NCBI GenBank assembly: GCA_964017185.1
Contig: OZ024876.1
Location: forward strand, 17,744,226 to 17,808,225
Length of the DNA stretch: 64,000 nt
From: Rugalucina vietnamica
Lineage: Eukaryota; Mollusca; Bivalvia; Lucinida; Lucinidae
Direction: 5' to 3'
Shown here: positions 1 through 64,000 of the stretch, one piece after another
How positions within the stretch are numbered: the stretch's first letter is position 1
Layout: the number at the start of each line of letters is the position of its first letter
Notes under the pieces: generated by a model
What the model was told of the DNA's origin: nothing
The model's database searches: none
Seen by the model: the letters and a program-made list of their open reading frames with translations, nothing else
Position numbers and translations under genes: made by a program

Positions 1-800
1 AGGAGGCTCAGAGTTGATTATATTTTGGTGACCTTGACCTAATAATCAAGGTCACAAGTCCATAAAAAATGTTAAAATTAGTCTTTCCAACGCGATAACT
101 TGTAAACGAATGGATGGATTTTGACCAAACTTGTACAGAAGCATTGTTGCGAGAAGGCGCAGAGTCGGCTAGATTTTGGTGACCTTGACCTAATTTTCAA
201 GGTCACAAGTCCATAAAAAATGTTGAAATTAGTCTTTCCAACGCAGTATCTTGTAAATCAATTGACGGATTTTGACCAAACTTGCACAGAAGCATTGTTG
301 GGAGGAGGCTCAGAGTTGATTAGATTTTGGTGATCTTGACCTAATTTTCAAGGTCACGAGTCCATAAAAAATGTTGAAATTAATCTTTCCAACTCGATAA
401 CTTGTAAACCAATTGATGGATTTTGACCAAACTTGCACAGAAGCATTGTTGCGAGAAGGCTCAGAGTTGATTAGATTTCGGTGACCTTGACCTAATTTTC
501 AAGGTCACGAGTCCATAAAAAAATGTTGAAATTAGTCTTTTCACTGCAATATCTTGTAAACCAGTTGATGGATTTTGACCAAACTTGCACAGAAGCATTG
601 TTTGGAGGAGGCTCAAAGTTGATTAGATTTTGATGACCTTGACCTAATTTCCAAGGTCACGGGTCCATAAAAACTGTTGAAATTAGTTTTTCCGATACGA
701 TATCTTGTAAACTAATTGATGGATTTTGACCAAACTTGCTCAGAAGCATTGTTGTGAGGAGGTTCAGAGTTTATAAGAATTTGGTGATTGTGACCCAATT
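1..800 (+). repeat. Tandem array, about 150-bp unit, with AAGGTCA half-sites
   Basis: Five to six diverged units of about 150 bp run from the window edge to about 800 (CAGAGTTGATT starts near 9, 161, 310, 465, 612 and 768). Each unit carries TGACCTTGACCT followed by CAAGGTCAC, then a run reading like CCATAAAAAATGTTGAAATT and TTTTGACCAAACTTG. The left end lies outside the window. The arrangement resembles the tandem cores of the elements at 30934-32090 and 41030-41822, which carry a similar GACCTTGACC/AAGGTCA motif. No coding potential was seen. Confidence 0.85.
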
Positions 801-934
801 TTAGACAGGGTCCAAAACAAGTTTAAACTATCACACCTTACATGGTGTCTTCCCTAGAAAAACTTCATATCACAAGGTAACTACACTTCAATTACTAAAC
901 GGTTGGGGGGACATAGTTTTCCTCAGAAAACATT

Positions 935-1022
935 GTTTTAATTTCTGTGGCTGTACAGCCTGGTTTGTGTCGGACCTGTTTGGAAACAACATTGTTGGCT
1001 TTTCTTATGACACAGCTTATTT
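935..1022 (+). mobile_element. GAGCC-MITE, right-end fragment
   Basis: The sequence CTGTACAGCCTGGTTTGTGTCGG, followed by a CATTGTTGG and GACACAGCT end, matches the right part of the GAGCC-MITE family (see 42812-43045). It stops about a dozen bases before the TNFAIP8-like acceptor, so an ORF that reads through it starts falsely inside the MITE. Confidence 0.7.
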
Positions 1023-1034
1023 ATGTATTTTCAG

Positions 1035-1609
1035 TGGCGTCCGAGCCGGGAGCAGGCTTTGACTCCAAGGGACTGGGTCTCAGGGCGCAGAAGAAACTTC
1101 TCGGCAAAATGTCGAGTAAAAAGATCGCCAAAGTTTTCATCGATGATACCACCGCCAGGGTTCTAGATAATGCTCACAAGATTCTACGAGACTACATGCC
1201 GAGTAAGAAAGAAGCGGATAAGATTCTCAAATACATCATAAAGACAGTCGTGAAGATAGGAATATTGTATCGGAACGATCAGTTCAATAGTGACGAACTG
1301 AAACTCGCCGAATCTTTTAAGCAGAAATTCCACTCTTTAGCCATGACCGTAGTTAGTTTTTACACCGTTGATTTTACATACGACAAAGGATTTTTATCAC
1401 AGTCAGTAGAGGAATGCCGTCAACTGCTAAAAGATCTGATATCCAGACACTTGACGGACAAGTCAAAAAATCGGGTAGATATTGTGTTCCAGACCTTTAA
1501 CGATGCAACATTGATGGACACCATTTTCCAACCAGACGGAAAATATAAAGAGTACATGGATAAAATCACCACGGATATGAATACGCTGATGGATGAAGGG
1601 AGTTTGTAA
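1035..1609 (+). CDS. TNFAIP8-like (TIPE family) protein, main coding exon
   Basis: TNFAIP8/TIPE proteins are cytosolic all-alpha phospholipid-binding proteins that act in cell survival and immune regulation. This exon encodes almost the whole TIPE2-homology fold. Family-typical runs are visible: AQKKLLGKM near the start, FIDDTTARVLD, KKEADKILKYIIKTVVKIGILYR, FNSDELKLAESFKQKF, LAMTVVSFYTVDFTYD, LSQSVEECRQLL and RHLTDKSKNRVD, ending MDEGSL-stop. The acceptor TTTTCAG at 1028-1034 sits directly before TGGCGTCC. If the upstream exon ends in A, the start codon is split by the intron (A|TG) and the protein begins MASEPGAGFDSKGLG at about 191 residues, close to the family length. The 5' exon is not identified. 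Reading upstream of 1035 enters a MITE and should not be annotated as protein. No AATAAA is seen in the first 120 bases after the stop. Which TIPE paralogue this is cannot be decided. Confidence 0.9.
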
Positions 1610-1729
1610 TGATACGGTTTCCATAGCAACGAATTTCATGCAACATTCCAAGGTCAGGTGACAAGGTCATTTTAATAATGTGCAATTTCAGTGAACATGA
1701 AAATGGTGCTATCACATTGCAGCCTAAGC

Positions 1730-2030
1730 TACTCATCAGGAAAACATGTCCGTGCAATGTATACCCCCTTGAACCCCACTTTTATATAGCAAAACTGGGG
1801 TATGCAGGGGTATACCTATTTTTCTTATTTTTGCTCCAAAACGTAGATTGTGGGTACTCGTTAGAACCGCCTCGCCCGTTAGAACCGCCTCGGCGAGGCG
1901 GTTCTAACAAGTACCCACAATCTATGTTTTGAGCAAAAATAAGAAAAATGTCAAAATTTTTCTACTGAAAATTTTCATTTTCACAACCAAAAAATTTTCT
2001 GTATATTGCATGGGCGGGTTTTCGTTATGC
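1730..2030 (+). mobile_element. Palindrome MITE (family A), complete
   Basis: This is the reference copy of family A. Its ends are imperfect inverted repeats (CATCAGGAAAACATGTCCGT at the left, GGGCGGGTTTTCGTTATG at the right). The core is a large palindrome: TAGATTGTGGGTACTCGTTA, then GAACCGCCTCGGCGAGGCGGTTC, then the mirror of the first arm, bordered by TTTTTGCTCCAAAAC. In this copy the CCGCC segment is doubled. It has no coding capacity. Further copies lie near 12.0-14.2, 20.1-21.5, 26.9, 32.1, 42.0, 43.7, 50.3 and 54.3 kb. Confidence 0.85.
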
Positions 2031-2079
2031 ACAGGGAAACTTTTAGGAAGATATCTGCAGAGTATTTTTGGTTGAGTGA

Positions 2080-2312
2080 CAAATATGAACCGCAATGCGA
2101 GAAAACTGGTCTAGGGGGTTTCCGACATGGTCCGACTCAAACTGACCTGTACAGTCACAGATGAAGGCTAGAGATTTAAGAAGAAAAGGGTTTGTACTAT
2201 CCATGAAGTAAACACAAAGACACTAATCAGCTGTGCAATTACTAAACAGCTCATCTGTGTCTTTGTTTTTGCATATATGCATAAGTCCAGTTTGCTCATG
2301 ATCACAGCTTAT
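2080..2312 (-). mobile_element. GAGCC-MITE, diverged
   Basis: Reverse-oriented, decayed copy: GCGAGAAAACTGGTC, GACCTGTACAGTCACAGA, a weak central fold and GCTCATGATCACAGCT at the end. Confidence 0.65.
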
Positions 2313-2454
2313 ATATATAATGTCTATAATGTGAAATGGCTGTGCTGTTGTTAGAATATCAGTTAAATCATGTAACTATGCAAACAGCGGATAGTTAATT
2401 TTTAGTTGATTAGCATCTTGTCGAATTTGCAAGTTGAATGAACAGCAGCTAACG

Positions 2455-2877
2455 CCTAGTTTCCACAGACAATTTTGCTTTGACAAAGTAGGTTTGTTGC
2501 AGAAGAATATGCTCGTGTAAACTCAATTCTGTGGCGAAGTTTCATTGTCAGATATCTGTGACAAAGTAGTATAAGTAATATTTGCTATGCGTGAACACAA
2601 ACTCATTGCCAAAGTATCTGTGACAAAGAATCTTCGTCACTGCTGTGACTGGTGTGGGTTCGAGCCCCGCTCTGGCCATATGTGAGACAAGCCAAGTTCT
2701 GCTTGCGGGTGTGTCAGGTGGTTTTTCTCGGGGTTCTCCCGTTTTCGCCCCACCTACTGATTGGCCCGTCTCATATGAGCTGAAATAATCTTGAAAGGGA
2801 CGTAAAACTGAATTAAAAAAAAAAAAAAAAGAATCTTCGTCAAAGAAACACTGTCCGTGGAGACGCGGCCTTAATTC
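2455..2877. mobile_element. MITE with GGCCGCGTCTCCAC-type ends, interrupted by a SINE
   Basis: The left end AACGCCTAGTTTCCACAGAC and the inverted right end (reverse complement AAGGCCGCGTCTCCACGGAC) form imperfect terminal repeats. Internal copies of TCTGTGACAAAG repeat. The SINE at 2640-2830 is inserted in it. Confidence 0.6.
2640..2830 (+). mobile_element. tRNA-derived SINE, 5'-truncated, with target duplication
   Basis: This copy begins just before the B box (GGGTTCGAGCCCC) and runs through the family body (GAGACAAGCCAAGTTCTGC, GGCCCGTCTCATATGAGC) to GGGACGTAAAACTGAATT and a poly(A) tail. GAATCTTCGTCA occurs on both sides (2628-2639 and 2831-2842), a clear target-site duplication left by LINE-type retroposition. 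Confidence 0.85.
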
Positions 2878-2931
2878 TAGTCATGCTTTGCTGCAACTTG
2901 CTGTTATGCATAAAAAACAACACTAATTGAG

Positions 2932-3162
2932 CCTTAGCATGAGAAAACCAACAACATGCATAGTCAAAAACAAAGGCACAGATCAGCTGTGCAGTAACTG
3001 CACAGCTGATTAGTTTCTTTGTTATTGCTACATACATAGTGCAATCCCTCTTCTTAAATCGGAAATGTCAAGCTTCTAGCCTATTACTATGACTGTACAG
3101 GCTGGTTTGTGTAGGACCTGGTTGTAAACAAAAATTGTTTATTTTCTCACATGGTGGCTCAT
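2932..3162 (+). mobile_element. GAGCC-MITE
   Basis: Near-complete forward copy with central palindrome GATCAGCTGTGCAGTAACTG and both ends (GAGCCTTAGCATGAGAAAAC, CACATGGTGGCTC). Confidence 0.8.
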
Positions 3163-3250
3163 TATTTTCATACTTTTCATACAGATGGCACAGTTATTGA
3201 GTTATCAGTATAGACAATCAGAATACCTTGTGGTCCCAGCAAAGATGATT

Positions 3251-3485
3251 GAGCCTTCGTGTGACATAACCAACATTCTGGGTTTCCGACCAGGTCCGAC
3301 ACAAACCAGACTGTACAGTTATAGAAGCAGGCTAAAAGCTGGAAATTTCAGATTTAAGAATAAGAAGGATTGTACTAGCCCTGTAGCAAAAACAAAGGCG
3401 CTGACCGGCTTCGCAGTAACTGCTAAGCTGATCTGCGTTTTTGTTTTCGCATATGCAAAATGTTGGTATTCTCATGAGGCTGCTC
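3251..3485 (-). mobile_element. GAGCC-MITE
   Basis: Near-complete reverse copy, 90 bp from the previous one, with GAGCCTTCGTGTGACATAAC and CTCATGAGGCTGCTC ends. Confidence 0.8.
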
Positions 3486-3580
3486 AAATGGAATGTGGAA
3501 GCTGCTCTTACCCTAGATAGCCAGAGATTTTATGTCTACTTGCTCACCGAAACCTTCCAAGTGCTTTACTTTAAATGTTT

Positions 3581-3809
3581 TTAACCCATATTTGACGAAT
3601 GGACTTTCCCATTGCTATCATTTGGATGAGTCCACTTTCATTTTGAGGGACATCAGAAGTGATTTTGAATTTTTAACACATTTTTCGATGAAATTCCTCT
3701 AAGCAAACAGAATAGCCCCAGATGGGACGCCGCTTTTTGCGGCGTCACATCTGGGGCTATTCTGTTTGCCTATGTCCCATAAAAAGGATGCCAGGCATAA
3801 ATGAGTTAA
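3581..3809 (+). mobile_element. TTAA-flanked hairpin MITE (piggyBac-like)
   Basis: Both ends are TTAA (3581-3584 and 3806-3809), with short inverted ends (CCCATATTTGACGAA at the left; the reverse complement of the right end reads CTCATTTATGCC). Inside is a strong hairpin: AGAATAGCCCCAGATG, GACGCCGC, a short T-rich loop and the mirror arm (about 3709-3769). A TTAA target is typical of piggyBac-type elements, and there is no transposase. Sister copies lie at 28953, 29554, 36454 and 44178. Confidence 0.75.
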
Positions 3810-3974
3810 GGAGGAATATTGTGAATGAACCCAAATCTGATTGTATTGTTGCATGAATGTTTTGTACACACATGCTTTTTTTTTTGAAAACTTTATAGAA
3901 TATTTTGTATGATTCCCAAGAGAAAAACAAATTTTAACTTTGCTTAATCTATCATATTGTATCCATATCATAGG

Positions 3975-4095
3975 AAAACTGGCTATTGACATACATGAAA
4001 GCAAAGACAGTTCATGGCCTTTGTTTTCGCTTCATGGTACATTATACAAACCCTCTTCATTCTGTGACTGTTCAGACAAGTTTTCTTATGAAATG
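3975..4095 (+). mobile_element. GAGCC-MITE, remnant
   Basis: Only the centre (GCAAAGACAG, CCTTTGTTTTCGCTTCATGG) and CTGTGACTGTTCAGACA are recognisable. Confidence 0.45.
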
Positions 4096-4257
4096 GCTAG
4101 TATGGTCTTCTGAGAACTTATCTTAGTTTTGATTGAAATTTAGCAGGTATGCTTTTAAAAGTTTTATTTTGTCTGATTGTGTATAAATAAATATTGAGCA
4201 AATAACCATGTCCAAAAAAACCATGACAAACTGTATTTTGGGAAAAATTGCTTTGTT

Positions 4258-4445
4258 TGTGTTGAGGCTTAACATCCCAGTCAACAATTTTTCAGTCATG
4301 TCGGGACAGAGCCAACGCTTCCTGGGTTTAACCAGTACTGTGGGAAGTTAATTTGTCTTGCTCAAGGACACAACACGGTGACGCCTGTGGGGATTGAACC
4401 CAGGACCTCTCGATTCGGAGTACGATTTGGGAAAAAGTGGCCCAA
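4258..4445 (-). mobile_element. Second SINE-like element with CCTTGAGCAAGAC box
   Basis: On the minus strand a tRNA B-box-like GGGTTCAATCCCC is followed by GTGTCCTTGAGCAAGACA and CTTCCCACAGTACTGG. The order, a tRNA-like part and then the CTTGAGCAAG box, is seen in V-type SINEs. Related pieces occur near 29.9, 30.2 and 35.1 kb. Confidence 0.5.
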
Positions 4446-4687
4446 TCAGGGTTCCAGACCAAGTCTGACGTAAACCTATTGTATGTGGCCTCCATTGGCC
4501 ACAATTCCACCTGTCTGCCTAGTTCTTAACAGACCTTTTAGCATTTTGTATACTTCAACAAGGATTGACTTTCAAAAAATATGTGTCAAAAGAAAGCTTA
4601 CAGTTAATGACTATCAGTTCTAAATGACTGATTTCAATGCTAAATTAAATCTATTTTGATCATGCAAGAGCAGCAGCACTATCATAT

Positions 4688-4922
4688 GAGCCACATTGCG
4701 AGAAAACTGGATATTTGCCTGTGCGAAAACAATGGCACAGATCAGCTTCGAAGTAACTGCGACGCTGATCAGTGCCTTTGTTTTTGCTACTCGGATAGTG
4801 CAATTCCTCTTCTTCTTAAATCCGAAATTTCAAGCTTCTAGCCTGCTTCTGTTACTTTACAAGTCGGTTTGTGTCAGACCTGGTTGGAAATCTTGAAGAC
4901 CGGTTTTCTCGCATCGTGGCTC
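4688..4922 (+). mobile_element. GAGCC-MITE, with ATAT target duplication
   Basis: Complete forward copy, GAGCC to GGCTC, flanked by ATAT on both sides (4684-4687 and 4923-4926). Confidence 0.85.
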
Positions 4923-5261
4923 ATATAATAGCGCACTTTTCCCTTATTTCCGGTGCTTAACGGCTCACCAACTCTTGACATACCTCGCGCTGTGAAGTCA
5001 CCGCGCAGCGTGCAGATGTGATGTTTGATGCAAATAAAAACTGCACAGCCAAAGACTCAGTTGCTTAAGCATTGGAGTAAAGACTAAGGGGGTAGAAAGA
5101 CTATGCACCATCTTAGGAGGGAACAAAAAGGAGATGTGCCTGGTAAAATTTTTATGAACAGAATAATCGCATAATGCCCTGTATGTTTGGAATATTCAGC
5201 AAATTTTCATATTTAATCTAAAAGATAGTTAAATAGCCATTGTCATTATATATAAATAAGC

Positions 5262-5493
5262 CGCGAAGCGAGAAAACCGGTCTTCGGGGTTTCCGACCAG
5301 GTCTGACACAAACTGAACTGTACAGTCACAGAAGCAGGCTTGAAGCTTGAAATTTCAGATTTAAGAAGAAGAGAAACTGTACTATCAGTATAGTGAAAAC
5401 AAAGGCGCTGATCAGCTTCGCAGTTACTGTGAAGCTGATCTGTGCCTTTGTTTTTGCAAAGGCGAAAAATCTGGTTTTCTCATGATGCGGCTC
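5262..5493 (-). mobile_element. GAGCC-MITE
   Basis: Near-complete reverse copy (GCCGCGAAGCGAGAAAACC to TCATGATGCGGCTC) with central fold GATCAGCTTCGCAGTTACTG. Confidence 0.8.
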
Positions 5494-5499
5494 AAACAA

Positions 5500-6105
5500 G
5501 CTAGGATACAATAAGATGTTCCTAAACATGTCACCCTATGTAACAATATTTAAAGAAAGATTTAGAATTTTAATGAGCTTATGTTTGTTAAATATGCTAA
5601 TTCTGCGTATCAGCCAGTTTATGAGAAAGCAATTCAAAAGAATTAGATCAGCTCCGCTACACTTCGGTACCTCGTTCCAGTTCACTGACAGCTAAGCAGC
5701 TCTTTGTTATTTTGCTATCAACCGTATTATTTTTGTTATATATTTGTACCAGTAACGCAGATCTTCCAGTAAACATGTAACATTGCCTAAAATGTTTAAT
5801 GTAAAAAAAAACAAATGATTTTCGACTGAGTTGCTAAATTCTACAGTAGTCTCCCCTGATCTATTTATAGACATCTTTGAAATTTTCCATGAAAAAAAAA
5901 AAAGAAGTATTTTATGATTCTGCGTACTTTAACAACTAGAATATTTATAATTTATGTCATATATACTAGAAAAGATCTAACATAAGTTAAAATAACACAG
6001 TTTTGCAATTTTGCTGAATTTTCATTTTCAACCAAGGGCTGAATAGATCCCATTACAGACGGTATGGAGAGGTTTAAAGGAATACCGATGGAAGTATTCC
6101 ATCTA
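5500..6105. other. AT-rich stretch, nothing recognised
   Basis: No gene, tandem repeat or terminal-repeat structure was seen here. Confidence 0.5.
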
Positions 6106-6120
6106 CAAAAGAATAGCATG

Positions 6121-6358
6121 GCGACCCCCGTGGCCGAGCGGTTAAGAGTGCTGTTTCTATTATTAAATCACTCGATCGTCTCACCACTGTCTGGTGTGAG
6201 TTCGAGCCCCGAACTGGCCACATGTGAGACAAGCCAAGTTCTGCTTGCGGGTATGCCAGGTGGTTTTTCTCTGGGTTCTCCCATTTTCGCCCACCTACTG
6301 ATTGGCTCGTCTCATATGAGCTGAAATAATCTTGAAATGGATGTAAAACTGAATAAAA
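6121..6358 (+). mobile_element. tRNA-derived SINE, full length, with target duplication
   Basis: The best copy of the SINE family. It has an A box (TGGCCGAGCGGTTAAGAG, the tRNA-Ser/Leu type), a B box (GAGTTCGAGCCCC), a tRNA-unrelated body (GACAAGCCAAGTTCTGCTTG, GGTTTTTCTCTGGGTTCTCC) and a 3' end GATGTAAAACTGAATAAAAA. AAAAGAATAGCATG occurs on both sides (6107-6120 and 6359-6372), so this copy is recent enough to keep a 14-bp duplication. The related 3' end GACGTTAAACTGAAT of the copy at 15565 suggests mobilisation by a partner LINE. It is not a functional tRNA gene. Confidence 0.9.
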
Positions 6359-6675
6359 AAAAGAATAGCATGACTAGTGTCTGTACTGTTTGTGTACTTT
6401 ATAGACACATATCCATGTACAACATAGATCTCTAGTTTCAAGTCTTTTAAGGCATTAACTGACAGTCTTTGTAGCTTTGTATTTGATTGTGTAGATTCAT
6501 ATAAGATTAGTTGTTTTGTTGTTTTTTTTCCAAAACTTCTTTTAATTAAAATTTAATGACATTGGTCATGGATCAAATAGAAAATATCTAATTTTTTAAG
6601 GTATGCATATGCATAATTTTGTTTAGTTTTATGCGACTTTGATGGTTTGAATGAAATATTCCGAAATTTAATATA

Positions 6676-7265
6676 CAGTCGAGTCCTCTAACATTGCGCA
6701 GCCCGCAACATTGCGCACCTGGCATGCCAACCAGATTTCAAACAATTTTGGACTACCAGTGTTATTTTCTCGTTTGTTACATCAACAAGAGTGTGCAAGA
6801 TTAATTTGAAGACAAAAATGATTTTCCTTCCATTCTGATTGAACAATTTAGCACCATTACGTGATTTTCTTTAATTTTGAAATACTGGGTGGTGACATTT
6901 TTGTGCCATCATAGACAGTGTGATTTTCTCTTTATCTTCTTGTTAGTAATTTGTTACATGGCTTTCATACATGTTGACAGAAATGCAACTGCTGTGAATA
7001 AATTGCAAGTTTCTATAAAATATACATTTGATTTGGAAGTGCGCAATGTTAGGGGACAAATTGCCTCTATTTTTTTCCAAGGGGTTCATATGTTTCAGCC
7101 ACGATATTTCTATAGCTGATGGGAATTGCTAACATTTTATGTTATGATATTATGATTATTGAATCACTAAAAAGTCTCATGGTAAGTCATGTTAGTCAGC
7201 GTTTATATTTCACGTCTGATCAGGCATGAAATACCTTAGGTGCGCAATGTTACCGGACTACACCG
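6676..7265. mobile_element. pogo/Tc1-mariner-like MITE with TA duplication
   Basis: The ends are inverted repeats matching at 20 of 25 positions: CAGTCGAGTCCTCTAACATT followed by GCGCA at the left, and CGGTGTAGTCCGGTAACATT followed by GCGCA as the reverse complement of the right. TA is present on both sides. The CAGT start and TA target fit pogo/Tigger-type elements. An internal GTGCGCAATGTTAGGGG repeats part of the end. It carries no transposase. Confidence 0.75.
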
Positions 7266-7422
7266 TATCTATTTTATTATATATCAAAAGCAAGCTTTAT
7301 AATGATTTGAAGCCAGCTGAATACATAACAATATGTGTTTCAGTCATCAAGTGCAGCTTGTCTACTACTTAAACAAAGCTACATGATGCAGTTTATATTT
7401 GTCATAGTGTTCGTACAAAATT

Positions 7423-7648
7423 GAGCCGTCTCGTGGGAAAACCAACAATGTGATTTCCGAACAGGTCCGACACAAATCAGGTTGTACAGTCACAGAAGCA
7501 GAGAAGCAGGCTAGAAGCTTGTAATTTCGGATTTAAGAAGAAGGGGAACTGAACTATCCTTGTAGCGAAAACAAAGACACAGATCGGTTTCACGGTAACC
7601 GCGAAGCTTTTTGGCATTCAGATTGTTGGTTTTGTCATGAGGTGGCTC
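7423..7648 (-). mobile_element. GAGCC-MITE, with AAATT flank duplication
   Basis: Complete reverse copy. AAATT flanks both ends (7418-7422 and 7649-7653). Confidence 0.85.
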
Positions 7649-7877
7649 AAATTTGTGTTTAAGGAAGTACAAGCTACTTGTAATATTGATAACCAAACCA
7701 CTACAAAACCAACATCCCAACATACAAGTAAGTGCCCATTGAAGATGTAGATCAGTCTGGACATTCAGTGAGCTAGAACAGTCAACTCAAACTGTGATCT
7801 GATAAGCAGCACAGGTTATCTGTATCATCAGATGGATGCCCATACTGATCTGCATCTTCTGTAGAGATACATGTTTA

Positions 7878-8185
7878 TGCACTAGTCATTTGTAACCACA
7901 GCCCCTCCAGGCCAGGGGAATAGCGGGGACTTTGACTTTTTTGTCCAGCAAATCCCTGCTAAAAGTCCCACCCTGCGGGGACTGTTCGTTGGTAAAACCA
8001 CTGCTGTTTTCCCCGCAGCCTGCTATATTTTCATTTCACGGCCCTGTTTGCCTATATAAAGCAAACCCCGGGTATTTTCCGTGCACTGCCGTGGCAAAAC
8101 TTTGGTCAAAGCCCCATTCATTTTTACAGCTATCCCCCGCCCTTCCCCGGGCCTGGGGGACCAGTGGTTACAAATGACTAGTGCA
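7878..8185. mobile_element. MITE with 22-bp perfect terminal inverted repeats
   Basis: TGCACTAGTCATTTGTAACC plus AC at 7878 is the exact reverse complement of the last 22 bases. The interior is GC-rich, with repeated GGGGAC/GTCCCC motifs able to fold. A decayed copy in the other direction lies at 63640-63880, and a 20-bp end fragment lies near 36833. Confidence 0.8.
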
Positions 8186-8299
8186 CTAGAAAGGTTTATG
8201 AAAGTGTTATAAATTGTTATACAAACTTCCCTGCTTCAAGTAGGCCATTTTAGCTGTCGAACAAAGGAAGATTTTTTATCATAAAGGAAAACTAGATTT

Positions 8300-8375
8300 T
8301 TAAAGTGGACATTTCCATCCTTAAGATTGGACGAGTCCATTTTTCATTTGGAAAATCCTATCTTGTTGAGTGGAG
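8300..8375. mobile_element. TTAA-MITE fragment
   Basis: The sequence GTGGACATTTCCATCCTTAA and GGACGAGTCCATTTTTCATTT matches part of the TTAA-flanked hairpin family (3581-3809). Confidence 0.4.
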
Positions 8376-8402
8376 TGTGGTGGACTAGTGGTTGAGTACA
8401 GG

Positions 8403-8643
8403 GCCCGAGGTTTTGAAACTTTTTTAATGCTTAGCAGAGCTGAGACTAAAATTTTTCCTGCTGATAAATGTTAAAAATGCCAACAATTGTTGGCATTTTA
8501 ACATTTTATCAGCAGGATAAATGACAGGCTTTAATGATCTAAACCAAAAAATTCAATTTATTTAGGCTATTTCTATTTTTATGAGCAGTTTAAATTTCAT
8601 GCTCAGCTGAGTTGAGCATGGAAAAAGTTTTATAACCTCAAGG
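8403..8643 (+). mobile_element. AGCTGAG fold-back MITE (family C)
   Basis: Reference for family C. Long inverted ends (GAGGTTTTGAAACTTTTTTA with AGCAGAGCTGAGAC against the mirror CTCAGCTGAGTTGAGCATGG and TTATAACCTC) enclose a near-perfect central palindrome built on AAAATGCCAACAATTGTTGGCATTTT. Other copies lie at 8702, 15892, 35281, 39324 and 51903. Confidence 0.8.
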
Positions 8644-8701
8644 CCAGGACTCCAGAGCAAGACATCCTGGTTTGGCAACCTACCTCTGCCAAGGAGTGTC
8701 C

Positions 8702-8915
8702 AGGCCCCAAGGTTTTAAAACTTTTTACATGCTCAACTCAGATGAGCATAAAATTTGAACTGCTCATAAATACTGAAATAGTCCAAATAAATTGAAATTT
8801 CAGGTTTAGATCACCAAAGCCAGTAATTTATCCTGCTCATGAATGTCATGAATCTTAACATTTATGAGCGGGATAAATTTTAGTCTCAGCTGAGCTGAGC
8901 ACGAAAAAAGTTTAA
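8702..8915 (-). mobile_element. AGCTGAG fold-back MITE (family C)
   Basis: Second copy 60 bp after the first. The central palindrome is partly replaced (CTCATGAATGTCATGAATC). Confidence 0.75.
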
Positions 8916-9248
8916 AAAAGCCATAATCATATAATCAAATCAAAACAAAAAAAAAACACACACACAATGTTGTTGCTGTGTACTGCTCTGTGTGCATGTG
9001 TGCGTGCAGAGGGGGGCATCCTTGATATCGACAATGTTTTTCAATTTAATCCATGCGTAACAGTCAAAATACAGATATATTTTATGTACTATGTACATGT
9101 ATTATAATATTATATGGGCTACATCAACAAATTAAACCACCAGCAAGTATTAATGTAATAAGGACACAAACTGTCTAGCTGTTTCTCTAGGCAGACAGGC
9201 GGCAAAAGAAAAATGTTCCAGCTCATGTTCATTGCAGATGAAAATTTT

Positions 9249-9330
9249 TGCAGGCTGGTCTGTATTGTCGATATGTAAGTTGGTTCATAAATTGTTTTCC
9301 GTTTGCATTATGAGATGGCTCAATTATCAC
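9249..9330 (+). mobile_element. GAGCC-MITE, right-end fragment
   Basis: Fragment ending GCATTATGAGATGGCTC. Confidence 0.5.
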
Positions 9331-9389
9331 ATAATAATCATATATACCTGTAATGCATGTTACGTCAACTAGAACAAATTTAGCGGCTA

Positions 9390-9607
9390 TGTCAAATGAA
9401 AACCTGTGGTTTGCGACCAGGTCTGACTCAACAGGGCTATACTGCCACAGAAGATGGTTAAATGCTTGAACATTCAGATTTGAGAAGAGGGAATTTCTAT
9501 CAATGAAGAGAAACAAAAGTGCTGATCGGCTGTGCAGTTACTGCACAGCTGATCTGCATCTTTGTTTTTGAATATACGAAAAAGCCAGTTTTATCATGAC
9601 ACAGCTC
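9390..9607 (-). mobile_element. GAGCC-MITE
   Basis: Reverse copy with palindrome CTGTGCAGTTACTGCACAG and end ATCATGACACAGCTC. The left end is decayed. Confidence 0.7.
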
Positions 9608-9698
9608 AAATTGTAGGACAGCCTACAAGTGATTTCACAAATGTAAAAGATGAGTTCACAAAAAATATACATGTAACAAACAAGTTTACATAAAATGA

Positions 9699-9946
9699 GC
9701 CACGGCACGAGCAAACAGGTCATCAGGTCTCACTAGTCACAGAAAAGGGAAAAAAGCTTGAAATTTGGATTAAAATAGAAGTTTTGTACTATCTGTATAG
9801 CAAAAACAAAAGCGCTCATGATCTGCGTCTTTGTTTTCACTACACGAATAATACAATTCCTCTACATTCCAGCATCTAGCTTGTAGAGCTCCGTTTGTGT
9901 TGGACCTGTTCGGAAACCTGGAGACTGGTTTTCTCGCGTCACGATT
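9699..9946 (+). mobile_element. GAGCC-MITE, diverged
   Basis: Begins GAGCCACGGCACGAGCAAAC and ends CGCGTCACGATTC. The left part resembles the reverse form and the right part the forward form, so it may be a rearranged copy. Confidence 0.6.
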
Positions 9947-10079
9947 CATTTATATTTGGTCATGATGAGACTCGAAGAGCATATGTGCATTAGGCAAAAT
10001 TTAGATATTTAGAATGTTATAAGCTTGCCCAGTCAACAGTGTCGGTTTGACGGGCAGTTTACTATATAAAAGTTGAAAT

Positions 10080-10240
10080 TTCTTGGCGTTTCTGATGAGA
10101 CTCAAGACAAACCAGGCTGTACCACCACAGAAAATAGAAAGAGGCTTGACAGTTCATATTTAGTAGGAGAGGTGTTGTATTTATGTAGGGAAAACTGGTT
10201 CTGATCAGCTGTGCAGTTACAGACAAACTTCAGGCAATTA
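10080..10240 (-). mobile_element. GAGCC-MITE, remnant
   Basis: Traces such as GACAAACCAGGCTGTACCACC and CTGATCAGCTGTGCAGTTAC. Confidence 0.4.
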
Positions 10241-10628
10241 CTCAACTGATGAAATTTGGACTCACCATCTTTGTTTTGGCAGTTTTTGTCTTTGTAAAAA
10301 GCTGGCTATCAAATCACTCTCACTTTACTAAAAACCCGCCCAACTCAGGAGAATACAAGGAAGTCTTGCTATATCTTTAATATTATTGTGATCTGCGCTT
10401 AAAAAGAAAAACATAATTTTTTTGCAGTTACATGATTGTGTAGGGTATGTGTGTTCCTAATAAAATAGACATGTTCAGGTCTTTTTAAAGCCTTCTTAAC
10501 TTTGCTTAAGGAGTTTAGGTATGTTTGTTACTTTTTTGGTTTCTCATGAATGTATCTATAACATAAATGTTTTATAGACATATTTGATCTATGCTTATGT
10601 CACAGCCACAGGGATACATATTTTTTAT

Positions 10629-10828
10629 GAGCCACATCATGAGAAAATCGGCATTTTGCAGTAACTGCGAAGCTGATCAGCGACTTTGTTTTTGCTACAC
10701 AGATAGTACAATGTCTCTACTTTTTCAAATCCAAACATTCCTGCCTCTAGCCATCTTCTGTGCTTGTACAGCTCGGTTTGTGCTGGTCCTGTTCAGAAAC
10801 CACATGGTTTGTTTTCTCATGATGTAGC
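10629..10828 (+). mobile_element. GAGCC-MITE, palindrome half deleted
   Basis: Forward copy with intact ends. The first arm of the central palindrome is missing and only GCAGTAACTGCGAAGCTGAT remains. Confidence 0.75.
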
Positions 10829-11059
10829 TCATATAACTGATTGATGGTATTTGTATCGAAAATACCTTTTGGTCATTTGTTTATTTTTGAAAGTTCACCA
10901 TAAATTAACCAAACTTGCAACCTACAGTAATATACTGAAAATGAACAAAATAACTGTTACCTTAAAGGCACAGTCAACTAAAATGGTGCTTTTTGCATAC
11001 GTGAAAACAACAGCCAATCATGTTCTTCTTACCATTACCAACATGTATTGTTATCATTT

Positions 11060-11299
11060 GAGCCACGTTTTGGGAAAAACCGATGTTTTGCCTATGTGAA
11101 AACAAAGACGCAGATCAGCTGTGCTGTAACTGCACAGCTGATCAGCGACTTTGTTTTCGCTACACTGATAGTATAATTCCTCTTCTCCATAAATCCCAAA
11201 TTTCAAGCTTCTAGCTTTCTTCTGGGACTGTACAGACCATTTTATGTTGGACCTGTTCAAAAAACACATTAAATTTTTTGGTTTTCTCCTTATGTGGCT
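11060..11299 (+). mobile_element. GAGCC-MITE
   Basis: Complete forward copy with palindrome GATCAGCTGTGCTGTAACTG. Confidence 0.8.
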
Positions 11300-11689
11300 C
11301 ATGTCACAGTTTTATGATAGATTCTTGGATGCAAGTTTGTCTGCAACCTGTAGAATTCCAAAGCCTTCATAATGTGAGCTGTATCATGATAAAACCTATG
11401 TTAGGCAAATGTAAAGTCAGCGTAACAACTGAATAGACTGTATTAAAGCAATTTTTACACCATTTTGATGCATTTTTGTTTCTTTTTTATGTTGGTATCA
11501 TATTTTTGTATTTTTATCAGTTTGTATGTGTGCTTGAATTATTTGTGTTTCAATATAGGTCTTGCATGACAGAACTTTTCCACTGAATTATGTCTATCTT
11601 TTATACAGTTGTACTATTAAAAAGCAATATTTACATGTTGTGATGTTTTCTTATGTCAACCAATATCTAGCAGATATAAGGTGCATTTT

Positions 11690-11861
11690 TGCAGATGACG
11701 CGAAGCTGATCAGCGCCTTTGTTTTTGCTACACAGATAGAACAATCCCTCTTGTTCTTAAGTACAAAATTTCACGCTTCTAGCCTGTTTCTATGACTGTA
11801 CAGGCTGGTTTTTGCCGGACCTGGTCAGAACCCAAATTGTTGGTTTTCTCATGCACAGGCT
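11690..11861 (+). mobile_element. GAGCC-MITE, 5'-truncated
   Basis: Begins at the second palindrome arm (GCGAAGCTGATCAGCGCC) and ends CATGCACAGGCTC. Confidence 0.7.
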
Positions 11862-12039
11862 CAGTTATCATTGAAAGTGTGCTTATTATCATACCACTTA
11901 CTCCTATTTGGAGCTGTTTTCATGTGATAACCAAAATTTTGCACATGCCGTATCATCCGTATTGCGTTGGTTGTCTCTGATAATTTACACTATGAAGACC
12001 AAAAGGATTGTACTCCCCCTCATTACAAAAACATACCCA

Positions 12040-12290
12040 TGCACTACACAGATTTTTTGCAAAAAGAAAATGTAAATTTTCAATTGAATTTGTATGTTTT
12101 CCTTATTTTTTCTCTAAAAAATAGATTGTGGGTACACAGAACTCCCAGGTTGGCTGGGGTGGTTCTAACGAGTACCCACAATCTATGTTTTGGTGCAACA
12201 ATAAGAAAGAAAGCATGTATACCCCTGTACACGCCAGTTTCGTTTTATAATAATGAGGTGAAAGGGGGTATTTATATCAGATCACGTTTT
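12040..12290 (-). mobile_element. Palindrome MITE (family A), diverged
   Basis: First of five family-A copies clustered in 2.2 kb. The core TAGATTGTGGGTACACAGAA and its mirror ACGAGTACCCACAATCTATG are kept. An open frame across it (11967-12497) is not a gene. Confidence 0.65.
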
Positions 12291-12529
12291 CCTGATGTTA
12301 TAGCTAATATCAGTGGCAAACCACTCAGTTTTCACCAAAAATTTCGGAAAAGTCACTTATTTTTGGAAAACAATTATCCATTTGTTCTGTTTTATATTGG
12401 TTTATTTTTCCTGTTCCTATTAAAGGTCAAAGCAATTGGGTTGATCATAACAATCTTAATACAGTTTATTTGTACATCAAACAACAGCATCCTCTGATCC
12501 AGCAGCATGAAAACTTGCTCACAAGTGTA

Positions 12530-12787
12530 ATACACACTGAATTTTTCAGGTGTAAAAAATGAAAATTTCATAGGAAAAATCTTGATATTTTTTTTATTTT
12601 TGCTCAAAACATAGATTATGAGTACATGTTAGAACGGCCGAGGCGGTTCTAACGAGTACCCACAATCTATGTTTTGGAGCAAAAATAAGAAAAATAGGTA
12701 TACCCCTGTATACCACATTTTTACTATATAAAAATGGGGTTCAAGGGGGGTATACATTACACGGACATGTTTTCCTGATGATTATGA
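12530..12787 (-). mobile_element. Palindrome MITE (family A)
   Basis: Reverse copy ending ACACGGACATGTTTTCCTGATG, with the full core palindrome. Confidence 0.75.
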
Positions 12788-12829
12788 AAACATGTCGATA
12801 CTTAAGACTTTTCTTTTAAGCTGTAAAAC

Positions 12830-13033
12830 TTGAGAAGAAAAAACCAGTTAGAAAATTTTTATTTTTTCTTGTTTTTACTCAAAACATAGATCATGGTTAC
12901 ATATTAGAATCGCCTTATTGCTGTTCTAATGAATACCCACAATCTGCCGGAAAAAATAAAAAAAAAATAGGCGTACCCATAATTTACTGCATGAAAATGG
13001 GGTATATCTAACACAGACATGTTATCCTGATGA
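12830..13033 (-). mobile_element. Palindrome MITE (family A), diverged
   Basis: Reverse copy with degraded core (CATAGATCATGGTTAC, GAATACCCACAATCTG) and end CACAGACATGTTATCCTGATG. Confidence 0.65.
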
Positions 13034-13110
13034 GTCGTTTCATTAGAAAAACTGTTTTGATATTTTATATTACATGTAATAACAAAACAGATCTGCCAGC
13101 CTGTATCCCC

Positions 13111-13383
13111 ATCACGAAAACATGTCCGTGTAATGTATAACCCCTTGAACCCCACTTTTATCAGAAAAATTGGGGATTGCAGGGGTATATCTATTTTTCT
13201 TATTTTTGCTCTAAAACATAGATTGTGGGTACTCGTTAGAATCGCCACGCCGAGGCGGTTCTAACGTGTACCCACAATCTATGTTTGAGCAAAAATAAGA
13301 AAAATATCCTTTTTTTTTCTGGTGAAAAGTTTTCAATTTTTAAAGCTAAAAAATCTCTGTTTATTGCATGGGCAAGCTTTCTG
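13111..13383 (+). mobile_element. Palindrome MITE (family A)
   Basis: Forward copy (CATCACGAAAACATGTCCGT to GCATGGGCAAGCTTTCTGAT) with intact core palindrome. Confidence 0.8.
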
Positions 13384-13649
13384 ATCTGTCCGAGTGTCAC
13401 TCAGTCTGAGAGGCTGTCCCTTTGCCTCTCATTCCCCTGCCCCCAAGACCTTCTCTGTCAAACTAGTCTTTGAGTTTGTGTAGAATAAGACTAGCATTCT
13501 TGCACTGACGGCCCATATTGCCCATGACAATAGAAACCCTGTCTTTAGTGCTTCTGAGTAGCTGAGCTGTATGCATGCACATACCAGGCTGCACAGCCAA
13601 AGAAGTGGTTTGTAGAACTTAGGGATTTAAAAAAGTCATTGGCAGATGA

Positions 13650-13878
13650 TCGGCACCTTCATGACAAAACGGGACTTTTGCCGACGCAAAAACAAAAGTG
13701 CAGATCAGCTGTACAGTAACTGCACAGCTGATCAGCGCCTTTCGCTACACAAATAGTACAATTTCTCCCAGAGCTTCTTAAATCCAAAATTTCAATCCTT
13801 CTTCTGAGACTGTAAAGGTCAGTTTATGTCGGACCTGGTCGGAAGCTTCGGAGATAGGTCTTTATGTGACACGGTGCA
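13650..13878 (+). mobile_element. GAGCC-MITE, diverged ends
   Basis: The centre CAGCTGTACAGTAACTGCAC and the right half are clear. Both tips are eroded. Confidence 0.65.
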
Positions 13879-13909
13879 AGTGGTTTCTGGAACATATCTG
13901 TAACACATC

Positions 13910-14184
13910 AGGAAAACATGTCCCTGAAATAAATACCCTCTTATACCCCACTATTATATAGTAAAACTGGGGTATGCAGGGTTATAAACATTTTTCTTAT
14001 TTTTGCTCCAAAACATAGATTGTGGGTACTCGTTAGAACCGCCTCGGCGAGGCGGTTCTAACGTGTACCCACAATCTATGTTTTGAGCAAAAATAAGAAA
14101 AATATCAAAATTTTCAGCTAAAAATTTTCAATATTTTAAAACTAAAAAACTCTGTTTATTGCATGGGCAAGTTTTCTTAATGAG
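13910..14184 (+). mobile_element. Palindrome MITE (family A), near intact
   Basis: Both ends are kept, with one of the cleanest core palindromes in the window (TAGATTGTGGGTACTCGTTA, GAACCGCCTCGGCGAGGCGG and mirror). Confidence 0.85.
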
Positions 14185-14245
14185 CTGCTACCTGGAATAG
14201 CCAGCTGCAGACAAGGGAGGGGCATTGTGTATTTTCTTGATTCGA

Positions 14246-14958
14246 GTCATGGAGTGGAACCATGGACTGGAGTGGAACATTGGTGGGAAATTTTGGAGTG
14301 GAATAGAAAACTTAATTCAAACAAAGCCAATAAAATACAAAGACATTTTCCAATATGGTTGTACACACTGGGTGCTTCCTTGGTCCCGATATAAAAAGGT
14401 TTTGTTTGACTTTTTGGTAACAGATTTTGTTCTACTTCTTTAACACAGTAAATCTCCACAAAATAGTCGATTATAACATAAATTGCTTAAATTACTTCAT
14501 TTTTTAACGAATCAAATGGAATCTTACTATAAAATTGCATTCAAAGCACTATATTATGATTTGAAATTCTTTCAATGACGTCATAAATAAGAATCAAATC
14601 AAATCTTTGACCAAATTCTAGGAATTATGGTAGAAAAAAAACTGATACGGGAATCAAACAAAACCAAATCCTATCGGGACCTATAGAAAAAGTCAAACAA
14701 AACCTTTTTATATCGGGACGAAGGAAGCACCCAGTGGTATATTTCTTAGCATATGATCACCCCTTGAAACAGATTGGTCTAAGTTTAGGATATGCCAAAA
14801 TGTACATGGATAATATGCTAAATAATAACTCCCATATCCAAAATATATCTGTATTTTATTAAGTATTAATTGGCTTTGTTTTATGTGTGTTTTGTTCCAC
14901 TCCAAAATTTCCTTGCGGGTTCCACTCCAAGAATCCACTCCAATAGCCAGTCCATGAC
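14246..14958. mobile_element. Fold-back element with very long inverted repeats
   Basis: The first about 170 bases (GTCATGGAGTGGAACCATGG, then ATTTTGGAGTGGAA, GGGTGCTTCCTTGGTCCCGA, TATAAAAAGGTTTTGTTTGA) recur inverted in the second half (AAAACCTTTTTATATCGGGA, GAAGCACCC, TTGTTCCACTCCAAAATTTCC, CCACTCCAATAGCCAGTCCA with TGAC at the tip). No transposase is present. Confidence 0.75.
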
Positions 14959-15326
14959 TTCATTCTATAAAATACAAAGTGTCCAAGAGAGGGCTGTTGT
15001 TTTGTTTTTCTCTGAAAAGTACTTTATCCTATTATTATTAGCTCGCCTATTGTAAACAAAATAGCAAATGCACATGTACGAAATTAGTATGCATGAACTA
15101 TATTCAGCTTACTTCCTTTTTTGGAGCATTTTGTTTTGCTAAGCTTTGCAATCGTTTTGGAATTATGGGTTGAGCAAAATACCTACAATCATCTACGTAA
15201 GTGTGAAAGTAATAATGACAGCTAAATTTGGATAAATAATTCTGTTTGAGTTATAAGTGTGACTTGCACTGCATTGGAGTTCACAATTTTCAGACAATTA
15301 TTTATATTTACATAGAAAAAATCATA

Positions 15327-15550
15327 AGAGTAAAGTCACCAGAAAACCGATCTCCAGGGTTTCCAACCAGCTCCGACACAATCTTGCCTGTACAATCACA
15401 GAAGAAGGCTACAAACTTGAAGTTTTGGATTTAAAAAGAAGAGGAATTGTATTTGAGTAGCAGAAACAAAGGTACTGATTAGCTGTGCAGTTATGGATCT
15501 GTGTCTTTGTTTTCACATAGGCAAAACCATTTTCCTCATGATGCAGCTCC
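15327..15550 (-). mobile_element. GAGCC-MITE, diverged
   Basis: Reverse copy (GTCACCAGAAAACCGATC to CTCATGATGCAGCTC) with a shortened central fold. Confidence 0.65.
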
Positions 15551-15564
15551 TATAACCATAACGC

Positions 15565-15800
15565 GGCCCCCGTGGCCGAGCGGTTAAGAGCGCTGTTTCT
15601 TAATCACTCGATCATCTCACCGCTGTGTCTGGTGTGGGTTCGACCCCCATCCTGGCCACATGTGAGACAAGCCAAGTTCTGCTTGCGGGTGTCTCAGGGG
15701 GTTTTTCTCGGGGTTCTCCCATTTTCGCCCCACCTACCGATTGGCCCGTCTCAAATGAGCTGAAATAATCTTGAAAGGGACGTTAAACTGAATCCAAAAA
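15565..15800 (+). mobile_element. tRNA-derived SINE, near full length
   Basis: Begins CGGCCCCCGTGGCCGAGCGG with intact A box and a B box GGGTTCGACCCCC. It ends GGGACGTTAAACTGAATCC followed by an A-rich tail to about 15830. No clear target duplication. Confidence 0.85.
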
Positions 15801-15891
15801 AAAATAAATAAATAAAATAAAAAAAAAAATAAGGTAAAACAGATGTATTTACTGCTTCCTGAAGAAATGTCTCTAAATCCAGGGTCAGATC

Positions 15892-16127
15892 CTGGAGGTT
15901 ATAAAACTTTTTGCAAGCTCAGCTCAGCTGAGCATGAAATTTCAACTGCTCATAAATGTTGAAATAATCAAAATTAGTGGAAAATTCATGTTCAAAACTC
16001 AAAAACTAGTAATTTATCCTGCTCATAAATGTTAAAATGCCAACAATTGTTGGCATTTTAACATTTATGAGCAGCATAAATTTTAGTCTCAGCTGAGCTG
16101 AGCATGAAAAAAGTTTTATAACCTCAG
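15892..16127 (+). mobile_element. AGCTGAG fold-back MITE (family C)
   Basis: Complete copy with a perfect central palindrome around AAATGCCAACAATTGTTGGC (16019-16076). Confidence 0.85.
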
Positions 16128-16136
16128 GGTCTGTTT

Positions 16137-16268
16137 GAGCCACGTCATAATTCCTCTTCTACTTATAACCAAAATTTCAAGCCTCTAGCCTGCTTCTTTG
16201 ACTGTACAGTCCGATTTGTGTCGCACCTGGTCGGAAACCCCAAAGACAGGTTTGCTCCGTCGCGGCTC
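16137..16268 (+). mobile_element. GAGCC-MITE with internal deletion
   Basis: The left tip GAGCCACGTCATAA is joined straight to the AATTCCTCTTCTAC section. The whole central palindrome is deleted. Confidence 0.75.
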
Positions 16269-16468
16269 ATTTCAGAATTACTTAGCGGATTCATTTTCTT
16301 ACTCTTACCGTTTTTATTTTGTTCAAACTTTCCCATGATGAAAATAAAGTAATTTGTATTCAAAGGGTTCCCCCATGCCCCCTCTCTGAATCCCTTGACT
16401 ACAGAAGCCAGTTTATACAATGTACCATAAAATAAAATCAATGCACATTAAAACAAAATCAAGAGTTA

Positions 16469-17597
16469 ATGTCTCCCCCCTTCAGGGTCGGGAGACATAT
16501 TGTTTTTCCCCATGCGTCTGTCCGTCCGTCTGTCTGTCCGTCACAAATTGTGTCCGCTCTAGAACTTGAAAACCGTTAAAGATTTTTCAATGAAACTTGG
16601 TACACTTGTAAACCAGGAGGAGATGATGTGTCATGCACACAAGAACCATAAATCTAGCTTGAGTATTTTTGGAGTTATTTCCCTTTGATTATTTTCGATA
16701 CAATTTCATGTCCCCTCTATAACTTGAAAACCGTTTAAGATTTTTCAATGAAACTTGGTACACTTGTAAACCACGACGAGACGATGTGTCATGCACAAGA
16801 ACCATAACTCTAGAATTGAGTATTTTTGGAGTTATTTCCCTTTGATTATTTTCAATACAATTTCATGTCCGCTCTATAACTTGAAAACCGTTTAAGATTT
16901 TCAATAACACTTGGTACACTTATTAAGCATGATCAGGCGATGTGTCATGCACAAGAACCATAACTCTGGCTTGAGTATTTTATGAGTTATTTCCCTTTGA
17001 TTATACAATTTTGTGTCCGCTCTATAACTCGAAAACCGTAAGAGATATTTCAATGAAACTTGGTATACTTATAAAACAAGATGAGATGATGTGTCATGCT
17101 AAAGAACCATAACTCTTGCTTGCATATCTTTGGTGTAATTTCCCTTTGATTATTTTCCATACAATTTCCTGTCCACTCTATAACTTGAAAACCGTAAGAG
17201 AAATTTCAGTGAAACTTGGTACACTTATAAAGCATGATGAGACGATGTGTCATATTTTTGGAGTTATTTCCCTTTGATTATTTTTCATACAATTTTGTGT
17301 CTGCTCTATAACTCAAAAACCATTAGAGATTTTTCAATGAATCAAGGTACACTTATAAAGCATGATGAGACGATGTGTCATGCACAAGAATCATTACTCT
17401 TGCTTTCATATCTTTGGAGTTATTTCCCTTTGATTATTTTCCATACAATTTCGTGCCCGCTCTATAACTTGAAAACTGTAAGAGATATTTCAATGAAACT
17501 TGGTACACTTATAAAACAGAATGACAGGATATGTGATGCACAAGCACTATAACTCTTGCTTGCATATTTGGACATGCACGTAGAAAGGGGGAGACAT
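16469..17597 (-). mobile_element. pearl-like tandem-core element
   Basis: Bounded by ATGTCTCCCCCC and GGGGGAGACAT. The left end folds into a hairpin (16469-16498) and is followed by a (TGTC/CGTC)n microsatellite (TGTCCGTCCGTCTGTCTGTC). The body is about seven units of roughly 150 bp, each with TATAACTTGAAAACCGT, GAAACTTGGTACACTT, TGTGTCATGCACAAGAACCA and GAGTTATTTCCCTTTGATTA. This plan (terminal hairpin, tetranucleotide microsatellite, tandem core) matches pearl/Helentron-associated elements known from bivalves. The assignment is by structure only. Confidence 0.75.
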
Positions 17598-17639
17598 CAG
17601 TTTTCACATAGAAAACAAATTCTAGTTGACATTTGATTT

Positions 17640-17873
17640 GAGCCACTGCATAAGAAAACCAACAACATGCTTGGGCAAAAACAAAGGTGCAGATCAGCTC
17701 CGGGGTAACCGCAAAGCTGATCAGCGCCTTTGTTTTCACTACATGGATAGTACAATCCCTCTTTTTCTTAAATCCGAAATTTCAAGCTTCTAGCCTGCTT
17801 CTGTGACAGTACAGGCTGGTTTGTGTCGGACCAGGTCGCAACCCAAGTTGTTGGTTTTCTCATGCACAGGCTC
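17640..17873 (+). mobile_element. GAGCC-MITE, with ATTT target duplication
   Basis: Complete forward copy flanked by ATTT on both sides (17636-17639 and 17874-17877). Confidence 0.85.
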
Positions 17874-17904
17874 ATTTGAAACTTAACTGCTGTTGCTTGC
17901 CCAG

Positions 17905-18778
17905 AAATTAAAGTGGTTGGGGACATCACATTGGTTATGACAAAAGGGTTGGGGATATCACATTGGTTATGACAAATGGGTTGGGACATCACATTGGTTC
18001 TGACAAAAGTGTTGGGACATCACATTGGTTATGACAAAATGGGTTGGGGACATCACATTGGTTATGACAAAAGTGTTGGGGACATCACATTGGTTATGAC
18101 AACAGGGTTGGGGACATCACATTGGTTATGACAAAATGGTTGGGGACATCACATTGGTTATGACAAAAGGGTTGGGGACATCACATTGGTTATGACAAAA
18201 TGGTTGGGGACATCACATTGGTTATGACAAAATGGTTGGGGACATCACATTGGTTATGACAAAAGGGTTGGGGACATCACATTGGTTATGACAAAATGGT
18301 TGGGGACATCACATTGGTTATGACAAAATGGGTTGGGGACATCACATTGGTTATGACAAAAGGGTTGGGACATCACATTGGTTATGACAAAATGGTTGGG
18401 GACATCACATTGGTTATGACAACAGGGTTGGGGACATCACATTGGTTATGACAAATGGGTTGGGGACATCACATTGGTTATGACAAAAGTGTTGGGGACA
18501 TCACATTGGTTATGACAAAATGGTTGGGGACATCACATTGGTTATGACAACAGGGTTGGGGACATCACATTGGTTATGACAAAATGGTTGGGGACATCAC
18601 ATTGGTTATGACAAAAGTGTTGGGGACATCACATTGGTTATGACAAATGGGTTGGTGACATCAAATTGGTTATGACAAAAGTGTTGGGGACATCACATTG
18701 GTTATGACAAATGGGTTGAGGACATCACATTGGTTATGACAAAAGGGTTGGGGACATCACATGGTTATGACAAAAGTT
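17905..18778 (+). repeat. Minisatellite, 32-33-bp unit, about 27 copies
   Basis: Head-to-tail units of GGTTGGGGACATCACATTGG followed by TTATGACAAAA and 1-3 variable bases (TG, GG, GTG, CAG). Unit-to-unit divergence is very low except at the variable junction. There are no unique spacers, so it is not CRISPR-like. Confidence 0.95.
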
Positions 18779-18779
18779 T

Positions 18780-19065
18780 TTTCATGGTGCAGCTTGTCAA
18801 GCTGATGAAAAAAGTTCATGCATTGAATTCCTTTTATGCTTTAATTCCTTAACAGCTTCATTTACTCATGCATATGCAGGTTTGCATTTTCAAGAAATTC
18901 TCAATAAAATTTATTTAATATTTTCAGCATGATTAAAAGTGCTGTCCTTGGGTTAGAAACATTTTTTCTTGTTGGATACTTAAGAGCGTTGTGTGTGGCA
19001 CGAGAAAACCTGTCTGAGCTTCTGACCAGTTGGGACATACAGCAGTCTAGAAAAGGACTAGAGGC
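18780..19065. other. Unique-looking AT-rich sequence, nothing recognised
   Basis: No repeat family or coding signal was identified. Confidence 0.4.
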
Positions 19066-19072
19066 TTGAAAT

Positions 19073-19248
19073 GAGCTGCCTCATGGGAAACCAACAATGT
19101 GGTTTTTAAACAGGTCCGACACAAACCGAACTGTACAAGCACTGAAGATAGCTAGAGGCTGGAAATTTCAGATTTAGATACCGGTACTATCGGTGTAGCA
19201 AAAACAAAGGCATATACAGATTGTTGGTTTTTCCATGATGTGACTCAA
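19073..19248 (-). mobile_element. GAGCC-MITE with central deletion
   Basis: Reverse copy (GAGCTGCCTCATGGGAAACC to CCATGATGTGACTC). The palindrome is reduced to CAAAGGCATATACAG. Confidence 0.7.
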
Positions 19249-19249
19249 A

Positions 19250-20125
19250 TGTTAGGTTATAGGATGTATGAGGCAAAAACAGCTATGCATTAACTGTGCA
19301 GCTTTGTATGTAACCCAATCTGGAGTAAAAAATAGTGCTAATTTTTCCCCCATAATTTCTAATCAATACATAGTTTTTTGCATGAGTAACCTTAATTTTC
19401 ATATTTTTGCTTACTCATGTGACACATCTAGAAGATAAAATAGATGAAACATGAATTCTTGAATTTGATCCAGAATTCTTAATGGGGAAATATATTATAA
19501 TACCTGCAATGTTCATAAAATATGATGTCTCCATATGGCCTGCATTGTCCCATTTACTTATTGAATTAACATGGAACCAAATATCTCCATTGACATAACA
19601 CACTGTATCAGTGGCAATCCGGACGTACAACGGCTCGGATCGCATCCTATAAGCTCACCTTTTGAGCCATCGGCTCCTGTGAGCTACAACTACTCAGCAT
19701 AGAATATCTGTTGTTCTTTATACATGTAAATTGATTGCGGAAACTCTTGATATTTTCTAATAGATTGATTGGTGTTTAATAGGGCTTCAGCAACCAGTGG
19801 CTATAGCTCACCAACAATTGTGTAAGGGGATAACTGTACTCAAGATTTTCATTAGGGGACTATAACATGAAATTTTGGGATTTTTAGAATGACTCCCAAA
19901 AACGAAAACTTAAGATTATGGTTACGCATCTAATGTGCTTTTTTTAAGCATTGGAAACATGGTATTTTTGACGACGACATGAAACAATAACATTGACCAA
20001 ACAATGTAAGCTCATGACATAGAGTTTCCAATGGTAAATCGCAGATTATACTGTCCAAATTTTTGACATCAGTTGCCAATAAGATGTTTTGTTACACTTG
20101 CAAGTGCATTAGTATAAGGAATAGA
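19250..20125. other. Unique-looking sequence, nothing recognised
   Basis: No gene, tandem repeat or clear terminal-repeat pair was found here. Confidence 0.4.
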
Positions 20126-21494
20126 ACATCAGGACAACATATCTGTGCAATATATACTTAAGGAATTAAGAAACGCAACAAATACTTGGTGTCACTAAAA
20201 TCATGCTTTGCAATGCAAGTTTGTGGTGTTACTGGACGTATTATATAAACGCAATATCTAAACGTCAAATTGCAGCAGGTTGAGCCACTATGTCGACTAC
20301 ATAAGCTTAATGGCGTGCGCAAAAACCACACTGACCTAGAGTAGCACACCCTGTAAACATGATCAATAAATGTCAAATTTGAAACCAAATCCAATATTTT
20401 GTTTCCAAACCCCCTAAAAGTGATTACAGGTGTAACCACTGACCAGTTGGTAACCTTTGATTATGTAATGGGACGTTTAACGTCACCAACGTCAATCGAA
20501 AAAATGCGTTAAAAACCAGCAAAATTTCATTCGACTTGGGTTATATTCAATGAAATGATTATTTCTGTAAACACTATGACATTTTAACTTCAATGTCAAT
20601 AAAACGTTCATGATAACGTCAAAATCCAACATCATACAGTTTAAAGACTCTCATTATGCTTTTTCAAATTTTCTGATTTAAAAATGATCAATGGCCACAC
20701 TTTTCATTAAAGTATGTAAATCGAGTGATTACTCAACGCATATTATCCGTTTCGCTCATTTACATAACGTCATATTCTGTTTAACGAGCGTCAAATCAAA
20801 CGCTCCGGTGACCTATTTCTACGGTGCTTGTGACGTCACTGTTGATTAAAACACACGCTGTGTCGTGTGTTGGTTTGATATACACCGTTTAGGTACAAAT
20901 AGCCTACATTGAATACTTTAAATGACATTTATTGCTCATTCTTCGTCATTGTAAACTTCATCATTCTGTTAACCAGTTTTAACGCAGCATGGGACGGCAT
21001 TTAAGTTGCGATGACGATAGTCTTTAATGCACATTATCAAGTCGACGTCACGTAACCCAGCTTGCAAAGAATTTGGCATCTCTACCTTCACCCCGACGTT
21101 GAAGTCAAAATTTTCGTTTTTCATGGTTTTGTCGTTAATTTGGTCAATAAAATGACGTTTTCTCATTTCATCACGTGCAAAAAGTAGTCAGTAGGTCATT
21201 TAATAAAAAGATTTTATCAAAACGTCAAATACATACGCAAAAAATGAAATTTAATGTGTTGCGTATTTTAATTCCTTAAGTATATATAGCATAACTGGGG
21301 TATGCAGGGGTATACCTATTTTTTCTTATTTTTGCTCCAAAACATAGATTGTGGGTTCTAACGTGTACACACAATCTATGATTTGAGCAAAAATAAGTAA
21401 AATAAAAAAAAAAAAAAAAAAAAATCCTGAAAATTTTCCATTTTTACAACTTAAGAAAAATCTGTATATTACATGGGCCAGTTTTCGTAATGAC
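20126..21494 (+). mobile_element. Palindrome MITE (family A), split by a nested element
   Basis: The left tip (CATCAGGACAACATATCTGT, to 20156) and the rest (from 21281, TATAGCATAACTGGGGTATG onward to GGGCCAGTTTTCGTAATG) are the two parts of one family-A copy. About 20 bases of the usual CCCCTTGAACCCCACTTTT stretch are missing at the junction. Confidence 0.75.
20157..21280. mobile_element. Nested 1.1-kb element with CTTAAGGAATTAA ends
   Basis: The inverted ends CTTAAGGAATTAAGAAACGC and (reverse complement of the right) CTTAAGGAATTAAAATACGC are each followed by AACA. TATATA lies on both sides (20151-20156 and 21281-21286). The interior is rich in ACGTCA/TGACGT words but encodes no recognisable transposase. 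It is inserted in a family-A MITE. The superfamily is not assigned. Confidence 0.75.
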
Positions 21495-21700
21495 CACTCA
21501 ACACAGTTATGATTTTGTAATAGATATATATTTCAATGAAATGGCACAAGTCACATGACAAGATGATGACAATACGATAATAATTTCTATTTACAAATCA
21601 ACATCACCATAACAAGGCCAACAAAATATGCTCAATGTCATAAAAATGCTGATCAGTGCCTTTGACTTACTCTGAGGATGATTTTTAAATTGGAAACAAA

Positions 21701-21902
21701 TGAGCCAAAGCGTCAAGAAACCCAACAATGTGGTTTCCGAACAGGTCTGACACAAATCAGAATGTACAATCACAGAAGATAGCTACAGGCTTGAAATTTC
21801 CGATTTCAGAAGAAGAGGAAGTGTACTATCCGGTAACTGCGAAGCTAATTTGCAACTTTGTTTTCACATATGCAGATTGTTTGTTTTCTCATGAGGCAGC
21901 TC
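21701..21902 (-). mobile_element. GAGCC-MITE with shortened centre
   Basis: Reverse copy (GAGCCAAAGCGTCAAGAAAC to CTCATGAGGCAGCTC). Confidence 0.75.
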
Positions 21903-22023
21903 AAATATTGGTTAACATTAAGAGAAGCATTTTCATGCACAACTAAGTTGAGAATGAAAAGAAGTATTTTTATATCTCAATGCCTGGATTAATTGTGCCC
22001 TTACTGTTCAGAATATAATTGAG

Positions 22024-22247
22024 CATTTGCGTGAGAAAACCAACAATTTAGATTTCCGAACAGGTCCGATGCTAAAAGTCCACTATAGTCACGGAAGAAG
22101 GTTAGAAGCCTGGGATTTTGGATTTAAGAAGAAGAGGGATTGTACTATTTTTGCAGCGAAAACATAGGCACTGATCAGCTACTGTGAAGCTGGTCTGTGC
22201 CTTTGTTTTTGCATATACAGATTTTTGGTTTTCTCATGTGGTGGCTC
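22024..22247 (-). mobile_element. GAGCC-MITE
   Basis: Reverse copy (GAGCATTTGCGTGAGAAAAC to CTCATGTGGTGGCTC). Confidence 0.75.
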
Positions 22248-22289
22248 AGATAATAATCAAAACTTTCTTAATGCAGACTGACCTGAGTA

Positions 22290-22620
22290 CGGGGTAGTGC
22301 TATAATGTCTATTCCCAAAATGTCTACTCCCATAACGTCTACTCCAAAAATGTCTTTCCAAAAATCTGTACTATGCTAAAATGTCTATTCCCAAAATGTC
22401 TACTTAAATAAAACGGTTGTTTCAATAAATTTTATTTTTAGAAAGGTTAAATGAAATAAATAATGGACTATTTTGAATGAAAGTATAAAAATAAAGTTAT
22501 ACTGTTAACCCACAATTTAACTGATTATTCAAAATTTCATACAGCAGATATTATGGGAATAGCATAGTACACATTATGGGAATAGACATTTTGGGAGTAG
22601 ATATTCCAGCACCTACCCCT
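22290..22620. mobile_element. MITE made of ATGTCTAYTCCCAAA repeats with inverted ends
   Basis: The left end GGGGTAGTGCTATAATGTCT and the right end (reverse complement GGGGTAGGTGCTGGAATATC) are imperfect inverted repeats. Both run on into repeated TCTATTCCCAAAATGTCTAC words. TGAGTA occurs next to each end (a possible target duplication). Confidence 0.7.
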
Positions 22621-22763
22621 GAGTAGTTGTTTTGCTGGCTTTGTTACGGTGATGCTCAAATATCTCTGCAATAAACAAATTTGGGCCACAGAGGCTTCTT
22701 TGAAAACATGATTTACAAACTAAATCAGGAGCAAAAAAAGGAGTAGTGACAGAGACTTAAATG

Positions 22764-22935
22764 TGAAAATCTGCACAGGTGATCAGTGCCTTTGTTTTCG
22801 CTATACGGATAGTACATTCCCTTCTACTTATATCCAAAATTTCCAGCTTCTAACCTTCTCCTGTCACTGTAAAGGCCAGTTTGTGTCGGACTGGGACGGA
22901 ACTCCCAAAGACTGGTTTTCTAGCATCGCTGCTCA
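22764..22935 (+). mobile_element. GAGCC-MITE, left part deleted
   Basis: Starts near the second palindrome arm (GGTGATCAGTGCCTTTG) and ends TAGCATCGCTGCTC. Confidence 0.65.
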
Positions 22936-23055
22936 AGTAATATTGTGCAACTGCAGCAGATCAGTCTGCAAATGACTTAAACCTGTTTAATATCTTTTTT
23001 ACTGAAAACTAGGAGAAATTGCACCTACTTGTAGTAAAAGAGTATGGAATATATG

Positions 23056-23288
23056 AGCCGCATCATGAGAAATCCAACAATGTGGTTTCTGAACAGGTCC
23101 GACACAAACTGAGCTGTACAAGCACTGGAAACGGCTAAAAGCTGGAAATTTTGAATTTAGAAAGTAGAGGAATTGTACTATCCATGTAGTGAAAACGAAG
23201 GTGATGATCAGCTTCGCGGTTACCATGAATCTGGTCTTTGCCTTTGTTTTCGCATATGCAGACTGCTGGGTTTCTCATGGCGTGGCTC
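23056..23288 (-). mobile_element. GAGCC-MITE
   Basis: Near-complete reverse copy with centre GATCAGCTTCGCGGTTACCA. Confidence 0.8.
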
Positions 23289-23410
23289 AAATGTCTTGTG
23301 CGTTTTTTATTTATTTCATAGAAATACTGGTTATATCTTATTTCAATCAAAGAGGATGGATGATCACTTAAGCTATGCCGTTCATTTATCAAACACACCA
23401 ATATTTTGGC

Positions 23411-23549
23411 TGTGACACAAGAAAACAGATTGTACAATACCACTTCTTGTTAAATCTGAAATTTGAAGCTTCTAGCCCTCTTCTGGAATTGCAATTTGTG
23501 TCTGACCTGGTCGGAAACCCGTAAGACCCGTTTTCTCGTGGCGTGGCTC
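23411..23549 (+). mobile_element. GAGCC-MITE, centre deleted
   Basis: GTGACACAAGAAAACAGATT is joined to the AATACCACTTCTTG section. It ends CTCGTGGCGTGGCTC. Confidence 0.65.
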
Positions 23550-23654
23550 AAGTAAAACAAAGCATCTAGATCTTAAAAGCAATAATGAATTAACAAATAA
23601 AAAGATACAAAAAATAAGCAACAACAAAGAACCGAAATTCCATTCTCTGTACTC

Positions 23655-24195
23655 ATTAACCAGACCTGGGGTACCCTTTCTCTATAATTGACCAGACCTG
23701 GGGTACCCTTTCTCTATAATTGACCAGACCTGGGGTACCCTTTCGACCACACCTGGGGTACCCTTTCTCTGTACTCAATGACCACACCTGGGGTACCCTT
23801 TCTCTTTACTCAATGACCAGACCTGGGATACCCTTTCTCTGTACCTTTCTCTGTACTCATTGACCAGACCTGGGGTACCCTTTCTCTGTACTCATTGACC
23901 AGACCTGGGGTACCCTTTCTCTGTACTCAATGACCAGACCTGGGGTACCCTTTTTCTGTACTCATTGACCAGACCTGGGGTAATCCTTTCTCTGAACTCA
24001 CTGTCCAGACCTGGGGTACCCTTTCTCTGTACTCATTGACCAGACCTTGGGTACCCTTTTTCTGTACTCATTGACCAGACCTGGGGTAATCCTTTCTCTG
24101 AACTCACTGACCAGACCTGGGGTACCCTTTCTCTGTACTCATTGATCAGACCTGGGGTACCCTTTCTCTGTACACATTGACCAGACCTGGGGTAA
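23655..24195 (+). repeat. Minisatellite, 35-36-bp unit, about 15 copies
   Basis: Units of TGACCAGACCTGGGGTACCC followed by TTTCTCTGTACTCAT, with some shortened units and a variant with GGTAATCC. Each unit holds CCTGGGGTACCC. Confidence 0.95.
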
Positions 24196-24331
24196 TCTTA
24201 ATCTGTAATCATGATTACTTGATATTTGATTGAAATTCTAAAATAGATATAAAAAATGTGTAACCACAGAAATTGACTTCTAAGAGCAGTGCCTAAGGTA
24301 ACGGGTGTGATCTCCAGCCCACAACCATACA

Positions 24332-24525
24332 AGCCATGTCATAAGAAAACCAACAATGTAGTTTCCACAACAGGTCCAATGCAAACTGAGCTGTACATAA
24401 ACCTGGACATTTTGCATTAAGAAAGAGGAGGAATTGTACTATCCCTAGAGCGAAAACATAGGTGCTGTTCAGCTTCGCAGCCTTTGTTTTTGCATATGCA
24501 AAATGTTGGCTTTCTCATGACGTGG
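24332..24525 (-). mobile_element. GAGCC-MITE, diverged
   Basis: Reverse copy with a deleted palindrome arm (GCCATGTCATAAGAAAACC to CTCATGACGTGG). Confidence 0.65.
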
Positions 24526-24876
24526 ATAATATGTTGTGGACATCAAAATGCTCCAATAAATAAAGCATGAAAAACAAGGTAAAACATGAAAATTAAAACA
24601 ATGAAACGAGTATAAGAAAACAAAATACATGTAAAAAGATGAAAAAATGAACAAAAGAAAAATATCTGCTTTTACTCAACAGTTCAGTTGCTTGAAAAGG
24701 TTCTGTTTACAAATAAAATTGAAACATCTATAATATTTTTTCCTAAAAGCAGTAGTCACATACTGATAGCCACTGGACGAGTACTGGATAGGTGGCTCCT
24801 TTCGTCTTGAACAATAACTTTCTTCACCAGACAAACCTGTACTTTTTATAATATTTCATTGATAAGGAGTATATAT

Positions 24877-25108
24877 GAGCCGCGTCAAGAAAACCAACAT
24901 TTTGCATATGCAAAAACACAGACGTAGATCAGCTTCGCAGTAACTGCACAGCTGATCAGCGCCTTTGTTTTAGCTACAAGAATAGTACGATTCATCTACT
25001 TTTTAAATCATAATTTTCCAGCCTCTGGCCTGCTTCTGTGACTATATACAGGCCAGTTTGTCGGACCTGTTTGGAAACCAGATTGTTGGTTTTCAAATGA
25101 CATGGCTC
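24877..25108 (+). mobile_element. GAGCC-MITE, with ATAT target duplication
   Basis: Complete forward copy (GAGCCGCGTCAAGAAAACC to GACATGGCTC) flanked by ATAT on both sides. Confidence 0.85.
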
Positions 25109-25370
25109 ATATGGTGATTTACTCCATTTTCTGTCCATTCAGCATCCATTGGCATTATCCGGTAACATGTGACTACTGCTTCAAGAGCTATTAAACTGCG
25201 TAGGAGTAAGTCGAAAAAGGCACAAAGTCATTATTTGTACTATTTAGCAAAACTTACGGAAAATGAAAAGCAGAAAAATGTCAAAGCAAAACAACCTACT
25301 AGTGAAAAACATTAAATGGGTAAACAATTGTGAGAAAAATGACAAATATTTCACAAAACTTAACTTAAAT

Positions 25371-25606
25371 GAGCTGCGTCATGAGAAAAACAGATTCTTG
25401 CCTATGCGAAAACAAAGGTGCAGATCAGCTTCGCAGTAACTGCGAAGCTGATCAGCGCCTTTGTTCTCGCTATACGGATAGTACAATTCCTCTACTTTCT
25501 AAATCCAAAATTTCCAGCCTCTAGCCATCTTCTGTGACTGTACAGGCCGGTTTGTGTTGTACCTGGTTGGAAACCCCGAAGACCGTTTTTTTTCACTCTG
25601 CAGCTC
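25371..25606 (+). mobile_element. GAGCC-MITE, with AAAT target duplication
   Basis: Complete forward copy with intact centre GATCAGCTTCGCAGTAACTG and AAAT on both sides. Confidence 0.85.
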
Positions 25607-26085
25607 AAATAAATATAATGAAACAATGAGGCAAACATGATCTGATTATTAATGTACATTATGCTTTTTATAACATAGGTGCTACTGTAACAAAACCACC
25701 AAGCACCACATCAAGACATAAAGTAGCCTTTGCATCTGGCTAGTTTGACCAAATGTTAGGCCATTGTTAAACATTATTTGTTTGCAATTACCTACCGAGT
25801 GGAATAAAGAGAAAGGAAGGTCAGACATTTTTTTCTTCACAAAATCGAAATATACAAAAAAGTGCTCTTATTATACATTGCATTAAAATTAATCAAGCAA
25901 AATTAAAATTCATTAAGTGCATGTCGAGTGCAAGTAGAGGAGAACTAACATGCTTATAGAATTTGAGACACTAGTTGACTGATTGAGGAATATCGTTTTG
26001 CAAACTACCATATTTTGTTTTACGCAAAAAAAAAGATTTTGAAAAGCAAAAAAAAAAAAAAAAAAAAAAATGGGGGTATGCAGAA

Positions 26086-26228
26086 AAGAAGTAGAAGAGG
26101 AATTGTACTATCCGATTAGCGAAAACAAAGGCGCTGATCAGCTTCGCGGTTGCTTCGCGGTTACCGCGAAGCTGATCTGCGCCTTTGTTTTCGCATATGC
26201 AGATTGTTGGTTTTCCCACGAGGCGGCT
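26086..26228 (-). mobile_element. GAGCC-MITE, truncated, with enlarged palindrome
   Basis: Reverse copy lacking its first third. The centre carries an extra GCTTCGCGGTT repeat (CTTCGCGGTTGCTTCGCGGT). It ends CCCACGAGGCGGCTC. Confidence 0.75.
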
Positions 26229-26637
26229 CATATGTAAATACATGTAAAATTTTATTTTAGGCCTTAAAAACTACCCACTAAGAACACAATTTGATCGTTC
26301 GATTTTAGGTTTGTCATCCAACCAAATGCTAATGGTATATGTATATGCAGATGGAACCTTGATTTAAGTTTACAGAAGTCGGAATTGAACCTGCAACCCC
26401 TGGTTTACAAGGTAAGCCGCTTAGCCACAATGCCATGTAGTATTCTCTCTTGAGATGCAAAGGTTAACTTGACATTTAACAAAAAAAAGTACGTCCAGGT
26501 TGATGATTTTGTTACAATGCAGCGAAAATGAATTTCTATAACTTTACTTTCAATGGAAATTGTACAATTAACAATAAAATTTAACTTCAAGCAAGTTTTC
26601 TTAGAACCAAGCTTAAAGCAAAAATACAGTTTTACAT

Positions 26638-26857
26638 GAGCCACATCATGAGAATACCTGCTTTTCACATACGCAAAAACAAGGACGCAGATCAGGTGTG
26701 CAGCAACTGCACAGCTGATCAGCGTCCTTGTTTTCGCAACACCAACAGTACAATTCCTGTACTTATTGTCTCCAAACTTTCAGGATTCTAGCTTCTGTGA
26801 CTGTACAGGTTAACCTGGTCGGAAACCCCAAAGACCTGTTTACTCGCGTCACAGCTC
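26638..26857 (+). mobile_element. GAGCC-MITE, with ACAT target duplication
   Basis: Complete forward copy flanked by ACAT at 26634-26637 and 26858-26861. Confidence 0.85.
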
Positions 26858-26920
26858 ACATGGTTTCTGACCCAGCAGCTCACCCATCTAGTGGGCTCCA
26901 CTCAAATTAAACCTTCATCA

Positions 26921-27186
26921 GGAAAACATGTCCATGAAATGCATACCCCCTTAAACCACACTTTTATATAGAAAAACTGGGGTTTGCAGGGGTATACCTA
27001 TTTTTTTCAATTCTAATCTAAAACATAGATTGTGGGTACTTGTTAGAACAGCAAGGCAGTTCTAACATGTAGCCACAATCAATGTTTTCAACAAAAATAT
27101 TGAAAAAATCATTTTTTTCTAATAAAATTTTCATTTTTTACAGCTGAAAAAAAATCTCTGTATATTGCATGGACAAGTTTTCGTAC
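26921..27186 (+). mobile_element. Palindrome MITE (family A)
   Basis: Both ends are kept (CATCAGGAAAACATGTCCAT, GGACAAGTTTTCGTA). The core is shortened to AGAACAGCAAGGCAGTTCT. Confidence 0.75.
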
Positions 27187-27463
27187 TGTGTAATAAAACA
27201 TACCAGATAAAGTTTAAAGCTTTTTCATACAAGTATGCCAGTGATTGAAAATTCAAAATTCATTCCTTTATATTTATCCTGGTAGTTCTCTAGAGTCCAA
27301 TTCTACTTTACTGCCTGCAGCAAGTACACATCTTTCCAACCACAATAGCTTCATAAAACAGTGACAACAAAAAACAAAGAATAAACTTAGCGATTAATAC
27401 CTGGCTTTTCTGTTTTCTCACATTTCAAAAATAGATCAACACAATGATAGTCATCAAAATCAG

Positions 27464-27694
27464 GGGCCACTTGTTCAAAATTAACAATAACACTAGTTAA
27501 CAATTTGTTTAAATTTCAAATGGCAATATTACAAATACACTTTTATTTTTTGTTGAACAAATGTGAGAATCCTCTGCATTGCAAAGGATTCTCACATTTT
27601 TTCAACAAAAAATAACAGGGTATTTGTTTTTGAAGTTGATCAAATTGAGGGCTTAATGACAGTGTAAAGCAAACCGTTTTAAACAACTGGGCCC
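27464..27694. mobile_element. Fold-back MITE with GGGCC ends and a long hairpin
   Basis: The ends GGGCCACTTGTTCAAAATTA and (reverse complement) GGGCCCAGTTGTTTAAAACG are imperfect inverted repeats. The centre at 27543-27613 is a strong hairpin: ATTTTTTGTTGAACAAATGT, GAGAATCCT, a short loop and the mirror arm. Confidence 0.7.
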
Positions 27695-27748
27695 AGGTTG
27701 CTTCATAACCAAATAATAAACATTCTGATTATCATACATATTCTGATA

Positions 27749-27956
27749 TGAGCCACGTCGTGAGAAAACCAACAACGTGGTTTTCAAACAAGTCCGACAT
27801 AAACCGAGCTATACAGTCACAGCTTGAAATTTCGGATTATCTGTGTACTATCTGTGTAGTGAAAACAAAGATGCTGATCAGTTTCGCAGTTACCGTAAAG
27901 CTGGTCTGCACCTTTGTTTTCCCATTTGCAAATTGTTGGTTTTCTGATGCAGAGGC
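27749..27956 (-). mobile_element. GAGCC-MITE
   Basis: Reverse copy (GAGCCACGTCGTGAGAAAAC to GATGCAGAGGCTC). Confidence 0.75.
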
Positions 27957-28097
27957 TCACATATTTTTCTAATGGGAAACATCTTTTTTAGGTGGGGATT
28001 ATACAAAATTTCATCATGTTGTAATCAAAACAGTAGACATTCAGTTCAATACACATTAACTTCACAAAAGCGAGAAAAAAAGAAACTATAATTAAAT

Positions 28098-28304
28098 GAG
28101 CCACAACATGAGAAAACCAACAATCTGAATATGCGAAAACAAAGATGCAGATCAGCTTCTTTTATTTTCACTACACGGATAGTACAATTCCTCTACTTTC
28201 TAAATCCAAAGTTTCTAGCTTCTAGCCATCTTCCATGACGGTACAGACAAGTTTGTGTCCGACCTGTTCAAAAACCACATTGTTGGTTTTCTTTTGACAC
28301 GGCT
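28098..28304 (+). mobile_element. GAGCC-MITE, centre deleted
   Basis: Forward copy. The sequence CAGATCAGCTTCTTTTATTT shows loss of the palindrome. It ends TTTGACACGGCTC. Confidence 0.75.
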
Positions 28305-28339
28305 CAAATAAATCTTATCCTGTCCTTCTCCAGTATAAA

Positions 28340-28573
28340 ATGAGTTGCGACACGAGAAAACCAGTCTTCGGGGTTTCCGACCAAGCCTGACACAAACCGA
28401 GCTGTAGAAGCACAGAAGACAACTAGAAACTGGAAATTTTGGATTTAGACAGTAGAGGAATTGTACTATCCGTGCAGCGTAAACAAAGGCGCTGATCAGC
28501 TTCGCAGTTACTGCGAAGGTGATCTGTGCCTTTGTTTTCACTATGGCAAAAATCTGGTTTCTCCTGTGGCTCA
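28340..28573 (-). mobile_element. GAGCC-MITE
   Basis: Reverse copy 35 bp from the previous one (GAGTTGCGACACGAGAAAAC to TTCTCCTGTGGCTC). Confidence 0.75.
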
Positions 28574-28689
28574 AATCGGCAAGTTGTTTTAGATTTAACA
28601 ATATAATTATTCAACAGTTCATCCAAGTTAAAACTGTTAATATTACAAATAGACAGCAATTTTTGGTTGGAAACAAAATGTGAAAAAAA

Positions 28690-28890
28690 GAGCCACATCA
28701 TAAGAAAACCGACATTCTGAATATGCGAAAACAAAGACGCAGGTCAGCTTCATGATAACCGCGAAGATGATAAGCGCCTTTGTTTACGCTACAAGGATAG
28801 TACAATTCTTCTTCTTTCTAAATCCCAAATTTCCAGCCTCTAGCTATTTCTGTGACTGTACAGACCGGTTTATGTCGGACCAGGTCAAAA
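28690..28890 (+). mobile_element. GAGCC-MITE, 3'-truncated
   Basis: Forward copy (GAGCCACATCATAAGAAAAC) ending in GTCGGACCAGGTC and an A-run. Confidence 0.7.
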
Positions 28891-28952
28891 AAAAAAAACA
28901 AAGGCGGGTTTACAGTGTAAACAGTGTATTTGATAATGTCATCAGTAAATGC

Positions 28953-29182
28953 TTAACCCATATTTGACGAATAGACTTTCCCATCATTAACATTTGGGCG
29001 AGTCCACTTTCGTTTTTAGGGGCTGTAGGTGTAATTTTATTTTTTTTATCTCTTTTTTCGATGGAATTTCTCGAAGCAAACAGAATAGCCCCAGATGGGA
29101 CGCCGCATTCTGCGGCGTCACATCTGGGGCTATACTGTTTGCCTATGTCCCACAAAAAGGACGCCAGGCTTATATGAGTTAA
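28953..29182 (+). mobile_element. TTAA hairpin MITE in the presumed ARNT 3' UTR
   Basis: Complete copy with TTAA at both ends and the full hairpin (AATAGCCCCAGATGGGACGC and mirror, about 29083-29139). Read on the ARNT strand it begins 77 nt after the stop codon. It contributes AATAAA at 29041-29036 (minus strand), a possible polyadenylation signal. Confidence 0.8.
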
Positions 29183-29258
29183 AAAAAGATTTCAACATTC
29201 AATACTTTGCACTGGTATGTATCTTATACAAAATATCTGTAAGACTGCTGATCAATTC

Positions 29259-29543
29259 TCAGTCAGTGAATGTATTAAACATGCCCGAGAGATCATTAAA
29301 TTCTTGGCCCTGTTCCAACATACGAAACATGTCCCCGAACTCCTCTCCAGCCTGCTGCTGGTTCCCAGCGTGATGAGGCTGGTTTCCCGATGGCGCGGCC
29401 TGGTTCCCGCCATCGGCACTGGCTCCCTGCCAGTTTGAGGCCTGCCACAGGTTACCAGAGCCCGGCGACGTGTTGCTGGGACTGATCTGACTGAAACCAG
29501 AGGCCGCCGAGCCTGAGGGCTGGTTAGAGAAATCTGTGCCACC
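29259..29543 (-). CDS. ARNT: ARNT exon 15 (C-terminus and stop)
   Basis: The acceptor TATTACAG lies before GGTGGCACAG (phase 0). It encodes [17 protein letters not shown], a Gly/Ser/Gln/Asn-rich stretch ([17 protein letters not shown]) and the conserved ARNT-type tail [24 protein letters not shown]-stop. The acidic/aromatic tail corresponds to the transactivation region of ARNT. A TTAA-MITE ends only 11 nt upstream of the exon. Confidence 0.9.
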   Translation of the reverse strand, partial: GGTDFSNQPSGSAASGFSQISPSNTSPGSGNLWQASNWQGASADGGNQAAPSGNQPHHAGNQQQAGEEFGDMFRMLEQGQEFNDLSGMFNTFTD

Positions 29544-32500
29544 CTGTAATAGATTAACCTTAATATGACGAATGGACTTGTCCATCATTACTATTTGGGT
29601 GAGTACACTTTCATACTAAGGGGACTGGAGTGATTTTGAAATTTTATTCAATTTCTTGGCAAAATTTTGCTAAGCAAACAGAATAGCCCAAGATGGGGAT
29701 ATAATGTTTGCCTATGTCCAACAAATAGGATGACAGGCTTATATGAGTTAAGGAAAGTTTGTAAGTTTTCCTCTGTTGGTCAAGTACACAAATAGAAATG
29801 TGACTTTAACATACCCAAACTCATTGTTAAAGTGCAAAGTTTTCCAATAATGTATTTTAATGTCGACAATTTTTCAGTCATCAAATGACAGGGGCTCTGG
29901 TTCCTGGATAAGGTATGATGGGTAGTTAATGCCTCTTGCTCGAGACTAAATGAGCCATCTCATGAGAACTCAATCTGCATATGCGAAAACAAAGACGCAG
30001 ATCAGCTTCGCGGTTACTGCGAAGCTGATCAGCGCCTTTGTTTTCGCTACACGGATAGTACACTTTCTCTTCTTCTTAAATCCAAAATTTCAAGCTTCTA
30101 GCCTGCTACTGTGTCTGTACAGCCTGATTTGTGTTAGACCTGTTCGGAAATCACCTTGTTGGTTTTCTCACGAGATAGCTCAAATGACAGGGCCCTGGAT
30201 AACATATAATGGGGTCTTGCTCAAGACTAAGTCCAGTGCCAGTGAGGTTCAAAGCTTAGGCCTCTCAGAGTCTGACATTGTATGTCTGTTTCAGAGACTG
30301 ACATTGTCAAAGTCCACTAAATGCAAAGAACCCAGAATCAAAAGCCCATGCTGGATGGCCATACAGGCTACAACACTGAAAGTTTTCACATTAAGTTACT
30401 ACACATTATATAATTGTTTCTCTGGCTATTGGGGTACTTTATAGGGGAAAGAAAGTATACCCACCTGATTTTGATTGAAATATGCCTGTGGTGAGCCCCA
30501 ACTACTAGAGTGGGTGGGGCTATATCTCTGTGGCAGTTGACTAGCTACTGGGGTACTTTAAAGGGGGACTGAAAGTATACCCACCTGATTTTGATTGAAA
30601 TGTGCCTGTGGTGAGCCCCAACTACTAGAGTGGGCGGGGCTATGTCTCTGTGGCAGTTGACTAGCTACTGGGTACTTTAAAGGGGGACTGAAAGTATACC
30701 CACCTGATTTTGATTGAAATGTGCCTGTGGTGAGCCCCAACTACTAGAGTGGGCAGGACTCTGTCTCTGCGGCAGACTAGTGGCAGTTGACTGACTACTG
30801 GGGTACTTTAAAGGGGATTGAGAATTAAATCCACTATAAACATGCTGTCTGCCCATCTGTCTGTATGGGTCCTGGTTGAAGTTCTCTCTGAAAATGGAAA
30901 TTTGAATTGTTAAAAGCAAATGAAAATAAGAGCAGCGTCGCATCACAGCATAGCTCGCCTGACTCGTGCTTTGCCACTAAATCTATTAAAATCTATTACC
31001 CATGACCTTGACCTCAAGGTCACCCAGGTGGGTAATAATGATACAACAAAACCTCAGACCATTATCTACCAACATGCAAAGTATCAGTCAACAGGTTGAA
31101 GCAATATAGATTTACGTGCCGTATAAAGATAAAATATAAATGTTTGATCCTTTGAAGCAGTGAAAACGTTCAAAGGGAGGTCGTATGGGCCATATTGCGC
31201 AATTTCGGGTACTGAACCCTCACCAGTGACCCTTTATAAACCGGCGACGATAGCCAGACAAATATACTGCAATTTCAAAAATTTACACAAGGGTAGTCTA
31301 AATCAAAGACACATGCCTAAACGGGGTCAAATAATGAAGGTGGCTCTAAACGTAAAATTTTAAAACTCTAAATATTCTAATTGATCTCAAAGGACCAAAA
31401 GAAATAATATAATCTGCACTATGGATGATGACTTTTTACGGCCGCCACACAGCACAACGCCAGCTACCATAATAGCAAATAAAACATAAATGCTTGATCC
31501 TTTGGAAGCAGTCAAAATGTTCCAAGGGAGGTGGTATGGGCCATATTGCACAATTTTGGGTACTGATCCCAGTAACCATTTATAAACCGGCGACGATAGA
31601 CATATAAATGTACTGCAATTTCAAAAATTTACACAAGGTAAGTCTTAAAATCAAAGACACATGCCTAAACGAGGTCAAATAATTAGAACATTGTTTAGAA
31701 GATGGCTCTAAACGTAAAATTTTAATACTTTGAATATTCTAATTGAGCTCAAAGGACCGAAAGAAATAATATAACCTGCACTATGAATGATGTACGGGAC
31801 AACTTTTTACGGCCGCTAAACGGCACAACGCCAGCTGCAATAATAGCAAATACATGTAAACTATAAAGGTTTGATTCTTTGGAAGCAGTGAAAACGTTCC
31901 AAGGGAGGTTGTATGGGCCATATTGTGCAATTTCTGGTACTGAATCCTCACCAGTGACCCTTTATAAACCGGCGAGGAAAGCCAGATAAATATACTGCAA
32001 TTTAAAAAATTTACACAAGGTCAGTCTTAATCAAAGACACATGCCAAAACGGGTTCAACTTTAACCAAAAACTTTTACATTCGAGCAACACAGACGACAA
32101 CACCAAAGCCCAGGCAGTTCTAACGACTACCCACAATCTCTGTTTTGGAGCAATAATAAGAAAAATAGGTATACCCCTGCATACCCCAGTTTTACTATAT
32201 AAAAGTGGGGTTCAAGGGGGGTATACATAACACGGACATGTTTTCCTGATGCGATTCTCATAATGCCAACCTGAAATCCTGTTTATTCTGTGACACAATT
32301 GTTTCGCTGCCTCCCTGTATGGGTCGGTTACCCGTGTAGGAACTAAGGCCTGTCCCCTGTTCTGCTGGCTGCTCCAGGGGGATAGCTAGCCCCTGACCTG
32401 ATGCACCTTGGCCACCTTGTTGTGATGTTCTGAAACAATATGAGCCGCCATGTGAGAAAACTGGTTCTTAAAAGTTTCTAGACGGCCAAACAATGTCTAA

Positions 32501-35500
32501 TCTTTGGCTAATTTTCAAAATTTTTGCAAGTCTGATTGGACAAATTTAGATAAAATGCTGAAAATAAAATTAAGATATTTCCTCCAACTGAATGGTAAAA
32601 ATTCTCAAAGAAAATTCATTGACAGACATCATTCAATTTCCACACTTAAGATTTAATAATTTAAAGCTATTTGTTTGTTAGTGAAAAGGCATAACTTAAA
32701 AGTCAAAAATTTTTATTGGGTCAGACAATGCCTTTTTATGTGTATTGCTCCAGATGAATCATACATACTTAGCTGATGTGTTTGTACAGACAATATACTC
32801 GACATCTTCAGTATACGGGTTTTGGAAGCTGAAGCTGGTCGTCCTCAGCCACACCCATTCCCTGTTAGAGGCACGGAACCGGTACATGATTGATATAGCT
32901 TGACCTTTCAACTTTAGCACTGAAATGAAATATTGCACGATTAAGATCGCTTCACCTTTCAACTTAACCTTTAGCATGCTGAGCAATATAGTGAAATCGA
33001 TATCGCAGCCCACTGACGTTTTTTCCAATTTTTTTCCGTGTTTTCTTAATTTTTGAGCCATAAAAACAGCTGAATAAATTCAACAAACGCAGTAAACAAA
33101 TCTACTTTCGGTTTCGGAAGTCTTTGTTACGCCGATTTCTAGCGTAAAAATTCATCATACGTACCGTTACGATGTCATATTTCGGGTGTAAATGCACCCA
33201 ATTTTCCATTTACCAGCGAAAAAAGCGCTGAAAATGCATTTCTAATGCAAAAATAACGAAAATCCGATCAAAATCGGCCGACAAATCGGTCCCAAAACCA
33301 CAAGCCGCCATGTTGTTTTCATGCGCAACTGTCTGGGCATCGCTCATTAATATTCATAAGTAGGCAGTGGGCGAAAAGTGCGGGAAATTTGAAAGCGGTT
33401 TTTCTTGTCGACCGCAGTCGCCTCTAGTTGGCACAGATAGGTATTCCACGGTCGACCGCAGTCGCCTACAGCATGCTAAAGGTTAAGCACTGAAATGAAA
33501 TGGTGCATGATTAAAATCACTTGAACTTTCAGCTTTAGGACTGAAATGAAATGGTGCTTGATTAAAATCACATGAACTTTCAACTTTAGCACTGAAATGA
33601 AATAATGTATGATTAAGATCACTTGACATTTCAACTTAAGCACTGAGATGAAACGGTGCATGATTACGACAGCCTGGCCTTTCAACTGTAGCACTGAAAT
33701 GAATGGTGCCTGATTAAGATTGCTTGACCTTTCAACTTAAGCACTGAAATAAAACGGTGCATGATTACAATAGCCTGACCTTTCAACTTTAGCACTGAAA
33801 TGAAATGGTGCCTGATTAATATCGCTTGACCTTTCAATTTTAGCACTAAAACAAAATGGTACATGATTAATATCGCTTCACCTTTCAACTTTAGCACTGA
33901 AATGAAATGGTGCCTGATTAATATCGCTTGACCTTTCAATTTTAGCACTAAAACAAAATGGTACATGATTAATATCGCTTCACCTTTCAACTTTAGCACT
34001 GAAATGAAATGGTGCATGATTAAGAATCAAGACCTTTCAACTTTAGCACTGAGATGAAATGGTGCATGATTAAGAATCAAGACCTTTCAACTTTAGCACT
34101 GAGATGAAATGGTGCATGATTAAGAATCAAGACCTTTCAACTTTAGCACTGAGATGAAATGGTGCATGATTAAGAATCAAGACCTTTCAACTTTAGCACT
34201 GAGATGAAATGGTGCATGATTAAGAATCAAGACCTTTCAACTTTAGCACTGAGATGAAATGGTGCATGATTAAGAATCAAGACCTTTCAACTTTAGCACT
34301 GAGATGAAATGGTGCACGATTAAGAATCAAGACCTTTCAACTTTAGAACTGAAATGAAATGGTGCATGTTTAAGATCTTAACAAATGGTAATGGTAAAAT
34401 ATAAGCCAAGTCAAAAATGCTGTAAATTTGTCAAAAAAGATTTTTTCAGCATAATACTTCTTCATGCGCATCTGCAGTATGTCTGGAGCATATATGCAAA
34501 GTATCAAAAGGGAACATTGAAAGCTGTAGGACCCGAGTTGATTTGCCCTTTCAGCACCATAGCAATCATGTTATGTATGGACTTAAAAAGTCCCATAACT
34601 ATTGAAAAACTGATCCTTCGGCCACTAAATTCATATCACTCATGTGTTATATGATGGTGCAGTTGTGGTGAAAATTTGAAGAAAAAAAAAATCGAGAAAA
34701 AGTTTCTTTAGCTATTAAGCAAAAATGTCCAAATGTTGACAGAATCATTGAAAAACGGACTTGTTAAAAGCAGTATATATATATATAAAAAAAAAACAAC
34801 AACTCAGTTTTGCAGGGGGTATAATGAGGCAGATAGCCAGATTTAATAAATGAAAATGACACAAACTTTAGTTATTTTTCAAAGCCTTTTTTCAACCTTT
34901 CAATATGGTTTACCTTGGTCAAAATTTTCCTTCATGTGCGCTTGATCTTCAGGGTGATAGAAATCATACACCGACTTCCCAAGGAGATCTTGTGGCTGGT
35001 AACCTAGCAACGCTGTTACTCTGAAATCAAAACAGCCAGTTTCTATGACAACCCAGCAGCAAGAACACTTGGTGAACAGTACTGCTCATTGTCTGGTTTT
35101 ACAACTTCATCAATACATCAACCATGTCAGGCTGCAGCAACCATTTCCTGTGTATTAATCAGTACCATGGGAAGTTAATGCATCTTTTCTCAATTACCCT
35201 ATATTGCGTCTGTAACCATTAACCTCTTGCTGAGGAGTATGACACTCTAACGTTAAACTATGCTACCATACCACCCTAGTCGCGAGTTATGAAACTTTTG
35301 TCATGCTCAACTCAGGTGAGCAGAAAATTTAAACTGCTCATAAATGACAAAATAGCCCAAATAAATTGAAATTTCAGGTTTAGATCACCAAAGCCTGTAA
35401 TTTATCCTGCTCATAAATGTTAAAATGCCAACAATTGTTGGCATTTTAACATATATGAGCAGGATAAATTTTAGTCTCAGTCGAGCTGAGCAAGAAAAAA

Positions 35501-38500
35501 GTTTTATAACCTTGGCGCCTAGGTAAACAGAATGTTCCCAATCAGTCCAGTAGATCATATCACTGGTATTATAGGAGATTGACTTTTCTGAAAATATCGA
35601 AGATACAGATTTTAAGCTGATATGGTTACCTTTGGTCTACGAAAGTAAATTTTCCATCTACACTATGGCGTGATATAAACTCGGTGGAGTTGTTACCCAG
35701 TAAGTCACTGCTGTTAGGCGTACTGGTAACCTGGAGGCGTCCTATGGCAACCAGACAACAGTGGCTCGTGTCTTCATCACCGCGATCCATCTGGACTCCT
35801 GTAAGGAGTTATGAAATGAGCCTTCATATGAGAAAACCAACATTTTGTGTTTCCGACAAGGTCTGACACAAACCACCCTGTACAGTCACAAAAGCAGGCT
35901 AGTAGCTTGAAATTTAGGTTTTAAGAAGTACTACTAACTTTGTAGCGAAAACAAAGGCACTGACGTTGATGTTTTACTATTATATCACTGTAATGAAAAG
36001 AAGTTAGGACTAAAATTCTCGAAACAAACGTAAACAAAACATTGGATGTGTCTATAGCAACATTTACAATGACTGAAAACCATTATAGTTACCTGATGGC
36101 GGCCAATTCTTTATATATCCTGTCACATGAACAATGGAGTAATGGTTACCATCTGTCGACGGACCCAGTGTCGAGTGCTGTCGTACACGTAGAGAGTGGT
36201 TGGCCGTCATCGGGTCAACCTGCATGTTACCCATCTTCATACGGCAGATAAACCCTCGCCTTGATCCCATACACAGACGTACGGATGCTGTGGAAAACAT
36301 AGTGGTTTAAAGATTTGCCCCTAAAAGGCCCATCTACTTTAAGTGCCCTATTAACTGTTTTTCTCTGCATAATAGTATTATATACTAAGCGTCCATGCTG
36401 TAAGCCTTGAAAAAATGACTAAGATGCCTGAAATCTGTAGGGTTCTTTCTCTTTTAACCCACTTGTGACCAAAGGACTTGCCCATTATTATCATTTGGAT
36501 GTACCCACTTTCATTTTTATGGACATCAAGAGTGAGTTTATACTTTTGGCTCATTTTTCAATGTAATTCCTCTACTAAAGCAAACAGAATAGCTCAAGGT
36601 GGGCTATTCTTCATTTTTACAGAAGCTGTCCATTGCTGTTTTCTGTAATGTATACTTACATTGATGACCTTCCTTCTTCACCGTACCAGCTGAAATATCC
36701 AACAAAACACATGTGGTCACAAAGAGCATTACCCTATATGTTCTAATTAGCGCACAGTGCACTTAAATTTTCAAAATATCTTAATGAAGAAATGTAGATT
36801 AGTAAGATAAGTGGTCCTTGACTGGCCTTGATTAGTCATTTGTAACCACATCATCTCACCCCTAATTGTATTTTGAGACTCCTTAACGTGCCTACATTGT
36901 ATCCCTAGTAACAAGCCTATCTTTGATGATAAAACCAGATTTCTGCATATGTGAAAACAAAGTTGCAGATCAGCTGAGCAGTAACTTCACAGCAGACCAG
37001 CACCATTGTTTTTGCTACATAGTACAATCCTTCTTCTCCTTAAATACAAATTCCAAGCTTCCAGCCCACTTCTGTGAATGTACAGGCCAGTTTGTGTCGG
37101 ACCTGGTCAACCGCATTGAGTGACTTACTTTTCAAGTCGAGAATTCTCCCCGTATTCTGTGATTCTGTAGTGGACAACTGTTCCCGTACTTTATCTACAT
37201 CATCCGGGTGTATCAGATCAAATAAACTGTTCGCAAACCATTCACCCTGCAACGTTAATAACATTAGGGTTTATCAATTGGTCTTACTTGTGCTATGATA
37301 TTCCATACATGAAACTAGAATTTGTTTTCTATGTGAAAACTGATGTCTCCCCCATTTCTACGTGCATGTCCAAAATATGCAAGCAAGAGTTATAGTTCTT
37401 GTGTCATTCTGTTTTATAAGTGTACCAAGTTTCATTGAAATATCTCTTACGGTTTTCAAGTTATAGAGGGGGCACGAAAGTGTTTGGAAAATAATCAAAG
37501 GGAAATAACTCCAAAGATATGAAAGCAAGAGTAATGATTCTTGTGCATCATGCTTTATAAGTGTACCATGTTTCATTGAAAAATCTCTAATGGTTTTTGA
37601 GTTATAGAGCAGACACGAAATTGAATGAAAAATAATCAAAGGGAAATAACTCCAAAGATATGCAAACAAGAGTTATGGTTCTTTAGCATGACACATCATC
37701 TCATCGTGCTTTATAAGTGTACCAAATTTCATTGAAATATTTCTTATGGTTTTCAAGTTATAGAGTGGACATGAAATTGTATGGACAAATAATCAAAGGG
37801 AAATAACTCCAAAGATATGAAAGCATGAGTTATAATTCTTGTGCATGACAAATCGTCTCATCATGCTTTATATGTGTACCAAGTTTCACTGAAATTTCTC
37901 TTACAGTTTTCAAGTTATAGGGTGGACATGAAATTGTATGGAAAATAATCAAAGGGAAATTACTCCAAAGATATGCAAGCAAGAGTTATGGTTCTTTAGC
38001 ACGACACATAATCTCAGCGTGCTTTATAAGTGTACCAAGTTTCATTGAAATAACTCTTATGATTTTCGAGTTATAAAGCAGACACGAAATTGTATGGAAA
38101 ATAATCAAAGGGAAATAACTCATAAAATACTCAAGCCAGAGTTATGGTTCTTGTGCATGACACATCGTCTGATCATGCTCAATAAGTGTATCAAGTTTTA
38201 TTGAAAAATCTTAAACGGTTTTCAAGTTATACAGTGGACATGAAATTATGTCGAAAATAATCAAAGGGAAATAACTCCAAAAATACTCAAGCCAGAGTTA
38301 TGGTTCTTGTGCATGACACATCGTCTCGTCATGGTCTACAAGTGTACCAAGTTTCATTGAAAAATCTTAAACGGTTTTCAAGTTATACAGCGGACACGAA
38401 ATTGTATCGAAAATAATCAAAGGGAAATAACTCCAAAAATACTCGAGCTAGAGTTATGGTTCTTGTGCATGACACATCGTCTCTTCGTGGTCTACAAGTG

Positions 38501-39184
38501 TATCAAGTTTCATTGAAAAATCTTTAACGGTTTTCAAGTTATACAGTGGACATGAAATTATGTCGAAAATAATCAAAGGGAAATAACTACAAAAATACTC
38601 AAGCCAGAGTTATGGTTCTTGTGCATGACACATCGTCTCGTCATGGTCTACAAGTGTACCAAGTTTCATTGAAAAATCTTAAACGGTTTTCAAGTTATAC
38701 AGTGGACATGAAATTATGTCGAAAATAATCAAAGGGAAATAACTCCAAAAATACTCAAGCCAGAGTTATGGTTCTTGTGCATGACACATCGTCTCGTCAT
38801 GGTCTACAAGTGTACCAAGTTTCATTGAAAAATCTTAAACGGTTTTCAAGTTATACAGCGGACACGAAATTGTATCGAAAATAATCAAAGGGAAATAACT
38901 CCAAAAATACTCGAGCTAGAGTTATGGTTCTTGTGCATGACACATCGTCTCTTCGTGGTCTACAAGTGTATCAAGTTTCATTGAAAAATCTTTAACGGTT
39001 TTCAAGTTATACAGCGGACACGAAATTGTATCGAAAATAATCAAAGGGAAATAACTCCAAAAATACTCAAGCTAGAGTTATGGTTCTTGTGCATGACACA
39101 TCGTCTCGTCCTGGTTTACAAGTGTACCAAGTTTCATTGAAAAATCTTTAACGGTTTTTAAGTTACAGAGCGGACACGATTTGT

Positions 39185-39216
<32 letters not shown>

Positions 39217-42200
39217 GACGGACGGACGGACGGACGGACGGACGGACAGACGCACGGGGAAAAACAATATGTCTCCCGACCCTGTCGGGGGGAGACATAA
39301 AAACTACTGTAGCCAAGCCCCGAGGTTACCGGTATACAACTTTTTTCATGCTCAGCTCAGCTGAGACTAAAATTCATCCTGCTCTTAAATGTTAAAATGC
39401 CAACATTAACATTTATTAGCAGGATAAATTGGCAATCTGAACCTGAAATTTCAACCATTCTTTGTTATTTCAGTAATTATGAGCAGTTTAAATTTCATGC
39501 TCAGCTGAGCATGAAAAAAGTTTAATAACCTGTCAAGTAATTCTCGCAAGATCTGATGAGACCTCATCTAGATCTCTCGCAATTGACGTTGTGATCTATG
39601 GGATATAACCAAAATAGGCTAATCCTGTGTTCATGAGATCAGATGAGACCTTATCTAAATTATCAATAAAATCAATAAAAAGTTTCCAAAACTTTTTTAT
39701 CATATGACGTCGCTGTTTTCTAGTGGATAACGTCATGTTATAAAAAGTGTTATGACCACAAGTTCCAGCGTTGCCACGCTCGGGCGGAATCAAAATTCCC
39801 TGACATTTTCCCGACAATACCCTGATGGAATTTCAAATTTCCCTAACAACATTTTGCGCACAGTCTTTACGGGCAGCTAAATAAGACAATTCTTTAACTT
39901 TGGAAAGTCATTCATTGCAATCAGAACTTAATTTAACATAAAATGCGCTTCTGGATACAATCTGCTTTATTACTGCACCAAAGACATTGATGAGATGATG
40001 ATGAAATCACTTAGTAACTGGACTTGAATCTAGCATTTTCAAAATTCCCTGACATTAATTTTGCCAACAATTCCAAATTTCCCAGACAGTTTGCAAAATC
40101 CCTGACAATTCCCTGACCTTGAAAAAATAAATTTTCCTGACTTTTCCCTGATGTGTGGCAGCCGCAACCCTGCACACGTGTTTTAACACTTTTTTGGAAA
40201 TACGTAACGTCATTGACAATAACACTTTTTTGGAAATACGTAACGTCATTGACAAAGTCCGTAACAACAATGTAAAGTTTTCACAGAAATATGGGCACTT
40301 GGCAATAAAATCCCATTTCAAAGGTCATCTTACACTCGTGGTCATTTCATATAAAATTTATTAAACGAGCCGAAGGCTCGTTTAATAAATTTCATATGAA
40401 ATGACCACTCGTGCAAGACCCTCTCTGTACAAAATTATCTTGGTAACGTTATATAAAAAATAATAATTAGCGTAAGAGAAGCTTACAAAATACCTTCAAT
40501 TCATGATTTTAAAATCAAAAACTGCGCATGCCAAGCAGCCAAGTAGTCTCAATATGGCGGAAAATATGGCTGCAATGGTGGTCAAACCCAAGAGCCGTGC
40601 GTGAAAGTCGACAGGTCAATGCGTAAGTGCTACATTTAAGCGGCGACAATGTAGACCGAGATATTTTAACAAAAAAAAAAGTGCTACCTTGTGGCGACAA
40701 TGTACACTGAGTATATCATAAGCCATATAGTAATGATATTTGTGATTTGGTTGTTATACTTCAGAAATGGGGTAAAATGTATTACCTGTGACTGGTGTAA
40801 AACCGGTACAATGGAGTCTGATACATAGATGATTCTGCCAGTGTCACACTGTACAACAAACAGGAAACCATCAGCTGCCTGCAATCATATTTAATTTTAC
40901 ATCAATACATACAATACATGTAATAAAGTATCAACAGAAAGCACATTTGAATCATGAGGAAAAGGCACATGAAAGCACAAACCTTAAAAATTGGTGATCA
41001 TTGCAAGAAACATAGTAAATATATTATAAGAGCTGTCGCAGGACAGCGTAGCTCACCTGACTTGTGCTTTGCCACTACATCTGTTAAAATCTATGACCCA
41101 TGACCTTGACCTCAAGGTCACTCAGGTGGGTCATGATGGTACAACATAAAGCTTCAGACCAATGCAAAGTATCAACTTGATCAATCTACATGTTCAAGAG
41201 ATATAGACTTTTAAAAACATAAACCAAAACTTAAACACAAAACTTCCAAGTCCGTGACCCTGACCTCAAGGTCATCCAGGTGAGTTGTGATGTACAGCAT
41301 AAAACCTGAGACCAATACGTATCAACATGCAAGTATCAACTTTATCCATCAACATGTTCAAGAGATTTAGACTTTAACCAAAAAATTTAACACAAAATTT
41401 CTAAGTCTGTGACCTTGACCTCAAGGTCACCCAGGGTAGGTCATGATGGTACTGCATAAAACTTCAGACCAATATCTACCAACATGCAAAGTATCAACTC
41501 AATCTATCAATATGGTCAAGAGATATAGACTTACAAAAACTTTAACCAAAAACTTAAACACAAAATTTCTAAGTTTGTGACCTTGACCTCAAGGTCACCC
41601 AGGGTGGGTCATGATGGTACTGCGTAAAACTTCAGATCAATATCTAGCAACATGCAAAGTATCAATTTGATCCATCAACATGGTCAAGAGATATAGACTT
41701 ATAAAAAACTTTAACCGAAAGTGTGACGCGGACGTACACGTAAACATACACGTACACGTAAACGTAAACGGGGACGACAGAGGTGACTATAATAGCTCTA
41801 TGCACTTCGTGCAGGCGAGCTAAAAATGACTTCTCTATATATTACTGCATCCTTTACTTTTGTTTAATAATCCTTAAATCAATAAATAGATAAATACTCA
41901 CACATAAATAGTACATGTAGTTTAAATTCTCAGTTAAACTATCACTTAAAACAAAGTTGCAGTGACTAAAACCAAATTTGAATAAATAATCCATAGATCA
42001 TTACATCAGGAAAACATGTCCGTGCGATGAATGCCCCCTTAAACCCCACTTTTATATAGTAAAACTGGGGTATGCAGGGGTATACCTATTTTTCTTATTT
42101 TTGCTCCAAAACATAGATTGTGGGTACTCATTAGAACCTCGGCGAGGCGGTTCTAACGTGTACCCACAATCTATGTTTTGAGCAAAAATAAGAAAAATAT

Positions 42201-45200
42201 CAAAAATTTTCCTCTGAAAATTATCGATTTTTGACCTGAAAAAATTACTGTATATCATATGGGCATGTTTTCGTAATGAAACATCACATGAGCTGTAAAT
42301 ATATGACAAAAGGAAATTCTTACAACATTTAACAAACAGAACAATGAACAAAAATTAACAGTTTGAACAAAACGAGCATGAGCAGACCCCTCCACTCCAT
42401 GTTCCAATATGAGCCTTAAAATTTTCCCGAAAGCTTTGTGGCAGGGAATTCCAAAATTTAGCAGTGGCAGAGCGGAAGGATCTGACACTATAAGCGCTTG
42501 TCCTCACTTTTGATATCTGTATCTGTTTACAGAATAGTTTTAGTTATCAGCAGTTCAAGTTATTAGTAATTCAATTTATCAGCTATTCAAGTTATCAGTA
42601 GTTCTAGTATTCAATATTTCAAGTTATCAGTAGTTCTAGTATTCAATAGTTCAAGTTATCAGTAGTTCAAGTATTCAATAGTTCTAATTATAGGTAGTTC
42701 TAGATAGAAGCCCCTGTGATGCAGTCGTAAAGCCACTTGCCTTGTGTAGGTTTGATCCCGAGCTCCTCCAGTCCTTCAGATGACAATATAAACTAAGGTC
42801 CAATTATAATTGAGCCACCCCATGGGAACCCCAACAATCTGCATAGGCGAAAACAAAGGCGCAGATCAGCTTCGCGGTTACCGCGAAGCTGATCAGCGCC
42901 TTTGTTTTCGCTACTCGGATAGTACAATTCCTCTTCTACTTAAATCCGAAATTTCAAGCTTCTAGCTCTTTTCTGTGCTTGTACAGGCCGGTTTGTGTCG
43001 AACCTGGTCGGAAACTGCATTGTTGGCTTTCTCACGAGGCGGCTCAATTTTCAAGGATAAACTGCTGACAAGGACATACTGTGGCAAGGCTGGAGACTAT
43101 AAATGATCTAGTCTTCCAACCAGACTTATGGACAAAAACTCACATAGTTCTAGTTATCCGTAATTTTATTTGACCAGCATCTATCTTTAACTAAAATCTT
43201 ACCTCTAAAATAAGGTGTTTAAGTTCTTGATCTGTCAAGAACGAGGGTTTGTATGAACCATCTGTACTGGTGTTCCCTGTGCCTGTAGAAAAAAGATAGA
43301 ATTTGAATCACATCGGGAGGAACCCGGACTTTGCATATGCAAAAACAAAGATGCAGATCAGTTGTACAGTAACTGCACAGCTGATCAGTGCCTTTGTTTT
43401 TGCTACATGGATAGAACAGTTCTTCCACATTCACTTTTCGAAGACTTATGCTCTACCATCAGGCCACACCACTCTACTTATCGATAGTTCTTCAATGTTG
43501 TATAAGTTAGATGAATAAAATAGTGGAACCCAGCAATGCCATTGAAACTACTCAATTCTCCAAGGCAAGATAAAGATTACGATCAATCAGCATTCCCGTT
43601 ATATTCAAGCAAAAAGGCCAAAAAAACTAGAAAGAGATTTGAAGCTTAACTAGAAAAAGAAAATTTCCTAGCAAGACCCCTTATCATGCTTATGACAACA
43701 TGTCAATGTAATGTATACCCCCTTATACACCAAATTTATATACTAAAACTGTGGCTTACAGGGGTATATCGTTTTTCTTATTTTTGATCCAAAACATATA
43801 TGGTGGGTACTGGTTAAAATCCCCTTGACAAGGCAGTTCTAACATGTACCCACAATCAATATTTTGAATAAAATCATCAAAAATAACATTTTTTTTTTTT
43901 TCAATGAAATTTTCAATTTTGCAGCTGAAAAAACCTCTATCTATTGCAAGAGCTAGTTTTTTTTTTTTTTTTAATTCATTTGCATTACCTCTCAGAGTTT
44001 TCATGTGTGATACTGCCATGCGTAAGATTGTCAATTTGTCCGGTTTCCGTGCCAGGGTACTACATGTAGGAACCATGTCACACAGCTCATTGATGTACGT
44101 CGTCATCTTATTCCTACGCCGACGCTCGATCTCACAGTGACTCTCCCTGCAAATGAACAAGTACTTCAAGTTTACTCTTAACCCATAGACGAATAGACTT
44201 TCCTATTGTTATCAGTTGGACGTGTCCACTTTTATTTTAGGGGAATCAGCTTCAATCAGGAGTGTTTTTGAAGTTTTATTCAATTTTTCAATGTAATTTC
44301 TCGAAGCAAACAGAATTTTCCATAATGAGGTGCCACATTCTGCAGCATCTCATCTAGGGCTTTTCTGTTTGCCTATGTCCCATAAATAGGATGCTTATAT
44401 GAGTTAAGAAGAGATAAACTACCAAGCGAGTTAATATGATTTTTAAAGTTATTCAGGTATGAATTAATTCCCTACCTGTAACACTAAAGTTGTGCAAAAA
44501 GATGCCTTAAATGGTTCACAGTTTTTAGAGAACAATGTCCATTTTAGTTAATTATTCTGCGATTTTATTCAACTGATACTTTGTACATGTATGTGCATGT
44601 ATAGTACAGAAGATAGAATAACAAAGGAAGTCAAGTTTCACACTGGAGGGACATGCAAATCTGAATGTCATGAGTGAGTTTGTGTGTGTTGTTGTTTTTA
44701 TCTTGTGCAGAACATATGATTCAGTAGTGTATTGGTCAGTGGAGAGAGAGGCGAGATCATTACAGCCTGTTACGCAAAGCAATGCAATAGAATCATTCAA
44801 CCTGAAAGCAAATGGGACAGCCTGATTGAAATGTCACAATAATATCTAAAATTTTTGTAAGACCTATAAAAGTTTTATTTTCCATTAGAGCTCCAGGGCA
44901 GGTACTATGGCCATTGGTATTCCCAAAAGCATATATTTGAGCCACCTCTTGAGAAAACCAACAATCTGCATATGCGAAAACAAAGACGCAGATCAGCTTC
45001 GCGGTAACCACGAAGCTGATCAGCGCCGTTGTTTTCGCTACACGGATAGTACACCCTCTTCTTCTTAAATCCGAAATTTCAAGCTTCTAGCCTGCTTCTG
45101 TGACTGTGCAGCCTGATATTTGTGTCAGACCTGTTCGGAAACCACATTGTTTGTTTTCCCAAATTTTATAGCTATCCCAGTATCTAACTCAAGTGATATG

Positions 45201-45242
45201 AACTCAGGTATAGGGATGAGAATCAGTTTATGTGAAAAAAGC

Positions 45243-45283
<41 letters not shown>

Positions 45284-45362
45284 GTCGTCATCATCATCGT
45301 TGTTGTCTTCCTCCTCCTCCTCCTCATCATCATCATCATCGTTGTTGTCTTCCTCCTCCTCC

Positions 45363-45394
<32 letters not shown>

Positions 45395-48300
45395 GTTGTC
45401 TTCCTCCTCCTCCTCCTCATCATCATCAGGAAGGGAGGTTTGGGGGCAGTCCTACATTGCATTTCTGTAACATATTTTGTCATCAGTTCCTTTTCCATTT
45501 GGCCCAGTCAACTTCCACATCCTACGATGGATGAAAGACTCAGCAACAAACTTACCTAGGGGGCCTTCACCATAATCTACTGACCGACCACCTGATTACT
45601 GGTGAACTGCTTGGGAGCTTAAGCCTGCCCAGGAAAAGTGGTTTTGTCAAGCCATCCATACATATAAACGCAAGTTGTTTAACTGTATGTTTTTTTTTTT
45701 ATACATATTTCTGAAGCACTGTTTGGATGTCATCACATCTCAATGTTGGGTAGTAGTCTCATTAAATGGAGGTAAGGCCCTGGCATGACCATAGCTGTTG
45801 ACTAGGACGTAAATCAACATATCAAACAAACAAACTTACCTGGCAAATTTTTCTTTATCTGCCTGGTCTGTTGGGTAGGAACCGCCCGCATTGCTGTCTT
45901 CATCATCAGAACTGGAAAAATACCAAACAAAATGAAACCTGATGTGAGAAAACTGGCCTTTATGACCAGATCCAACATAAACCAGCCTGCACAGACATAG
46001 AAGAAAGTCAGAAACTTGAAATTTCAGATTTAACAGGAGAATGAATATCACTTTTAGTGTAGCAAAAATAAAGGCCATGTAACTGCACAGCTGATCTGCG
46101 CCTTTGTTTTCCCATAGGCAAAAATCCAGTTTTCTCATGATGTGGCTCATCACTCTCATTACCAGCAGAAAGTGAGGAAATCTGCATTTTTCTTTCATTA
46201 CTTTGCATTGCCAATGTAATGTCATGTCTGGCAATGTCTAAAGTTTGCGACCATATTATATATCCAGAAACTTAATGCCATAAGACTGGCCAACATCCTG
46301 AATTAACAATCATTAATCAAAAGTTTGTGTATACATAAGGTGACTATCAAATGAGCCATGACATGAGAAAAGTGGTCTTCGGGATCTCCGACCATATCAT
46401 ACACAAACCAGTCTGAACATTCACAGAGGTAGGCTAGAAGCTTGAAATTTCGGTTTAAGAAGAGGAATTGTACAATCCGTGTAGCAAAAACAAAGGCGCT
46501 GATCAGCTGTGCAGTAACTGCACAGCTGATCTGCGTCTTTGTTTTTGCATCTGCAAAAATCCGGTTTTCTCATGACGCAGCTCATATGATTAAAATTTGG
46601 ATGGTAGTCTTCTCTTCAATTTCAAGAAAAATGGAATTATAGTGGGTAGCATCTTTTCATCCCGTCAGTATAGAAACCTAAAGGAGACTTTGGGGTGCTT
46701 ACATTTTAATGTAAGTGTCTTGGCAAAGGACAATACAGCAATGGCTATTTGACAAAACTTCATCTTCAACCCTTTATTATTATTTATTAAGCTGAGCGGT
46801 TAAGAGCGCTGTTTCTTAATTACTCAATCATCTCATCGCTGTGTCTGGTGTGGGTTCGAGCCCCGCACTGGCCACATGTGAGACAAGCCAAGTTCTGCTT
46901 GCGGGTGTGCCAGGTTTTTCATGGGGCACTCCCGTTTTCGCCCACCTACTGATTGGCCCGTCTCATATGAGCTGAAATAATCTTGAAAGGGACGTAAAAC
47001 TGAATTAAAAAAAAAAAATATTCATTGAGAAATTAAAGGAAATGCTGTGCTGTACCCATGGTTTTGAAAACACAAATTGGAGGTTTTTTCATGCAGAAAC
47101 TCAAATTAGCTCTAAATCCTATCTTTCTCATCAAAATAGATGTTATTTGTGTTTTCACACTTTTCTCAGAAGAAACGTTTTGGTTTCCATGACAATGTTT
47201 TTGATATTAGCAAGCAGATTAAATCTTGTACTCCACAATATATTATGGCAATTAAGCAAGTCTTAAATGAATATTAAAGCATTGTTTAGTACAAAACATT
47301 TGTTTGTACAAGTATGGATAAGCATGAACTGGGTGGGAGATGTGCGTGTGTGTGTGTGTGCACGCGTGCGCATGCCTTGCATTTTTTCTATTATCATTTT
47401 CAATGTAATACTCATGACTGTAATATTGAAATAATCTGTTCATGCATAAAGCATACCAGATACTCAATTCAAAAATAGTTTATTTACATGTAAAAATGTT
47501 ACAAAAATAATTTGCCACAGGAAGTTTACAAATAATAGTTTGTAGGTAAACAGTTTCAAATTCCGACTTCACAAAACTACCTATAGCCCCTGTTATGAGA
47601 AAACTTGTCTTCATGGTTTCTAACCCTTCTCCCCTGTTCTGACAGGATTCAAAACAGACTGTACAACCACAGAAGATGTTTAGATTAGGTAGCTAACCCC
47701 TCTCCCCTGTTCTGATAGGATTCAAACCAGACTGTACAACCACAGAAGATGTTTAGATTAGGGCCAAGCTTAAAAAATATTTGGTTTGCCACTTCCTACT
47801 GGGAGGTTTAAGAGTTGGGTAGGTAGGTAGCATTATTATTTTTTTTTTTTGCATGTACAAATTCTAATGTCTAATGAACAAATGCAAGTTGTCTAAAATA
47901 GCCAGATTACAAGCTTTTTCTGATAGTTCCTTTGTCAAATAGTGTCAAAAAGATACAGAAAACATCATTTATGCATGAACAAAAGGTAAACTAAGGCATT
48001 TTATTGTCAGCATAAATGAAAAGCAAAAAAAAAAAAAAAAAAAAAAAAAATCCTTATTCTGAGGCCATAAAAATTTTTGGGTAGGGGGGTAAATTGCTGG
48101 GTAGGTGGAAGCGGCAAACCAACAATTTTTTAATTTTGGCCTAGGGAGCTAACCCCTCTCCCCTGTTCTGATAGGATTCAAACCAGACTGTACAACCACA
48201 GAAGATGTTTAGATTAGGGAGCTAACCCCTCTCCCCTGTTCTGATAGGATTCAAACCAGACTGTACAACCACAGAAGATGTTTAGCATCAGGATAACATT

Positions 48301-51300
48301 TCTATTAAGGATTGAAATTCAGATTTTAGCTTTCACTGGATGATGAAAAACATTAGGCTGTTTTAATGTCTGTGAAGCCCTTCGGCACGGCTAACAAACC
48401 TTTAAATGCGTAACCGCGGTTAAGAAAAGATATCCGATTCATGTCCTTCCGGTTTCGCATCAGATGACCAACAAAAGGTAAACAAACTTTTGCAGCTCAT
48501 GTTTCCGAGTAAAATATTTCGATTCGAAGACAAATATTATAATTCTCTCAATGCTATTTTATTAGTTAGACATTGCTATATTTGGACCCCAAAGGATTTC
48601 CAGAAATTTTTCTTTATAATCATGATTTTTATTCCCTACCCCAAAACACATGTTGGGCTTGCATTGTACACGACGAAAATGTGGGTCAGTCGCAGGGATA
48701 TTTTTAGATTTCCGCTCATTACGTCCATATTAACGGAAAGCAATACAGTGCGCAGATGATTTTAATATTGTGTGAGGTCTGGTGACAGTTTCGTTGCCTC
48801 TGGCCAATGCATTCTATGCATATGTGGTTAAAAGCTGTGTCAACATTTCGGTTACGAATTTAATCATTAGAATGATAGCAATATAGTCATTATAGAACAC
48901 ATGTATTAAAGTTTTTGCTTTTGTTAATTGTTTTACGCTGAAGATTATTGTCACATTCTCTCATCCTTTCTTAATAGTTGCTTACTTTGGTGTGTTTGTG
49001 ATATTTGCAGTGAAAATGTTTGATATAAAATAATACTAACTGTCTATGAAATACATGTAATACAATAGTTCACATGCATGATATTCCTGTTCATGAAGAC
49101 TATTTTACAGCATTCTGTATACTTTAATTTGTTTTTTCTTGGTTTTATGTCTTTCAAAACGCTTTACAGGGAAATAAATACCATAACTTGAACAGGTTGA
49201 GGTTTTCAAACGTATCTTGAAATATATCCTTCATATTTTAATGATTAAATGCGTACCCATCTTTTCCTTCCCTTCAAATCGATAATGACGGGCACTAACA
49301 CAACGAAATACTGGCACAGACATCAGATGCAATTTAGTTAATACATATCTGTAAATTTGTCGTGGAACAATCACTAAAATTTGATATTTACCAGCAAATT
49401 GTCCAATTTTTAGTTGTATTTCGCCGACTTTGGCCTTGTTGGAACAGCAGGTTCGAAGAAGGGAATAAATTACTCAAAAACCATCAAATTATTTTGCGAG
49501 CTACTTTGGTGCTGAGTTACAATAGTAAATAAGTGACAAAATAGCATTCATAGATAATCGATATATTTCTGTACTAAAATATAATAATCAATCGATCCTA
49601 GAAGTGTATGTTTTGTTTACCTTTTCTTGGTCTTCATATGCGGAACCGGAAGGGCGTAAATCGGATTTTCTTTCTTAACCGGCGGTTACGCATTTAAAGG
49701 TTTGTTAGCCGTGTTCGGGCTTCTCGGAGACATTAAAACAGCTAATGTTTTTCATCATCCAGTGATAGCTAAAATCTGAATTTCAATACTTATATTTACA
49801 TTTTATATTATCAATCAAGTATCAGATTTTTAATTGCGCATATCATCGCTTATTTTCATGTTATTTGACATTAAATCCGACTTAACGCAATTGTGGAACA
49901 GCCAAAACGTCAAATTTTCGCGCCTAACGTCATGGCGATACGCGACCGACGTCACGCCAACAAGAGTAAACAAACAACGTCACTGGCTTGTTTTGACGTC
50001 ACCCCGCGCATAGGCGTGGCCTCCAGATCATGTGACTTAATGTTTTTTATTGGAAAATGAAGAACGTCAAGAAAGATATTTTCATCTAGGGCGATTGCAA
50101 TAAAAATGTAAATACACCTGGACCTCTTTATAACATGGTTCGTTACAACACGGTTTTGGATATAACACTGATCATTGTTGGACCCCAGTTGGACTATTTT
50201 TGCTATATATCTATACATTTTACTCTCATTATAACACGGTTTGGATAGCTAACACGGAAATTGGCTTGGACTCCAGCAATAGTGTTATAAAGAGGTTGAG
50301 GTGTATTGTAATATATACCCCCTATATATACCTATTTTTCTTATTTTTGCTCCAAAACATAGTTTGTGGGTACTCGTTAGAACCGCCTCACCGAGGCGGT
50401 TCTAACTATGTTTTGACCTGCGCCTTTGTTTTCGCCCATGTATTTTGTTGGTTTTCTTAAGCAGTGGCTCAAAAATAAAATCACTGCTACACTGTCTATC
50501 TACATTACACAAACAAAATGATCTGTTTTAGTTCAAATGCAAATGCAAAGAATTTATTTAAGTCGAATATAAATGCAAAACAATTTTGAGGTTACCCGAA
50601 GCAGAATGTACGGCCGACATTTTTGTGTCAGTTTCATGCGAAAGATGGATTGAAAGGTTGTACGTTTTCACGATTATATATGCGCTCTCGCCGTGGCGAG
50701 ATCGCAAATAGACAGTATTTCAGACAATGCTTTCAGTCCATTGCATATTGCATATTTTGTCATATTCTATGACCTGGGGTTATTCCTAAATTAGAACTCT
50801 CTCTGTCATTTGAAATGTACATTGATTACTGTCAAGCAGAGTCTAAAAGGGACTGTACCACTATCTACATGTGTGTAGCGATAAATCAATGCTGCACAGT
50901 TACCGCTCAACTGACTTGCACCTTTATATTTGCATAATGCTAATTTGAATAAACAATCTATTTAAGCATAATTTAATATGTTAAAACAAATCAGTGTGAG
51001 GAGAATGCACTACTGAAAACGTGTTAAGACCCTTTCTATCTTCACTATACAGACAAAACCATCCCCTCTGCTTTCTAAATCCAATTTTTTCTTTCAGTTT
51101 TACATCCCTTTAAAAGAATATTTCATTCATAAAGAAGGGTGAACACGAATCAGAAGGTAGGGCAAAAACAGGGGTATCCCGAGAAAGAACATATGACAGA
51201 CCCTTAAGCAGAACTTGGCACGTCTAACATGCCCAGCCCAGGGCTAGCCTCACATGTGGCAGTGAGATGATCAAAGGTTTAAGAGCGGTAATGAAATCAG

Positions 51301-54300
51301 CCGCCTTAACCATTAAAACACGGGGCAGTGTAAATTCAAATTTCTGGTTGTACAGACTGGTTTGTGTCTGAATCCATGGAGATATGTTTCTAACATCATA
51401 CCTCACATCATGGAAATGACATACAATTAGCATACACGTACATGTGTATGTGAATGAACTGACAGACAACAAAAATCACTTTAAAGCTTAAACTAGACAG
51501 ATCCTCCAAAGGGAAAACGAAGCTGTGAAATGCACATGAGCCACATCATGAGAAAACTAACATTTTGCATTATGTGAAAACAAAGGCGCAGTCAGCTTCG
51601 CAGTTACTGCAAAGCTGATCAGCGCCTTTGTTTTCGCTGCACGTATAGTACATTTCCTCTACTTTCTAAATCCAAAATTTCCAGCCTCAAGCCATCTTCT
51701 GTGCTTGGTTTGTGTTGGATCTGTTCGGAAACCACATTGTTCTTTTTTTTTGTTGTGTCACGGTTCATATAATGAAAAGTATTACTACCTTTGAAGCAAG
51801 GAAAATCTTCCTTCACTTTTAACCACTGATGATATCACTGTCCTCATGAACATCAAATGAGCCATGTCACTAGAAATCCTATCTCTAAGGTTTCCGACCA
51901 GGGTCCGAGGTTATAAAACTTTTTTTCATGCTCAACTCAGCTGAGACTAAAGTTTATCTTGCTCATAAATGTTAAAATGCCAACAATTGTTGGCATTTTA
52001 ACATTTATTAGCAGGATAAAGTACTAGTTTTTAAGTTTTGAACCTGAATTTTCCACAATTTTTTACTATTTCAACATTTATAAGCAGTTGAAATTTTATG
52101 CTCAGCTGAGCTGAGCTTGAAAAAAGTTTTATAGCTTCAGGACCAGGTCTGACACAAACCGGCCTGTACAGCCAGAGAAGAAGGCTAGAAGCTTCACATT
52201 TCAGATTAGAGAAGAAGGATTGTACTATCCCAGAGGCAAAAACATTTGCTGCACAGCTGATCTGCATTTTACTTTTTGTGTAGGTTTTCTCAAATGATAA
52301 GACTGATATGTGTAATTTTTGTTTAACTTATGAAAAATACTACACTTATTATCCAAACTGCAAAAATCACTAGTACATGTATGTAAAGAGTCTATGAAAT
52401 GAGACAGGCAATCTTCCTGGTCACAGAGAAAAAGTGTCAGCTGACCTCACACATCTGACTCTGAGCCGCGTTGGAAGAGAACGTCACCTATCTTTCATTA
52501 CAAGTTACAACCAAAACAAACGGCTAAAGTATGCTACCAAAAGTCGTCAAGTTTCCAATAAGGCCTGTCAGACAAATGAGCCGCCTCGTGGGAAAACCAA
52601 CAATGTGGTTTCCGAACAGGTCTGACACAAACCGGCCTGTACAGCTACAGAAGCAGGCTAGAAGCTTGAAATTTTGGAGTTAAGTAGAGGAGGAATTGTA
52701 CTATCCGAGTAGCGAAAACAAAGGCGCTGATCAGCTTCGCGGTTACCGCGAAGCTGATCTGCGTCTTTGTTTTCGCCTATGCAGATTGTTGGTTTTCCCA
52801 TGGGGAGGCTCTTATACACCCATCAACCTGGTGCTGATGACCAGCTAATTCACATCTTTGTTGTGTTATAAAAACACAAAATGCAGGGTTTTTAATGCCA
52901 GTCATTTTCACGATGCCAATATTAATCAAAATACAATGTATAATTTTGTTTAATATTTAATAATAACAACTGAGCCACATCATGCAAAAATTTGTGTCTG
53001 TGACTTTTCACCCTCAGAAGAAGGCCACAAGCTTAAAATTAGGGATTAAGGAAGGATAGAGATTGTATTATATTGCAAAATTAAAGGCACTGATCAGCTG
53101 TGAAATTACAGCTTGAACCCTTACTTTGTTTTACATAGTAAAAATTTAAGTTTACTCATGCTGTGACTAACTTTATATGAGCCGCCCAATGGGAAAACAA
53201 ACAATCTGCATATGCGAAAACAAAGGCGCAGATCAGCTTCGCAGTAACTGCGAAGCTGATCAGCGCCTTTGTTTTCGCAACACAGATAGTACAAATTCCT
53301 CTACTTTCTAAATCCAAAATTTCTAGCCTCTAGCCTACTTCTGTGACTGTACAGGCCGGTTTGTGTCAGACCTGTTCTGAAACCACATTGTTGGTTTTCC
53401 CACAAGGCGGCTCATATTATATTTGCATCTGATAAGGTATGAAGGGCTATAGTATCAAGTGATTCCTGAAATAGCAATTTTCTAGCAGGAAAATGCAACT
53501 TAGCTGAAGTAGCAACAAAGGACAGGCAAAAATCATGATTGTGTCAAGTGGAACCCGTTATAAAACTAGATTTGAGCCACCTCGTGGGAAAACCAACAAT
53601 GTGGTTTCCGAACAGGATCGACACAAACCTGCCTGTACAAGCACAGAAAAGAGCCAGAAGCTTGAAATTTCGGATTTAAGTAGAAGAGGAACTGTACTAT
53701 CCATGGAGTGAAATCAAAGGCATTGATCAGCTTTGCGGTTACCGCAAAGCTGATCTGCGTCTTTGTTTTCGCATAAGCAGATTGTTGGTTTTCTCATGAG
53801 GAGGCTCATTTATTTAGGACAATATCAGGGACAAGTAATGCTGCATGCATATGTACTTGGAAAAAATTATTATACAAAAAAAAAATAAAAATAAATAAAT
53901 GAGCCACTTCATGGAAAAACCAACAATAAGGTGTTTGAACAGGTTGACAAAAACCAAGCTGTACAAACACTGAAGATGGCTAGAGGCTGGAATTTTGGAC
54001 TTAGAAAGTAGAGAAGTTGTGCTATCCGTGTAGCGAAAACAATGGTGTTGATCAGCTTCGCAGTTACTGTGCAGATTGTTGGTTTTCTCATGAGGCGGCT
54101 CAAATTATCTCTGAAATCAATGAATTTTACACTTCTTGAAGTTGTTGTTTCATGTTTTACATGAATGTCCATGGCAATCAGCTGAGATCCAGTCGGAACA
54201 CTCAGTACATGTATTACTAATTTACTTCAATTACACAGAAAGCCCTATGAACTTATGTGTGCCTTCTTGAAGATTCATGTGAGGACGGGAAAGCAGAGAA

Positions 54301-55384
54301 GTTGAGAGTACCCTTAGCATCAGGAAAGCATTACTCCCACAAACCCCACTTTTGTATATAAAACTGGGGGCATACCTACTGGTATTTTTCTTATTTTTGG
54401 TCCAAAACATAGATTGTGGATACTCCTTAGATACACTTTTTCCAATGTAATCTCATTTTTTTCTACAGAAAAAAAAATCTTTTTATATTGTGTGGGCAAG
54501 TTTTCATAATGGTACTTACTCTCGACTACTGGAACCTCCCTTTCTTTTCTTTCCACCTTTAGCACTCTCAGGGGTACCTAGAACACAAAAACATGAACTG
54601 TATTATGGGAAAACCAATGACTTGAGTTTCTGACCAGGTCCGACACAAACTAGCCTGCACAGTCACAGATGTAGGAGCTTGAAATTTCAGATTTAAGAAG
54701 AAGAGGGATTGTATCTGTATAGGGAAAACAAAGACACTGATTAGCACAATCAGCTGTGCCTTTGTTTTCACCTATGCATTTTGTTGGTTTTCTTATGCTA
54801 CAAATCATTTGACAAAACTTGTCTTTAGGACTCAAAGTATGGAAGCAAACTTAATGTTTGGCAACAGCTCCTGTTTGCTATATTAAATTTATGTGGCAGT
54901 GTGCACATCACAAGCAACTTAAATACTGAAAGTTAAAAACTGTTCCCAAATCTTTAAGTGTTATGACTCTTTTACAACTGGCCTGCATGTATGATTTTGC
55001 AATTATGTATATTAATAGTCTTATAAGCAAACTTAACTTATTTACTATTATTGTCTATCCTTTAACCTTAGGTATCTTTTAGTCTTATTTCCGCTATATA
55101 CCATATATGGGCATGGCGGCCATCTTTGTCATTGATTTATATTATGTATATACACATTGGTTCCCCCTTCCTAAAGATGCTTCATATATAATTTGGCTTT
55201 AATTGGCCATGCGGTTTCGGAGGAGAAGATCTTTGGAATTGTGGACGGACTGATGACGGACGCTAGAGCATGGGTATACTACATGTATAAGCTCACCTTG
55301 TGGGTAGCTAAAAAGAGTTACATCCCCAAAAAAATCTAATGTCCCTTGACCAGGGGAATGTCTACCGTTTTTGGAGACAAACAT
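29259..55384 (-). CDS. ARNT: ARNT (aryl hydrocarbon receptor nuclear translocator, bHLH-PAS), 15-exon gene model
   Basis: ARNT is the shared nuclear partner of AHR, HIF-alpha, SIM and NPAS proteins. Exons read 5' to 3' on the minus strand: 55384-55297 (tentative), 54577-54520, 45911-45840, 44146-43989, 43282-43203, 40878-40786, 37246-37129, 36689-36660, 36287-36093, 35798-35630, 35020-34914, 32919-32769, 32429-32271, 30887-30704 and 29543-29259. Every intron is GT-AG, all phases agree, and the total is 1947 nt (648 residues), close to Drosophila tango and shorter than human ARNT at 789. The order is a lysine-rich possible NLS, bHLH, PAS-A, PAS-B and a Gln/Ser/Asn-rich C-terminus with an acidic aromatic tail ([12 protein letters not shown]). 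The basic region [13 protein letters not shown] and the run [15 protein letters not shown] identify ARNT/ARNT2 rather than BMAL, which has a different basic region. Introns are filled with MITEs. Confidence 0.93.
29554..29751 (+). mobile_element. TTAA-MITE abutting the ARNT exon 15 acceptor
   Basis: TTAA at 29554-29557 and 29748-29751. The hairpin arm is mostly deleted (GAATAGCCCAAGATGGGGAT). On the ARNT strand the element ends 11 nt before the exon, so the branch point and most of the pyrimidine tract must lie inside it. Confidence 0.8.
29855..29947 (-). mobile_element. Fragment of the CTTGAGCAAG-type SINE
   Basis: The sequence TTTTTCAGTCATCAAATGAC, CTGGTTCCTGGATAAGG and GCCTCTTGCTCGAGACTAA resembles the element at 4258-4445. 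A second, similar piece follows the MITE, at 30186-30235. Confidence 0.4.
29952..30181 (+). mobile_element. GAGCC-MITE, with AAAT target duplication
   Basis: Complete forward copy in the ARNT last intron, with centre GATCAGCTTCGCGGTTACTG. AAAT lies on both sides (29948-29951 and 30182-30185). Confidence 0.85.
30432..30806 (-). repeat. Partial tandem duplication of ARNT exon 14 (three about 120-bp units)
   Basis: Units begin near 30432, 30550 and 30670, and a fourth start occurs at 30807. On the minus strand each contains the end of exon 14 (AGTTGGGGCTCACCACAGGC to AATCAAAATCAG) and its donor GTGGGTATAC. The unit joints create ATACTTTCAG, a usable acceptor. Only the outermost copy (30704-30887) belongs to the real exon. 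Confidence 0.85.
30704..30887 (-). CDS. ARNT: ARNT exon 14 (Gln/Ser-rich region)
   Basis: The acceptor CATTTTCAG lies before AGAGAACTTC, and the donor is AATCAG|GTGGGT. It encodes [20 protein letters not shown], then [26 protein letters not shown] and FNQNQ: low-complexity C-terminal activation-region sequence, phase 2 in and phase 0 out. Confidence 0.85.
30934..32090 (-). mobile_element. Composite tandem element with AAGGTCA motif and about 360-bp repeats
   Basis: It starts like the element at 41030 (CAGCATAGCTCGCCTGACTC, then CCATGACCTTGACCTCAAGG). Two full and one partial unit of about 355-370 bp follow, each opening with TTTGATCCTTTGGAAGCAGTG-like sequence and GGGCCATATTGCGCAATTTC, then CCCTTTATAAACCGGCGACG. 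Pieces of this unit also flank the Penelope-like element at 59340 and 63335. It lies in the ARNT intron between exons 13 and 14. Confidence 0.7.
32095..32254 (-). mobile_element. Palindrome MITE (family A), truncated
   Basis: Reverse copy keeping half of the core and the CACGGACATGTTTTCCTGATG end. It ends about 17 bp from the ARNT exon 13 donor. Confidence 0.75.
32271..32429 (-). CDS. ARNT: ARNT exon 13
   Basis: Acceptor TTGTTTCAG|AACATCACAA, donor GATTTCAG|GTTGGC (a weaker donor). It encodes [20 protein letters not shown], then [21 protein letters not shown] and [10 protein letters not shown]. The exon lies after PAS-B and is poorly conserved, but the phases fit exactly on both sides (2 in, 2 out). 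Confidence 0.8.
32440..32482 (+). mobile_element. GAGCC-MITE, left tip only
   Basis: GAGCCGCCATGTGAGAAAACTGG fragment in the ARNT intron. Confidence 0.4.
32769..32919 (-). CDS. ARNT: ARNT exon 12 (end of PAS-B)
   Basis: The acceptor CATTTCAG|TGCTAAAGTTG is preceded by an array of copies of itself. It encodes [39 protein letters not shown] and [12 protein letters not shown], the final beta-strands of PAS-B, near-identical in pattern to vertebrate ARNT. The donor is AGCTAA|GTATGT. Phases are 1 in and 2 out. Confidence 0.95.
32920..34375 (-). repeat. Minisatellite made of the ARNT exon 12 splice acceptor, 50-51-bp unit, about 18 copies plus one adjoining copy
   Basis: On the minus strand every unit reads like CATTTCATTTCAG followed by TGCTAAAGTTGAAAGGTC and AAGC..TTAATCATGCACC, that is, the 3' end of the intron plus the first about 35 nt of ARNT exon 12. 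Units 33487-34020 are about 51 bp and diverged. Units 34030-34330 are 50 bp and nearly identical (with AAGAATCAAG and GAGATG variants). A piggyBac-like element at 32968-33482 splits the array. The 51-bp units are open in frame (17 residues of [17 protein letters not shown] type). Confidence 0.9.
32968..33482. mobile_element. piggyBac-like MITE with TTAA duplication, nested in the ARNT minisatellite
   Basis: The perfect 14-bp inverted ends CCTTTAGCATGCTG and CAGCATGCTAAAGG are bordered by TTAA on both sides (32964-32967 and 33483-33486). Removing the element and one TTAA restores a normal unit joint (CTTTCAACTTAAGCACTG). GTCGACCGCAGTCGCCT occurs twice inside. No transposase is present. Confidence 0.9.
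34914..35020 (-). CDS. ARNT: ARNT exon 11 (PAS-B)
   Basis: Acceptor GATTTCAG|AGTAACAGCG, donor GACCAAG|GTAAACC. It encodes [20 protein letters not shown] and [16 protein letters not shown], matching the GYQPQELLGK and HPEDQ motifs of ARNT PAS-B. Phases are 2 in and 1 out. Confidence 0.95.
35085..35275. mobile_element. Diverged SINE-like fragment
   Basis: The sequence TTTCCTGTGTATTAATCAGTACCATGGGAAGTTAATGC and CCATTAACCTCTTGCTGAGG echoes the CAGTACTGTGGGAAGTTAAT part of the element at 4258-4445. Confidence 0.35.
35281..35515 (+). mobile_element. AGCTGAG fold-back MITE (family C)
   Basis: Complete copy in the ARNT intron with a near-perfect central palindrome (35406-35463). Confidence 0.85.
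35630..35798 (-). CDS. ARNT: ARNT exon 10 (PAS-A/PAS-B linker and PAS-B start)
   Basis: Acceptor CTTACAG|GAGTCC, donor CAAAG|GTAACC. It encodes [54 protein letters not shown] and [14 protein letters not shown] and EFISRH are hallmark ARNT runs. Phases are 1 in and 2 out. Confidence 0.95.
35818..35965 (-). mobile_element. GAGCC-MITE, truncated
   Basis: GAGCCTTCATATGAGAAAAC through the GAAAACAAAGGCACTGAC centre. The remaining half is missing. Confidence 0.7.
36093..36287 (-). CDS. ARNT: ARNT exon 9 (end of PAS-A)
   Basis: Acceptor TTTTCCACAG|CATCCG, donor CCATCAG|GTAACT. It encodes [20 protein letters not shown], then [37 protein letters not shown] and [16 protein letters not shown] and HVTGYIK.WPP are ARNT-specific. 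Phases are 2 in and 1 out. Confidence 0.95.
36454..36615 (+). mobile_element. TTAA-MITE, truncated
   Basis: Begins TTAACCCACTTGTGACCAAA and runs to GAATAGCTCAAGGTGGGCTA. The right end is lost. Confidence 0.65.
36660..36689 (-). CDS. ARNT: ARNT exon 8, 30-nt microexon
   Basis: ATATTTCAG precedes a 30-nt exon encoding (T)GTVKKEGHQ(S), followed by the strong donor GTAAGTAT. Drosophila tango has [11 protein letters not shown] and human ARNT GTVKKEGQQSS at this place, so the exon is real although far below usual gene-finder limits. It enters in phase 1 and leaves in phase 1, so skipping it keeps the frame and removes ten residues. Confidence 0.92.
36833..36862 (+). mobile_element. End fragment of the 22-bp-TIR MITE
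   Basis: ATTAGTCATTTGTAACCACA matches the end of the element at 7878-8185. Confidence 0.4.
36922..37112 (+). mobile_element. GAGCC-MITE, truncated both ends
   Basis: Forward copy from AAAACCAGATTTCTGCATAT to GTGTCGGACCTGGTC. It ends about 17 bp from the ARNT exon 7 donor. Confidence 0.7.
37129..37246 (-). CDS. ARNT: ARNT exon 7 (PAS-A)
   Basis: Acceptor CGTTGCAG|GGTGAA, donor TTGAAAA|GTAAGT. It encodes [52 protein letters not shown] and GRILDLK are ARNT signatures. Phases are 0 in and 1 out. Confidence 0.95.
37343..39298 (+). mobile_element. pearl-like tandem-core element with (ACGG/ACAG)n tract
   Basis: Opposite orientation to the copy at 16469. ATGTCTCCCCCATTTCTACG at the left, about 12 core units of roughly 155 bp (GTGTACCAAGTTTCATTGAAA, TTCAAGTTATA, AATAATCAAAGGGAAATAAC), then GACAGACAGACAGACGGACGG (39187-39250) and a terminal hairpin ATGTCTCCCGACCCTGTCGG with GGGGAGACAT. 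The rightmost units form a higher-order repeat with a period near 470 bp. It lies in the ARNT intron between exons 6 and 7. Confidence 0.8.
39324..39532 (+). mobile_element. AGCTGAG fold-back MITE (family C), shortened centre
   Basis: Both long arms are present. The central palindrome is reduced to AAATGCCAACATTAACATTT. Confidence 0.75.
39765..40172. mobile_element. Possible hAT-type MITE
   Basis: CAGCGTTGCCACGCTCGG at the left faces CAGGGTTGCGGCTGCCACAC (reverse complement of the right). The sequences AATTCCCTGACATTTTCCC and AATTCCCTGACCTTG repeat near both ends. A CAGGGTTGC-type tip is common in hAT elements. No target duplication was found. Confidence 0.45.
40187..40256 (+). repeat. Direct duplication, 35 bp, two copies
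   Basis: ACACTTTTTTGGAAATACGT plus AACGTCATTGACAA occurs twice head to tail. Confidence 0.85.
40333..40413. repeat. Long near-perfect palindrome
   Basis: CACTCGTGGTCATTTCATAT, AAATTTATTAAACGAGCC and GAAGGCTCGTTTAATAAATT lead into the mirror of the first arm, ending CCACTCGTG. The two arms are nearly contiguous, so this would extrude as a cruciform. Confidence 0.8.
40786..40878 (-). CDS. ARNT: ARNT exon 6 (PAS-A core)
   Basis: Acceptor GATTGCAG|GCAGCTGATG, donor TCACAG|GTAATA. It encodes [31 protein letters not shown] in exactly 31 codons. [17 protein letters not shown] is the core PAS-A motif of ARNT. Phases are 0 in and 0 out. Confidence 0.95.
41030..41822 (+). mobile_element. Tandem-core element with TGACCTTGACCTCAAGGTCA motif
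   Basis: It starts GAGCTGTCGCAGGACAGCGT with AGCTCACCTG and ends CGTGCAGGCGAGCTA, so AGCTCGCCT-like ends are inverted. Four units of about 160 bp each hold CCTTGACCTCAAGGTCAC, CATGATGGTAC, CTTCAGACCAATAT and CAAGAGATATAGACTT. A short ACGTAAACGTACACG-type tract precedes the right end. It is in the ARNT intron between exons 5 and 6. Confidence 0.75.
42004..42281 (+). mobile_element. Palindrome MITE (family A), near intact
   Basis: CATCAGGAAAACATGTCCGT to GGGCATGTTTTCGTAATG, with core palindrome around CCTCGGCGAGG. Confidence 0.8.
42535..42710 (+). repeat. Degenerate minisatellite TATCAGTAGTTCWAGT
   Basis: Alternating AGTTATCAGTAGTTCTAGTA and TTCAATAGTTCAAG words, about eight irregular units. 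Confidence 0.8.
42812..43045 (+). mobile_element. GAGCC-MITE, reference complete copy
   Basis: This is the reference for the most abundant family in the window, 234 bp. Order: inverted tip GAGCCACCCCATGGGAACCC; ATCTGCATAGGCGAAAACAA; the palindrome AGGCGCAGATCAGCTTCGCG and GTTACCGCGAAGCTGATCAG with CGCCTTTG; TCGGATAGTACAATTCCTC; AAATCCGAAATTTCAAGCTT; CTTGTACAGGCCGGTTTGTG; CGAACCTGGTCGGAAACTGC; and the inverted tip TCTCACGAGGCGGCTC. AATT lies on both sides (42808-42811 and 43046-43049). It has no coding capacity. Flanks of intact copies show a 4-bp AT-rich target duplication (ATAT, AAAT, ATTT, AATT, ACAT). Confidence 0.9.
43203..43282 (-). CDS. ARNT: ARNT exon 5 (bHLH/PAS-A join)
   Basis: Acceptor TTTTCTACAG|GCACAG, donor TTAGAG|GTAAGA. 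It encodes (G)[26 protein letters not shown], almost identical to ARNT across animals. Phases are 1 in and 0 out. Confidence 0.95.
43305..43428 (+). mobile_element. GAGCC-MITE, truncated
   Basis: Forward copy with centre CAGTTGTACAGTAACTGCAC. It is lost after GATAGAACAGTTCTTC. Confidence 0.65.
43686..43965 (+). mobile_element. Palindrome MITE (family A), diverged
   Basis: Left tip GACAACATGTCAATGTAATG, decayed core (GGTGGGTACTGGTTAAAATC) and A/T-rich right part. It ends about 25 bp from the donor of the ARNT bHLH exon. Confidence 0.7.
43989..44146 (-). CDS. ARNT: ARNT exon 4 (bHLH)
   Basis: Acceptor CATTTGCAG|GGAGAG, donor CTGAGAG|GTAATG. It encodes [54 protein letters not shown]. The basic region keeps the DNA-contacting His, Glu and Arg (H..EIERRRR) of ARNT, and [22 protein letters not shown] is the loop and helix 2. 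Reading past 43989 into the intron gives only MITE sequence. Phases are 2 in and 1 out. Confidence 0.97.
44178..44407 (+). mobile_element. TTAA hairpin MITE, 32 bp from the ARNT bHLH exon
   Basis: TTAA at both ends (44178-44181 and 44404-44407). The hairpin is decayed (AAGCAAACAGAATTTTCC against GGGCTTTTCTGTTTGCC). Confidence 0.75.
44940..45162 (+). mobile_element. GAGCC-MITE, right tip lost
   Basis: Forward copy (GAGCCACCTCTTGAGAAAAC) with clean centre GATCAGCTTCGCGGTAACCA. Confidence 0.8.
45243..45429 (+). repeat. Trinucleotide tract (CAT)n/(CCT)n
   Basis: Alternating blocks of CAT repeats, GTTGTTGTC and TCCTCCTCC, all in the ARNT intron between exons 2 and 3. They give false poly-Ser, poly-His and poly-Met frames. 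Confidence 0.95.
45840..45911 (-). CDS. ARNT: ARNT exon 3 (acidic N-terminal region)
   Basis: Acceptor ATTTTTCCAG|TTCTGATG, donor TTGCCAG|GTAAGT. It encodes (D)[24 protein letters not shown]. The DKE.FAR run directly before the basic region is typical of ARNT. Phases are 2 in and 2 out. Confidence 0.92.
45935..46148 (-). mobile_element. GAGCC-MITE, diverged
   Basis: Reverse copy ending CTCATGATGTGGCTC. Left tip eroded. Confidence 0.65.
46353..46583 (-). mobile_element. GAGCC-MITE
   Basis: Near-complete reverse copy with palindrome CAGCTGTGCAGTAACTGCAC. Confidence 0.8.
46795..47006 (+). mobile_element. tRNA-derived SINE, slightly 5'-truncated
   Basis: Begins within the A box (GAGCGGTTAAGAGCGCTG), B box GGGTTCGAGCCCC, 3' end GGGACGTAAAACTGAATT and poly(A). 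Confidence 0.85.
47050..47105 (+). mobile_element. GAGCC-MITE, right-end remnant
   Basis: Only a TTTTTTCATGCAGAAACTC-like tip remains. Confidence 0.3.
47612..48283 (+). repeat. Minisatellite, 73-bp unit, four copies, split by a MITE
   Basis: Units of CTAACCCCTCTCCCCTGTTC, TGATAGGATTCAAACCAGAC and TGTACAACCACAGAAGATGT with TTAGATTAGG. The CCAGACTGTACAACCACAGA part derives from a GAGCC-MITE whose left tip is at about 47595. The element at 47762-48141 separates two units on each side. Confidence 0.85.
47762..48141. mobile_element. MITE with GGCCAA ends and TAG duplication
   Basis: The ends GGCCAAGCTTAAAAAATATT and (reverse complement) GGCCAAAATTAAAAAATTGT both run on into TTGGTTTGCC. TAG lies on each side (47759-47761 and 48142-48144). 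Removing the element plus one TAG restores GATTAGGGAGCTAACC, exactly the joint seen in the sister unit near 48215. It contains an A-run of about 28 bases. Confidence 0.85.
48311..49787. mobile_element. 1.48-kb element with about 180-bp terminal inverted repeats
   Basis: ATTGAAATTCAGATTTTAGC, TTTAATGTCTGTGAAGCCCT, GGCTAACAAACCTTTAAATG and CGTAACCGCGGTTAAGAAA at 48311-48495 recur inverted at 49607-49787. The interior (about 1.1 kb) has no recognisable transposase. The length of the inverted ends recalls Mutator-like or fold-back elements. The class is not assigned. It lies in the ARNT intron between exons 2 and 3. Confidence 0.75.
49790..50110. other. Unique-looking sequence rich in ACGTCA words
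   Basis: No gene or repeat boundary was recognised. Several GACGTCA/ACGTCAC words occur. Confidence 0.35.
50115..50303. mobile_element. pogo/Tc1-mariner-like MITE with TA duplication
   Basis: Inverted ends CACCTGGACCTCTTTATAAC and CACCTCAACCTCTTTATAAC, with TA on each side. The interior repeats ATAACACGGTTTGGATA-like words. Confidence 0.75.
50312..50413 (+). mobile_element. Palindrome MITE (family A), fragment
   Basis: TATACCTATTTTTCTTATTT and the core ACTCGTTAGAACCGCCTCAC with part of its mirror, then joined to a GAGCC-MITE end. Confidence 0.65.
50414..50470 (-). mobile_element. GAGCC-MITE, right-end fragment
   Basis: GACCTGCGCCTTTGTTTTCG to TTAAGCAGTGGCTC. Confidence 0.6.
50475..51100. 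other. No feature recognised
   Basis: Contains only a small GCTCTCGCCGTGGCGAGATC hairpin near 50682. No coding exon was identified. Confidence 0.4.
51105..51328 (-). mobile_element. tRNA-derived SINE, old reverse copy
   Basis: Reading the minus strand: a decayed A box (GGTTAAGGCGGC), CACATGTGAGGCTAGCC, GTGCCAAGTTCTGCTTAAG and GGGATACCCCTGTTTTTGCCC match the SINE body in order, much diverged. Confidence 0.6.
51538..51767 (+). mobile_element. GAGCC-MITE
   Basis: Forward copy (GAGCCACATCATGAGAAAAC) with centre CAGCTTCGCAGTTACTGC and end TGTCACGGTTC. Confidence 0.75.
51859..52300 (-). mobile_element. GAGCC-MITE interrupted by a family C MITE
   Basis: The left part (GAGCCATGTCACTAGAAATC to TTTCCGACCAGG) and the right part (from 52141, GACCAGGTCTGACACAAACC) are one element split by 51903-52140. 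Confidence 0.8.
51903..52140 (+). mobile_element. AGCTGAG fold-back MITE (family C), nested, with GACCAGG duplication
   Basis: Complete 238-bp copy. GACCAGG is present on both sides (51896-51902 and 52141-52147), while uninterrupted GAGCC-MITE copies carry it once. This fixes the element's ends at GTCCGAGGTTATAAAAC and TTTTATAGCTTCAG. Confidence 0.85.
52579..52809 (-). mobile_element. GAGCC-MITE with perfect centre
   Basis: Reverse copy whose centre GATCAGCTTCGCGGTTACCG with CGAAGCTGATC is a perfect palindrome. It ends CCCATGGGGAGGCTC. Confidence 0.85.
52972..53166 (-). mobile_element. GAGCC-MITE, strongly decayed
   Basis: GAGCCACATCATGCAAAAAT to CTCATGCTGTGACTA with few internal matches. 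Confidence 0.55.
53179..53413 (+). mobile_element. GAGCC-MITE, with ATAT target duplication
   Basis: Complete forward copy with clean palindrome. ATAT at 53175-53178 and 53414-53417. Confidence 0.9.
53574..53807 (-). mobile_element. GAGCC-MITE, with ATTT target duplication
   Basis: Complete reverse copy. ATTT at 53570-53573 and 53808-53811. Confidence 0.9.
53901..54101 (-). mobile_element. GAGCC-MITE, with AAAT target duplication
   Basis: Reverse copy with one palindrome arm deleted. AAAT on both sides. Confidence 0.85.
54317..54511 (+). mobile_element. Palindrome MITE (family A), core deleted
   Basis: CATCAGGAAAGCATTACTCC to GGGCAAGTTTTCATAATG, with most of the palindrome lost. Its right end is 8 bp from the ARNT exon 2 donor. 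Confidence 0.7.
54520..54577 (-). CDS. ARNT: ARNT exon 2 (lysine-rich, possible NLS)
   Basis: The acceptor TTTTTGTGTTCTAG comes before GTACCCCTGAGAG and the donor is CGAGA|GTAAGT. It encodes (G)[18 protein letters not shown](D), a basic run KKRK suited to a nuclear localisation signal, which ARNT carries in this region. Phase 2 out fits exon 3 exactly, giving SSRDSDDEDS. Short and weakly conserved, so confidence is lower than for the domain exons. Confidence 0.75.
54598..54806 (-). mobile_element. GAGCC-MITE, diverged
   Basis: Reverse copy (TATTATGGGAAAACCAATGA to TCTTATGCTACAAATC). The central palindrome is mostly lost. Confidence 0.6.
55297..55384 (-). CDS. ARNT: Candidate ARNT exon 1 with start codon
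   Basis: ATG at 55384 opens [20 protein letters not shown] and DVTLFSYPQ, and ends at CCACAAG|GTGAGC, a good donor. It leaves one base (G), which is the phase exon 2 needs (G|GT). An in-frame TAG lies about ten codons upstream. The protein sequence is not one I recognise from ARNT. The start is bordered by a GGAGACATGTTTGTCTCC palindrome, so a repeat-derived or false exon is possible. Another first exon further upstream would also be consistent. Confidence 0.35.
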
Positions 55385-55399
55385 GTCTCCAATTCTGGG

Positions 55400-57525
55400 G
55401 ATACTCTCCTCTACGGGAAAAGTCCCTATTTTTTAAGAGGAGTACTTAAGGTAATTATGTAGCTAAATAACTGTATAATCCAATATCGATTATTGACACC
55501 TATACCATGACTGTCAAATTATCGTGCATCATTAATCCGTTAACAAAAGTTATGATACATCAATTGACGTGTTTTGCCTTATTATCTTGATTACGGTACA
55601 TGATACTTTACAACGTTGGCACGCGCATCTTGACACCTTAGCTCCGCCCATTTAGCATCATAATTTATGCTTCATCCGATGGCATTGTCGGACCTAAGCA
55701 ACTTAAGACCAAGAGATGTAGAAATAAATCCTAAACTTAGACTGTGTAATTGTGACTCACCTGCTTGTGTAACGATGTAAAATTAGTCGGTATTTTCTTT
55801 GAAAATTTACCTACGCATATTGTATGCGAAAAACAGTCAAAGGTCATGACGATGTGAAGTTTGGAAAAAATGTGGCATTTCAACTTGTCAGCTTTAAGCG
55901 ACCTGTTTATACATGTTAACATATATGTATTGTGTAAAATGCGTACACTGTGATTTTTTTATCTGTCCTGTTATTTTCCTAAATTTCAAATGAATGTTGA
56001 CAACTTTCTGATAAAGCAGCTAACAGAAAGCACCTAGGAGAAACAACTGACCGATGGTAGAGATGAATGCGGGATAGAGCCTATGAACAAGCCAAAAGAT
56101 GGAGAAAGCTCCATACGGAATAGAAATGTCAATTCTCTGACAGTGTTACACACCACAAGGTGTGTCTGACACTTGGTGTAATGAAGATGGCAATGACTTG
56201 TAAAGTTTGCGGTATACCGTGGTACAGGTGTCTGTGCCATGGTATACCACCTATATTTCGTATGCGTTACCCAGACCTAATTTCAACTGTCCTGTGCATT
56301 CTATCATGAAAACGCGCATGTTAAAACCAGTTCGGAAGACACCAGTCCATCAAGACCTTAATTTAATCTGTAAAGTGTTGCCTCTAGATTTAAAATTTTT
56401 ATTTTCTTGGTGGTATATTGTAATGTTAAGCATGGTTACTTTTACCAGTAACGTCATTTCGACCCATGACAATATCGGCCCATAAATTATTACCATTGCC
56501 CTAAATGGAATGTTTTACTCAAATAACGAATTCTAGATAAGTTTTAATATAAACCTGGTTACAAACATGGCTTACAAAGCATGTTTCTTGAATAAGAAAA
56601 TAAAAAAATCAGCATTAATAATTCTAAAGTTTAAAATCACCATACCATTTCATTGCTTTACGATGTACATGTCACAGATAATTCTGGTTGAAATTTGCAA
56701 AAAGAAATACAATTTCAAATTTTATTTTTTCAATTATTCCTTTATTCAAAGTAAGTTTTCTTAAATTTGATTTTAACAAATATAAGCCAATATAATTTCA
56801 GTTAATTAATTAATGGTTCCACAGGCTTGGCACCCGGCTTGGCACTAATCAAGGGTCACAGCCTGGTGAACATAAATGTCAACTGCAATCAAAGCTGATG
56901 TGAATAGTCACAAGTTACATATTCTTCGAAAGTAAATAAGATGATATGGATATTTCCTACAGGTAAGGCCTTATATTGTTTTATTTTCTTTCTTTTTTGT
57001 TACATGCTCTTTCATACCTTAATATTCATCCGCCATGTGGCAGATAAAGAAGCTAATTTAGAGAAAACCATTGAACAGTTACGGTTCATAAATCGGAGCA
57101 GTTACGAATAATTAAGCATGCTAATCGCCATCCATCGATCCATCCTGTTTACTTTTTTTTTTACCTTGAAGGGACCGTATCAGATTTGTTTAGTATGCAG
57201 TAAAGTTAAAAATTTAGCCAGTCAGAACGAATGCAGGTTGTTTCATCTTAAAGAATTTATTGAACAACCACCGCTTTTAAGCAGTACAGCTACGACCCTC
57301 TCTTCGTAAAGTGCCAGAAAATGCAAGTAAGAATTTAGCTTTCCAAATAAATCAAATTAGTGTTTGTAAGGTAATATAATGCGCTTTAAGTTGAGACTAG
57401 CATAATATTTACTTCAAGTATCCTTTGAGAAGTAATAGCCAATAACCACTACTTGATCGCTCACTGATCTCTGATCGATTACTGGTCCCCTTATGCTACC
57501 GAGTTGATCAAATTTTTTATCAACA
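55400..57525. other. Mostly unique sequence, possible ARNT promoter side
   Basis: This is the longest stretch without the common MITE families. Two small hairpins are visible (GTTACACACCACAAGGTGTGT near 56145, and GCGGTATACCGTGG with CCATGGTATACCAC near 56209-56250). No CpG-rich core or further exon was recognised by eye. Confidence 0.4.
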
Positions 57526-57527
57526 CC

Positions 57528-58473
57528 TTGTAACTTGTAACTTGTAACTTGGTTGTAGTAGAATCTGTAAGTCCTAACGACTTGTCTTCTACTTCTCTTC
57601 TTTCATACTATTTAAAGGTAACTTCCGGTGCTTATTTAAAGTCTCTATTAGTCGTGTTAGTTGACTGGCTTTATAATGTCATATTGAAGAACATGTTGTA
57701 TTTCTCCTTTAGTAGATTTCTCCAGTTTGGTATTTTTGGTCCCCCATGTATCTGTCATACATGGTTTTAAAGCTCAGAACTGTAGATGTGTTCACCATAT
57801 CATCTGGCAACGCGTTCCACTTATCAATAACTCTGACACAAAATGAATTTTGTCTAAATGATTTCAAAGCTCTTGGTTTAACTAACTTTTTACTATGGCC
57901 ACGTGTGTTTAAGTCTGAGAACTCGAAAAAATCTTCCATTTTCACATCATCTATGTTGTGGACAATTTTGAAAACCTGTATCATGTCCATTCGATATCTT
58001 CTGTATTGTAGTGTTGTCAGATTTAACATTCGTAATCTATCCTCATAGCTGAATTGAGCAAGCTCAGGGAGCAGTCTCGTAAGTCTTCTCTGAACATTTT
58101 CAAGGGCACGTATGTCTTTCTTTAACATTGGAAACCAAACAGTATTGCCATAATCGATTATTGGTCTGATGATTGTTTTGTACAATATCAATAATGTTTC
58201 TTCATCAAGGTATGAGAAGGCACGTTTGATTAATCCCACTAGTCTATTAGCTTTGTTTACTGTCAGGCTTATATGTTTATCAAATTTCAAATTCTCCTGT
58301 ACATGAACTCCCAGATCTTTTTCCAATTCAACCGATTTTAATACTTTAGTGTTTCCATCTCTGTCTGTCATTTCATATTCAAATCTTGGATTGTCTTTAC
58401 CTATGTGCATCACTTTGCATTTGTCAACATTAAACAACATAACCTGAACCTCAGGTGTTGGGTCAGGGCACAA
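57528..58473 (-). pseudogene. CR1-like non-LTR retrotransposon, 3' fragment of reverse transcriptase
   Basis: The open frame 57709-58473 covers the part after the RT catalytic site: FNVDKCKVMHIGKDNPRFEY, EKDLGVHVQENLKFDKHI, then KANRLVGLIKRAFSYLD, LLILYKTIIRPIIDYGNTVW, ENVQRRLTRLLPEL, LRMLNLTTLQYRRYRMDMIQ and FCVRVIDKWNALPDDMV, ending YQTGEIY-stop. That is the usual C-terminus of animal CR1/Jockey-group ORF2 proteins. Upstream (58460 and beyond) the similarity stops, so the copy is 5'-truncated as expected for target-primed insertion. On the minus strand it ends in a short tandem tail (ACAAGTT repeated about three times, 57528-57553) rather than poly(A), favouring the CR1/L2 group. Confidence 0.85.
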
Positions 58474-58929
58474 AATTTAAACACATCATGTAAAAATTGA
58501 CAATAATGCATTACACCATGGCAATGTCTCCCGATCGAGAGAATTTGTCCATCTTAGAGAATTATCCCCAGCTGTCTGAGTGTTATATTCATGCTGTCAA
58601 AGAACCACAGTGTGGCACTCAATTGTGATCAAGCCAAGAAACAATTTCCATACCTGAACCACACTGTCCAGGGGAAAGAGAGGTTGTTGCCATTCAAAAG
58701 TTTAAATGGTGGGAAAACTTGATAATAAACGTAAATGAGCTTCTAAAACACAATAAATGTAAACAATTAGGTAAACTGGAGATCTTTAGTCTCCATTTTG
58801 TGTTGATTAGACTGTGACACTTCTTTTCGTTCCGGGTCACCTCGGCCCAAAACGGTTTATGATCAACTCGTCCCTGGTCAACTCTCGCCCCACTATCGTT
58901 CACCATCTCGGCCCAGGGCGGGTCACGCC

Positions 58930-59341
58930 TCGGTCCAAATCGATTTTTTTTAAACCGAGACATCTTTTAACCAAGGATGCAGTTATTTATACAGATTTTT
59001 GTAATGATTTTATGTCCCTACTAGATGATTTTGGTTTGGTTCAGATGGTCACTGAACCTACTAGGTGTGAAAATGCCATCGACCTCTTTCTGACATCAAA
59101 CCATACTCTTGTTCAGAAAATTGAGATTTTGCCAGGTATTACCGACCATCAAAAAAGAAATGTACCCTTGTATAAAGAAACGCGACCATCTTTTAAAGAC
59201 ACACGTCGCTTCAAACAGGTAAAGCATTTGATACAGACTAAAATCAGAATAGCATACGATCATTATTTACAAGATTTATTAGGATTAGCTGCCCAGAATG
59301 CAGATCAAAATCCCTCTGGCTTCATTCCAAATAAAATATAA
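58930..59341 (+). pseudogene. LINE ORF2 remnant (end of endonuclease joined to later sequence)
   Basis: DFCNDFMSLLDDFGLVQMVT, EPTRCENAIDLFLTSNHTLV and IEILPGITDH match the last part of the AP-endonuclease domain of CR1-like elements, including the SDH/TDH catalytic end. The frame then goes on as NVPLYKETRPSFKDTRRFKQ and LIQTKIRIAYDHYLQDLLGL, which normally lies further downstream. Sequence between appears deleted. The opposite strand orientation shows it is not part of the 57.5-58.5 kb copy. Confidence 0.7.
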
Positions 59342-59473
59342 AGGTTTGATCCTTTGGAAGCAATAAAACATTCAAAGGGAGGTAATGGACTATATTGCGC
59401 AACTTCGGGTAATGAACCCTCATCACTCAGTAGCCCTTCCTAAACCAGCAACGAAAGCCAGACTATTGTACTG
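59342..59473 (+). repeat. Fragment of the TTTGATCCTTTGGAAGCA repeat unit
   Basis: AAGGTTTGATCCTTTGGAAG, GGACTATATTGCGCAACTTC and GCCAGACTATTGTACTGCAG match the about 360-bp unit in 30934-32090. Confidence 0.7.
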
Positions 59474-59690
59474 CAGTGGTTCATAACATTTAGTAAGTTG
59501 TTCAGTCCTCGTAGTGAATCTCTAACTATTTAATGAATCATCATTGACAAACAAATAAATCATGATAAATTCCATGATGAATCAAAAACAAGGACTCACA
59601 GAATGAGTAAGCTGCCCGACGATGGAGATCCCTGGGCGCCCAATAACTTACTAACTCCGGAGCAAAAGAAAACCACCAGTTGAACCCCGG
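59474..59690 (-). repeat. Penelope-like element flanking repeat (pLTR), copy 1
   Basis: CAGTGGTTCATAACATTTAG through GAATCATC, GACTCACAGA and GAGTAAGCTGCCCGACGATG with GAGATCCCTGGGCGCC recurs in the same direction at 62966-63172. Direct repeats on both sides of the coding body fit the pseudo-LTRs of Penelope-like elements. Confidence 0.75.
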
Positions 59691-59749
59691 TGGGCCAAGC
59701 AACAGACAAGAAGCTCCGGCCCCAACCAACTAAAATGAATAGCTTTATG

Positions 59750-62270
59750 TCGGGGCCATCATAGAGTCTGACGCCCGACCCACCGGCGTGCAATTAAAGA
59801 AGGCAGCAAAGTTATCAACCGTGATTGGGTTAAAACTAAGCATGCAGACTGTCGCATAATATTTAAGTTATATCCTATACGTCTGTAACGCGTAATGATT
59901 TTTCTGAATTGAAAAGAAAAATCATTCCTTCCAATACGTTTCTTAAATTTGTAAACCAAGTCACCATAAAATTCTGGTTTCGAAAGGTCCTCACGTAAAA
60001 GGGTCTTTAGCCCAACATTAAATTTGGAAATCAGTTCATAGTGTCTGCGATAAAATTTAGAAAAGTTTTTTTTTCGAAGTTTATGATACCTATAGCCCTG
60101 CTGAAGAAGTTTGGCTCTTAAACATTTATTTCGTGCATTGAAGTCCGCAACATGATCGCAGACTCTAGCAAACCTAATAAGTTGTGAAATGTATACGCCA
60201 TAAGAAGCACGGCGAGGAACGTCACCATCCAAAAACGGAAAGTTTACTATATCAAAATCAAAGTCATCACGTTTATCATAAATTTTAGAAGAAACGAATC
60301 CATTTGCAATAGAAAGATGTAAGTCTAAAAATGGGGCTTCGGTATCTGTGTTGTTTGCTTTATTCAACTGTAGTTCAGGGGGATAAATTTGTTTGACCAT
60401 GCCTTTAAAATAAGGATTGTCAATGTTCAAAAGGTCATCGAGGTACCTAGAAGTCGAATTAAAGGCCTCGATAACATCAGCTTGATTGTTATGGTTAAGA
60501 GAATCTATGAAGTCTCTTTCGTAGCAGTATAGAAATAGATCACTACGAGAGGGGCGCAATTGGTACCCATTGGGATTCCGACAATATGTCTGTATAACTT
60601 GGTCCCAAAACTAATATAAACATTATCCAGGAGATAGGATACGTCATCGCATACATTCTGACATGACCAAAGTGTATATCGACTTTGGTCAGAGGAAGTG
60701 AAAAATGCTTTTCTATCATTACAGGCCAAATAAAGTGAGCCATAGTTTTTTAATGCTCTATTGAATGTCCACTCTATCAAATCGAGTAATTTTTCTTTAA
60801 TCAGATTATGTGGTAATGTGGTATGAAGAGAAGAAAATTGTATGTGGACAAGCTCGTCGCACGGAACCCTCTACACTTCAATTTACTGAGCACCTCGCCA
60901 GAACTTTTTATTGACCAAAACCAATTTTTATTTGAAGTTTCATACACCGTCTCACAGTATCATATGACATGAGAATTGATAGCAGTAAGACAGGAAGTTA
61001 ATAATTTAGAAAGTTCAGTGGTAGTACAAGAACTAGAATTAGCAATAAATCTAGCTTTGTATGGTCTTTTGTAGGAAGGGAATCTGTATTTCGGACCTTT
61101 AGAAACAATATTGCGAATTCTAGAATCCGAAATTATTTTTAAATTTCCAGTTAAATATGTCCGGCGGGTTGATAAAGATATTTTGAATCTTTTCACTCTC
61201 AAGACTTAGGAGTATTAGCATGGATATCAAGATCAGAAACAAGTTTATTTGGGAAAATAGCTGCTCATTCGGCTTACGATATGTTTCATGGTATAAGTAC
61301 ATGATTGTTGGTTTGGTTTTTTCCCACCTCGGTTTTTGGAGTGGGAATCTTTTTCTGATTGCGCCTTTTCCTGATATTTGCCTACTTGTACCTTTTTATT
61401 GAAATTAAAAATTGTATTTCTGATTGGTTTGTTATATTTGTAACAAATAATAGGAGGTTCCGAGTTTTGGAAGTACGTAGGTATAGACTGTGACACTGAT
61501 TTGTCCTGGAATATACTTGGTAAATCAATAAAGTCAATTCCTTTATTAATGAATGGAATTTTAATGAAATGCCGTATGTGATTAGATTCGGAATCGATAC
61601 ATGGACGAAGAGCGTGTTGAGTATAACATCTTGTCAGCAGTGCAGCATCGTACATTTGATGATTTCTATCGTAAAATCTGTTAGCCTCTGTGTCCAAGGG
61701 ACGTAATACAGCAATAGGTAGAGAACTAAGATAAGAAAGCATAGAATGTCGACCGTGTTCCCTTAGTTTAGCCGCTAAATCATTAAGGGAAGTGTTCAAT
61801 TTCATTGCAGCGCACCGTTTTCGCTTGTCATTGCCCCTTTTCCTTATACCAAGAGATCTAGATTTACGTTTACGAGACTCTAAAAGTGTAAGAACATCAA
61901 AATCGGGCATTTTAGAAATATTACCTTCATGGTAAATGTTGTCGCTAAATCCCAGTGGAAAGGGTGTTTGCAATAATTTTATCCATTTAAGTTCAGTTTC
62001 AAATTGTTTGATGTTTTTGAATGTAATGGAAGAATAAGAATCATATGAAATTTTCTCCACTGGTTGCACTGTAATATTATGGGGAGAATGACCAGTGCGT
62101 TTAAAATGCTGGTAAAGAAAAGCATCGATATTTTTAGGCTTTGTGATTCTACGATCATAGTGTTCACCAAATCGTTTTTGCAAAGTTCAATAAGATTGTC
62201 CAACATATTGCATATTACAATTTTTAGTATTTCAAGTTAAAACATATACAAGATCCATTGATTTTCAATC
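59750..62270 (-). pseudogene. Penelope-like retroelement with N-terminal GIY-YIG, decayed
   Basis: Reading the minus strand: first (62267-62080) a GIY-YIG type endonuclease with LVYVLT, YVGQ at 62207-62196, RFGEHYDR and HFKRTGHSP; next a long linker (FDVLTLLESRKRKSRSLG, HGRHSMLSYLSSLPIAVLRP, YDAALLTRCYTQHALRPCID); then the reverse transcriptase, with YRFPSYKRPYKARFIANSSS near 61070, IVGIPMGTNCAPL near 60580, YLDD at 60445-60434 and APFLDLHLSIANGFVSSKIY after it; and a C-terminal QGYRYHKLRKKNFSKFYRRH region. The endonuclease lies before the RT, the permuted order described for Naiad-type Penelope elements, whereas canonical Penelope has it after. The copy is dead: TGA stops at 62265, 62232 and 62187, a one-base loss near 60543 between IPMGTNCAPL and DLFLYCYE, another shift near 59835, and a broken stretch at 60800-60960. 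Confidence 0.85.
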
Positions 62271-62319
62271 TAAATCAGAATCATTAACTACTGAAAATGT
62301 CCTACCATTTTAACCGGTT

Positions 62320-62450
62320 TAAGCCCGCCAGTAATTTTATATTACTGATCGTTCCAAGGCGATACTTCTGTTGTGGTTCTTATTGTTTTATGTCTTGGTA
62401 TTTAATTTTTTGTGCTGTTGAATTGGCGCCTTATGTATGTTATTGGAAAG
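62320..62450. repeat. Inverted repeat arm, left
   Basis: AAGCCCGCCAGTAATTTTAT, TGATCGTTCCAAGGCGATAC, TTTTATGTCTTGG and TTGGCGCCTTATGTATGTT are mirrored at 62800-62930. Confidence 0.75.
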
Positions 62451-62609
62451 GTCCTCAGACCATTCTACTGTGTTGAGTTTGAATGCAGTAAATTTCTATT
62501 TCTGGTTCTATTTATTTTACGTCTAAATTGGCCATCGCTGACGTCGAAAAAAGATCGATACAATAAACCCGTCCAAATTCACTGTACAGAATCCAATACG
62601 CAGCAATAC

Positions 62610-62762
62610 ATAAAAAGGTACAAGTAGGCAAAGATCAGGAAAAAGCGCAATCAGTAAAAAGATTCCCACTCCAAAAACCGAGGTGGGAAGAACCAAACTA
62701 ACAATCAGGCACTTATACCATGAAAACATTTCGTAAGCCGAATGAGCAGCTATTTTCCCAAT
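62610..62762 (+). pseudogene. Inverted internal piece of the Penelope-like element
   Basis: GGTACAAGTAGGCAAAGATC, AGATTCCCACTCCAAAAACC and CGTAAGCCGAATGAGCAGCT is the reverse complement of 61243-61400. It sits between the two inverted arms, so a head-to-head partial copy or a rearranged 5' end is present. Confidence 0.8.
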
Positions 62763-62799
62763 AGGCGGCCACTCAGTTACCTTGACTTAACTAAAAATA

Positions 62800-62930
62800 T
62801 GAAAACATACATAAGGCGCCAACAACACAAAAATTTTAAACACCAAGACATAAAACAAAAAGAACGACCACAGAAGTATCGAATTGGAACGATCAGCAAC
62901 ACAAAGTTACTGGCGGGCTTAAATCGATTT
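62800..62930. repeat. Inverted repeat arm, right
   Basis: ACATAAGGCGCCAACAACAC, CACCAAGACATAAAAC, AATTGGAACGATCAGCAACA and TTACTGGCGGGCTTAAATCG mirror the arm at 62320-62450. Confidence 0.75.
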
Positions 62931-62965
62931 TACATGGCCATAACCTCACCCTCAGCTTCTTTTCA

Positions 62966-63172
62966 CAGTGGTTCATAACATTTAGTTAATTCTTCGGTCC
63001 TCGTGGTGAATCTATAACTAGTCAATGAATCATCAAGAACAAACAAATAAATATGATAAACATCCAGATGAATCAAAAACCAGGACTCACAGATTCAGTA
63101 AGCTGCCCGACGATGGAGATCCCTGGGCGCCGAATAACTTACGCAAAAGAAAAAATCAGTTGGACCGCGGTG
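62966..63172 (-). repeat. Penelope-like element flanking repeat (pLTR), copy 2
   Basis: Same direction as copy 1 (59474-59690), about 85% alike by eye, sharing CTGCCCGACGATGGAGATCC. Confidence 0.75.
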
Positions 63173-63334
63173 TAAACATAGTCTGTAAACAATGGAGATA
63201 AGACAGTTCACCAACAAGCTGCACCACCGACCTGGTGTATACATTTTTGATAGATTCGGAGTGAGTTTGAAACAACAACAGTTAAAAGTCTCGGTTTTTA
63301 GTCTGCTCAAATGAATTCTTGTATTTAAATAAAA

Positions 63335-63396
63335 TAAATTTGATCATTTGGAAGCAGTGAAAACGTTCAAAGGGAGGTAGTATGGGCCATATTATA
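63335..63396 (+). repeat. Fragment of the TTTGATCCTTTGGAAGCA repeat unit
   Basis: TTTGATCATTTGGAAGCAGT, AAAACGTTCAAAGGGAGG and ATGGGCCATATT match the start of the about 360-bp unit. Confidence 0.65.
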
Positions 63397-63639
63397 ATTT
63401 TTTCTAATAACACAATCAACTCTCATTTTATTCCTTCCTGTACACTATTTAAAAATTTAATGCGTCTTTAAGATGCAATCCACATGCATGTTATCTTCGT
63501 GAGGAGATATTGCCGTATAAAAACAAAGAAATGACATATATTTTTTTCTTTTTTTGCATATGATGGATCCATTGCTGAGTCGTGTATCTATTGCAGTGAT
63601 ACATCCATGCGCATGCTTATCATATGACGTAACATGCTT

Positions 63640-63880
63640 TGAACCAGTCATTTGTAACTACGCCCCCATCCCCGGGGGATGGCGGTGGATAGACGTGGAA
63701 ATGGTCCGGGTCTTGACCAATGTTTTTGCCACGGCAGCTCGGGGGGGTTGCTTTATATATTCAAAACGTCAGTGAAATGAAAACATAGCAGACTGCGGGC
63801 GGGAAACAGCAGTGGTTTTACTAACAAGTCGTCCCCGCAGGGCGGCTTTTAGCGGGGATTTGCTTGATCAGAAATTGATC
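63640..63880 (-). mobile_element. Decayed copy of the 22-bp-TIR MITE
   Basis: CCAGTCATTTGTAACTACGC, CCACGGCAGCTCGGGG, GCTTTATATATTCAAAACG and CAGTGGTTTTACTAACAAGT with CCCCGCAGGGCGGC follow the element at 7878-8185 in reverse. The far end is missing. Confidence 0.65.
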
Positions 63881-64000
63881 GACTCAGTATCAGAAGATAG
63901 ATAGGTCCCATGGGTCTGTTTCTGGTAGTGTGGCTGCAGGTCAAAATTCAGAACTCTGACACAAACTGACTGCACTGCAAACTGGTTTTCTACACATCGA

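Follow-up and report, generated by a model that had tools for sequence, protein, structure and literature searches.

Minisatellites whose repeat unit spans an intron-exon boundary have been described in amphioxus, under the name of mirages, in Adh3, in the globin genes BflGb6 and BflGb9 and in TnC and PGBD5 (the latter two in PMC3902484), with units of 10-72 bp in Adh3 and of about 150-160 bp in the globins (PMC3087553, PMC3902484). These arrays are reported to vary in length and to leave regular splicing undisturbed (PMC3087553, PMC3902484). In human ABCA7 an intronic VNTR similarly begins at a splice site, which recurs in its units; an effect on splicing has been shown there and the retention of one unit observed (PMC5954066). 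Exon segments together with splice signals are also found in tandem in intron gain by tandem genomic duplication (PMC4974935; the Rogers model as given in PMC3087553), human internal tandem repeats activate cryptic splice sites (PMC2812944), and introners are repeated intronic sequences that carry splice signals (PMC9860276). No published case of a mirage outside amphioxus, molluscs included, was found among the matches listed.

Here we describe an array that, from its anatomy, is a mirage minisatellite of the kind known from amphioxus, in a 64,000-nucleotide stretch of the genome of the bivalve Rugalucina vietnamica (the window, on contig C8 of a 1.09 Gb assembly in 47 contigs that represents one haplotype). 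It lies on the minus strand in the intron before the PAS-B exon of ARNT (32920..34376, including the MITE considered below) and consists of 18 tandem units of 50-51 bp and a partial first copy, each unit joining the start of that exon to the end of the intron. The units run head to tail, each includes an exon-intron junction of ARNT, and the authentic boundary stands intact beside them, the exon (32919-32769) being open with both its AG and its donor present. Tandem units of this sort, carrying splice signals and lying beside an intact exon on its acceptor or donor side, are also described in amphioxus, and the ARNT unit length falls within the range given there. The differences are the host phylum, a mollusc in our case, the number of copies (18 decoys in ARNT and ∼20 in a kinesin array, as compared with the 6 and 3 units of the two BflGb6 haplotypes) and the MITE inside the ARNT array; the likeness is one of anatomy. 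The ABCA7 VNTR, in contrast, lies on the donor side, and its 25-bp unit is described as intronic, without mention of an exon part (PMC5954066). Unlike in intron gain, an existing boundary has been copied into an existing intron, and unlike introners, which copy themselves into many genes, the array is at one locus only in a genome search.

ARNT is encoded on the minus strand and 11 of its exons were mapped, from about 44146 to 29260 (some exon ends in this map are only rough, and the 5'-most coding part lies outside it). The 151-nt PAS-B exon (32769..32919, "exon 12"), with real acceptor ATTTCATTTCAG|TGCTAAAG, has an ARNT chain as its best phmmer match (E 5e-53) and contains Pfam domain PAS_11 (2.4e-29), in agreement with the host exon named in the original prediction. 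The preceding mapped exon on the same strand ("exon 11", 34914..35020) ends in the donor CAAG|GTAAAC and leaves one base of a split codon. Between them is an intron of 1,994 nt (34913-32920), in which the array and the MITE fill 34376-32920. TRF calls the array at 33486-34376 with a period of 50, 17.6 copies and 88% matches, and splitting it at every acceptor AG yields 18 decoy acceptors, from 34348 to 33489 on the minus strand, and the real one before 32919, so that the ∼18 head-to-tail, sense-oriented units anticipated earlier are indeed there. With the MITE insert set aside, 10/18 units are 51 bp long and 8/18 are 50 bp.

The array is derived from the exon 12 boundary. Each unit is made of the first 39 nt of exon 12, the source of its exonic part, and 12 nt of intron end; the derivation had thus been recognized correctly, while the exonic length, given earlier as about 35 nt, is to be read as 39 nt. 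In a typical 51-bp unit the exon-like portion TGCTAAAGTTGAAAGGTCAAGCGATATTAATCATGCACC (36/39 relative to the exon) is joined to the intron end ATTTCATTTCAG, and the 51-bp consensus likewise agrees with exon 12 at 36/39 positions, as compared with 23/39 for the best match outside the array among 127,963 positions on both strands of the window. Individual units match exon 12 at 29-36 of 39 positions, a similarity that extends beyond a few bases. When 509 bp of array DNA were searched against the genome (with a program that ignores very common words), four overlapping matches were returned, all at this locus, and a 16-nt core of the unit occurs 11 times in the genome, 10 times at the array and once on contig C1. 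Because the reversed core, used as a control, also occurs once, the stray copy on C1 is at the level of chance. We therefore reject the possibilities that the array has nothing to do with ARNT or that it belongs to a mobile repeat with acceptors of its own, since array DNA was found at one locus only in that search.

The array comprises 12 distinct unit sequences in ordered blocks. Furthest from exon 12 are seven 50-bp units (33999..34348, minus strand), five of them identical and the other two differing from these at 2 and 4% of sites. They are followed by ten more divergent units (33490..33998, minus strand; nine of 51 bp and one of 50 bp, at 33743-33694) with mutual differences of 8-27% where they are not identical; two pairs are identical (33998 = 33896 and 33947 = 33845), forming a 102-bp higher-order duplication. 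Being near-uniform, the outer block was probably the latest to expand, and its homogeneity suggests recent turnover. All 18 decoys retain their AG; this is a weak argument for selection because 24 of the 51 unit columns are invariant anyway, and selection on the decoy AGs is indistinguishable from the general conservation of unit columns. A raw count of changes among units gives 20 synonymous and 25 non-synonymous. When the 51-bp units are analyzed by parsimony with frame controls, the synonymous fraction slightly exceeds its expectation, at 0.40 versus 0.27, and does so solely in the frame of exon 12 (one-sided p 0.046 for this one frame out of six, uncorrected, eight distinct units). We do not claim past translation of the units, the excess having shrunk to this value in one of the six frames.

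The unit adjoining exon 12 is split by a 515-bp insert (32968..33482, minus strand) that had gone unnoticed in the original prediction. It has 14-bp terminal inverted repeats, CCTTTAGCATGCTG, and a perfect TTAA target duplication (32964-32967 and 33483-33486). TTAA was available at the point of insertion because the unit reads CTTAAG there in place of CTAAAG, a change that is found in two other units as well. The genome contains 561 candidate copies of the family, of which 40 were scored; every one of these was listed at 100% identity, and ten, this one included, reach the top score over 515/515 bases. The copy in ARNT and 11 others were retrieved, and each of the 12 measures 515 bp and is flanked by TTAA on both sides. 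With its inverted repeats, TTAA duplication and many near-identical copies the insert is a TTAA-type MITE, of a family that has apparently been active recently. Since the copies are nearly identical the insertion is recent, and alleles that lack it may exist.

As had been expected, every unit is a decoy 3' splice site, all 18 having kept the acceptor AG together with a plausible tract. The pyrimidine fraction is 0.65-0.71 for the decoys and 0.65 for the real site, with a median of 0.62 (0.35-0.82) for the other ten mapped ARNT acceptors, and in 15/18 decoys, as at the real site, a branch-like yTnAy motif (TTAAT) is located 21-22 nt upstream of the junction. Exon 12 reads TCAAT at the position of the motif, inside a serine codon, and the serine is also present in the matched ARNT chains; with the motif lying in exon-derived sequence, the branch region of the real acceptor is probably itself copied exon. 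When reading is started from each decoy with the leftover base of exon 11, a stop is reached before exon 12 in 18 of 18 cases, so that on the sequenced haplotype only the real acceptor gives an open reading. The seven outer 50-bp decoys stop after 9 codons, the reading from six further decoys is broken by the 50-bp unit at 33743, and that from the five nearest ends within the MITE. The suggestion that the 51-bp units stay open and add 17-residue repeats therefore fails on this haplotype, and the one that newer 50-bp units shift the frame survives as to their recent look and not as to the frame, which ends after 9 codons rather than being merely shifted. In the inferred MITE-free form the five nearest of the 18 decoys are open, adding 51-255 nt (17, 34, 51, 68 or 85 residues), and the idea of an addition to the protein could therefore hold for another allele.

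We consider it likely, with a probability of roughly 0.78, that the array arose as a mirage by tandem duplication of the boundary and minisatellite turnover, that the last acceptor is used and that the array is nearly neutral. A 51-bp segment comprising the last 12 nt of the intron and the first 39 nt of the exon would have been duplicated in tandem, the copies would have expanded and diverged through ordinary minisatellite turnover, with a late expansion of the 50-bp variant block, and the MITE would have inserted into the copy adjoining the exon. Splicing would choose the last acceptor, probably via exon definition, and would treat the upstream copies as intron, leaving most decoys unused and the array close to neutral. 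Arrays at exon edges may persist because introns can hide them, purely exonic duplications altering the protein. A neutral process is consistent with the stops that end all 18 ARNT decoys and 12 of 13 kinesin decoys (see below); against it stand the synonymous excess of the 51-bp units, unexpected under strict neutrality, and the one kinesin decoy that is open. Moreover, with decoy signals as good as those of the real site, some decoy use would not be surprising. Were decoys partly used, early-stop transcripts would be produced and degraded and repeat number could tune ARNT output, an explanation that we find unlikely even though 18 strong-looking decoys are transcribed ahead of the real site and every one of them leads to an early stop. 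Exon definition disfavours long exons, and exons starting at the decoys would measure 721-1580 nt; the array, moreover, gives no indication of having been maintained for its splice signals. Published work points both ways: the ABCA7 VNTR, which begins at the donor of exon 18, is correlated with reduced expression and with skipping of exon 19 (PMC5954066), whereas in amphioxus regular splicing is reported to proceed undisturbed by mirages (PMC3087553).

That the array diversifies the protein, the five proximal decoys of MITE-free alleles adding 17-85 residues to PAS-B, seems to us very improbable. The open reading of 5/18 decoys in the empty-site form, the recency of the MITE insertion, which means that empty alleles may exist, and the weak synonymous excess confined to the exon's frame would all fit; all decoys are closed on the sequenced haplotype, however, a PAS-B strand would presumably be interrupted by the added residues, and the excess is of marginal significance even before any correction for the six frames. 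Tandem arrays can be mis-assembled and we have a single haplotype, yet we give next to no credence to an assembly artefact in view of the 12 distinct units in ordered blocks, the MITE with its perfect target duplication inside the array and the similar arrays at other exons.

Boundary copies are found at 2 of the 11 mapped ARNT exons, the second being a minus-strand exon (30704..30887) that ends in ...CAAAATCAG|GTGGGTATAC, with the donor GT at 30703. Downstream of it is a donor mirage (30449..30703, minus strand) with two further copies of the exon end and GTGGGTATAC donor (GT at 30584 and 30464), in units of 119 and 120 bp; the copies carry an AG (GTGGGTATACTTTCAG) in addition to the donor. 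The remaining matches to ARNT exons resemble dispersed repeats or A-runs beside the exons, and for exon x4, whose end is set only roughly, such matches overlap the 3' part of the query. Upstream of the mapped exons two separate 73-bp x2 tandem duplications of an acceptor-like CCCCTGTTCTGAYAG|GATTC... were seen (47620-47762 and 48142-48285), which may represent either a further duplicated boundary or a dispersed repeat. One ARNT intron contains three diverged copies (32045-31130, minus strand) spaced by about 350-380 bp, each with GCATGTGTCTTTGATT... followed by a AATTGCAG-like stretch.

A kinesin-family search of the genome gave 133 matches, grouped into 60 regions, and three lots covering the first 31 of these by contig name (75 matches and 168 kb in all) were read. 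Clusters of copies had been noticed in the match list beforehand; those on C10 belong to the first of the lots, and those on C2 and C3 lie outside the regions read. Merging copies of the same exon (six in L041, two in L043, one in L037) left 66 distinct exons, and 13 of them have a local same-strand copy (14 before a 24-nt case in L056 was set aside). The number is 11/66 without L037 and L039, where the copies include the donor or the whole exon and which could be ordinary exon duplications. Nine cases are on the acceptor side (L028, L035, L040, L043, L045, L047, two in L053, and L058), with three decoys each in L028 and L045, four further aligned copies in L043, four and an eroded set in L053, and an eroded array in L058. 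L041 and L055 are on the donor side, the donor being lost in the L055 copy. The largest donor-side array seen is that of L041 (C10:15531631-15538812), in which 20 copies of ∼107 bp, made of the 3' end of the exon and its donor, come after the exon, and 19 of them keep GTAAGG. The L043 acceptor array (C10:32694612-32701941) has units of ∼166-170 bp, and one match there lies within a 1177-aa open frame. Decoys were read in six acceptor arrays (L028, L035, L040, L045, L047 and the first of L053, leaving out L043, the second of L053 and L058), where 12 of 13 meet a stop and one, in L045, is open and adds 99 nt. The preponderance of acceptor over donor cases, a tally that leaves out L037 and L039, is suggestive only (9 vs 2 in kinesins, two-sided p 0.07; 10 vs 3 with ARNT, p 0.09).

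As a control, random 200-bp non-exon segments, at least 60 bp from matched exons (they may overlap exons unmatched by the search), were examined for same-strand copies 25 bp or longer no more than 3.5 kb away, and 95 of 248 had one. Exons with local copies are thus rarer than such segments (13/66 vs 95/248, Fisher p 0.005, in a comparison that is not length-matched and has the low-complexity filter off for exons and on for the control), and an enrichment of duplications at exon edges was dropped. Because random segments are copied more often than exons, no exon-directed process is needed. TRF arrays with a period of at least 20 cover 13% of the bases in the surveyed kinesin regions. The likeliest cause is a general load of local duplication, in which copies at exon edges are tolerated as splicing ignores them, and the presence of mirages at 2/11 ARNT exons and at ∼1/5 of the kinesin exons surveyed points to a high tandem-duplication load as their origin. 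As far as shown, the ARNT array is ordinary in mechanism, uncommon among the papers found and apparently of a frequent type in this genome. It is doubtful that mirages at a sizeable share of exons form a heritable, fast-mutating layer of splice dosage, in which copy number would set the amount of correctly spliced mRNA and MITE-free ARNT alleles would also add 17-residue PAS-B repeats. With eighteen acceptors of nearly equal quality lined up ahead of a single exon, the locus offers a natural experiment on 3' splice-site choice, and read mapping and gene annotation may err at exons of this type.

Elsewhere in the window three long open frames are present on the minus strand (57709-58476, 59759-60610 and 61245-62186), whose appearance suggests fragments of retroelement reverse transcriptase and endonuclease, with no Pfam match at E 0.001. 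The mitochondrial contig C47 is 30,680 bp long, large for animal mitochondrial DNA, and carries COX1 in the invertebrate code, presumably molluscan by its looks.
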